DNA of 64,000 bases from Urechis unicinctus. Its lineage: Eukaryota; Annelida; Polychaeta; Xenopneusta; Urechidae. The stretch is taken from contig CM067343.1 of NCBI GenBank assembly GCA_034190875.2, positions 63,642,976 through 63,706,975 of the forward strand, read 5' to 3'. Positions 1 to 64,000 of this stretch are shown here, one piece after another. The notes under the pieces are model-generated. The model was not told the origin of the DNA and did not search any database. It worked only from the letters and a program-made list of their open reading frames with translations. Every line of letters begins with the position of its first letter. Within the stretch, counting starts at the first letter, position 1. Position numbers and translations under genes: made by a program.

Positions 1-202
1 AGAGAAGCAGTACATTCACAAACATAGAAGTCAGTATAGAGTGGATGGCTACATTCAACACTTTGATAGCATTATGCATTGATAAGATTCTAGATCCCCG
101 AGAATTCGGATCAAGTATTTCACATTTCAGTCACCAATGATTGACATCCTACACTCATCCCAGCATCTACTTTCAATACAACACAATGACATGCTGGCTT
201 AC

Positions 203-3200
203 TTTCAGAGTCTGCTGTTCCATGCGTGGTTGGTGAGCGACTCTTGTCCTTTTTGTGGCTTGCCTTGCCCGAACCAGATACTGGCGTACGAGACGGACGT
301 TTATTTGTGGATCCTGAGGAGCGGTTGATCTGAGAATCTCTGTTCTCTGATGGAGATTCTACACCAGCCAGTCGGCCAAGGTGAGCATAGGATCTGACCC
401 AGCAAAATATAGATTATATGGTGCAAGAAGATCAAACAAAAAATGACTGAACTATTACAATATGGAAAGGGAAGACAGCAATACTAATGATTGGTAAGGA
501 TGATCAAGATGCTGCTGCTGCTGATGATGGAGATTGATGATTATGATAATGATGATTACATCATTCATAGTATTTTTTTTCCGAGTCACCGAAAATCATG
601 AGGCAGAACTCTTACTTGAGGTTATCAGCATTCTCAGCCCCTTTGATGGGCATTTTGAGAAGGGAGTTGGAGAGAGTACTGGTATTATCTACAGCCCTAG
701 AGAGCTCACGGGGCTTGTTCTGAGCTTCTTTCTCTTTGGCTTTCCCTAATATTGACAAAGGAAATCAAAACAAAGAATTTAAGTATTTTAGTTTAAATAC
801 ATTATTCAACATCACTTTCAACATTATCAACTTTGGCTAAATAATTTTCAACAAAGTAAGCCTATTTGATTATTTGGCTCTAAGGGAAACATTGCATTAG
901 CTGAGATATGCAGGTAAATACAAATGGATTATAAAAACTACCTTTTTTGACGGGTTTTGGGGGAGGAACTTCTGTTTCCTCCTTGACTGGTTTCACTTGG
1001 GATGGGAGAGGTCTGTCAGTGAAGGATCTCTTTGGCTGCAGTTTCTCATAACTTTTACTCTGCTTCAGTACCAGAGCTTTGACGCCACCCACATTGTCCG
1101 CATCTTCTCCTGATTGGTACAATAGAGTGCAATGAATACATCTGTTATATTCTTAATTTGAATAAGAACATGATATATCTCAAATAGAAGCTACCTGGCT
1201 TGGGTTGAGGCAGACGGAAGGCTTTGGGTCGGTCAAAACGAGCTCTTGTTGACAGCTTGTCTTTTGTGTCCCAGATACGAAACTCTAATGTATGATTGAA
1301 CAAACTCTTCAACAGATCCTCAGTGACGGTCACTGTGTGGCTGCAACATCAATGCTCATTAACAGTGGTATTTAAAAAAAACACATAGCAATGAATTTGA
1401 AAGATATGTCTCTCCATATCAAGGTGTGAATATACAAAAAAAGCCTTCCCACTACACTGGAGTAAGATATCAAGTAAGGGATTCACAATCACAAATTGAT
1501 GATGATAATAATATCTAATTAACCAAACTGACATATAGAAAATCATTCCACAACCACGCACCAGTGGGTCCAAGCAACCCATGTTGTGGAACCATCCTGC
1601 CACGTCTTCAGGACTTTGGGTTCCTGACGCTCCGTGTATATCTTGGCAGCCATTCCAAATGTTACAACATCAGTCTTAACAGACTCCTCCTCATTGTCCG
1701 GCAGAAGGTGGTATTCATAGTGGAAGTGGTTTTGAGCACGGGGGGCTTCCACAATGCGTCGCTTCTTCTTCGAACCATCTTTAGTATCACAATTGTCTTC
1801 CTCATCTGATCAATATTTGCAGAAGTTAAAACAACATCACATATCTGCATTACAGTGAATATATACCAGAAACTTTGAAGATTCTAATATTTCATAGATA
1901 GTCAAATGTAGGGTGCTGTGGAAATTTTTCATTGGATCCAATTTCATTTTCTTTAACCAATTTCACTAGCTTTTAGGCAACTATCCCAGGTTAAATATGG
2001 AGCACTGATTTATAAGTGACATCAGAATATTGATCAGTTTAAGAGACAGTGAGTCAAGCCATGCTGAAAATGCACATGTATGAACTAAAAAAACACAGTT
2101 CATTTGCAGGCATAACAAAAGACAGCTATCACCATATCGCAAAACTACCTTGCTTAAGCCCCAAAAAAACCATCATTTGCATTGAACCAAAACAAATGTA
2201 AAATGCAAATGAAAAAAAGCTTGTGTTTGGAAGCATGTATAAGGTTATAATGCAAATATAACTGTGAATGAGACTTCTCTAATTATTTGCTGAGCCCCAA
2301 AAAAATCTGAAAATTAGGAAAAGCTTGGCTGTGGTTATATGTGAAAAAATTGAATATAGCCTAATTATTAGTGATGAGAGATTGGGCTACTGCGAGCAGA
2401 AGTATATGTTATTATACACATTGACACGCAATGGAACATAGCAAATGTATGTGAGAGATACAATTATCTACTCATATACAATTATTTTATGCTAAAACAA
2501 AGAAACAACATGAAAGTTATGAGACACAATTGCTGTTTACCTGAGCTTTCAAACACATTTTTCGTGCGTTGTCCTTGGTAAAAGTACAAAAAAGTGCACA
2601 ATGCTGTTCATAGTGATTCATCAACCACCCACAAATATAGTGCATTTGGTGCATATAGTGCATATTTACTAAAGAACAGGAGCAGTGAGAAGTCATTAGC
2701 TGATGCATAAACACTCAATTAGCTAAATTTGGGAATTGCTGTGTCTTCAAAAACTATATCTGATAGATCAAGGTTAAGTCTTTCTATGACACAAATACTT
2801 GGACCAACACAATCAACAATTAACATATCTCTTACAACCAACCCAGCATAATGTATCTGAGGAAGTGAAACAATAGGCAATGTTGAGCATCCATGTTTTT
2901 CTCTTTCTGTTCCAGAACGACTTCTTGTTTCAAATATAATGTAGATTTTACAGGGGCATATATTGTGTGAGTCAACAAAGTTTTGCACGAACTCAAATTC
3001 AACAGTTCAACACAACTGTCTAAAATTTACACTACTTGTATTTCCACAAAACATTAATAATAAGGGCACATTAGCCATGAAAATGGGATTCACAAATAAT
3101 AACTACAGGTTATTAGTATAGCTCAAAATGTTATAATACTATATCTAGCTAAAGTCCACCCCCCCCCTCACCTGCCTCCCCCATTCATTTAACAATAAAT

Positions 3201-3933
3201 ACATCAAACAGTGGATGAGTTTGCCCAATCGTGTCTCCACCATGTGTGCGATTAGGCCATGCATTAAGGTTGCCACACAATGTACAAATTAGGTGCGAGT
3301 TAATCTCATATAGGGACAAGGATGTTTGCCTTACCTGTTGGAATAGCTTTGGCTATGGTCACAGTGAATGTGACTCGGTGTGCACCAGAAGGTATTGCAT
3401 CCATCCTCTTTTTGAGACTTTTTGCATCCTCCTTAGATGATCCATGGTGCTTGTCCGAGTCGTTCTGTTTGATTGCTGGGAGTCTTAGTACGACTCAGGG
3501 GTCTGGATGATTCATGTTCTTCAGTGGACGACCCATCTTTCATAAGTGGGCTGGGAGATTTTGGACCTGGAGAGCTGCTGTTTTCTTCAGTTGAGGAATC
3601 TAGCAAAAAATCACATATTCGATTCATCCTGCATCACCAAGAAAATTATAGTACAGTTGGATTGGAATGATTTAAAATTGGAGAAATGTGAACAATGTCT
3701 GCAAGTAATGTTGGTAATGTTGTGGTAGGTCGTACACAACTTGAATGGCAACTCAAATATATAAAGAAAAATATCAGAAAAGCTAAATCAGCAAGCAGAT
3801 GTAAGAAAGAACAATGTACAAGGATTGCTTCAAGATAATTACCTGTTGCTTTAGGTGCTGATTTTGTCATTGATTTCTCAACAGAACTTATATCACCACT
3901 CTCAGCAATGTCACCCTCAGGGTTATCCATCAT
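203..3933 (-). CDS. CFAP92: CFAP92-like protein (KIAA1257 family, DUF4550), 5' part
   Basis: Reconstructed minus-strand exons: 3843-3933 (start ATG at 3933), about 3335-3600, 1562-1805, 1195-1340, 942-1109, 616-745 and 203-393. The gene continues beyond the left edge. Junction phases agree across every intron and all sites are GT-AG. The DUF4550 core spans exons 2-4. Diagnostic stretches are HFHYEYHLLPDNEEE, DVVTFGMAAKIYTE, TWVAWTH and VTEDLLKSL, then the RIWDTKDK segment. These match the order and spacing I know from vertebrate CFAP92/KIAA1257, a cilia- and flagella-associated protein of poorly defined function. After the core the product is low-complexity, rich in Lys, Pro and Ser. Oddity: exon 2 is open in one frame on its upstream side (Ser/Glu-rich, up to about 3480) and in another on its downstream side (the KKRMDAIPSGAHRVTFTVTI part), so an indel lies near 3440-3500. 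Family assignment is good; exon 2 needs transcript support. Confidence 0.72.
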
Positions 3934-6900
3934 TTAGACAGTATGTCTCTTCTTCAAAGCACTTACTGGCAAGATGAAAAATAAATATAGTCTATCACAG
4001 GTTGTTATCCAGAATATTGTCAATACATTAGAATTGTTAAGACCCGTTTAATTCTTGGACTTTAAACAGTGCAAATACAGAGGGGGACATATCTAGTGAA
4101 TCCAATTGTGGTTGTTGAATAAGTTGTCATGTTTTTGAGTGAATTTGAGCTGATATTCAATATGCCGTGAAGAAATGTATTTTTTTCTCAAATTAATAAG
4201 CCATGTTGGTTTCTCATTATCTATTTTTCATGAGCAAGTAACAGGTGTGAAACAAATAGGGAGGTCTTTTTGATGTACTGCAACATTCAAATCCAATGCT
4301 ATGCATTGCTATGAGTTCCAATCATACATGATGAACACACAAAATAAACAAATGAAGAATTAATATTTACATCTTTAAATGTTTATCAACAAGTTTAATT
4401 AGTTTACATATGATATTTTCATCAAAGCCGACTGTATCCAGCAAGACTGTTTGCTTTGAACATCATAGCGCTGGACTGATGAACAGTTGCATTCTCTATG
4501 TTTAGGTGACAATTAATTAGCAATCACACAATAGTGGATACCCAAAATAGTGTACGAAACGACCTGTATAGGAAACACCTGTGTACAAAACAACTACACA
4601 CCATCTCACACCCTAGACCTACAGTAGGCTTCTATGTCTGCAGTAGAGGCCTACCTCATGCCAAGCCAAATGTGGTGGACTGGTCAGTCATGAAATATTT
4701 CTTCGACCTACTCTTTATCCATTTCAAATAGCCATATGGATGTCATTTTGTTCGATTCAATTGTTGATTACCTTGTTCGCTTTGAAGTTGTAGGAAAGCT
4801 GTAATACATAGCACTTGTAAGTATCCGTGGAAAACAAATTCGAAGCAGAATATCGTCCACAAATGTATCTGCTCAAGTCTAGGTGAAAACGAAGCAATTT
4901 TGTCATAACGTACTTTGTTATCCGAAAAAAAGGAGCAGTGCTAATGTTTGCAATATGTTTTTAATTAACTTGTGCTTATATTGAAGATTGATAACGATCT
5001 GGATTTTTCAGTGACCACCGTAAGATGTTTAAAAATAACCTGATACGGTTGTCCACCACATTTTGACTAGGCCAAATGCCAGACCTAACAGGTAGTAGTT
5101 AGGTCTGTTAACCAGGCTACTCACACCCCACCTGCCCCACCCCTTCTTTCAGCTCCCCCATCTTATCTGTTCCTGAAACTGTAGACATTTCATAGGATGC
5201 TTTTTCATCTGAGGATGCTTGATGCACGTTTCTAGGAGAGCATGCAACAGAGTTGATCACAAATATGGAAACTGTCTTGTAAGCACACACCCGATACACG
5301 TTGAAAGTGAGTGAATTGCTTCCTATATTTCAACTCTGTTGTCCAATGAGGCTGGCTTATTAACTCTATTAAGTTGACAGAGTAAGGCAGAAACAGGGTT
5401 GCGCTACAGACCTTATATTACAGTATGTGATTTGATGGTAGGATTATGTTCCATGAAAAATTCGATTGTAAAGGTATGTACCAACTTCCTAGACTAGGCT
5501 AGAGTAGACAAAAAGGCTGTCATTTTATGAATACATATATGCATGAAAATATTTTCCTTTACAAAAAAATGCTTCGCTGATTTCTCTGCAATAATACTGT
5601 TGGACATGTTAACGGCCCAATATCCAGTGAATCCCAACCCACGGTCACCTGGTCACGACATAATCTGATTGTCTACCACTCAGCTACCAGCCTATACCGC
5701 GAACGACAGTAATATAAATATATACTTCACGGAAACTACCAGGAGACAACAATCTATATAAAATGTCATCCAGTAGAATGTACCCAGTAGAATTAAAATG
5801 TGATGCTTACATTTCGCCTCTCAAGAGACTTAACCCATGGAATATTGATAATCCATCCCTTTCCCTCTTTATTTATTTTTTGCGCTTCAGTCAACAGGGA
5901 TGTATCACATATGGCCTATATATTTCAGCATCCGCTTTTATCTTTGGGTAATTTATTGTTAATGTTTGACGTTAAATACTATTTTGAATATATATAGATA
6001 TATTAAATACATCCAAATCTTCCTATAGACTCAGAACTAAATCATTAATTACTATTAAACATATAAGAATGGACATACTTGTGGTACTATTTTTTCCGAC
6101 CATACGAGCGCTTTTATACATTAGTGTAAGCCGGTTGTTGCTACAACAGTCGAACTACTTCAGAAAGGTATGAGTAGCAAAAGTGCTATTATTTCTGCTG
6201 TCATTGCTGTTGCTTTTATTGACTAAGTAGTCTCGCATATACATGTCCTATGTATCAAGATGTCAATAAAAGATCATTATTATTATTATAAGAGCTCTAT
6301 TATTATTATAATTATTATTATTATCATACTATGTCCCGGCAACAGCTAGTGGTCATCGATTGTGAATTATATAGTTTAAGTTAAACAGGCTTCACTAAAT
6401 TGGTTAAATGTGTCAGGAGATTACATATGACCACCAGTTTTGTTCCATCATGGAGTAATAGTTCTATTGTATTATGTCATGGCACATGATAAGACAGATT
6501 TGTTTGCAAACACTCAGTTGTCGAAGCTTACTCCGCTTTAGAATGGTCCTACATAATGTGAAACGCAGTCGCACATTCCGTAAATCTAAGATTCGCAAAT
6601 CCAATATTGCAAGATATTACAGCAGTTTTTAATTCAAAGAAACTTCGGTGTAGTCTGTAGCTATGACAAAAAAAAACTGCGTACTTTGAAAAAAAGACAA
6701 ATTCACTGTGGTATTTAATTTGAGATAGTTCATAAACAGATAAAGAACCTAGACTATGTCTATGTACTGTCTATGTAAATGTTTTCTGTACCTTCTTACT
6801 CAGGTAACATGATGCTGTGACCTCATGTACTTATTATTATTATTATTATTGTGTACTATGCTTCTCTTTTGTACATAGTCTACCTTTTGTGTGTTTTCCT

Positions 6901-7056
6901 CTTTTATATTATTATTTTTATTGTCATTATGTCTGGGTGGCTCCAGCAGCAGCGGCTCATCAGCCTTAGTTGGAGTCTCCTTATCAATTGTTCATTGTTT
7001 ATATATGTTCAATTGGACTATATAAAACAACGTACAGTTGAGACAAATTTCGCAAA
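3934..7056. other. Intergenic region without a recognisable gene
   Basis: AT-rich spacer between the start of CFAP92 (minus strand) and the start of PPIL1 (plus strand), so it should hold both promoters. Visible content is (TTA)n-like microsatellites near 6275-6325 and 6832-6850. The open frames here are short, lack splice-site support and show no family motif. Confidence 0.5.
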
Positions 7057-10000
7057 ATGGCTGGCATTCCTCCTTCGTCTTGGCGGCCGTCTAATGTGAC
7101 AATAGAGACTACGTAAGGAAGTTTTATATCCGCTTTGTAACACAGACCTTTAATTTTATGCAATAATATGTTCTTTTATATATTTTGATAATCTTACCAT
7201 ATGAAATATAATCGATTTTAGGCCAGTACTTTATTATCGCCCATTACCTGTGTTGTATGCAGAAAGCCGACGCGGAAAGTTGTGTTTACGTGAACTTCGC
7301 ATGTGTGTATATAGGAAAAACGGCGACCATGCTCATAGTGGCGATTGAAGTGAACAATGTCATTACCATTCGATCTTTGATTGAACTACGCAGAAAGTAG
7401 TCTTTACGTGCACTTCGTATGTGTGTATTACTAGTGTGTATACAGGAAAAACATCGACCATGCTTAAAGTGGCGATGAAGTGAACAATGTCATTACCATT
7501 CAATCTTTGATTGTTTTATCATTGGGATTATTTGACGTGTTAGTAATAAAAGGGTTTAGATTCAGCTATAAATTAGCATAATTGTCGTGGTACACACAAA
7601 GTGGCCTGAGTTATGGGGTGACATAGGCAAAGAAACTGATCTGGCTCGTGTATCTACCTTGACGTTGCGCCAAACACCTGAGCTCGTGCAAAATGGTTTT
7701 TTATACAATTACTTTGTGTTTGATCACAAATGCATGTCCGCCTCTGACAGCTCCGCGCTATTCACTACTTTCAATCTCTCACATCCGAGCTGTAGAGGGG
7801 AAGAGCCGCCTGTGAAATTTTGGAGGCTCCGAATTCAAAATGACAGATGAACTCTTACCAAAGCCCTCCAATCAAAAAAAATTTGTGACAGAATGAAAGA
7901 TTATATGACAAAATGACAGGAGGACCGTTTCTATTACTACAGTTTTGTCTAATTGTTCTGTTTGAGCACTAAAATACGGCACATCATGAAACTTAGTTCA
8001 AAAACTCAACATGGCCGACTCCCACAATGCAACATAATTGAGTTAATTCGCTGTGATATCGCTCATGTATTTGATTCGCGCAGTAGCCATGTTGGACAGC
8101 AATTTAAAAATTGTGTTGGATTTCGTTGATTCAGTTGATTAAGGAGTATGACTGTTGTTGCACTCTAGGCAAGATTTATGGTAAGACATTAATAGGTATG
8201 AAAATCTATATTTTTTTTAAACTGTCCCTTGTCTGCATTGTGAGGAAGGAGCAAATTTGCTTATAAACCTAGAGATTCTGCCCTACGGACCCTCGCCCCT
8301 AAGGTGGCATCAGATCATAAAAACACCAGGTGCGAGTGCCTTGCCTAGGGGTGACAGTGATTTTCGACAAATTTAGAGCAGCACCTTAAAGGCTTAATAA
8401 TTTACCCCTGGGTATGGGTTTTGATTTATGTTTCAACAATGCAATTTTTGTCTTTCTGTATTAAGTTCAAAAGTTATGGGGTTTGAAGTTGAGCATATGT
8501 GAACGTTTTTGTGCCCAAACCGCGACCAGCCGTAGTGTGACGGTGACGCAAGTTTGCTCTGAAACCAAAGTCTTTTTACTTAGATCGCCTCTGCCGCTTG
8601 CAGCAACTCGACCGCGCTAGTTAACCCAAACTATGCACAATATACCATAGAATATTGTAGAAATATCACTACACATACCTCTCCAACTTGTCCCTGACAT
8701 GTGACTCCCTCTTTGCAGTCCGCTTCAGACTTGGCAGTTTTGACCAGTTTGATTGTAACAATGCCTCATTCACTGTAAATTACCCTTCTGATCAACCTCA
8801 AACTCCAATTGCCAGTTTCTCCTCTCTATGTGCACCAACTCAACACCGCAAGATGCAGCAGCTGCCTCGTGACCACATCTCATATGAGGATGTAGATCAG
8901 AGCGCCGTGATAATTGGGGTAGATTTCGCTTCTGTATACGTAAGGAGGCTTCATACTGTTGGGCTCCCTTTGCTGATGCCAACCCCTTCATTAATTTTTA
9001 GTACCTCCTTATCACTCTGGACAGACATCTTAATAAAGCCTTGGGTGCAGGTGGCTGGTCCCTGGGTTGTTGAGAGACAAGAAAGTTAAATGCTGTCTTC
9101 CTCCCTCCCGCTTTCCACGGCTGTATGATTTCCACGATATGCATTTTAAAATTAGTAACAAGTCACTGTAAACCAAAACACAACACACAACCCACCAAGT
9201 TACAACACACCAAATCTCAACACAGTCACCACCAAGTCACGACACACCCACCATGAAGTCACAAACTCACCGGCTTCTAATTCACAACACAACAGCTATG
9301 CTACTTTCTTCAAAGCGCTACTCTCCACACGCCAAAGACATGCTGAAAGTTGTGCCCAGGCACAGTGCACCCATTCGCTACTTTGTGCATAACACTATTT
9401 TCTGCATGAGTCACCAGGACTTATCTTTATGATATTCCCTCTGTTCAGTGTTGGGACCGAAAGTGCCCTGTGAACGGTCTATTAAAATCAGCAGCCAAAA
9501 TGCTGGCGAAACTCGATAGTCCAAAGCCTCCCATTTTTACAGAAAAAAGCCAATTCTGGCTTGTCTCAGTCTTGTTGCTGTCTACCTCCGGAGCAAATAA
9601 AATTATGGCAGAGAAATTTTATGTATGATAAAGTGTTAGCGCTTTCTTATGATTCAATATAATTGGGTGAGCAAAATTTGGATGGAAGAAATAGTACTGT
9701 GTGTCAATGTCAAATTGATATAGAGTAGATGAAGAATTAGTTATCGATTGACTGCTCCATATTTGGCTTGGCATAGGGTAGGCCACTACTGCAGACATAT
9801 CTGCCGATGGTAAGTCTGCACTCCCAATCTCTGGATTGGTTGTTGCTACTGTCTTTTCACAAAACATTAGACAGTGATCACTGCTTGTTGATCATGAAAC
9901 CATCACTGGTGAAACACGCTTGGGATAGAATGTATCCCCCCCCTCAGCACTCAACCATTGTAGCTGTCAGTTGTATTGTACTTCTATGTCGCCTCGTATA

Positions 10001-11068
10001 TACGTCTTCCTGATTCCTTTTCATCATCATGCAGTATATGTTTGGGTGACAGGATGGGGACATTCCTCTGTGAACTGTACTGGAAGCATGCACCAGAGAC
10101 ATGTCGTAACTTTGCAGAGCTGGCACGGCGGGGTTACTACAATGACGTCAAGTTCCATCGCATTATCAGTGACTTCATGATTCAAGGTGGAGACCCCACT
10201 GCAACAGGTACTCAGACTCTGCACATGTGTCATAACGTCTTGACAATGTGTCATGACGATCAAATGATCTCTTGGAAATAAGCATTGTAATGTCACAACT
10301 GAGCTGTAATTTTGATTATGTTCTGACAAGAAATTACTATCCAATGTGTTCTATGCCCTCCTATGACTTGGATATTTTGGTAATGTATTTGTTGTTTGCT
10401 AGGAAGAGGAGGAGCTTCCATATATGGAAAAGAATTTGATGATGAGATATCACCTGACCTAAAGCATACAGGTGAGGAATGTTTTTAGCTGAAGCTGCTA
10501 TGTCTAATGAATAGTGAATTAGTGGCATTGTAAGCAGTTGCAATTTTTTTTTAAACATGACTCATAGGTCAACAGTTTTATATTAGAATTAATATTCATC
10601 ACTGTCATGATATGATCTTCAATGACATATTCAAAACCGAGTCGATGCATTCAATTTCGCTGCATGAATCTTTCTTTTGGACAGGATAATTGCACATTAT
10701 TGTTTGCTTGTGTTTACATCTTCTGTCTGTTGTTCTTAGTCTTTAACTTGTAAACATATTTTCATGTGTTTTGTTACCATTCTTTGCATTGTAATGACTA
10801 ACGTCATCCATTGACAATCCATTACTGTCTGTATGGCCTCCCAGGTGCTGGTATACTCTCCATGGCTAACAGTGGTCCCAACACTAATGGCAGTCAGTTC
10901 TTCATTACACTGGGCCCCACTCAATGGCTTGATGGCAAGCACGCCATCTTTGGCAGAGTCTCATCAGGAATGACAGTTATTTCCCGCATGGGAATGGTGG
11001 AAACTGACAACTCTGACAAACCTTTGGAGGATATAAAGATCATGAAAGCATTTATCAGCCCTTCTTGA
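7057..11068 (+). CDS. PPIL1: Peptidyl-prolyl cis-trans isomerase-like 1 (spliceosomal cyclophilin)
   Basis: Four coding exons, 7057-7112, 10053-10207, 10403-10471 and 10845-11068, join in phase to 167 codons plus stop; vertebrate PPIL1 has 166 residues. The start [14 protein letters not shown] aligns with the family N-terminus. Cyclophilin landmarks are [35 protein letters not shown] (catalytic Arg and the Phe/Gln of the active site), [16 protein letters not shown] and the Trp-containing QWLDGKH. PPIL1 is a single-domain cyclophilin of the activated spliceosome that binds SKIP/SNW1; it isomerises peptidyl-prolyl bonds in the nucleus. The first intron (2.9 kb) is by far the longest and holds a 724-bp transposon and a local duplication. 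The stop at 11066-11068 is followed 24 bp later by AATAAA. Confidence 0.95.
7257..7513. repeat. Two-copy direct duplication in PPIL1 intron 1
   Basis: A block of about 125 bp at 7257-7382 recurs at about 7389-7513. Shared segments include ATAGGAAAAAC/ACAGGAAAAAC, GACCATGCT, AGTGGCGAT and GTGAACAATGTCATTACCAT. The copies differ by scattered substitutions and small indels, so the duplication is not recent. No coding content is apparent. Confidence 0.75.
7624..8347 (+). mobile_element. MITE-like TIR element, copy A (724 bp)
   Basis: Begins TAGGCAAAGAAACT and ends GAGTGCCTTGCCTA, an imperfect inverted terminal repeat. It is flanked by an exact 9-bp target-site duplication, GGGGTGACA, at 7615-7623 and 8348-8356. 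The middle is shared with copy B at 28119-28750 in the opposite orientation. No transposase frame is visible, so it is non-autonomous. A 9-10 bp duplication is what Mutator-like elements make; superfamily placement is inference. Confidence 0.8.
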
Positions 11069-11092
11069 TATTTGCAGTAGTTGCTGTTGTTG

Positions 11093-11098
11093 AATAAA
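11093..11098 (+). terminator. Polyadenylation signal AATAAA of PPIL1
   Basis: Canonical AATAAA 24 bp after the PPIL1 stop codon. A second AATAAA at 11284-11289 could serve a longer 3' UTR. Confidence 0.6.
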
Positions 11099-11299
11099 GC
11101 CTGCAACAATGGACATCAAAGAAAATGGAATCATTTAAATTTGGCAGTCACCTTATCCTGAGGCAGCAAACATGTTCAACTCCATTGAGAAAGGATCAAC
11201 ATAACCCCATGGCTCTCACCCAGTGCACCATGAGCTCCTTGTACCATCTGATTCAGTTCAGCACACATGGTAAATATTTTTTTAATAAAAGTACAATGT

Positions 11300-15093
<3,794 letters not shown>

Positions 15094-15572
15094 CTGAAAG
15101 TAGTAGGGTGCCATGCGATAAGTTGCCTTTCTCAAGTGTCATTTGCTTGTCAGCCGCTAATCTGGTTGCGTATCGCTCATCGGGAAGTCACGGTATTATC
15201 CCATCTCCTCGGAATCAAGCCGAGCCGTGTCTACTGCGCTTCAGTGTTAGTGCTGAACCGACCAGCACAAGAAGCATCTCTTACTTGCAATTTGGTATCT
15301 ATATATGGATCCAAGGGAGCAACAAACGCACCATCAGGAACACCGTCTCAAAATCACTGGCGTCGAAAAAAGAACAATCTCCGAGATCTCCTATAGTTGT
15401 AAACATCATCACAGGCAGCTGAGGCCGAGTGGGGGATTAAGGGAATATCTTTCATATTTACAGGTCCCAGGCTGATACCTTACATAACATAGGTTCGCGC
15501 TAATTATCATTATTAGGAGACAGCGTCGTGCGCTTGATTATCGTGTGCAGGTGCCATCGCGATAAGTATATG

Positions 15573-15665
15573 TATCGCATGGTCACGTGGATGATATGGG
15601 GAATGACACTTGGAGGCTCCGCGTCCTCGTGTTCTTTCCCCATATCACCCACGTGACCATGCGAT
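15573..15665. mobile_element. Small hairpin element with CACGTG in each arm
   Basis: The left arm TATCGCATGGTCACGTGG continues as (A)TGATATGGGGAA. The right arm reads TTCCCCATATCACCCACGTG followed by ACCATGCGATG, its near-perfect complement (about 35 bp per arm around a 25-bp loop). This is the form of a tiny MITE. One arm recurs alone at 32459-32484 inside the decayed LINE. No clear target-site duplication was found. Confidence 0.7.
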
Positions 15666-16663
15666 GACCAACACATGTCAGACAGATTGACAGTGGAATG
15701 TTAATACAACTTATATCAACAGCGTTTGAGCAATGCATTACGGTACAAGTACTGGGTCGAACATTTAATAGTTTCATCACCCTGCACTAAATGAAATATA
15801 ATATGAAGTTTATAATAACATTGGTCTAAATGTGCATAGGGTTGCGGCACGTTTGAATGCTGGCAACAAGCCGCCTTGCATCCAATCACCGATGCAATAA
15901 TTACCGTCATCAATCGAACAAACGTCACGTTTGCAAGTATAACGGTCAATGGAAGATCCCATCCGTGCTACCACACACACAAATGCTAAAAATGAAGCGA
16001 AGATGGTATAGCAAGAAGGGTGAGTATTATCTAATAAAACACTGATTATCAAGGATTCTCAGAAGTGCTGAATATACCATAACTAACTGTCAGAATGTTT
16101 TAACAAATACTTCTAATTTACCGTCGCGCAAAACTCATTTTCTTCGTAATAGTTCCGGTCACCGTCTTGGCGAATGGAATGTGAGAAAGTACAGTTGATA
16201 AGTGTTGATAATCACTTGTCAAGTCGAACTATAAATTAGTACCAACTTATCATAAATCCATCATTGTTATCTACGAAGCCATAATCGCCGTCATCGATCG
16301 AACAAACGATAATTAACGTAATTATCTACCGTGTACAGAGGCAAATCACAACGTGCTTTACATACGATGCGAAACACTTTCTTCTTAGCAGCAATTACCT
16401 ACTCACAATTGTTAACTTTTTAGCTTTTGTTCTTATTTATTATGAATACGTTCTCTGAGTTGTAGCACAGGTATTGTTATTTCAAACTTGTCAACACACC
16501 ACATCATCACAACTCTTTTCTACCTACAAAGAACATGATTACCTCAAATACACCAACAAAGCACTTCGAAACATGCCTAATGTAACATAATGACCTGTAT
16601 TTCACAAGCACTGCTTATAAAAACCTGAAACCCACATAAACATTCAAAATCTGTAACTCACCA

Positions 16664-16880
16664 ACACACCTCATAACAACATGTATCCTACGAACACAGC
16701 GTTACCTACCAACACACCTCATAACAACATGTAACCTACGAACACAGTGTTACCTACCAACACACCTCATAACAACATGTAACCTACGAACACACCGTTA
16801 CCTACCAACACACATCATAATAACATGTAACCTACGAACACAGCGTTACCTACCAACACACCTCATAATAACATGTTACC
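16664..16880. repeat. Minisatellite, about 48-bp unit, 4-5 copies
   Basis: Repeated unit containing CCTACCAACACACCTCATAA followed by CAACATGTAACCTACGAACACAG, with a few substitutions per copy. A-, C- and T-rich with no open coding interpretation. Confidence 0.85.
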
Positions 16881-17782
16881 AACGTATCACATTGCTACCT
16901 CAGCCATCACAAATGACGGTGCAAAACCTTATGATTCAATGGGCAAGAATCAGCATCATCGTTCCTTCGTCATAACGCCAAGACCAATGTTTGCCTTTGC
17001 TCGATAAACCACGACAATTACCATAACCGGTAGACACCAGGGACAAGCACGCTAAAACACATCAGAGCAATCAAGGTGAAAACACCTCAACAATACAGCT
17101 ACCAATCAACGGGGATGTAATCTTGGTATGGTTCACTTGCAGAGTCTTGAAAGGAGTATGTCTGCCGCATTGTACTACATTACAACAAAACAGATGATTT
17201 GTCAAAGAGATAGCATCAGTAGATATATTGCATCCGTTCAGTCGTACCAAACATAACGTACATTTGCCGTGTTCATATGTAATCACCTAACAGGGTGTCA
17301 CCAAAGTCATCAATCGTGAAAACTGCCTTGGCTTCGACAGATCCAACATTTAAAGGCAATTTAGGCTGTTGGTGGCTGATACAGGTTAAGGACGACCACG
17401 AGGCTGTTGGTGGCTGATACAGGTGAAGGACGGCCTTCGAGTGAAGTGATGCGCGTCGAATTAACGGAAAACTCTTTACAGAAAGGGATTTTAAAAATGC
17501 AGCGCACCCCCAAATCGTCCGCTGCATAAAATATCTGAACATGAGAGTATAAGAGATAAACACATGAAGGGTTATCCCCAAAGTTGTACAATACTGGCCT
17601 CACTGTAAGGAGTTGTGGGAGCTTTGCTTCTCTTCTATCCAGTTGACATTTGAAATGGTTGCGTGAAGTTTGGACTAATTTTCTGTAAAAGGGGTCAATC
17701 TATCAATCTACCTACCATAATTAGGTTAGGTAAATCATACATCAACATCTACAGACATACAGACATACATACATTAGGTACA

Positions 17783-18053
17783 ACATACATACATACATAC
17801 ATACATACATACATACATACATACATACATACATACATACATACATACATACATACATACATACAGACACACATACATACACAGACACACACACACACAG
17901 ACACACATACACATACATACATACATACATACATACATACACACATACATACATACATACATACATACATACATACATACATACATACATACATACATAC
18001 ATACATACATACATACATACATACATACATACATACATACATACATACATACA
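17783..18053. repeat. (CATA)n microsatellite, about 270 bp
   Basis: Tetranucleotide CATA array with a short interruption of CAGACACACA type around 17865-17910. Open frames reading Tyr-Val-Cys-Met or His-Thr-Tyr-Ile are artefacts of the array. Confidence 0.97.
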
Positions 18054-18366
18054 TACTTTACTTTTTTACGGTCTACCTCTCTATTTAAAGATGCATTTTT
18101 TCAAAAAAATGACATGCGGTTTTTTTGCTCCAATTAATAGAACAACTCTTTTGGAACCCATATAAACCATTTTGCGGACTAGTTCAACGCTATATCGTCC
18201 ATTACACCGTATCGAAATCTGTCGGCCACACCCATGTTTACAAACATGAGCACATGTCGATGGGAAAATGACGCATGCGTATTGAAGGGTCATTTGTTGA
18301 CAACGCATAGTCGTGACGTCACGCGCAGCGCGGATTCGATAGAAGGTGGAAACGCATGCAGCCGAA

Positions 18367-20152
18367 ATGGTGAGTGTTTTGATTCCTGCATTTCTCTTCT
18401 TTCTTCTTCTTTGATTGGAGTTTTCGAATGTTATATATAAAAAAAGAACCCGCCTCAATAAAGTGAACACTATCGGTACAATAGATCACCGTAAATTTAA
18501 CAACAGATAGCGTTACACCTGCGAACGAACCCTGAGGTAGCCCTTAGACTTAGTATATTATATTTATACTGAGGCTGCGCATGTTCAAGCGTAATAAAAA
18601 CGATATTCTTGACTAGTCTTTCACGTTTTGGAGTGTAAAGCCATGACACTTGTTCGAAGTTTAATTATTTCTTATGCAATTATCGGTGCTTTTTCATAGC
18701 AAACTATTGGAATATTCCTGAATGAACTCATAAATTGTATTATAAATCAAGGGACTGGGGTCTCCCTCAGGACGTCTAGTTTATCTGGTTATAGTGAACT
18801 GAAACAGGGATTTGAATTGGCTGGCTGGCTATCTTCTATGCATACATAAATCCTACAGAGAAGATAGCGGCCAGCCAATGCAAATCCCTGTGTACTGAAA
18901 CGTCCATGCTAGGAGTTTGGGGTGGTATGTATCATCGTATGGGTTTGGCTGACTTTTGCAGGCTTTTGGCTCAAACACTGTAACATTATTGATTGAATTA
19001 TTCTTGTCATGTTCATTCATTGATTAAATTGAACCAACCCACTTTCAAATTTAAAGGAAATCAAAACGCCAAGGAGGGGATCACCTACAAGAAGAGGCAG
19101 TGGAAGGGGTCATGGTACAGATTCTGACAACGTGTGTGGAACTGAGGTTGGTTCCTTTTTTATTTGATTCTTATCAAGGTTATTTTATTGAACTCAATAC
19201 ACCCATTATGACTGGGAAGGATGTGTTTAATGGTTTGAAATTGTTCACCATGACACAGGTGTCCAAGTTGGTGGAGGTTGCAGACAAGCCTGAAGAGGTG
19301 GCAGAGGAGCCCCACCTTCTTCAAACAAGGTACTTTTGGGCTTGCCTTACCTTATTGAATCAATTTGTCAGTAAATAGGTCCAATGTCGAACCATAAATT
19401 TCCATTGGTTCTCATTTGTTTGTAGACCTCGACAGGCCGAAAGCGAGTCAATCTTGTTCGCAGAGGCTACCTTTGCAACACACCAATAACTAACCAGACC
19501 TTACAGCAGAGTAGAGTGATTGCTAAATCTTTAGAGCTGTCACAGAAGGAGAAATTGAAGGTATTGTACAACTCAGCATTTAGCACTCTTCAGCTGCTCC
19601 AAAAACCTTCATGCAATTTTGGTCACGGAGAAAGATTTGTATTGGAGATATTCAATACATCAAAATGAAGACTTTTGATTACTCATATTTTCAGAATTTA
19701 GTGCGGTGGATGGATTTGGATGGGGTGGGTCAGTTGCTGGTTAGAAAGACAGCCAGTTTGCGCTTACAATCACCCGACAACCCACACCGCCGAAAGAAGG
19801 ATTCCACCCTCCATCAACTACCACTTCCCCAGACTGTTGCATCTGCCTTCAATGTAGGGAAATGCCTCCCCCTGTGGAGCGGCAATGGTGCACTAACAGC
19901 CCAGACTTTTGCACATATGCACTACCTCAGATGGAAGGAGTTGTGCTTAACCCGATGGTCATTGAGGTTATTAACAGGTACCGGGTGGACTTCTATGGGA
20001 TGCGGTTGTCGAGGACAAAAAAAAAAGATGCTTAGACACGGCGCCTATCAACAATTGGTTCTGTGGATTCATGTATTTTTGGAGGAGTGCAACAGGAGGG
20101 TAACTCAGGTTGTGTAAGGAAGATCAGAGACCTCTTCCTTAACAAGTATTGA
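18367..20152 (+). pseudogene. P2X7 C-terminal-domain-like gene, frame broken
   Basis: Candidate exons: an ATG followed directly by a GTGAGT donor (18367-18369), 19057-19146 (basic, RRGSPTRRGSGRG-like), 19259-19329, 19426 onward, and a last block at about 19740-20152. The last block has the cysteine pattern CCICLQCREM, then PPPVERQWCTNSPDFCTYAL, VVLNPMVIEVINRYRVDFYG, HGAYQQLVLW and VRKIRDLF. That order matches the cytosolic C-terminal zinc-binding domain of P2X7 receptors, which also occurs in many non-channel invertebrate proteins. No transmembrane segment or P2X channel domain is seen. The frame changes at an A10 run (20017-20026) and again near 20109-20117, and the 19329/19426 junction is out of phase for the longer downstream frame. 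It is either a decayed copy or an error-rich assembly stretch. Confidence 0.5.
18798..18901. mobile_element. Hairpin MITE with hAT-like 8-bp duplication
   Basis: The left arm AGGGATTTGAATTGGCTGGC pairs with a right arm ending GGCCAGCCAATGCAAATCCCT. Identical ACTGAAAC octamers lie at 18798-18805 and 18894-18901. An 8-bp target-site duplication is typical of hAT elements. At about 88 bp it cannot encode anything. Confidence 0.6.
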
Positions 20153-20650
20153 CAGTATACAGGCTTAATACAAAATAGGTTTTGGTAATATACTAAGCCT
20201 AAATGTTTTAATTTTTAATTTTAATCCGGAAATATCACATTGTTCTGATTGGTATTTTTGTGTGGATTATAAATTGCTTAGTCTTACAAAACGTGGTATT
20301 ATTTGTTCTGAACATTTTTGCTTCAACAATCTGATAACTTATTGTCTATTTGTTTTATGGAATGAGCATTCATATATTAGTAAATTTTTCGTCTCTCAAA
20401 CACAGAAGAAAAGAATTATGCACACATTATTTTGTCAATTAGTCACGACACTTATCTTCAGATTTGACTTTTTATGTTCATAATTCTAGCCCTGATAAAA
20501 AAAGAAGTGACATTAAAATGAGTTCATGTATTATTTATTTGTCAATTACATGAGTTCTTCTATTACAGTTTGGATTTACAGACAAAAGAATGTGACTAAT
20601 AAAATATTTGTACATTTCAACAAAAACAAATTTCCAAATCATATTTTTAA

Positions 20651-21577
20651 TCAAAATGAGACTCCTGCAACTGTTTCTTGGGTAGATGGCCTGGCACAGG
20701 AGCAATGTTCAAACTGATTTTGCCGGGTCATCAGCAGAGCGTTGTGGGTGTTGTTGTGATTGCTGTCGCATTGCTTGGGCCTAAAGATTTTTGTCATCAT
20801 ATCTGGTATATGGGAGTAAGTCTTGGCCTCTAAACCGATGACCACGTCTTTGACTGCTTGTTGAAGCGATTGCTGTACCTGTAACACAACAAATGGCATT
20901 ATATGGCCAAATAGCTAGAACACATTACATGTGCAGCATCAGTATTTTGTTTTCTGATAGGACATTTAGTCAGTGCGTAGTTGAGTGGTCATGAGAGACT
21001 TACATTGGCTGACCAACCCTACTTGAGTGCATATGTCCTATCCCTATGCCTGTTGTGGTCCATTGTCACAGCTTGACTGCAGGCAAGGTATGACGAACAC
21101 CTGATCACCAGCCATTGAATTAGGGTCAAGAGGATGCAATAATTTCTCTTACCTGAAATTTACAAATTAAGTAAGGTATGTTTGCAACAACAATTTACAA
21201 ATCTAAATGGTGCAATGGACTCACAATAGGCCCTTAGATTTTATTTAATCGGTGACATTTACACAAGTCGATTTAATACAGACCGATTCGATAGCAGGGT
21301 ATTCATAATACAACGAGATTACTAGCTCCGGTCATAACGGTAACATGAATTTATACCTACTGACGTCTTGTAGGGCTACGAGATTACTTACATGTCCAGC
21401 AAAACTTTGCAGCTTCTTCGTTGGTCACACTCCTCACTTCCCTGAATGCCTATCTTAAGACACCCTCGTGTTAGACCGCAGCTGGTCTAGCTCCCGCTTC
21501 CTTCTCTTAGTTGTTGAATCTATTAACAGCTTCTTTCTCCCTCCACCTTTTCTTCGTTTCTTGGTTTGATCGTCCAT
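20651..21577 (-). CDS. Hypothetical small basic protein, two candidate exons
   Basis: Not recognised. Exon 1 (21464-21577) starts MDDQTKKRRKGGGRKK and is strongly Lys/Arg-rich, like a nuclear localisation region. A GTGTCT donor follows codon AGG. Exon 2 (20651-20878) has a good acceptor (GTGTTACAG) and reads VQQSLQQAVKDVVIGLEAKT onward to a stop, keeping phase 0; together they give 113 codons plus stop. Without splicing, exon 1 meets a stop 3 codons further on. The donor is weak and a frameshifted alternative continuation (AFREVRSVTNEEAAKF) also looks protein-like, so the model is tentative. It converges on the P2X7-like gene. Confidence 0.3.
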
Positions 21578-21892
21578 TATCGCAAAGAAAATAGCGCAAA
21601 CTAAACACCCGCCGGCGGCAATCGGCACAGAGTGATGACGTTTCTGCGCTTCCGGAATTAATAATACATGAGCTTCCAAATATGGTCTATTCTTGGCTGG
21701 AAGTGAAAAATAAGGAATTGAAGGTTTATTTACGAACAACAAGAAATATATACGGCCATTCCAACTTTGGAATCCGGATATCAGCACCATTTAGGGTACT
21801 CTTGCAGTTAGCAACTTTTTTTTTCGATTCGATTTTTTGAAAAAAATGCACCTTTAATTTGATGATAATTCTGTACGCCAATCACCCGCGTT

Positions 21893-22585
21893 AGTTGTTT
21901 TTGAAAACCAGATGCCCGATAGTCTGAGATGAATATGAAAGATTTCTACCGGATAGTGGCTGATAAATGTCATTGATATTCATCTGTGTGAACATTTCTA
22001 AGTGTAGTCTGTTTGAAGTCTTCACTTGTGAAAGGGTAATGCGTGAGTTCATGCGTCACGGATGGCTCAGCCGCAACGCGTTTCCGCCCCTAAGTTCCTA
22101 AGTTAGGTTTCATCCAGTAGGCGGAACTTTAAGGCTAGCACACGCCAAATATGTTCATACGTATCAGACTGATCAGCCGGCCTGCGACGCTTCCACTTGA
22201 TACCAGACATTCCCAAGTTTTTTTTCAACTCGCAATGGTTGTGAAAACTAGAGGCCAGATGGTCTGTTTATTTATGTGAATATGAAATTCCAAAACCATC
22301 CCCACCAAAAATATCTCCACCCGATAGTGGCTGATAAATGTCATTGAAATTCATATGCGTGAACATTTCTAATTCCAGTCTGTTCGAAGACTTCAATTGT
22401 GAAAGGGGTATGCGTGAGTTCATGCGTCACGAAAGGTTCAGCCGTAAGGCGTTTCCGCCCCTTAGTTGGCAGTAAGCCAATGGGCGGAGCTACAAGGCTA
22501 GCATACGCCAAATATATTTATATATATATATCTGTCTGCTCTGCCGGCCTGCGACACTTCCACTTAATACCAGACATTCCGCACA
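21893..22585. repeat. Tandem duplication of about 330-350 bp
   Basis: The segment at about 21893-22215 recurs at about 22245-22585. Shared landmarks are GGCTGATAAATGTCATTGA, GCGTGAGTTCATGCGTCACG, CGTTTCCGCCCC, AAGGCTAGCA(C/T)ACGCCAAATAT and CCGGCCTGCGAC followed by CTTCCACTT. Similarity is high but imperfect. The unit has no long frame; a CG-rich core suggests regulatory or mobile sequence, but this is not shown. Confidence 0.8.
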
Positions 22586-22975
22586 CGCTTTTAAGGTAAG
22601 GTACTCTTTTCGGGTAGAGATCCCGTTATATTACCTTTCTGAGCTTGGTTATATAGTTTGGCTTTGATTTTTGGTTTGTGTAACATTCCTACTGAGAATA
22701 TGAAATTATATGTAACAGCGGCATCCGTGTAATTTTGAGTCATGTTTAAGGAGACGGAGATAATTTCGCTCGCAGGAATATTTTACCTCATGATTCTAAA
22801 TTTTAGGGATGGTTTTATATTTAAACCATTCAGATTCTGGTTTATAATTTTGAACACATGCATAATCGTTGTTAGAGATATTCGACATGCCTCGTTTTTG
22901 CACAAATGATTAGAGGTTTTCGTATTTACTATCCTGGTTCGAGCCCCGCGCTTGATGTAGTGTCCCATTTGAGGT

Positions 22976-23199
<224 letters not shown>

Positions 23200-24155
23200 G
23201 ATACGAGGGATTGTGCATAGATTTAATGTTCAGTCTCTTCGCGTAGGGTCTGCTGCATAAGGTCGCTATAGTGGTTGTTGAATTGTGGCTAAGTAAATAG
23301 AACCAACAGAAAAAGAAAATTAAATTCTGAGCTGATCATAAAAGAAAGCTAACTGATCAAATTTGCGAGGTGCTTTTATTGTTTTATATGACATGTCATT
23401 AAGTCAAAGGTTCGATGTTCAAAGTGTCTGCGGTGAGTTTTTGGTGTCATACTTCATATGAACTCTCGATCAGACAGTTAAATTTCATGTTGCTTTTGAG
23501 TATTCGATGTCTCTCAAATGAAAGGGGTATCACAGCGTCACTTTCGTGCCACTTTAGAATTGGTTCACTCGCATGAAGTTAGCGTATGACCTCTTCTGAA
23601 CTCTTTGGTTTGACGTTGTAAAGCCATGCCTCATTGACCCGCGGAAAAACAAGCCCATAATTATTTCATGAGAATTCGCGCCCTCTTGAGTTGACAACGG
23701 ATGTTAAAAAAACCCGAAGCCCATGTAAAAGAGGCAATATAAATGGCTTCGTTTACTAGCAGTGTATCTGTTTAATGATGTCTTGACAAACAGTGGCGAG
23801 TGGTAGCGGGACCGTGTACAAGGGGTCCGCTGTACATGAAGAACATCGCTCTCAACTCCCCAGGGCTTTTCATATACGGAAAGTGACGTTATAGTTGCAT
23901 ACCATGTGGAGCGTTAGCTCGCGAGTCTCAATTCGTGTCAGTTACGTGCAAAGGTAAACATTAAGCCAAGTGGTCGGGGAAAAAATACACCGCAAAGTAA
24001 CATCCGATGCCTGTAAACTTACATGCATCTACGGCGGTGATATTTGGGACGCGCACGCGTGTCGGTAAATTTTTTCCATTTATGTTCCCGCCTAAATGAC
24101 CGGATATGGTTGACAGCTAGAGCTTGAACTGGCTGGCAAATGTCGTTGTAGTACT

Positions 24156-24391
24156 CAGGCCCGTAGCCAGGGGGGGGGGGGGGGGGGTTCGAGGGGTTCG
24201 AACGAACCACCCACTTAGCCCAGAAAGGTCCGCCTTGCTCTAGCGCATTTGTGTTGCTGCGCATAACAGTTTTCGACCAATTACAAAGCTTTGCCGCATC
24301 AGTATGAACCAGGAGAAAGGTCCACAAGAGAGGGGAAAAGAACCCCCCCCCCCCCCCCCCCCCCCCACTAAACATCCTGGCTACGGGCCTG
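24156..24391. mobile_element. Short TIR element with poly-G and poly-C tracts
   Basis: Begins CAGGCCCGTAGCCAGG and ends CCTGGCTACGGGCCTG, a perfect 16-bp inverted repeat around a 236-bp element. Just inside the left end is a run of about 18 G; inside the right end is a run of more than 20 C, so the tracts pair as part of the inverted repeat. Flanks GTAGTACT and GTACTATA are only partly alike. The minus-strand Gly-rich frame across it is an artefact. Confidence 0.75.
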
Positions 24392-24732
24392 GTACTATAT
24401 AGCAAAGACCAATCGATTTGAAATTTCTCCGTTTGTTTACGATGTTAAATATTTTTGCTGAATGACTTTGGTCAAATTCTCCCCTCCTGACTTCTCATGA
24501 AGTGATGACTGTGCGATTACTATATAGCGCGCATATTTTGTGTACTTCCGCACGACGCGTACAATTTGATTTATATAGTATAAACCAATTATATTTTGAA
24601 CATTCCACCAGGAAATTGAAACCAGAATCACTGAGTTGCATAATTATGCCTGTACAACCTACACTACTACTGAAATACATTTTAATTCATACGTGTTACT
24701 GTATTCCTTTGAATCATAGAAAGAAAAAGAAC

Positions 24733-26406
24733 ATGTCTCAGGAAGATTTGGAGGCTGCGTTTGACGTGATCGATGTCGACGGCAATGGGAGTTTGGATGA
24801 GAGCGAGGTCGTATCTGTGATCAGAAATTGCATGGTGGGTAACCCGACTGAAGACCAGATCAACAAAACAGCAGCAGTAAGCAGACGTCGTGTTTGATCA
24901 TTTGAATAATTCTCCATTTGTCTATCAAGTGCGCTTAAACTATCCCCTCATTATGCACATAATTTGTCTTAATTGCCAGCCCATTGCAACAATGATAAGC
25001 TGAGGTCCACATTTCACTTGCATATTTCATCTTAACGGTGCATGACTTCTGCGACACTAACTGGGGTTCGTATCTCTAGGCTTGCGAGTGGAAATCAGGG
25101 GGTGGGGCCGGGGGGGGGGGCACACTTAATGGTATAGAGGTAGTACATATGTGCCGCGCGACGGGGTATGTTTTTTCGGCCTCTTGACTTGTACGACGGG
25201 TTTTTTGGCCTCATACTTGTACGACGGGGTATGTTTTTGAGCTTCAATCTGTACGAGGGGTTATACATTCGCATAATACCTTGTACGACGGGGTATGCTT
25301 TTGGCCATTTTGACCTTGTACGATGGGTACGGGTTTTCGAGGTCCCGCGGCACACCCCTATCCAGAATAAGGCCAAGTGCCCCCCCCCCGGGGGGGTGGG
25401 GGTAACAACGACCGGACGGAAGCTTTCCTTAATCCATCGCTAATCTCACTTAAGTGTCGTTTACGAACTTGTCATGGCCTATAACCATGGATCATATGCC
25501 CATCTATCTAACCAAAACGGCGACATTTATCTGTACAAGGTGAAAATGGCTAAAACCATACCCCATCGTACAAGGTATTATGCAAATATATGACCCGTTG
25601 TACGAGTTGAAAATGGCAAAAAACATATACCGTCGTACAAGGTATTATACAAATGTATGACCAGACGTACAAGGTATTATTTAAATGTATAATTCGTCGT
25701 ACGATGCGAAAATGGGGTGTGCGGCTTGGATAATTAATCATCAGAAATCATGTATGTTGGTGCCTGTGACAAGAATGCCGAAGACAAAAAGGCATGAAGC
25801 CAGAGAGTGTGATAGTATGACTCTCGGCGCGTCACACAGGGACCATTCATTGCAATTGCATTGTCAACGGTTGGTGGGAAATCCCGGGAGGTTATCTCGA
25901 CATGCAGAAACAAAAAATATATTAAACGCGCTGTACAGATGGGAAGAGAAAAAACGTATCCCGACGTACAACATGAAGCCTCCCAAAAAACTGATTGCTC
26001 CTGAAAAACATACCCCTTTGTACGAGTACGAGGCCCAATTAAGCCCGTCGTACACGCCGAGAGGCCGAAAAAACCTACCCCTTCGCGCGGCACATGATCT
26101 CCTCTTGCCAACCTTATGATACGAACTCCGGTGGCGGCATGTATATGTGTTCGTCAGTGGCCGTATTATAAGAAGCAGCAACCACATTATCGGTATCGCC
26201 AAGCACCCCAGTGTTCACTTTTCGCAGCTGACATGACGTCAATCTGAAGGCAATAAAAAATATCATAGTGCATCATATTTACATTCATGTGTTTCCAGCA
26301 ACTCATAGATATCTGCGACAAGGATGACAGCGGCAAGGTCTCCAAGACCGAGTTCGTCCGTGGTATGACAGACATCTTAGCTAAAATCCAAGCTGAGAAT
26401 CAATAG
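24733..26406 (+). CDS. Small two-EF-hand calcium-binding protein
   Basis: Two coding exons, 24733-24876 and 26299-26406, join in phase 0 to 83 codons plus stop. Exon 1 starts MSQEDLEAAFDVIDVDGNGS and carries EF-hand loop DVDGNGSLDESE. Exon 2 carries loop DKDDSGKVSKTE and ends AKIQAENQ. Both loops have Asp at positions 1 and 3, Gly at 6, a hydrophobic residue at 8 and Glu at 12, so both should bind Ca2+. The size and two-hand layout resemble the half-calmodulin proteins common in invertebrates; no specific family is assigned. A TGAATCATAG acceptor upstream of the ATG suggests a 5' UTR exon. The 1.4-kb intron is almost filled by two copies of the GTACGACGGGG element. AATAAA follows at 26690-26695. 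Confidence 0.82.
25110..25389. mobile_element. GGGGCACTT-ended element with internal sub-repeats, copy 1
   Basis: Ends in inverted G-run/CAC...TT and AAGTGCCCCC. The interior is built from variants of GTACGACGGGGTATG, alternating with TTTTTGGCC-like spacers. It matches the element at 35804-36218 in reverse orientation, including the CGAGGTCCCGCGGCACACCC block near one end. It lies in the intron of the EF-hand gene. Confidence 0.7.
25532..26093. mobile_element. Partial copy of the same sub-repeat element
   Basis: Contains repeated CATACCCC(A/G)TCGTACAAGG and AAGGTATTATGCAAAT motifs, then GAAAAACATACCCC(T/G)TTGTACGAG and GAGGCCGAAAAAACC, in the order seen in the 35.8-kb copy. It stops at CGCGCGGCACAT without the C-run terminus, so it is truncated. 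A non-homologous middle (about 25720-25900) may be a further insertion. Confidence 0.6.
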
Positions 26407-26689
26407 ATTCTTTCCTCCTTCCGTTAAAACCATCATACACAGTTGGAACCATCAAGTTGATTGTACGAACAAGACTTCAACATAGATAGTGGCTAAGTCT
26501 CCTTTGTATTTAATACAAATGACATTGTCACCAGACTAATATCATTTTCCACGATCACCATTTCTGTTCCAAGAACTTTCAAGGGATAAGTTTCGACTCC
26601 ACTTCAACAGCTGGTGGAAGCAACAGTCATAGTTAGTTTTCAACGCATGAATTTAATGTTTTTAACGGAAACTTACACATTGATTTTGA

Positions 26690-26695
26690 AATAAA
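26690..26695 (+). terminator. Polyadenylation signal AATAAA of the EF-hand gene
   Basis: AATAAA 284 bp after the stop codon in an otherwise ordinary AT-rich 3' UTR. Confidence 0.6.
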
Positions 26696-26739
26696 CTTTG
26701 AGGACATAACCGTTCCACAGTCCATGCTCACTCGCCAGA

Positions 26740-27100
26740 GGCGAGGTCAACCACCACCAACATACCTCCCACACCCCCTCTTTGCCGAGCTGCACCCACC
26801 ATCAACATACCTCATCATCCACACTCCTCGCCGAGCTGCACCCACCGCCATCATACCTCCCACACACCCCTCCTCGTCGAGCTGCACCCACCACCAACAT
26901 ACCTCCCACCCACCCTCCTCGCCGAGCTGCACCCACCACCAACATACCTCCCACACCCCCTCCTCGCCGAGCTGCAACCACCACCAACATACCTCCCACA
27001 CCCCCTCCTCGCCGAGCTGCACCCACCACCAACATACCTCCCACACACCCTCCTCGCCGAGCTGCAACCACCACCAACATACCTCCCACACCCCCTCTTT
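26740..27100. repeat. Minisatellite, about 46-bp unit, 7-8 copies
   Basis: Unit contains GCCGAGCTGCACCCACCACC followed by AACATACCTCCCACAC. It begins 45 bp after the EF-hand gene polyadenylation signal. Open frames on both strands (His/Pro-rich or Gly/Trp-rich) come from the repeat. Confidence 0.9.
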
Positions 27101-28118
27101 GTCAGCACCAACCACTCCTACTCCACTCACCATACAAAGCACCAATAAATTGTGGTCAAAGGCTTCAAATGCAGGTGTTGACCTATAAGTGTGTTACCTA
27201 GGTTATACCCAGAATCTAGGGTGGATGGGGTTATTCATGTGACAACATGACATGACAATACCACCTGTATCAGAATAATGGCTAGGTGCAAATAGATAAT
27301 CCTAGGCAGTTGTTATAAGGAGAGCTCTTATTATAGTAGGTGTTACTTATTGCTTGAATTATGTTTCAAACAACATAAATTTCAGCTTAGTCCTGCATAA
27401 CACAGTCAAAGCCAAGACAGCTTTAACTAAATACGTGGTATAATGTAAGATTCATTGGAAAGAGAACATTGGACAGAACATGAAATTACTATACAGAGTT
27501 CTTTGTTTTATTGGTTGATTCATTTATTTTATGTACATATTATAGGAGAGCTTGGAAGCAACTACTAGTCAAACATCTTTTCCCTTCAATCACATCCCCT
27601 TACTGAAGAAATCACGAGTTCACCCAGCCAGATGTATACAAATAATGTGCAGGCATTAAAAATTAGTTTTTGAAATATGACTTCTAAAACAACAAGTTTA
27701 TCTCAACCGAAATAATACTGGGTCTAGTTGTTAGGAGAGATAAAAGGCATTGATGGGTAAAAAAATATAGCTTCTCAACCAAATAATTTATAGACTGCCC
27801 ATCATAACAACTACTGAACTCAAGGTTGTATCAAGAGGATGTTCCACAGCTTAGCAATATACAACTGGAAAGGGCATTAGATGATATATCAACCAAACGC
27901 ATGAATATGCAACGCACACCAGTTACTCAGTTCAACACAACTAGGGATTATGTTAGCGAAGCGTCAAACATGTCTGCCATGGAGAGTGAGAGAGAATGCG
28001 ATAACTGACTCGCCAACCTGGCGCTTGATTAGGCGAATTCAACTCGCCCGAAATCGTTTTCAGTCGCCAATGACGGGCGGGCGACTGTTAGTTTCCACCC
28101 CTGGGTAAGGGTTAACAG

Positions 28119-28750
28119 TAGGCAAGGCTCTCGCCCCTGGTGTTTTGATGATCTGTTGCCACCTTAGGGGCGAGGGTCCGTATGGCAGAATATTTAAGGA
28201 TATAAGCAAATATGCTCCTTCTCGCAATGCAGACAATGGACAGTTTAGAAAAATAACCATTATCATCTCCATAAATGTCTTAACATCAATCTTTCCTTGA
28301 GTCCAACAACAGTCATGCTCTTTAATCAACAGAATCAACGAAATTCAACACTATTTTAAGAATTGTTGTCCAACATATGGCTACCGCGCGAATTGAAAAC
28401 GTGAGCGATATCACAGCGAATTAACTAAATTATGTTGCATTGTGGGAGTCGGTCATGTTGAGTTTTTGAACAAAGCTTCTTGATGTGCCGTATGTTAGTG
28501 CTCAAACAGTACAATTAGACAAAACTGTAGTAATAGAAACAGTCCTCTTGTCATTGTGTGACATAATCTTTCATTTTGTTACAAAGTTTTGGGCATGGAG
28601 GGCTTTTGTAAGTTTTTAGCGAGTTCATCTGTCATCTGTCCTCGGAACCTTAGAAATCTCGCAAGCGGCTCTTCGCCTCTACATCACGGATGGGAGAGAT
28701 CGAAAGTAGTAAATAGCGCGGCGCTGTCAGAGGCGGAGTTTCTTTGCCTT
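28119..28750 (-). mobile_element. MITE-like TIR element, copy B (632 bp)
   Basis: Reverse-oriented relative of copy A. The left edge reads TAGGCAAGGCTCTCGCCCC and the right edge GAGGCGGAGTTTCTTTGCCT. Flanks GGGTTAACAG (28109-28118) and GGGATAACAG (28751-28760) match at 9 of 10 positions, an aged target-site duplication. It retains the same non-coding centre as copy A. Confidence 0.78.
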
Positions 28751-29282
28751 GGGATAACAGCCACTTTTTATGTCTCATATTTAGAATATTATAGTGAACA
28801 TACAACACAAGAATTTTATAATCCAGAGGATTCTAATAAAGTAAGTTTCTTTTTTTAAGTCAATTAGTAAAAATGTTAATGAGGATTCAAATTTCATGGT
28901 ATTGCTCGGTTTTGTGCCGGAATTCTACGGTAAGGTATAACAACCCAGCAAATACATCTACGTTGTCACAACGTAGCTGCCACGTGGCAATGTCGTAGTG
29001 GCCACGTAACATTTCTACGTTGTCATAACGTGATTGTGTATAGTCCCAAATACGTTGTGGCCACGTGGCATTTCTGCGTTGCAGTTTCACTTTACAGCCA
29101 CCTCTTCCGATGTATGTTTTAGAGTTTCCGCTATCTCCACTTCCACCACCGCAACTTTTGTGGCTTTGCTGATCTTCTAACAAGCTCCTGGGGAAGCAAA
29201 ATAAACAATGACATAATTGCCTTGTAAAAAATAAGAAATATGATAAAAAAAATGATTGTCAGAATGAGTATATTACTTAGTA

Positions 29283-30020
29283 TCATTCTACAGATAGACT
29301 GATTAACGAAGGCCCGCTTCCCCTTCTTCCCCCTCAAACTATACAGTGACCATAAGTCATTGGTGCCTTTAGGATGCGACGCACAGATTCGCTAACGGTT
29401 GAGCCACCGAGTGAAACCATGAAATAGGCCTGTTATACATATAATCATACAGCCATTTTATAAACAATAGCTTATGTTAAGGCTTTAAAATTTTATGTCT
29501 AGGACCGTTTATTTCCAACAACTGAAATGTTGTATTGAAATTGTACGTAAAAGCTGTAGCAACAACACTAATATACAAACAATTGGCATACAATAGCCAT
29601 ATTTGTTCATGGATATCATAAAAAAACCATACCATTTGTTTTTTATGTTGATGTCTTCTGACAATTTGGAGCAAAAGACTTCAAAACTGGCCATTGTTTC
29701 AGGAACTACTTCTTCCATATGGTCCCCAGCTACACTGCTGCTTGTCAAGGGCCTCAGTAAATGAAGCACCTCATCCAGCTTCTCCTCCAGCCCCTTCGTC
29801 CGCATCATCTATGCATTCTGTGTCGCTGCAAGGAGGGTAGTGGAAAATAACAACAGTAATACTTAATTTTTAAATAATAACTACAGCTCAGACTTAAAAT
29901 GTGAATGTGGCGAAGTACAATTATTACCAATAATTTTCGGCCCAAGTGTTTCAATACTACCGAACTTAAATGGCTGCTGAAGCTTGTTGATAACCTGCCA
30001 GGAATCCCAATTGTTGAAAA
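29283..30020 (-). pseudogene. DUF4806-domain-like gene fragments, frame broken
   Basis: Minus-strand pieces in order: a fragment ending at a GGTAAT donor (29928) that reads FNNWDSWQVINKLQQPFKFG; 29640-29805, EKLDEVLHLLRPLTSSSV then PETMASFEVFCSKLSED; and 29283-29390, VSLGGSTVSESVRRILKA, then after a frame change TNDLWSLYSLRGKKGKRAF ending before CRMIL. The pattern (short helix, 'LGG...RRILK', 'LYS..GKKGK.AF') is that of DUF4806, a domain of unknown function common in multicopy invertebrate proteins. The shift inside the last block breaks the product. Assignment is by motif memory only. Confidence 0.4.
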
Positions 30021-30255
30021 CATTTCATACACTTATGTTTTGATGTGATACGAATTATCAACTCTTAAATGTTACAAAAATATTTTCTACTGTGTTCGAT
30101 TAGAAGAATAATATACATTGTGTTAAGGAAAAGTTTTCAGTAGGTCCAAAATGAGGCATTTATCGGAAAAAATAATTTCGCGGACGTTTCATGGCCGTCA
30201 AGCGTTTCTAAAAATGGCGGCAGTCAGATGTGAAAACGAAGCCCCTCAGATTCCT

Positions 30256-30403
<148 letters not shown>

Positions 30404-31022
30404 GCTGTTATGATTAATATTTATAATGATCTTTAGTGCTATACAGGTTTGTCTATATATTATCTGACTGTAAACAAACTTGAACAAATATACCATCATC
30501 AGTGAAATGGCGATGCAAGGTTTCAATATCTCCCTGTGATTTTCCTTGATCATCACAGCCCTGTCCATTCCTCAGGACTATATAAATATATATCATATAG
30601 ATAGTGTGCCCATCAATATAACAAGGCACCATTTGCGGAGATCACCATGTTCGCTTAAAGTGAAATTTTGCTAGAACTGAGTACAGAAAAATTCACATCA
30701 AAATAACACAATAATAATATTGCGATATATTTCATAAACCATTATCATTTAAGCAGATGAGACTTCAAAAGAGTGTTCTACTCTTAGGATGAAAAGATTA
30801 TTGTGATTTCTAGTATTGTGATTATGAATGTCAGATTTTTGATTTATTAAGTTTATGTTATTGTAATATGAGGGTAGATTGTTGTGACAGTAATTATAAT
30901 CTGGACAGTGAAAATAGATCTTCAATTTTCACGATTTGTAGTTCTTTAAAAAGAGGATCAGTGTGAGCATTGTGGAAGCTGCAGGTAGTGATTCGAATGA
31001 TTTTTTTTTGAAGTTTTTCAAT

Positions 31023-33650
31023 TCATGTTGACCCCAAAGTAACAAGTTGTAGTTTAGATGTGGTAATATATGTGAGTTGTAGAGCAATTGTTAAATATCT
31101 AAGAGTGCTGAGGTGCTGATCGATGTTGAGACCCAGGAAGTTGAAATAGTGCACTTGTTTGATTTCTGTGTTATTTATAAGGATCTGGATCTTTGAATGG
31201 ATTTTTTGGGGTGGTTTATGAAAAATCATGAATTTGGTCTTGCTTGTGTTAAGGGACAACTTGTTGTGAATAAGCCAGTTTTTGACATTATTAAGTTCAT
31301 TGTTTAATGTGTCTATATTGTATGTAGAATTTGTTGAGTTGAGGGTGGTGGTAAGGATTGTATCATCTGCATATGTTATAACTTTGAATAAATTTGATGC
31401 ATTGCAGACGTCATTTACATATATCAAGAATAAAAGGGGCCCTAAGATTGTATCCCAGAGGCACTCCAGTTGTCAGGGCAAGGAGGTCAGACTGAGTGTC
31501 TTCCGTGTTTACATATTGTTTTATGTCTTGTAGATTAATATGCTACTGATGTTTGTGAATCGATAATAACTTAGTTTTGAAAGCAGCATATGTTATGATC
31601 TATTGTGTCGAAGGCTTTGCTGAGGTCTAGAAATATGCTGATTGGTAGCAAATTGTGGTCTAGGTCATTTCGTACAGATTCAATCAGTTCTACTGCTGCT
31701 AGTTCAGTGGAATGACCTTTTCTGAAACCATACTGGTTGTCATAAAATAAGTTATGGGTTTGGAAGTACTGATATATTTGTTGGAAAATATTTTTTTCAA
31801 ATATTTTTGATATGGATGGAAGAAGTGATATTGGGCGATAGTGATCAAATAAAATTTATCCCCTTTTTTAAAAATGAGAATGAATTTTGGCTGCCTTTAA
31901 GGATATGGGAAATTTATGCCTGTATTGAGGGTTTGGTTGATAATTATGGTAATTGGTTTGATGAGTGCTTGTTTGAGATGCTTCAAGAGATTTGTTGATA
32001 TGCTATCATATCCACAACTGCTTTTTCCTTTCAGGTTATTTACAACTTTTGACTCATTAAAATTTTTGAAATTGAAATTGTTCCGTTGATGCTCAGTTAA
32101 GTACAAAGTGAAATCCTCATTTAAAGATGGGTTTATATTTGTTGCTAAATTTGGGCCCAAATTTGTGAAAAATGAGTTAAATTTGTTTGCTACTTCAGTT
32201 TTATTGTTTATTTGTGTTCCATTATGTATGAAGTAATCAGGAAGTTTCTCATTTTTTCCACTTCGCGTTTTGTTTGATGATTTGCAGGGTTTACAATTTC
32301 GCGCCTCAGCATGGGGGGAGATGGGATCTTTGCCATGTTTTTTTCATGTCTGAGATTGAGTCTTTAAAGCATTTGCCATAATGTCTGGTTGTAGTTTCTT
32401 TTATTGTTTTTTTTCTATTTGTGATTGTTACTGGCTAGATTTTGTTTTATGTGTTAGTTATCGCATGGTCACGTGGGTGATATAGTGCAGTAGCTATCAC
32501 AATTTTGTGGTGTTTTGATTTTAGATTTATACAGTTTGTCTCGGTAGTGAATGAATTTGATTATACCATTTGTGATCCACCTGTTTTTCCTGTGCTTATG
32601 GTTGTTGAATCTAACATATTTATGAGGGAAATGTTTTTCATAACATGACTGAAGAATATTTTCTACAATATTGTAGTTTGCCTTTGGATCAGTTGTACCA
32701 TTTTGATTAATTTTGTCACAAATATTTGCTTGGTGGAGATAATTTAACATGTCCTCGACAGCTGTTTTCTTTTTTGAACTAATTTTGATAAATTTGGGGT
32801 TTTTATTTTTTGTTGTAGTTAATTTTATAGAGATGAAGTAGGGGTGGTGGTCAGAGAGTTTGTTCAACATAACACCAGCTGATGAATGAAGAGATGCTTT
32901 TGTTAATTTGTTAATTGTCAGAAGAAGTTGTCAATACGTGTACAACATGTGTTTGAGAATCTTGTTGGCAAAGTTATCGTGGAAGATATTTTTTTAATTT
33001 TATTTTAAGTAAATTGATATTGAAATCGCCAGAAAGTATGATTTCTTGTTTGTAATTTTCAAGTACTTTTATGGAAAATGAAATTTCACTTGTGAAAGTA
33101 TTATAGCTTTCCTCTAAATTGCGAGGGGATCTGTCCACGATTATGTTATTTGCTAGTGTGTCTCTATGAATTTCTATGAACTGAGATTCCCAGATCTCTG
33201 AGTGTATGCATATTTGTCTTGGTTGGTTATTGTATTTGTTTAGTCGATATATTATCAAGCCAACTTTGCTACCACAAGTTTTGCCATGAGGTATACATGT
33301 GTAACCAGGTAGCTGTATGAGAGACAAGTCATCTCCTTCTGTTATTCTACATTCTTGAAAACATAAGGCAGAGAATTCTATGTTGTGTGTTTTTAGTGTT
33401 TCAATGAATATTGTGATTTCAGAAAATTTAGCATTATAATTGAGTCAATATTAGAGTTGTAAATAGTAAATGAATCTTTTTGGGTAGCTAGGAATTCAAG
33501 TGCATGGTCATCATAGTATGGGGAGTGTCTTATAACTTGTATAACATTACTTTCATCATTTTCAACTTCAATGACATTTACCAGTTCGCAGAAAGAATTG
33601 TTTGAGAAGGAGATAACAAAATTGCAGTGTAAATAGGAGCATAGAATGAT
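31023..33650 (-). mobile_element. Decayed non-LTR retrotransposon (Jockey/CR1-like LINE)
   Basis: Read on the minus strand. An AP-endonuclease-like region around 33600-32970 holds LIQLPGYTCIPHGKTCGSKV and IILSGDFNINLLK, followed by SDHHPYF near 32855. Then comes a linker with KHRKNRWITNGIIKFIHYRD. Reverse transcriptase pieces follow: KGKSSCGYDSISTNLLKHL (about 32040), FLDLSKAFDTIDH (about 31640) and the catalytic YADD box in FKVITYADDTIL (about 31380), then NWLIHNKLSLNTSKTKFM and HYFNFLGLNID. Order and motifs fit a Jockey/CR1-type LINE. Multiple stops and frameshifts separate the blocks, and one break coincides with a hairpin-element fragment at 32459-32484. No intact product is possible. Confidence 0.85.
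32459..32484. mobile_element. Single arm of the CACGTG hairpin element in the LINE
   Basis: TTATCGCATGGTCACGTGGG followed by TGATAT matches one arm of the hairpin at 15573-15665. It lies inside the LINE endonuclease-RT linker and introduces a stop, so it arrived after the LINE or is a remnant of excision. Confidence 0.55.
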
Positions 33651-34637
33651 TAAACATCTAACACTGGCCATAAAACGACAATTTACCTCCAAAATCACCA
33701 GGGTAAAGGCAAGAAGTAACAATATTGTTAGCTACTGCTCTCGATGCAATGCTTGGAATGGGTCAGGGTTAGACACCAATGTTTGTCCGCTTGCCCGGGA
33801 CAAGTGATTTGTCATCTCGGACAAGTGTCTTGCCAAGTCAACACGTCATGCAGCTAAGCGATTAAATGGTATTTCATTTTTATGAAATCGAGTTAAATGG
33901 GACGATAGCATGCCTCCCCTCTGCACCTGTTTATGAATCCCCACACAGAGGTTCTTTTTTCATCGTCTGGCAAACAGTACCTCGGTCAGTTGTGCAATAC
34001 ATGATCGCACTGGTATTCTCACGCCGTTCCCACACTCGATGGCGTTAGGAACTGGGCAACTTTAATTATGTCCCTGTTGACTGCAATTAGGCAATTCTCT
34101 TGGGTGTGAATGGTTAATCGACATGGGCTACAGGGGTAGGCAAACTGAAATCCATCCTTGTCGCATCTGGGGGGAATTACTGGTCCCGTTTTGGCCCGGC
34201 ACCTCCGCAGACAGGTATAATTTAGAGTCATGAATTTTGGTTCCGGCTTATCTCCCTCTCCAAGACGGCAGCCCAGCACGCTACAGCAGCAGCGACAGCA
34301 GCAATAGCGACTACGAACTTTGCGGCGCTGTGAATTCTGCCTACAACTCTTGGAGATGGAGAAATCTGGGGTCGACGCCACACCACTATCGGGACTTCTG
34401 CCCCCGGGGCTTCTGAGTGAATGCAACGTGGCCTGCACGTAGCATAAAATTATTTTTGGAAAATTATTCCGATTGAAATATATATAATTAAAGACAACAA
34501 TAATTTTAAATGATAAAAGAAATTTTGAGAACATATCACATCACAACGTGTCTGCCACTTCGTAAGCACGTTGAAATTCGACGTCACGTAACAACCACGT
34601 TTACACAACGTGGCAGTAAGGTGTCATGTTTGCTGGG

Positions 34638-35803
34638 AAACATTGTTTCATGTCTCCGACTCTATCTCTTAAAAAATCGAGCAATCCAAAATTGGTGGCC
34701 AAACCCTTTTCAACCTCAACAAGAGTGACACGTTGTAGCTAAATTGACAAGTAAGTGGAGACCGCAAAAAATATGGCATAAGTTCTAAAGTGATGATTTT
34801 TCGCAAGAATAGAGGGGAGAGTATCCCTACGCGGTTAGCCCAACATGACGTCTGAGTAGACGTCTTACTATGTCTGAAAACGACACAATGTTATAAATTT
34901 TGAGATTGATTCAGACAACTACCAAACATACCCAAGTGATGGAGTTTTAGAAATGCAATGATGTTCACGGACAATTTTATCCCTTTGTGGCGGGGGATTT
35001 CATCCATGGTAATTAGTTATAGTTTTTTAAATTTGGAAGCGGTAGAAAGTCCGAAACAAAGCAACATGTTTGCTTTCAAGTTCAAGACCACGTACATCGC
35101 GCATGCTCAGAATGACGTGACCCATCGACGAATATTGCTTCCTGCGTCTGAACTCGATAAGATACAGAATGCGTCAACGTGCTTCACAACCTTAGCAGGG
35201 AGGCAATGCGGATGAGGCCCAGAAGAGCTGGTTGAATTTGATTTCTGTTGCTGCACCAACTGATATAGCAGAAGAAATGTGTTGTAAAACCAACTTGAAC
35301 TCTTCATTTTGAGAGGCATCTACAGCATCACAAGTCAAGTATTTCTCAATACCTTTAAAGTTATGGGTGTCCTGCGCAGACTTAGTTTCAATGTCCTGCA
35401 AATTTAAGATTGTCTCCATCCATTCATTTGTGGTTTAAAGCCCAATGATCTCATTTTTACTTGCTTCCAAATCCACCTGCAATCGTTTTATCGTATCATC
35501 GTCCTAGATAACGGGTTTCATATAGATGAATGTCAGGGGTCAGATTGATAAATGAACGAAAATTTACTTTATTTGACCCCAAGCGATCAGCCACGTAAGC
35601 GATCTTGAGTCGGCCGTGTGAAGGCAAGCTATAAATAGGGTTCCAATCAATTCAAAAAATGAACTTGACCAAAGTTTTCCATTATATTTGAATTACCCCC
35701 ATACATAGATGGATGTCAGGGGTCAGATTGATAAATGAACGAAAATCGACGACTCGCGATCAGCGGTGGTTGCGAGCGTGCGTAGTCAGGGCAAGGTTGA
35801 CAC
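34638..35803. other. Spacer with no confirmed gene
   Basis: Contains a minus-strand open stretch at 35195-35383 that follows an acceptor-like TTTGCAG and reads DIETKSAQDTHNFKGIEKYL onward. It looks protein-like but has no partner exon I could find. An ATGAATGTCAGGGGTCAGAT motif followed by TGATAAATGAACGAAAAT occurs twice (35527 and 35710), a local duplication. Confidence 0.4.
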
Positions 35804-36218
35804 GGGGCACTTGGATTTATCCTTGGTAAGGGTGTGTCGCGGGACCTCGAAAATCCGTACCAGTCGTACAAGGTGAAAATGGCAAAAAGCATACCCCGTA
35901 GTACAAGGTATTATGCGAATGTATAATCCGTTGTACAAGGTTAAAATGGCAAAAAAGCATACCCCGTCTTACAAGATATTATGCATTTGTATTGTCAACA
36001 ATCGATAGGAAATGTATATTCAACTCGTTATACAGGTGGGAAGAGAAAAACATACCCCATCGTTCAATACGAAGCCCCCGAAAAACCCTTCGTACAGATT
36101 GAAGCTGAAAAACATACCCCGTCGTACAAGTATGAGGCCCAATAAAACCCGTCGTACAAGTCGAGAGGCCGCGTGGCACATATATACTACCTCTATACAC
36201 TTAAGTGCCCCCCCCCCC
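35804..36218. mobile_element. GGGGCACTT-ended element with internal sub-repeats, copy 2
   Basis: The left end GGGGCACTTGG and right end CTTAAGTGCCCCC are inverted. Inside, CATACCCCGTAGTACAAGG, CATACCCCGTCTTACAAG and CATACCCCGTCGTACAAG sit between AAAATGGCAAAAA spacers. Both ends are present, so this copy best defines the family: about 415 bp, non-coding and internally repetitive. Confidence 0.7.
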
Positions 36219-36462
36219 ACCTCCGGGCTATTTTCAGAGACCGCAGCACCGCGTATCGACTGTAAGCCAGAAAAAACTTAATACTTTTGGTTTCCAAGCA
36301 GCTTACTAAGCAATCTCGTTACAAATATGGGTCTCTTTAACTGACCACAGAGGAAGACAAAATGAAAACTAATTGGCTTTATCATCCTCTTATGACTTCA
36401 CATTGCAAAGGGTCAGAGGTCAGTGAAAAGCAGCACAAGATAAACAGCATCAATACACACTA

Positions 36463-38989
36463 TTTATTGACCCCCTGTATTACCACAGTGAAGATGAAAG
36501 GTAAAGCTGTTCTACTCCATGCAAGCAAATTAGGCTAGGTTGTATTCACTTACACACCGTCAACATTAACAACATACGTCTCTTGTTCTCAAAACCTTAT
36601 CTTTAAAAGTTGCCCTGCCCACAATGTTGCAGTGGTTTCATGAGAAATAGTACGTTTTTTTTCTAACTTATTCTTTGAATGGACAATTTGTAACCTATCC
36701 TGTCTGACATGATATAATATATACTACATTGAATACTGTAAGTGAAGTGGGGAGTCTCACAAGAAGAACAGGAATACAGAAAGTCTTACTGAAATTGACG
36801 TGAATCAATTAAATGCATGCTTGTAAAAGCATAAAAATGTGCCGTACATGAAATGGTATATTTCTGATCAGCATAAAGACTGAAGTGTCACCATTCCAGG
36901 AACTATCATCACCAAATCATACACACCACAGCATGGCCACAAAAAAAAAAAAAAAACATCAATAAACTTGGTATTACTATCATTACACAACATTACCAGT
37001 TTATCCATCTGAAACAAGAAATGATATCAAATGAGTTGCAACCTCTAGTCACTTGACTAAGTTAAATGAAATAAACCTGGAAATGCACAGACATTGGATA
37101 TTTTACAAATATGAAACTGTTGTCTGTATACCTTACTTGTAAGAAGACTACAATAGCAATTACATAAAAGGGAATCGGAAGGCAGAGCACATATTACTTT
37201 CTAACAAGACTTTATAATTACTGGATGGTAACCAAAGAAAAATTGCAATATCATAAAGAACTGAGTCGAAAGACACTAAGTGTCACACATGGGCTCAGGG
37301 CAAAGCAGAAAACTACCACATCCTAATGTGCTTGTGTAGGTTAAGTGCACTCTAGGGTTGTTGGTTTCCTTCCTGAGAGGGACTTCTCATCCATACACCA
37401 ATCAGTCCTTATCTAGTGGTGATGCTATACTTAGTTCAACACATCAAACCTATGTTACCAGGACAAAAAAAAACCATATCTAATCCACAATGTTCAAAAC
37501 CGATCCAATTACGCTATAAAGAGAAAATATTACCAAATGAAAATATTTCCATTGAATTAAGCTTACATAGACAATATATTCTAGATACGATTGTCTATAC
37601 ACAGCCTCAGGGTAGAAATTGCATCATCCGAACAACACAAACACATCACATACACAGACACTAGCAATTGGCTATAAATCTGCGAGGCATACTTTGCCCT
37701 GAACTGCCAAGGTTACATGTACATAACATAATCAAATCACTGGGTCAGCAATCCATTCCCAGGAATTATGAGGAAAAAGAAACTATTTTTCTATCTATTT
37801 TTCGATAATTGACAACACAAAGAAAAGTACAGTGTAGAAGAAAGAAATTTAATCCTTCAAGTCTCCTCAACAACATTGTGGATGAAATAACCCTCATTAA
37901 AAAAGGCTGCACCTGGGCACCACAAGGGTGCTCCAAGGGCATTATAAACACCTTGGCAATCACCATATATCTAAATAGCTATGAATCAGCATACATATAT
38001 CATAAGTATATTTAATCATTCATCAAGCCTTTATAACAAAAACCTTTATCTGTAGCCAATGTAGTAACCGGTACTCAAACATTCACCATCACCTGACCAA
38101 CAGTGCAGGGCAAAAATCAATTCATTTACACATCATGACTATGAAAAGTTCTGTGTCTAAGCTATTAGGCACTCGGCCATAATTTACATGCATGAAAAAT
38201 ACAAGAAATTTATAACCCATCAGTGATAAATACTGCAATAATTATACAGATCAGTAAGATGAAGTGATCTACCCTGGCGCCACATATAGACAACATCCAG
38301 TCAGACATCCATACTACGTAGATGTTTAAAGATCAAACTAAAGGAAATACACCCCATTTTACCCACTTTTAAATTCTCCTTTGACCAACAGGGACCAATA
38401 TTATTTTACCCAATGAAAATTTAGATACAATGATCTTTTTGATCCACAAACACCCATGGTTTCTGCTTGACTTGGACAATAATCTTGCTGGTATGCTACG
38501 CAATACCAAAGAGATATTTTCCATTGCACTGTGAACACTGAGCATATTCAGCATCATGTTAATTGAAGTAGTGATCAATTGAAATATACCTCCCCTGGCT
38601 ATAGTGCCCCGGCTCATCCAAACAAAATCCAACTGTTAATACCCAGTTTCTTCACCAAATATAAATTGCAAACCTCAAATATCAGTACACATGACAACTA
38701 AAAATCAGTATAAAAATGTACAAAAATATCCATTCATTATGTGTCATTGTCTGCAGACGACAGCATGTTAGGTGTGGAGAGGCTGTGTTGAGCAGAAGAG
38801 ATCTTAGTCTTTATGACTAGTCTGTGGTCAGTGGCCACCTATAACCTCACATCCTCTACTCAGTGTTTAACACGCACCACCCACACAACTGGCATGGTCA
38901 CAGAGTCACTATCTCGTTTTTCCAGCCAGCTCTCCAGCTTAGAGGTGAGAAACAACTAGGCACTAGGTTTTTGCTTAATCCAAATTTCC
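36463..38989 (-). other. Probable 3' UTR of FAM120A
   Basis: About 2.5 kb downstream of the FAM120A stop (38990) with no other gene and no strong repeat. AATAAA on the minus strand (TTTATT on plus) at 36463-36468 is the first canonical signal I see; an ATTAAA near 38010 could end a shorter form. FAM120A has a long 3' UTR in vertebrates. The boundary is inferred. Confidence 0.35.
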
Positions 38990-41900
38990 TTAAGGAGATT
39001 CTTGTGCGTCTAATCCATTCAGAGGGAGAGGCGGGCTATCGCGCAATTTGTCAGTCGGTATAGTTTTAGCAGACATGATGATAACGGGCGGAACAGGAGA
39101 TTCCATCTGCTGTGCATCAGTGAAGATAGAGTTGTCATCAGGTTCTGGTTGAACCAGGTTTTCAGGGGATGTCGAGCTGAGTAAAGTCACTGAATCACTG
39201 CATAAAAAATAAGAAACTCATCTTTGGAAAATACAACACCCAACAAGAAAGACTATTCATTGACTATGAATTTCAGTGTGATATGTCACCACAACAAAGC
39301 GGCAATTCCAATAAAATTCAGACACTTCAACATTAAATGGTCATCTCAAAATAAGGTCAATTTGAACTATCATTACCTTTCCAAGATAAGCGCACACATA
39401 AAATCTTAAAAGAACTATGACAACATGCCAAACACAACCTCTGTGACTCAACATTTTCAGTAAAACAACTTACTCCTGTGGTGACTCAATTGTGCTTCCA
39501 CGGCCACGACCTCCACTGTGACCCCGTGTTCGCTCCTCCAGGGTGATTTGGGTCATGTCATGACCCCCACTTCCTGCTGACTGAGAACCTGTTCTGCGAC
39601 CTCGATTTTTATTCTGTCCACCATTGTAGAACTGATTGGCTGGTACCTTGAGAAGGAACAAAGACAAGCACCAGACTGAACCTGACTAGGACAATACTGA
39701 CAATGTCTGGTGGCATGCAAGCTACAATAAAGGCCTCTGACCAAATATAAATCCAAAAGGATATGTTACGAGCTCTACCTGATATGAGCGAGGTCCACTG
39801 CCGCGGGCCCGCGTGGACACTATGCCTCGAGAACCCCTGGAATAATATGGATAATAAGTGACCAGGCAATAACAAACAGATGAAGACACAATGATGAAAC
39901 AGGAGTATATACGGCATGGCATGTAATGTTGTACAGCATATATGAACTTTCTGTTGTTAAATATTCTTTTTCTCCCACCTTCGCTGGTCATCACCAATTA
40001 CGTTGCAGATGTGAGGGGGAGGGCCTTTACCACGCCCCTTACGCCGCCCACCACCTGATCCCATCATGTCATGGTAACCAGTATGCAGCCGATGCTGTGA
40101 CTGATGCTGCGACTGATGCTGCGACTGATGCTGCAACTGATGCTGCGACTGATGCTGCTGCCGACTGGCTCCCCAGTTGCCCACGACAACCCCAGCAATC
40201 TGTAGCTGACCTCCACGTCTTTCACTGGGTCCCTGACCTGCACCTCATATCAATAACAGGTCAGGTTATGTAAAGTGTCGCAAAACAGTGATAAACATGT
40301 GTATGCAATGAGGCCACTCAGTGTGGAATAAAGCATGTTATATTAAATTAACAAGCAGGCCTAAGCAAATGGTCAACCAGAGGGCATAGGATACTCAATC
40401 AAACACAAGGGTTCAATGAACAGCTCTTTGTATTTGAATGGCAGTTTTCATAGGATACATATCACAGTGTAAAGATCACTGGGACGGATCCATTAAGTGG
40501 ATCATTGCTCAGCAGCAGCAGCAGCAGGAGGAACCTCCAAATGTCCACCTCAGACACTCACCTAGCAGACCCCTACCCCTTCCAATCCCGCGACCATGTG
40601 ACATCTGCTGGGCAGCATAACCCCGCCCCCTGCCTGCCCCCACAGGTGCGCCAGCCGGGATGAAGTTGATATCACTGTACATTGGGGTGCGAGGCTGCTG
40701 GTGTTGCTGCTGCATGAAAGGGCCGTGCGGACGGGCAAACACCATCTCTGAAGAGTAGCCTTGGAGGATGGCTTTCCTCATTTGCTCAATCCTCATAGCC
40801 TGGTCATTCTGCCATACATAAATCAAGCATTATTAGAAAAATGACTGAGTCAATATATACAGCCTAATTATACCAGTGAATGTGCCTACAGATTATGGCA
40901 AAAACACAATATCCAGTCATAAAACATTTGTCATAGGTGGTCAACCACAGAATATCAATATGTCACCTTATCAGATATACTAGTCAAGAGGCTATACTAT
41001 GGCCTGCTACAAAATCAACAAGCATAACTGATAAACATAACTACCATAATGTGGAAGACCCCTTTTATATTCATGTGGAATAGAATACAGACACTTACTA
41101 GTAGGTAAGTAATTGTTCAGTAAAGCAGAATCAGACTTGAATGCACTGGTAAGCATGAAAGACTTGATGGAAACTTTGTTAGCAAATGAGGGCTTTTAAC
41201 CATAAAATTCATCATAAGACCAGTCTCGCAGTAAAACACCACCTAAAAATCACATGATGATACCCCAGAGCCAGAGTTAGCCTCGAGCCATAGGAGACCA
41301 GAGCCACAGAATGATGGAGCCTCATAACAGCCCAGAGCCTCATAACAACAGCCCAGAGCCTCATAACAACAGCCCAGAGCGTCATAACAGCCCAGAGCCA
41401 AATAACAATATCCCAGAGCCAAATAACAATATCCCTGAGTCAAATAACAATATCCCAGAGCCAAATAATGACAGCCCAGAGCCATAAAACAACAATGCAG
41501 AGCCACAAGACAACAGCCTAGAACCACATGACAGCCAAGCTCCATGTGAAACCAGAGCCAAAGACTGACTGCCCCAAGCCACGTGCGAGCTCAGAGCCAC
41601 ATCATAACAGCTCCAAGCCAAATGACATAAGAGCTCAGAGCCGTAAAAAGACTTGCACAACGAAATGACAGAATACTTACAAAGCCATCAGAGAGCTCCA
41701 TCAATGAAGCATGGTTGCTTGCTTTCAGGTACTTAAAATGAAACAGCTTGCCATCAAAGAAGAGCCAAGGTGAGCAGCAGTTCCAGGGGATGGGGGCACC
41801 AACAGCATCATTGACGAAGATAGCATGGTCGACACCACTCATGAAGAGGGAGGCTAGCTGCAGGGCACGAGGTTCTACCTTAGGCAGCTACGCACACACA

Positions 41901-44900
41901 TACAGAGGTCACATGATTGGGAGGTTTCTTCATTGGCAGCTTGCAATGCATGATATTTCTTAACAATATATGAAAATAAAACTAGACTTTAAAAATGACA
42001 CGATAACAGAACATATCCTCCAAAAGGCTTTAAAAGTAGCATATCCAAAAAATAACCACCGCATTAACTCATATATATGTCACATATTATGGACAATTTT
42101 TGTACAAAAGAGACTTGCTGTGTGGAAAGAAGCTTAACTGAACGATGAAATTAATATGTATGTGTGGGCCATTATGTGAAGTTCATGTGGGATATCTATT
42201 GCATGTCCCCGAGCGCTACATCTATAATGAATAAATTACTGCATTGTGACTTGTCAAATCAAGTCTGGCATCATGAGGATCGTGAAGTTCACGTCACTGT
42301 TTAACACAAAGACGCTCTGTTCCCGAAGGCTAGTTTCCAAGTGGTTGTAATTAGCATGGATACAAGAATTAAATTTACTAATTGATGAACATGGCGAAAT
42401 GTGTTACATGTTGCAATGAAGAAAAATGCTGTTTGCATTACAGTTATGTTATACTAATCGTTTTTATAAAAAAACAACCCTACGTAACACAGCTACCTGA
42501 CTCATCTTGCTCCTCATTCTTCTCCCTCATCTCCCATCCACCCCATCTGACCTCATTCTTCTCCCTCATCTCCCATCCAATCCACCTGACCTCATTCTTC
42601 TCCCTCATCTCCCATCCACCCCACCTGACCTCATTCTTCTCCCTCATCTCCCATCCACTCCACCTGACCTCATTCCAGAGCCGTGGCCTCTCAATCATAC
42701 GGCTTATTCTCAGCACCACAAAACTATTTTTGCGTCAAGTAAGTGAGAGGATAGCTTATAACTGAATCAAATGTTTTGATTCAAACAGATAGGTGGGTCA
42801 ACAACATATTCTTTTATATTTAATCTTGATGATGGTCACTTTCCATGTAATATTAATTTCGTACCAAATTCCAAGGCTATATATGAGGGGTGCGACCTAT
42901 AAGTAAATAAGGTGATCTCATAATAGAAGACCAACTATAAACAAGCCAGTGGCTCATCTTGCCTTCATCTCCTGCACACGTTCAGGGTCATGCAGCAGTG
43001 GCGAGACAGCGGTGGCCAGGAAAGCATCCAGTTCATGGCGACGTAAAATCCTCTGGCCTTTATACAAGACGATATACCTGACAGTCACACATAACAAGAC
43101 AGCGACACGGTCAGATTCATCAAACTACACCACAAATAGATTGTTAAAGCTTAAATACACACTCATTTTATCCTTTCAAAAAATCCCAAAATTTTTACGC
43201 AAAAAAATTATGGACAAATGAATGAATTCAGTCATGATCAACCAATAAAAAGTCAGAGTCACCTGAGAACACAGCACATGAGGAGGAGGTTCTGATGGAC
43301 GTAGGACGTGTTCATCAGAAGGTTGTGAGGCAGGTCACAATGGAGACAGCTCATGAAGGCTCGTAAACGTCGGTTCTTATCATCTGCCGTAGGACCTAGC
43401 CAGAGTCGCTGGATGCCCGATACCAGCCAGTCGACAGGTTCTGCTTGCACCGTGTCACATCGAGGACCCCCGGACATGAGCAGCTTGGGCATCACCCACT
43501 CACGTACACTAACTTTAGGTCGCTCCAACTTCTTCTCATTATCTGAGATCAAATCAACCACGGAGTAGTTACTTGGTATGGACAACTTCGATACAGAAAT
43601 CTCTGCTGATTAAATCCTCATCACAAATAAATTAGGGAAAACACTGCGTGGGTTTAACAAAAAATTTATGCAGTTTCATCAGATTCTTAGATTATAAAAA
43701 CCCAGATTGCATAAGTTGACTAGGTTGAAATAAAAGGCGGCTTCTGACTTTTATCTTTCCTCTTGCGGTTGTATTCAGCGAGTTGTTTACTGAGATCAAA
43801 GAGAATGGCGTAGACATGTTGGCGCATGAGTCGGAAGACATCGATAGAGTAGGGCAGCTGAGGGTCATTCTCATCTTCTAACCCCTGACCTAACTTAATT
43901 TCACCCTGTAACAATCACAGGCATGTACACTTAGTGATGATACCCGCATTTAACCTGCAGCAGCACACAACAGCATTTCTTTCACTTATGGCAGAGAAGG
44001 ATATTAGTGTTAAACTTACTTCATGTATGGAAGCAATCAGTCTTTGTGTTTTATTGCTATACATAGATGTATTGATGCAAGAGGCTGTTGTTTTACCTGA
44101 GATAGAATCTGGTAGATGTATTGATTCAAGAAGCCATTGTTTTACCTGAGATAGAATCTGGTAGATGTATGGATGCAAGAGGCTGTAGTTTTACCTGAGA
44201 TAGAATCTAGTAGATGTATTGATGCAAGAGGCTGTTGTTTTACCTGAGATAGAATCTGGTAGATGTATTGATTCATGAAGCCATTGTTTTACCTGAGATA
44301 GAATCTGGTAGATGCATGGATGCAAGAGGCTGTTGTTTTACCTGAGATAGAATCTGGTAGATGTATTGATTCATGAAGCCATTGTTTTACCTGAGATAGA
44401 ATCTGGTAGATGTATGGATGCAAGAGGCTGTTGTTTTACCTGAGATAGAATCTAGTAGATGTATTGATGCAAGAGGCTGTTGTTTTACCTGAGATAGAAT
44501 CTGGTAGATGTATTGATGCAAGAGGCTGTTGTTTTACCTGAGATAGAATCTGGTAGATGTATTGATGCAAGAGGCTGTTGTTTTACCTGAGATAGAATCT
44601 GGTAGATGTATTGATATAAGAAGCCATTGTTTTACCTGAGATAGAATCTGGTAGATGTATTGATATTAGAAGCCATTGTTTTACCTGAGATAGAATCTGG
44701 TAGATGTATGGATGCATGAGGCCTTTATGGTGCCTCTCAGCCGCCACCTGTAGCACCTGCTGTGGAACATTGGGACATTTGTGCTCCTTGCGGGTGTTAG
44801 ACTGTTTCTTTGCTTTGCTCACATTGGTTGCTTTGGGCTTGTCTGATTTGGAGGCTTGAGTAGAGCTGCTTGCCTCATCTGCATTTATGATCACCACAGC

Positions 44901-47900
44901 TTTCAAAGAAAATAAAATGGGATAACAACTGAGTCATTCACAACAGATATATTTGTATCCTCTATTCATAGGGGATACAAACATTCCATGAACTACCTTT
45001 GACTTTGACGGCTATAATATCTGACTGCTCTTCAGAACTGAGTGATAATTCGACCAGCTGTTCCGCTAGAGCCCCCTCAGCTACCCCGACCTCAAGCACT
45101 ATGTTTTCCTGAGTTGTACTGTGTGAGCTTTCAGTTGAGTCAGCGATATCTGGGGTGGTTTGAGGCTTGTTATCATCTGTATGTGATTCGCTGCTGTCTC
45201 CGTAACCAGAACGTATATCTGTGTAAATGCTGTCAGCCGAGAAACCAGACTGCAAGAACGCAAAATATGAAATTGGGGAACTGTGTATAATTACGTCAAC
45301 AGGGCACCATCTTAGAGCAACAACACGCAAACCTCTAATAGCGAGTGGGTAGCACAACAATAAAGCTATCACATATATATATAAGGTGGCTATGAATGCT
45401 GAAAAAAGGAATGGAAAAGATATCGCCAGGACAAGTGATGATGGTCCCTTACCACTTCCTCATCTGTCACTTCTTTCTTTTCAGGTTTTTCTACAACTTC
45501 TTTTTTCTTGTTTCTCTTATTGCCTTTCGCTTGGTAGCTTCCTGGCTGGACAGCACTAGATACCTCAGACACTGCAGCAAATAATGTATGGGTGACAATA
45601 TCTCTCTGATGACAAGCCAATCAACAAGTGATATGCACACTCGTTGACTTGAAGTGCCCATGGACCCCAGCAACATCATACGCATGTGGCTATCATCAGC
45701 ATTGGCAAAGCAATACTCAATGAAAGTGGGTAATTTTAGATGTTTCTGTGACTTGATTGACTAGCCACTCACCTTGTTTATTCTTGGGGAAGTATTTCAG
45801 AAAACCATCCTTGGTGCCATTTAAGTAGTAGTGAACACTTTGACGAAACCGGTCAATTTTGTCAGCAACATTTCCAAGTGAAGTCCTAGTAATTTTGGAA
45901 AAAAAAGAAATATACTGCATATCTGAGCTTGGGTTAACGAGCTTCCAGCTGGTAAGTTATTGTGTAAGGCAAAGAAGAGAAGCGTGAATACAACGAACAG
46001 TGTCATTCTATGAGAGTAATACACAATGGACATTTACTTGCCTTATAATTTGTTCAGCATTCCTCGTACAACGGGCATACAAACCCACAGAGTTAGAGAT
46101 GGTCATACAACCAACAAGATTGATAGCTACCTGAATACCTGCATCCCCAGTTCATCCAAATCCTCCACTGACTTGATACCCCTCACATAATTGATGACTG
46201 CCCTCACCACTATTCCTGGCTGTAGCTGATAACATATCACAAACAGACATACTGAAGGGTGCTACAAACATTGTCTAGAATAAGAAAGCAAAAATAAAAA
46301 TAATGGTCAGATTCGCAATGATCAACTACCACACAGGGATAGCATGGGACGCAGGCGATGTGCAAGTTCAGATACTTGGCTCTTACTAAACGTAGAACAA
46401 TTTACCTTGGCCACCTGAGCAGGGAATTCTTGTTCACAGATCATACAATAGAAGTCCTGTAGATCTTCAACAGGGAGCAAGTGTGTTCCTGTTGAGCAAA
46501 TGGAAATTATCAGGGGTTAAAGCCATTTGTAAGGTAAGGTAAGGTAAGGTAAGGTAAGGTAAGGTAAGGTAAGGTAAGGTAAGGTAAGGTAAGGTAAGGT
46601 AAGGTAAGGTAAGGTAAGGTAAGCATGGTGCCAACAAAGGAGAGGGAAGCCATTTTCAATATCAGACCTTGTTTGCTTAAGATCCAGAAGCAAAATTTTA
46701 AAAATTACGCATCCTCATGCAAGAGAACAGAGGAAAAGTCATCTAAATCTATGTCTTTCATCAAATCAGAAAGCAGAAGACTTTCCCGAAATTATTGATA
46801 TGACTGAAATGTTTTAAATGTCAATTATAACTGCATTTTGTACCGTGGTGGCCACCATGACAGTTCAAGTGATATCACTGATAAGGGTACCCAGCATTAT
46901 GATTTAGTGTGACCAGTTACCAACACCTCTGATCAGTAGTTCAGTACAGAAAGATGAAGTCAGCTAAACACCACCATACATTAAACTGCCATGGCTATGT
47001 AAGTAAGTATAGGGTTCAACAGCACACCAACACTAACGTGTTATAAGGTGCCTAGAAAGGTAAGTAGATAAGTTTGACCTGATTAAGCAGCCGTCATCTA
47101 GGATGAAAGGAAAAAGACGGAAAATACATGAATGAAGATGAAAATTATAAAAATGCAAACGAATATCCAAGGGCAAGTCACCACCGGCCGATTGACTGGA
47201 CCAGGCCATTCCAGCATCTCGTCTAGGCGAAATCCAGGCCAAAGTGATGTGTTGAAGATATGTCCCTCACAAGGACCACTATTCTCAACCGACTGGATCT
47301 CACTGCCCACCGACATGAGTCGCAACCCACGGCCATCAGGTTGCCCCCTATTAGTCGCCCCTTACGACATGCAGAAGGATACAGTGGGTCTATTCTACAC
47401 CCAGACCCACAGGGGGTGGCCACGTGTAAAAAAATCCCTTAACTTTATTTAACACCATGTGTCAGAAGGATAATTCAAAAAGAATTTAATCTATGCATAC
47501 CTTAATGATATCAAGCTAAACCTATTACACAGAGCTTAAAAAGGGGTGTTACATTTCCCCATTTGGGTCTATACTAGCTATATGGCCCACCCTCGCCATG
47601 TGTGCTTAAACTTGCCACTGCTTTCGCGGTTATTTAAAAGCTTCCGATGGGCATAAAACTTATCCTGTCATACAAACTGTACCTGCTGGGCAATATGTAC
47701 CATTTTCACAAAGAAATATTAAGCAGCGACAAATTCAAAGGGAGTGGCGAGTTTAGGCCCTATAGCTTGCACAGGTAAAGTGACAAAGTTTAGCTGTACA
47801 CCTCAAATCTTCAATAAAACATACAATCACCAGCAACCCATACCTAAAAGGGCTGCGAGGACTGAGAATCTCTTAGGGTTCAAATCAACAGCTTTGGCAA

Positions 47901-48558
47901 CATCGTCAATCACATATTCCTGAGTTTCCAGAGAGCCTTTATAGGTCAGTTTTAGATTATGTGCAGAAAAATATCTGGGTGGATCAAAAACTGCATAGTC
48001 TGCATCATGAGCAATGATGCCACTGTAATTATTTTCCCTGCAAAATGCGATAACTTCTTGGTGATGGTCATCCATTGATGAAGCCATGGGAACACAGAGA
48101 CCCCGCAAAGCCATACGCAGGGATGTCTCCATGCAAGCAGGTGCTATCCACCATACTTTGGGTGGTGGCGTTGATTTGTGATGCACATGTTTAAGTACCT
48201 TATGTGCATTGTTCCTGATTTTAAGCTGACGACTATACCACTCAATTCGACGCTCCCTCTCCATGGCACCATTAACGTATACCAACAAGTCCAAATTGGC
48301 AGCATGACAGGTCTTGAAAAGGTTGGAAAGGAATATAATCATGCGTGCCCACTCGCCCCCACAAGCCCAATCGGAATAAAATCCTCCGTAGAGACGGTCA
48401 AGACAACTGTCAACGTCGACAACCAGTCGGAGTCTGCCTCCACGACGTCGGGCAGATTTGGAGGACGACACACCTCTTGACAGCTCCACCAAGTCGACCG
48501 GCTTACATGCCTGCTGGCAATGCGTCTCAATAAACTCTTGTAGATCTTGAATCCCCAT
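38990..48558 (-). CDS. FAM120A: FAM120A/C-family protein (constitutive coactivator of PPARG-like)
   Basis: Sixteen minus-strand coding exons: 47844-48558, 46406-46488, 46131-46225, 45773-45885, 45453-45571, 44997-45249, 44685-44899, 43749-43905, 43263-43602, 42963-43077, 41681-41878, 40562-40808, 39979-40243, 39779-39836, 39474-39646 and 38990-39197. They total 3354 bp, 1117 codons plus stop, in phase throughout and close to vertebrate FAM120A (about 1118). The N-terminus MGIQDLQEFIETHC begins the XPG/FEN-like PIN fold, with LVVDVDSCLDRLYGGFYSDW, EDLQDF and HDADYAVFDPP. Conserved central blocks are GLMHPYIYQIL, LWLGPTADDKNRRLRAFMSC and LFMSGVDHAIFVNDAVGAPI. The C-terminus is RG-rich, including AGRGRGY and GRGIGRGRG. 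The mammalian protein is an RNA-binding scaffold linked to Src/PI3K signalling. Two oddities: exon 10 ends in a GC donor, and exon 7's donor is repeated in a downstream array. Confidence 0.93.
40083..40170 (-). repeat. Coding 12-bp repeat (His-Gln-Ser-Gln) in FAM120A exon 13
   Basis: CAGCATCAGTCG-type units in tandem, six to seven copies, encode HQSQHQLQHQSQHQSQ-like sequence between the VVVGNWGAS block and the RRKGRGKG block. The frame is kept because the unit is a multiple of three. The vertebrate protein has RG-rich sequence here, so this is a lineage-specific expansion. Confidence 0.85.
41280..41650. repeat. Degenerate ~20-bp repeat in FAM120A intron 11
   Basis: Many variants of CCCAGAGCCAAATAACAATA / CCAGAGCCTCATAACAACAG in tandem. 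The Leu/Gly-rich minus-strand open frames are artefacts of the array. Confidence 0.85.
42507..42675. repeat. Minisatellite, ~39-bp unit, in FAM120A intron 10
   Basis: About four copies of CTCATTCTTCTCCCTCATCT followed by CCCATCCACCCCACCTGAC. On the transcribed (minus) strand it is purine-rich. Confidence 0.9.
44065..44705. repeat. Tandem array copying a FAM120A exon end and its splice donor
   Basis: About 13 units of roughly 49 bp. On the minus (gene) strand each unit contains CAGATTCTATCTCAG, then GTAAAACAA, a GGCTTCT or GCCTCTTG-like spacer, and CATCTAC. This is the 3' end of exon 7 (encoding YQILSQ, ending at 44685) plus its donor and the first intron bases. The exon copy at 44685-44705 is the terminal unit. 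Units come in subtypes: GATGCAAGAGGCTGTTG and GATTCA(A/T)GAAGCCATTG on the plus strand. Confidence 0.93.
46531..46620. repeat. (AAGGT)18 microsatellite in FAM120A intron 1
   Basis: Eighteen perfect AAGGT pentamers. On the gene's transcribed strand this is pyrimidine-rich ACCTT, just upstream of the exon 2 acceptor (exon begins at 46488). Confidence 0.98.
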
Positions 48559-51500
48559 AATTGCAATGCCCTAACGTACAAATATTATTGGGGCAGTCGT
48601 AGACACATAGCAAGATATTGGTACATTCGTTTTAATGTAGAATTCGACTGTTGAAATGTGATAACAAACACTAAGCCATGCGGTGCCTGGACCAGACTTG
48701 TGTGCGGGACTGACAGACCATAGATACGTCACATCTAATGAATATTAATATTCGGGTGCACCTATCTCTTCATAGAGAACACCTTCCCGCCATTCGACTG
48801 AAGTTGCACAAATTGTGAAAAGGTTATCATGGAAATTCCGAGTGACACCAACTCAAATACATTGAGTCTATCCCACTCAGGGTTATGGCAGCTGGAGTTC
48901 TGAGGCAATTTCCTTCTTCTCGGGTAAAGTTACTTCGAAAACCCAAAGCTGTTGTGCACGTGCAAATTAAGGGAGTACACTTACAGGCGTATATGGCGAC
49001 AAGCGATCGCCTTTCCCATTGGTACCAATTAAGTTCTTAACATTTGTAATAAATATATTTAATAAAGCGTGAACTTCAGCGTCGAATTGAAATTTATGTT
49101 ATATGTCGACAACGAGGTGCATATGTTCCCCGGATTTGTTCCCTTACTTGTCAGGTCCGGGGCCACATGGTGGGGACCATGGGGTTAGGGATAAAGTAAG
49201 CTTGTAGTTGTAAGAGCTGGGTTTGGGGTAGAGCTAGATTAGGCAAAGAAACTCCGCCTCTGACAGCGCCGCGCTATTTACTACTTTCGATCTCTCACAT
49301 CCGCGCTGTAGAGGTGGCATCAGATCATCAAAACACCAGGGGCGAGTGCCTTGCCTCAAGGAGTTATATAACCTATTGGTTATAACTCCTTGCTTGCCTA
49401 GAGCTACATGTGCACTGATGGTCGCGAAGGCGATTTTTTTTTCACAATATCGGTCTTTAAAAACTTATGAAACAGTCAAAAATGCGTAATTGCACATGGG
49501 ACAAAATAATATTTATTTCACTGTTACGGGGTATCGAATTGGACTTGGACTGTATGTCAGCCGTATATATAGGCCGGTTCTCGGGCTAAACGAATAACTA
49601 ACATGTTCGCACAACTAATAATCTGACTTAACTTTTCATTTGGCAGGACCAATCTGCAGGCCCACTATCCTAGACCTTGAGGAAGGTATGTTTGGCAATG
49701 TCAACCACAGACAACCATAAGGGTCCAGTAAACATGTTAGTCTGGTATTTGATATAGTTTCGTATCCCATAAAGCATCCAGCGAACAGATCTCATATTCC
49801 CGTAGGGCAAAATTTAGTAAACTTAGGGAATATATTAGTCAAGTTGATTGGACGAATATTTTGGAAAGAAAAAGTGTACACCAACACAGGAATGCATTTA
49901 CTGATAACATTTGCAAATGCCACCAGGAAATACATACCATTTAAACGCCGTAATATTCATATCCTGGATGGCTCGATAACAAAGTAAAGAATGCTATCAA
50001 CAGAAAAAAAATTAGCTATAGCTGTCGCAAAAGTTGAGAAAACAGAACACATCAATATTACATATTATTAAATAAAAACAGTTCATTCGTCATAAAGAAA
50101 TAAGAAAAGTGAAAAGCTCATTTGAGGCTTTCTAAGCTCGTAGCCGGTATATCTGAGTTAGGTTGTGAACGATGACTGCGCTTGTTAGGACTGACAACTG
50201 GTAAAACACTGCGTCTCTGTTGGAATCTTAGCGTTGATTTGGTGTGGTTTTATCAGCTTCGCAGTACTGAGAGCTCACGACTTCGGTGTCATCCATACAG
50301 TCTAACAATTAATGCCCATGGCTATCACAGGATAACGAAGAAACAGCTTTTCCAATCGCGTTGTGACCCCATGTAATAGTTTACCAGGCAAGAGAATTTC
50401 AGCAAGTTCACTGAACTTGATATGTATTTTAAGGAAAAGGTTTTATGTAAGGTTTTAACTCTGCCCCAGCCACCCTTCACCTTGAGGTATTGGGTGGCCA
50501 TTATAAAATCGGTGTAAATCGTATAAAGCCCGATGCGTAATTTGTGGGGATTGTACGTGCGCTCATATCTACATAGCCCCGGTCAGACGGTGATGTAGTT
50601 ATATACCAAGACGTCTTGCAGGGCTAATATCTACATGCTTACAATACTCTGGTCGGCATATTTGTATAAGTGTACATACATCTATTGCGAGTGTGTTAAT
50701 TGCTATGTACGTTATATCTTGATATTGTTCGAACATCAGAGCGTTACTGTATACATGTGTATGCCCCAGTGACGCATATGTTTATATCTGCGGTTGATTG
50801 GGGGGAATATTTTTGCATGTCTAATCAGTTAGCATGTCTAATCAGTTAGCATGTCACACGGCGCTACCGGGCAAAGTGTGATTTGACATCGCTGATTACG
50901 GTCTCCACTTGCGCTTTATTGCCTTTACTCTGTAGCAGCCTAGTTATCGATGGAAGGGAATAACTCGGTGAACACTAACAGGATAAATAACAACTCACAT
51001 GATAGATGAGGGAATCACTAGTGCTATAAGAAATGGATGATTCAACAGATTAAAACTATATTTAAGAAAAATATAAGGCGTCTTAAGTAGTGCTTGTCGT
51101 GTGTTGCAATGTTACAGACACCGTAGTTGGAGCCAGTCTGGAAGTTTTCGCACATTGTTTAGGGCGAAAAGTGGGAACAGACGTAGGCACATTACCTTCG
51201 ATTTTTGACGATTTTATATTTCCACATAGAAACAGCGGTACCAAAAACATGGAAAGTAGAAAAAAGCGCTGTCCATTCTCCGGAGCAGAGGATGCTGTTT
51301 GTACCCATGCAATCAATACTTGTGTATCCTCTGCTCAGGAGAATGAGCCCTGACGTAACCAGAGGCTAAGGTCAGACAGGATTATGACATCACCTACCCT
51401 AGCCACCACTCTTTCCTTTCGGTTCCAGCACCGAAATAGGGGGTTAGGGTGCAGGAATCAAAAGAAAGAGTGGGGAGAGAGCACCTTGCGCTTAGCTAAA

Positions 51501-51727
51501 TGGAAGATAAACATACAACGTTATGATTAAGCAAACTTCCGCCCGCTATGCCAACGTATAGTAATTATGTTTTGTTATACACAAAATAAGTTACACATAT
51601 CCGATAACACGCGAGCGCTTCAAGCAGTCAAGATAACTTCCTTGTGGATCAACTTGCTGTCACCGGTTATCTAGTTGCGAAACAGTTGCAAAAAACCTTC
51701 AATTCATTTATTAGAAGCAGATCGAAG
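48559..51727. other. Divergent intergenic region between FAM120A and the acyl-CoA synthetase
   Basis: The two flanking genes point away from each other, so this should hold both promoters. It contains MITE copy C (49240-49400) and short unassigned frames. No confirmed exon. Confidence 0.5.
49240..49400 (+). mobile_element. MITE-like TIR element, copy C (161 bp)
   Basis: Starts TAGGCAAAGAAACTCC and ends CTTGCCTA. Flanks GAGCTAGAT (49231-49239) and GAGCTACAT (49401-49409) match at 8 of 9 positions. The long centre of copies A and B is deleted, joining GCTGTAGAGG directly to TGGCATCAGATCATC. Near the right end an extra palindrome, CAAGGAGTTATATAACC / GGTTATAACTCCTTG, splits the terminus. Confidence 0.8.
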
Positions 51728-54700
51728 ATGTTCTCAAGGTGTGTGTCTCGGGTCTCCAATATTTGGGGAAAATCTGCTGCACCTCTCAGAGGCGGTGTGT
51801 TAGGATGCCGGGCTCAGACGAAAGCTAACGTCAGGACGAGTTCCAGGGTGCTAGGTGTACAGAAGAGTCCCATGCCAGAGTTGGATATACCCACAGATAT
51901 TTCGCTGCCCAGGCACTTGTTCGACGCATTCGGCAGGTTCGGAGATGCTGTTGCCTTGGTAGGTCATTGTTGTATACTAACTGACCTAAGAAGGGTAGAT
52001 GCTAACATAAGTAGATGTTAAATTGGATGGATGCAACAGCTATATGTTGATGGTGATTTGCATTTATTGTATTTTATATATGTATGAACAATCACGTTAA
52101 ACCATAAGTCAAATACAGCTTACAAACCCTGTGTTATTAATTACCTTTTGCCACCATGTGAGTAAAATGTTTCATATCTGGTTGTACAGGAAGATGGTGT
52201 TACAGGCCGAAAGTTCACGTATTGCGAGTTGCAGACTTCCATTGCCAAAGTTGGCAGTGCACTTGTACAACAGGGATTCAAGCCTGGAGATATCATTACT
52301 ATATTCAGCCCTAACTGCCCTGAGTTTGCGATCATGTATTTGGCTGTTGGTGCCATTGGTGGAGTAGCCAGCGCTGTTAACCCTGTGTACACTCCAGGTA
52401 ATAAGTCCATTTGAAACTGCAGTACCATTTAATATGGTAAATTTCAATTGTGATCTGTTGCGGACTAGATGCTCTAACCATCCAAAATATGGTCTTTCAT
52501 TGTGATGTTGCTTGACCTGCCATGGACAGATGAACTGACACATGCATTAACTCACTCCAAATCTAGACTGCTGGTCACCTCTCCAGAGCTTATGGATGTG
52601 GCTAAAAAAGCTGCAGCCAACAGTCCCAACTTGAGGGTGTGTGGTTGATGAAGTCTTAACAATAATGCTAGCAAAACTAAAGATTATTTCCCATCAGGAA
52701 AAATGCATCTATTGTTTGTCTGATTCTGAAGATATTGGTGATAACATTGGAGTTAATACTTTTCTTTTGCGTCGTTAACTTTCAGGAAATTATTGTATTT
52801 GGTAATGCTGATGGATGCAGACCTTTTGACAGTCTCCTGGACAATGACATGTCACACTTTCCTGAGAACTTGGATATAGACCCAATCAATGACCTCCTGG
52901 CTTTGCCCTACAGTTCAGGGACAACTGGCCTCCCAAAAGGGGTCATGTTAACCCATCACTGTGTGTTAGCTAACGTAGAGCAACTCGCGTAAGTTATCAA
53001 TATTCACTAATCTCCTCAACATACAGTGTTTGCGCATCTGGTTGGCCTGAGATTGGACTGTATGTTTATAACCTAAGTTCTATGCATCACTTGTCTTGTC
53101 AATGAGGTAAGCATGTAACCTAATGCTCTGATGATGCATCATTGATTGGTGTGCTAATCCATATCAGCGGGAGGTCACTACCTACCACGACCGCTCACCT
53201 GACTGGCTAGTAACTTCTATTGAGATTTTTCATTTCACGCTGATAAGTTATAGTAAAGTGAGTAAACAAGCATATGTTGAAATTGTCAAGTTTACTACCA
53301 TTGTTATCTTATCGTATACAACCCCTTCTGATTCTAAGCCACCATAAACTGGACAATGTTGTTACCTCAACTTTGCTACACTCTTGACTTTGCCCTAGAT
53401 GGTTATGTCATTTTAGATGGTCCATTTAAGACATCCAAAATTCCCAAAGCATACATAAAAACTATTAATACCCAACCCCTTAGAAATGTTAACATATAAA
53501 GTAAAGTTCAGAAACTTTTCCACTAGTCCTTGGGGAAGTTCACAATATTAATGATCAGTAGTGACAGCTCCCTCATAGATCATTTTGCTGTTCATAGTTC
53601 AGCTCTGATAGGTAAATTAAAACTTTTTTATAGTGTGTCAGTTTGAGGAAAGCTACATAAAATGAATTAAAAGTAAATATTTTGTTGAGAAGAAAAGTCG
53701 CAACCAAATCATACACAGACCCCGCTTATGTTAGTATATCAATGCAAACTTAATTCAGCTGTGTATGACCTTTAAGTTATTAATTAATGTGACCATAAAA
53801 AAAATTCTCATTCCATGTTAATTCAATGTAGCATGTAGCCAGAAAAACCTATTATTATTTCTTTCTGACGGAATTTAGTCTAATGTGATTTTAGATTGGA
53901 CAGGTTATCAGTGACCTTGACCTAACCCCCAAACTCACACCTTCAAAGAATGTATATATAATATATTTATTTAGGTGACATATTTTGTCAATATAATTTG
54001 TGGAATGTTATAAATGCACTTACCAACACTTTGAAGCATATGCTTCTCTTCGGGGCCAATTTGAGGGCTCTGTGACTCATTAAAGTGTGCTATTGAATAT
54101 GTAAATTCATTAACTATTGTCATCTGCAATTCTTATTTGCTCAACAGATGATACAATTCGTAAAAAAATGTCTTTGACATGTTGCAGGACTGACTATACC
54201 TTGCAGTACATACCCAACCATGATACTCTAGTTGGTGTCCTCCCATTCTTCCACATCTATGGCCAAGTTGTTGTGTTGTTGTCTGGTCTCAAATGCGGGG
54301 CAAAGATTGTGACCCTGCCCAAGTTTGAACCAGCATTGTATCTTGACACAGTGAGGGACCACAAGGTGTGTGCTGTGTTTGTGATTGGTTGAAATATCTA
54401 TTGCTTTAATCTAATCTATCATAACCTTTGACCTGTATAATTGAGGACCAAACCCCAGGTATTCAATCTTGAGACCCTGATTTAAGCAAGAGTACCTATT
54501 TGTATCGTCTTTTGGTTTATTGCTGAGCCTCCATCCATCTCTCTAGTATTTCATCACAAGCTGCACCCACCACCTCTCTCTCTCCTCTCTCTCTCCTCTC
54601 TCTCTTTATCTATCTATCTCTATCTCTCATGCCATACCACACTTGTGTCTGCCCTCATTCTACTCATCCTGGTATAACTGTCACAGGCCACATATCTTCA

Positions 54701-57464
54701 CATTGTCCCTCCAGTAATCCTCTTCCTCGCCAAGCACCCCATGGTGAATGACTATGACATGAGTCGAGTCCGGATGATGGTAACTGGAGCGGCCCCAGTC
54801 GGTCCAGAACAAGTCAGCATGGCTGTGGAACGTGTCAACAAGAATGTTGTCTTCAGACAGGGTAAAACCTTGTTTAGTTTGTTGCTACTAGTGTGCTTGA
54901 TTGATTGATGGTTATCAACTCCTGTCTTTATCAAAGTACCTCCAATGGGTTTGTGCCATTGTGGATGATAACAGGGGTGTCTTATTATTGCTGTCACCTT
55001 CATCAATCACTGCTTGTATATGACTTGATATTGAATCCCTGAAAATCAATGCTATCTTTCTATATATCATGCATAAATATTCAGCAAGATTGGCTATATT
55101 TTCTCTACATCTACAAATAAGATGCAGTAAGAATGTCTATGTATTGTATCAGTAATAGTGTAGACTCTTGTTGTTAAGGTTATGGCCTGACAGAGATGAG
55201 CCCAGTGACCCATATGACCCCATTAGATGACATACGTTATGACACAACAGGAGTTGTAATTCACAATACTCAATTCAAGGTAGGGTTGCACTCTAAGACG
55301 GTTTTGTTTTTTAAGTTCATAAAAATGTGATTAAATTGGTTGATTTATTCATACCAAAAATATACACGGGATCACCAGTGTGTGGTTGTGCCTTTGCTGA
55401 AGTTTGATTTAATGAACTTTGCACAAGGTTTGATGATGGTTTATACCTTACACATTGTGAATAGATGGTGGATATTGAGACAGGAGAGACACTGGGTCCC
55501 AATCAAGAGGGAGAACTCCTTATAAGGGGACCCCAAATGATGAAAGGCTACTTCAACAATGATAAGGCCACACAGGAGACAATCAAAGATGGATGGTTGC
55601 ATACAGGTGGAATTTATTGAAGTGTGATAAGCCATTCAAACATAATTTAGATTTTACTGGTTTATGTTTGATGGCATTCGATATTAATTAGCTACATAAT
55701 GTATTTGTAATACAGTCGAGTATCCCTTATCCGGAATGTTCGGGACCGGACGTGTTCCGGATTTCGAAATTTTCCGGATTTCGGAATATGCCTATTAACT
55801 ATATCTATTAACATGCATTCGTAAGTTCGGAGAAGCACGACCGTATGTGTTAATCATAACCTCGCGGTTTTCTAAACGAACACCGTCTTGTCCACTTACG
55901 CCTTATCATTGTAAATATCGACTCGGCGATAGAAATCGGAATAATTTTGTTAAAAAAGGGGTGCGTTAACAGTCGCAAGCGTACTTCAACGTTATTTCGT
56001 GATGGGGAATCTAACGAAACAGAGCGACGTGATTGTGTGCGGATTAAAATCTAATTTAGACCATATTTCGACATTGTACACGGGCTTAAGACGATGTCAG
56101 CTGAGAATACGACCCGAGGTCCCGTCATTCTTTTCTAAATGTACGATGTGAGGAACATAACAGATCAACAAAAGTCAAAACATCACTGATGCTTATGCTA
56201 ATTAGCGTATTATGGTCATTTTATTGGCAAGATACTCGCCCCTGGTCTTTTTGATGATCTGATGCCTCAGCGCGGATATGAGAAATCTAAATAAGTAAAC
56301 AGTACGGACGCTGTCAGAGGCGAAGTGTCTTTGCCTAGGTCGTTTTACTGCATGAACTAGAGGCGCACGGTTTCAGCATTAATGCTAATTTAAGAGACCT
56401 CCTATCGTCGGATGAGAAGGTGAGACTAATTTAAGCACCTTGATAACGGCCCCACCACAAACCTCTTGCCGCCGAGGTCAGACCGCACCTGTCTATCGTT
56501 TTTTGGGACCTGAAATCTTCGGGGAAAATTCTCTGCGGCGTCATAACGGTACTTGCCAAAAAAATTCCGGATTTCGGAGGTTTCCGGATTTCGGATAAGG
56601 GACACTCGAATGGATTTTCATTGTCTTGAACTGTTAAGGAGACATAGGGTTCTATGACGAATCAGAACATTTGACTATATCTGACAGATTAAAGGAGCTT
56701 ATCAAAGTAAAAGGTATTCAGGTGGGTGTTTGTTTGAAGCAATTTATAAATTCACATTTTTGACGGCATTCTATGACTATGTGATATCCATGGGGAAAAA
56801 TCTTTCTTTGTGTTTTTTTCCCATATATGTGTAAACTTCTTAAAATTCAGCTATGAGCCCTGTTTACTTGTTTGTACCTTTCAGGTTGCACCCGCTGAGT
56901 TAGAAGCACTTCTTGTGTCACACCCTGCAATTCAAGATGCCGCTGTTATAGCTATTCCTGACGAGAGAGCAGGTGAACTGCCACGAGCATATATAGTGCT
57001 AAAAGCAGGACAGACTGCATCAGAGCAGGAGGTCAAAAGCTTCATAGAAGGTGAGGATGTGTTTTATTTAATTATTTTATGAGGATAACAGTGCTTTGAT
57101 ATGTAGTACAATTTATGTATGTTTTGTGTCCTGGTATGCAAATCATAAGTACGATTTTTTGTTACTCAGAATTTAACCAGTTAAAGTGGTTTTGTAAAAA
57201 AAATCAGCAGTTGTATATTAACAGCCCATGACTACATAGAGAAAGTGGCTGGCATGAATGGGAAATGATTTGTATATAACTAACATAGAAAAGGGTGTTA
57301 TATAAAATAATAAAATAACTCATAACTTGGCCTCCTTTTTGACAGAGAAAGTGTCTCCATACAAGAAGCTGGCTGGTGGTGTGGAATTCAGAGCTGAAAT
57401 CCCCAAATCTGCCAGTGGGAAAATTCTGAGGCGAGAACTAAAAGCTGAGTTCTTGGGAAAATGA
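51728..57464 (+). CDS. 4CL-like acyl-CoA synthetase (ANL superfamily)
   Basis: Eleven coding exons: 51728-51958, 52190-52397, 52530-52636, 52786-52988, 54188-54365, 54687-54861, 55179-55279, 55465-55606, 56642-56721, 56885-57050 and 57346-57464. All join in phase to 569 codons plus stop. Motifs: ATP-binding P-loop [16 protein letters not shown] (about residue 224), [25 protein letters not shown] (about 368), DGWLHTGD (about 448), [11 protein letters not shown] hinge and [13 protein letters not shown] with the catalytic Lys (about 550). The enzyme adenylates a carboxylic acid and transfers it to CoA. Closest type is the 4-coumarate-CoA ligase/luciferase-like group; the substrate cannot be told from sequence. 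The N-terminus [16 protein letters not shown] is Arg-rich without acids, like a mitochondrial presequence. An in-frame ATG at 51644 would add 28 residues. Intron 4 is 1.2 kb and intron 8 carries a nested transposon. Confidence 0.93.
55713..56609 (+). mobile_element. Pogo/Tigger-like TIR element in an intron
   Basis: The left end, after TA, reads CAGTCGAGTATCCCTTATCC and then GGAATGTTCGGGACC. The right end reads CGGATTTCGGATAAGGGACACTCGA. Both carry repeated TTCCGGATTTCGG motifs, and the terminal ~25 bp are inverted. The TA start and the CAGT...CCCTTATCCG ends resemble Tigger/pogo elements; the right CAG/TA is degraded. No intact transposase frame is seen in 0.9 kb. It lies between exons 8 and 9 of the synthetase. 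Confidence 0.7.
56224..56337 (-). mobile_element. MITE-like TIR element, copy D, nested
   Basis: The left edge TTGGCAAGATACTCGCCCC and right edge GCGAAGTGTCTTTGCCTA match copies A-C in reverse. Flanks GGTCATTTTA (56214-56223) and GGTCGTTTTA (56338-56347) match at 9 of 10. It sits wholly inside the pogo-like element at 55713-56609, so it inserted later. Confidence 0.78.
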
Positions 57465-59415
57465 AATGTCTTTATATTGTACATTGAGCATACCAGGAGC
57501 TATTAAAAATTCAGAAAGCAGAAACTTACCATGGAGTGCTCCATTACAAGATTACATAAGTCATTATTTCAACCAGCAAAATAGAAAAATTATCTAGTGG
57601 ACGAATCAATATGAAGGAACGGCTTGTGGTCCTGTGACTTCTCAGCAATAACAATATTGTTGTCCCATCCTTTACACAGCCCGTTTATGGAAGTTACAAT
57701 ATGTTATGTATCATAACACTATTCACTGTGTAGTTTAGCTTGAATAGATTGATATCAGGAATGGTGCATTTTTCAGACCCAGGTAATTGTAGTTCTATTT
57801 TATAAGAATTTTGCACATTAACACTGATAATATACTCTTGTTGCCTTTTTTTTATATACTGTTACAAAACTGATGACTTCAGTATTATTTAATGTTATTA
57901 ACCTCATTATACCTGTTTGTTAGACATTTTCACATCTACTCAGAACATCACTGCTCACAACTTTCTGTGCTCAAATCATAATGTTATTTTTGATACCATG
58001 TATAATTCTATAGACATTTTTTTTCCTCTTTGGATTTAATTGTTTCTTTTTTGCATTAAAGTTAATATAAAAAAAGATATGGTATTCATCACTTTTTCAG
58101 GTGTACATTTTACAAACACCATTGACAAATATGACTTTCCCTTTCACTAAATTCTCTCTATTAAACGACAGTATATTTGCCAGTGTTCAGCTGCAAGGTG
58201 CTATGTTTCATTGGAGTTTTGGTAATAATTGAACTTGGGTAAGTGTACAATGGTTAAATTACATTTACACAGCCCCAGTCCAGAACGCATATCTCTCCTT
58301 ATCCATGTATATTTAAGGATAAAAGTTAATTATAGTAATGCCATAATGCTTACAACAACACCAAGTGTAAATGATATTCCAAAGGCAATGATTACTTCGG
58401 ATACTATGTTCAACTAATGCAGTATTATACCTTACCCTGACAAGATTAATGTACAATTCATACAGTCGCCGTCTGAAGGAGTGACTTGGATAACGCTCCT
58501 TAAATAGAGTTTGTGTTTCTTTGTAAGTGCCTTCTATCCTCGTCCGACTAAGTGGTTGCCTGCAGCGAGTATTTATGTGTTATTGGATGGGGGCCCGCTC
58601 AAATCTCATGGTACAACTGCGGTACATTATGCCCCCCACGAGACCTCTCAAATGAGACGCTCGTTGTGGCGTCGATGGTGAAAGGCATCAGAATCGCGCT
58701 ATGTATCATCTGATCTCGTTTACACCTGTATCAATAGCCGTATCTCACGTAGGCACATATTACGCAGCTTTTATCTTGTGACTGGTCAACCTGACCGTAT
58801 TTTGAATGGCCCGAATACGTTTTTCGCAGCGCTTGCGCCAGCTAAACTTTTTTTTTTTCTTTCTGTCGAAATTCCCGACGCATATCACTGACTTGAAAGA
58901 TCGTCAAAGAAATTCTACACAATTTGGTTAGGTCTGTATTCGATAGATACAGACTTTAAACAGGTTTCTTCTTGGGCGAAATTGGTTGATGGTAAAGGGT
59001 TAACTTAAGGCAACTGGTGGGTCAGGCAACCACTCCATCAAGTTCTGGTCACAAATAAAACCATCATGATTTCTTTGGTTAGCAGGTACATTTTGCGGGG
59101 GTTATTCGTGCGTAGCCCATAAGACCATCATCAGGTTTAATAGCACAGCAGCAGCTCCCGTACTTGGTTCGATAGGGCTACAATGTCAAAATATTACGTT
59201 GATAAAAAGCGCCTAGTGTGGATTGGCTATAACAGATTTGTGTCCGCATGATCTGTTTGTATGGCTTATTGATTGTAACAATGCATGCCAACGCAACCAT
59301 AGAGGGCTATAGAGTTCTAATGACTGATGTATATAAGCCTACTGGAGGAGTTGTCCCGACCCATATCAAGACCAACCCAAGGTGAGAAAAATGGACCCAT
59401 ATCAATATACTTGTG

Positions 59416-59503
59416 AAAGTTTATAAGATTCCGTTCAGGAAAGTAAGTGCTAAATGTAGTTTTTAAATTCAAAGGCAGGTAATTGTGACCAGATTGAGGA
59501 ACC
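59416..59503. repeat. Inverted repeat, left arm
   Basis: AAAGTTTATAAG, GTAAGTGCTAAATGTAG, TTTTTAAATTCAAAGGCAGG and TAATTGTG occur here. The reverse complement of the whole block is found at 61098-61197 with few changes. Confidence 0.8.
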
Positions 59504-60980
59504 AATGGACGGGTGAGTAGTCGATTGGGACGGGCTGGAGTTTCCCCCTAAAGCCCGTCCACCCACCCACAGCTAATTTAAAGACAAACAGCGACGCAGC
59601 ACTATGGCCGCTCTTCTATGATCTAAATAGTGTTTGATAACGCTTTTTTTGACGCATGGGGTTTAGTCAGCGTCATAATACTTTAACGATGGGGAATGGA
59701 GTTACGACCAGCTTCGCCTCCTCGTAAAACAAGGTACCAGTCAATGTCGATGTTATCTGGTTATACCTTCTCTAAAATGACTACGTTTTTATTTCCCGCG
59801 TATGCTTGGGCCAGCGCAGGTTTACGCCGGGCAAATTGTCTGTGACGTCATAAGGGTGGTGTGAAAGGTAAACGCCACGGTGTAAACTGTTGTCACGTCG
59901 CGGTGACTTTAAAGCATTTCCATCAAAGACTGATCGTGTTATCAATGAATCATTCTGTCTGATAGCGAGACATTTACGGTAACTTAAAATATACATGATA
60001 TAATCACAGATTCAACGATTGCCATCATGATGTTCTCGTGATCACGTTCACAAAAGCCAACAAGCCACGTTATGATAATAAGTTGGTCATTACGTGATGA
60101 ACGGGGTTGGGTTGAGGACGGTTGGGCAGTTTTCCAACCCGGCTAAGACCCTGCCTCCATGTCACTGTCGTTCAGGGAACGCGCTCGTTGAATGAATTGA
60201 CTTAGGTGCCTGTGGCTATTTCCTACAGACCTTCACACAGGGGGAACTCCTCTCGTGGACTAAACCCTGTACCCATGAACTATTCAAACATTCAGAGCAA
60301 GTGTAATTTTACCACTTTAATTGCATAATTGCCATAGCAAAATTTTGTAGCTTCGTTTTGGTCGATTCCCCTATGCTGTCACTGATATTCGTAACTTGTT
60401 GGGGATGCCTCATTGATTGTTCGCGAGTTCGACTCTAAACCAGCTGGCAGATCGGTCGCGTGCCACTCGCTTCCGCGCGACTGATGCCCGGCTTTTGGTT
60501 GGTATTCGTGCCACCTGGTGGCAGTTTCTTGCGACCACGGGCCGCGTCCCAGAGTTGTTCACGCGTGAGAGGGAAATCGATAGAAGCTTGTCAAAATTAC
60601 GAAGGTGGGTTACTGACAACGATAATTATGCAATAATCTTAAACCATACTGATACGGACCAGTAGAGGTGTCAATATAACCATAGTATTTGATCTACTGT
60701 TAATAAAGTATTGCAAAGTTTATGTAGAGGGGTGTACTGCATGCCATTACATAACGCCGTTAATTTTTGGCGTTATCAACGGCTAATGCATAATACGATG
60801 GTTTGTTGTGGGTATTGATTATCGTACGTTGTCAAGCAATTGACAGCATCAAAAGTGATATTCTAGAATTCGTTGTCATTTTGGCTGCAGACTCTATCGT
60901 TTTCCAGTTAATCAGCAATAGTTTTAGAGTAAAGCCTTGGTCTATGGGCAGAATCGGGTGGTTCAATTCATGGAGAATAT

Positions 60981-61075
60981 TAGGTAGAAACTTCTGACAG
61001 CGTCCGCGCTGTTTACTTCTTTCGATCTCTCAGGCTAAGGTGGGATCAGATCACCAGGGGCGAGCGCTTTGCCTT
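60981..61075 (+). mobile_element. MITE-like TIR element, copy E (95 bp)
   Basis: Starts TAGGTAGAAACTTCTGACAG and ends GAGCGCTTTGCCTT. Flanks GGAGAATAT (60972-60980) and GGAGCATAT (61076-61084) match at 8 of 9. It is the shortest copy, keeping only the two end blocks. Confidence 0.75.
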
Positions 61076-61097
61076 GGAGCATATGAGATATGGCCTC

Positions 61098-61197
61098 AGG
61101 TTCCTCAATCTGGGCACAATTACCTGCCTTTGAATTTAAAAACTACTTTTAGCACTTACTTTCTTGAATGGAAGCTTATAAACTTTCACAAGTGTTC
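61098..61197. repeat. Inverted repeat, right arm
   Basis: CAATCTGGGCACAATTACCT, GCCTTTGAATTTAAAAACTA, TTAGCACTTACTTTC and AAACTTTCACAAG mirror the arm at 59416-59503. It lies immediately after MITE copy E and just upstream of the start codon at 61330. Confidence 0.8.
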
Positions 61198-61329
61198 TTT
61201 TGTGACACATGACTTGCATCTCTTACTGTTGGGCTGGATTGAAGCGACTAATAACCAAATTATATCATCTGATGGCATATTTAAATTTTGCCTTATTTAC
61301 AACTTGCAGATAGCTGATGGCATTTCAAG

Positions 61330-64000
61330 ATGAGTGACGTCTCAGGGTCTGAGCTGCCATCTATTGAAGTTCCTCGGAGAGATGAGCCTCTGGAAGGATG
61401 GGAAGGTTTAGATCCATTTGCAATGGCAAATTTTTTTCTTTTGAAAAAAACCCTGATACAGCTAAAAAAAAAAACTGGTTTAATTGTTCTCTGTTGTGAT
61501 CTCAATTCTGAATGCTTGGTTGAGGAGATTAATATAACAGAGGATTTAAAAAAAAACTGGAGTACCTAGTGCAGTGTGAATTAAACAGTATGAACAAAAT
61601 CCATGAGTTTAGGATGCTGATGCCAACCAATCATAATACTCAAGCAGACAAAGATAATTGCAGTTTGTTTACCCATTGTCACTTCATGTTAATTATATTT
61701 TCTGCGATGCTGATTATAATTATATATGAATGAAAAGTATAATTTTTAATTGGCTAATATCATGTTGTTCTCCTTAGGCATCAACTTTGCATCCATTCCA
61801 AGCTTTGGAAAAGAAAATCTTCATGAAGAGGATTTTTCATATGATGATTGTAAGTGAACTAGATTGGAAGAGGTCAGTTGTTTCTGTAAAACAATTATGT
61901 TCTTACATTTAATGTTTTCCTTTTCGGAAATCATTTTCATAACACTATAGGATTTCCCATTGATTGTTATTCTTTAGCTGAACAGTGGACAGATGATATT
62001 GTGAGCTGGCCTCATGAGACAAGCTCTTTGCAAAGTCCCAAATATATTCCTCGTCTCAATTCTACTCTAGTCAATGAAAGTAATGCCAAAGAAATCTACC
62101 AAGTGTCCCAGCCAGTTGATTTATCAACAATATCAGGTTAATATAAGTTCATATGTAGTGATTTCGGTGCACATTTTACCAAAAGAAGATAGCTTAGTAT
62201 GTTATTCAATTGCCTTACACATTGAAAAGTCCATTGCTTTTCAATATCCAGATGTAGAATCCTGCATGTTTCCCACACTTTCTTCTGATGAGGAGTCTTC
62301 TGCCACTAATGACACTGACTCATCACTGCAAGAATCACCTGATCCCTGCTCTTCAGGAAAGCCAAGAGATTCAAAACCCATCTCTAGAGATGCCACTCCA
62401 CCCATACACCAGCCAGATGCAGGTTATTCCACTTTAATACATGTCTCAAGATTGTCATAATTCCCTGAAGCTACCATAATCATTTTTTTAATTTCATTTT
62501 TTCATTTGTGACTGTACAACATTTGTGTAGGTCCATTGTGGTTTAAGAAGAAGTTGGTCAGGAAATGGTGCTCTCTCACTGTGGAAGACACAACAACAAA
62601 GACAACATTTGATGGAAATGATTCACCCTCAATGGATTCTAATTCCACTCCCAAGTATTGTGTCAAAGAAATAGGGTAATTTAAAAACTATGGGTTGTTT
62701 TTAAAGTTAAATAATTTAAAGTAATTATTTTCTGTCAGATATGTGATAAACAAAAAAGAATAATATCCACCAATAAGAAGTTATTGAACTGGGACAAGAG
62801 GCAGTTGACCATGTCTAAGTTTGACCATGATTTCATTACTTCCAGCTTATCACCTCATCAATGTGGTATTGATGAGTCTAGGAATGATAGTAGAACAAAC
62901 ATCAATTTATCCAAGAAATCAGTTACATTTGGCTCCACATACAGCAGAGAAATCAGTCCAAGAAAAGAAAAGATTCACAAAGGTCTATTTATTGATGGCT
63001 TATATCCACAACAGTTAACTTGAACTGTAAGACCAGGAGACTAGTTACTGTATTGTCCCTATCAAAGCAGTTAAGGGGTAATGCAAAAACAGAATGCAGT
63101 TCTATTCTATTGCTATAATGCAATGCAAAATATGAGGGGATCACATGAGACAATGATCTGTGTTGCCCATGGCCCAACTGCATATACACCATAAGTAACC
63201 AATTGGAGCAATTGTCTGCCTTTTGGCACATCTCAATATCCAGAAACTGGAGTACGTGATGCTGAAGACAGTTTGGTAATTGTGGTCTGGGAGTATTGTT
63301 CAGGTTATGTTGCTTTTGCTAACCATACCTAATGATACATTTTATCCTGTTGTTAATGTACTCTTGTATGGATGAGGTGTTTATAGTGAAGAATTGGAAG
63401 AAGTGATGAGCTTGTATAAAGCATTACTATAGACATAAGAAGAGATGTTTTCAGCCATCATATCTCTATAATATTTCAGTTGTTTATGTGGCAATACAAG
63501 ATTGAAATGATATCAAGTAATTAGTTGATACAATGCTGGAATATAACACAAATAATTGTTATTTCAAACTTTTCTCTTCCAGAACATCGCCATAGAAAAT
63601 CTCATCGGCAGTGTGGTGATGTGTCTGGAAACGTAATCACAGACTCGTGGCATAAAATCAAGGTCAGTGTAGCATAGTGGAATATCATTCCTTAAATTGA
63701 TTCCACAGGTTTGGGATTAGTCAGTTGACAAGAGGGCTTGTTTCAGACTGTCAATCCCAGAAATATCCCACTGGAACACAATTGCCCCCCTTGTATTATT
63801 GAGAGGCTGGATGATGTATTGGATGATCCTGTATTTAGCTTCCCTACGCAGCTGTTATCAAGTCAACCTGATGATGTTGAAGGTATTGGCATCTATCATC
63901 TGCAGTTATACTCTCTACAGACAAGGTTATATCTTCATCCAATGAACAGAGTTTGCAATATCTTTGTGTATTGTTGTGATTCATATTTCAGATGCAATTA
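61330..64000 (+). CDS. Unrecognised Ser/Asp-rich protein, 5' part
   Basis: Candidate exons: 61330-61405, 61778-61849, 61978-62136, 62252-62422, 62531-62675, about 62759-62982, 63583-63662, 63747-63882 and 63992 onward, leaving the window. Apart from exon 6, whose acceptor is uncertain (a better-looking one at about 62739 leads to a stop), junctions are GT-AG and phases agree. The start MSDVSGSELPSIEVPRRDEP is followed by low-complexity Ser/Asp/Glu stretches (FPTLSSDEESSATNDTDSSL). Short ordered-looking pieces are PLWFKKKLVRKWCSLTVED, KKSVTFGSTYSREISPRKEK and CPPCIIERLDDVLDDPVF. No catalytic motif or membrane segment is visible. The composition and the KSVTF...SPRK pattern recall disordered N-termini of centrosomal scaffold proteins, but that is only an impression. 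Exon 1 could end at another GTTTAA donor (about 61480). Confidence 0.55.

Follow-up and report, generated by a model that had tools for sequence, protein, structure and literature searches.

A 49-bp tandem array repeats the exon 7 splice donor of a FAM120A-like gene and has the structure of a mirage-type minisatellite

Results

The FAM120A-like gene and the array at its exon 7-intron 7 border

The analysed window is a stretch of 64,000 nucleotides on a 73.7-Mb contig of a 1.19-Gb assembly. It carries on its minus strand a gene which we take to belong to the FAM120A family, a name that comes from an earlier note on this DNA and from general knowledge. In a hand-built model the frame is open throughout, and the introns comprise 14 of the GT-AG type and one of the GC-AG type. 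The GC donor belongs to intron 10 (AAG/GCAAGA at 42962, minus strand; the slash marks the splice border), and intron 8 has a weak donor (AAA/GTCAGA at 43748, minus strand). Pfam returned for the predicted protein a weak, sub-threshold XPG_I row (E 0.01) and two chance-level rows, and no match was obtained for its first 897 residues in the PDB or for its first 263 residues in NCBIfam. Elsewhere in the window, a 45-bp tandem repeat lies in an open frame at 26751-27097 and is possibly coding or exon-linked. The features around exon 7 are as follows:

38990..48558, minus strand: FAM120A-like gene, 16 coding exons, 1128 aa (hand-built model)
44685..44899, minus strand: exon 7, 215 nt, phase 0 end, terminating in ...GLMHPYIYQILSQ (hand-built model)
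43906..44684, minus strand: intron 7, 779 nt, acceptor TTGTTACAG/GG (hand-built model)
43749..43905, minus strand: exon 8, GEIKLGQGLED... (hand-built model)
44064..44724, minus strand: tandem array of 13 full 49-bp units and one 24-nt partial unit (TRF, repeat finder, script)
44685..44724, minus strand: 40 exonic nt of unit 1, the coding version of the segment that is repeated (unit alignment)
44676..44684, minus strand: donor 1, GTAAAACAA, sole donor yielding the full protein (hand-built model)
44088..44675, minus strand: units 2-13, each with a CAG/GTAAAAC donor (script)
44635, 44586, 44537, 44488, 44439, 44390, 44341, 44292, 44243, 44194, 44145, 44096, minus strand: first intron G of units 2-13
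44087-44064, minus strand: 14th unit, partial, 24 nt, without donor

TRF described the array (44064-44722) as a repeat with a period of 49, 13.4 copies, 91% matches, 0% indels and a score of 1080, and all copies listed by the repeat finder were spaced 49 nt from start to start. A script run over positions 43900 to 44800 found 13 exact copies of CAGGTAAAAC. The donor 10-mer CAG/GTAAAAC is identical in all 13 full units, and the first intron G, located at 44684 in unit 1 and at 44096 in unit 13, recurs at a distance of exactly 49 in each of the 12 steps. The earlier note had described about 13 donors in units of about 49 bp; the donors are indeed 13 and exact, and the unit measures exactly 49 bp throughout. 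The first donor was placed there at 44685, but that position is the final base of the exon; the donor begins at 44684.

Each unit consists of about 40 nt of the end of exon 7 and 9 nt of intron 7, and AGGCCTCATGCATCC of exon 7 is still recognisable within the units. That the unit carries an exon end had been proposed before and agrees with the hand-built model, although the exonic share is about 40 nt and not merely the last codons. This composition bears out the idea that a real exon-intron border seeded the array. The acceptor of intron 7 lies past the array, in sequence that is no copy of the unit.

Alignment of the units, suggested earlier as a check, gave the exact period of 49 and showed unit 1 to agree with each of units 2-13 at 42-46 of 49 positions. 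Units 6, 7 and 8 are identical to units 11, 12 and 13 at 48, 49 and 48 of 49 positions, respectively, which fits a duplication of unit blocks. Variability is unequal along the unit. Among units 2-13, variable columns number 8 of the first 15 versus 3 of the last 34, the donor half (Fisher p 0.0014, which is only indicative, since the unit columns have a common ancestry and the boundary at column 15 was set post hoc), and 51 of the 55 mismatches to the coding copy fall within the first 15 columns. This uneven divergence could reflect selection on the donors, conversion from the exon or early differences between sub-types. A 98-nt array query had seven matches in the genome, all inside the FAM120A-like array, and no second haplotype was seen with this one query.

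Masking of the donors by RNA structure was considered and rejected, as the fold of the array RNA is ordinary and not beyond chance (z 0.46; a fold as good or better was seen in 15 of 20 shuffles). An AATAAA hexamer resembling a poly(A) signal occupies 44050-44055 (minus strand). It begins 9 nt beyond the array, from which 8 nt separate it, and the last donor precedes it by about 40 nt. U1 bound at the array donors might suppress the use of this hexamer.

Reading frames and splice-site quality

Each of the 13 donors was spliced to exon 8 by script. Donor 1 led to the protein of 1128 aa, and the frame stayed open through this donor only; all 12 joins made with donors 2-13 ran into a premature stop, with products of 558 to 578 aa. 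The last exon junction lies 1540-2042 nt downstream of these stops. None of the 12 extensions keeps the protein, because a step of 49 nt is not divisible by three and the third donor brings a stop in the original frame. It had been anticipated that units of 48 or 51 bp would keep the frame and that the protein could vary with copy number; no step measures 48 or 51 (12 of 12 are 49), and at the locus as assembled every downstream donor leads to a premature stop. Such additions to the protein would fit other arrays of the genome, namely the ODR4-like array described below (36-nt unit, open frame) and possibly the ubiquitin hydrolase array. An effect of the array on the mRNA level of the FAM120A-like gene would be compatible with these frames.

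Splice sites were scored with a small matrix built from the gene's own 15 introns, which is a weak tool. The array donor scored 7.48, ninth from the bottom of the 15 leave-one-out donor scores. Taken as acceptors, the unit ends scored 3.09-3.74, inside the spread of the true acceptors in the leave-one-out test (-5.1 to 8.8); under the full matrix, none of the 15 true acceptors scored below the common unit, which was also equalled or exceeded by 144 of the 565 AG sites in the gene. The acceptor quality of the units is ordinary to weak, and a special acceptor or ratchet quality was therefore rejected.

Similar arrays at exon ends of other genes

The genome was searched for three CAGGTRAGT donors spaced 34-64 nt apart, a pattern outside which the FAM120A-like array itself falls, and 424 matches were obtained. 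By hand count, the matches listed (C1 to C6:35.4 Mb) include 39 distinct donor arrays, 31 of which have an open frame of at least 20 aa ending at a first donor. Twenty translations from 18 of these 31 arrays, picked by eye, were put to Pfam, where four of the 18 arrays matched at E < 0.001, and three of four single exons matched in the PDB set. If protein support means that a coding exon terminates at the first donor or continues into it, six of the 39 arrays are supported (18 of the 39 having been put to Pfam and four to the PDB set):

mTOR array exon: PDB, E 4e-12
cryptochrome array exon: PDB, E 4e-26
ATP synthase subunit b array exon: PDB, E 8e-10
OATP array exon: Pfam, E 3e-11
ODR4-like array exon: Pfam, E 2e-5, just below cut-off
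ubiquitin hydrolase array exon: Pfam, E 6e-4, below cut-off, matched stretch well upstream of the donor

The RIMBP2-like and VGCC_alpha2-like exons were too weak to count (E near 0.06), and the latter found no match in the PDB. Unit anatomy was detailed for 16 of the 39 arrays, picked by eye, and a second unit comparison spans all 39. The units hold 22-37 nt of exon in the mTOR, OATP, cryptochrome and ODR4-like arrays, four of the six supported; with the FAM120A-like gene included, the unit of these genes is made up of about 22-40 nt of exon end and about 8-12 nt of intron. Unit and exon share just 6 nt in the ATP synthase b array, and the border is ambiguous in the ubiquitin hydrolase array.

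For two of these genes the exons were joined across the first donor. The donor was fixed in both joins; for mTOR the acceptor was picked from five candidate AGs as the one with which the homology continued. The joined cryptochrome exons aligned without gaps to solved cryptochrome-1 (112 of 112 positions, 385-496), as did the joined mTOR exons to solved mTOR (117 of 117 positions, 1220-1336), and the first donor is thus the conserved one in both genes. A frameshift or an added stop results from every later donor of the mTOR (5 of 5), OATP (6 of 6), cryptochrome (9 of 9) and ATP synthase b (3 of 3) arrays. Two of three later donors of the ubiquitin hydrolase array are open and in frame, if the border is right. 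In the ODR4-like array (L055, G000:C5:64246827-64250907) both later donors leave the frame open and unshifted, and their use would lengthen the protein by 12 aa for each 36-nt unit.

Two pairs of related arrays were found. L071 and L074 (C2:69.25 Mb and 72.77 Mb, 3.5 Mb apart) have a common 53-nt exon-derived donor array and are 91.9% identical in the 250 nt that precede the donor. L054 and L056 (C5:56.69 Mb and 64.99 Mb) are 99.6% identical across those bases of the last 250 that align, and their arrays differ, with five and six strict donors; this difference is expected of an unstable minisatellite, or is the sign of an assembly duplicate. Donor arrays can persist, as in the first pair, and can also change, as in the second if its two loci are not an assembly duplicate.

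Read backwards, the donor pattern gave 216 matches compared to 424, whereas a rotated pattern with the same letters gave 470; the latter also contains GTRAGT and is therefore no clean control. Hand counts of arrays among the matches listed, C1 to C6:35.4 Mb, were 39 for the donor pattern versus about 15 for the backwards pattern (binomial p 0.0015) and about 25 for the rotated one, with one array in both donor and rotated sets. Array counts were rejected as proof of donor enrichment because the rotated pattern gave more matches. As the raw count exceeds one control but not the other, our argument rests on exon identity, examined in the donor-pattern arrays only, and not on abundance.

Discussion

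We consider it likely that the array is a mirage-type minisatellite which the FAM120A-like gene tolerates, with donor 1 as the productive splice site. Such an array would have started when a segment made of exon 7 end (about 40 nt) and intron start (9 nt) was duplicated in tandem, would then have grown through duplication of unit blocks, and would have kept the coding copy with its intact donor at the upstream edge. In this position donor 1 stays available to the spliceosome, which can take out the entire array together with the rest of intron 7. Any later donor would bring in an insert that shifts the frame or contains a stop, and the resulting transcript would be discarded, so that the array would be tolerated rather than used. 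We infer that donor 1 is used predominantly, that the other products decay and that the array has no function. Normal splicing despite an array may find indirect support in the conserved first-donor junction of the mTOR and cryptochrome genes.

Some considerations count against this reading. In mammalian studies the intron-proximal of two equal donors was often favoured, and such a preference would predict trouble for a gene with 13 identical donors. If donor 1 is preferred over 12 equal sites, the real exon end, acting through exon definition or enhancers, would be the natural suspect. The low variability of the donor half could moreover indicate selection or conversion instead of pure neutrality.

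The same low variability, together with the retention of one 10-mer in all 13 donors, would fit a choice between donor 1 and donors 2-13 that tunes the gene level via nonsense-mediated decay, with array length as the set point. The premature stops behind all 12 downstream donors, 1540-2042 nt upstream of the last exon junction, are likewise consistent with regulated unproductive splicing, but any out-of-frame array shows such stops without being regulatory, and amphioxus mirages are described, in the available text, without a disturbance of splicing (PMC3087553). We therefore regard regulation of this kind as improbable. Somewhat less probable still is an array that cancels itself: every unit ends in TTCTATCTCAG/GT, which combines an acceptor and a donor at one point (a ratchet point), and the original mRNA would be regained by splicing from donor 1 to a unit and onward, or by a second splicing step where a later donor had been misused. 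Scores of the unit acceptors within the gene's leave-one-out range are compatible with this, as are steps of at least 98 nt, which match the shortest intron of the gene (97 nt). However, the acceptor is ordinary to weak, being equalled or surpassed by all true acceptors and by 144 of the 565 AG sites, and the exon junction complex is reported, in the accessible part of the source, to block the re-splicing of spliced RNA (PMC8184009). Both of these readings might yet apply.

It is very improbable that intron 7 was itself gained recently when an exon segment that contains AGGT was duplicated (Rogers model): the units do carry AGGT, and tandem duplication is described in the text available to us as a genuine route of intron gain (PMC3443670), but the 3' end of the intron has its own acceptor, which is no unit copy. 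Extension of the protein by whole units, for which the ODR4-like array with its 36-nt unit and two open later donors would be suited, is refuted for the FAM120A-like locus as assembled, where all steps are 49 nt and all 12 extensions hit a premature stop.

Returning to the tolerated array with donor 1 in use, 13 identical donors at a real exon end constitute a natural experiment in which the spliceosome chooses among equal sites. Arrays at the exon ends of mTOR and cryptochrome in one genome suggest a recurrent process. More tentatively, and with considerable doubt, we propose that splice donors in the host animal may be birth hot spots for minisatellites, giving rise to a genome-wide class of arrays that multiply real donors while the conserved first donor is kept in use, with occasional in-frame extensions as in the ODR4-like gene (36-nt open unit).

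Comparison with known systems

Minisatellite-like repeats are reported in the first intron of earthworm metallothionein genes, and an origin at a splice border is not among the features given in the text available (PMC12783039). With intron gain through AGGT, as far as the available description goes (PMC3443670), the FAM120A-like array shares tandem copies of an AGGT-bearing exon segment; unlike in that model, intron 7 was enlarged at its 5' end and the two intron ends are not copies of one segment. Recursive splicing and ratchet points likewise involve, in the part of the source consulted, an acceptor-like tract followed by a donor (AG/GT) within an intron (PMC8605326). The AG/GT motif is present in the units and its use is putative, but the intron measures just 779 nt, the 13 copies are 49 nt apart and the acceptor score is ordinary to weak.

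The closest counterpart is found in the mirages of amphioxus, minisatellites that span exon-intron borders (PMC3087553, PMC3902484; here and below according to the available text). They were described in Adh3 and in the globin genes BflGb6 and BflGb9 (PMC3087553), with TnC and PGBD5 as further cases (PMC3902484). Their units measure 10-72 bp in Adh3 and 150-160 bp in the globins, BflGb6 haplotypes occur with six and three repeats (PMC3087553, PMC3902484), and RT-PCR suggested normal, undisturbed splicing (PMC3087553). In the open-licence literature, mostly at the level of titles and abstract openings, no mirage was recognised outside the cephalochordates; if the host is not a lancelet, a phenomenon seen in that literature for cephalochordates only would be widened. 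Of three Pfam families used to place the host, PF01303 and PF14830 had no match either in its assembly or in the control genomes and are thus uninformative, and PF00115 was present in 8 of 14 controls but absent from the assembly. Branchiostoma genomes measure about 0.5 Gb, a size that speaks against this genus. The 13 donors in a strict 49-bp register set the FAM120A-like array apart from the reported mirages, and the link to those of cephalochordates is one of kind, not of lineage. As in mirages, where the AG/GT signal recurs in many of the tandem units, the units cross the exon-intron border (about 40 nt of exon 7 and 9 nt of intron 7) and the authentic exon copy adjoins the array (PMC3087553, PMC3902484), at whose edge the gene is intact, with the 1128-aa frame of the hand-built model running through donor 1 only. 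The arrangement therefore has a precedent in amphioxus (PMC3087553), and the FAM120A-like array has the structure by which a mirage is defined.
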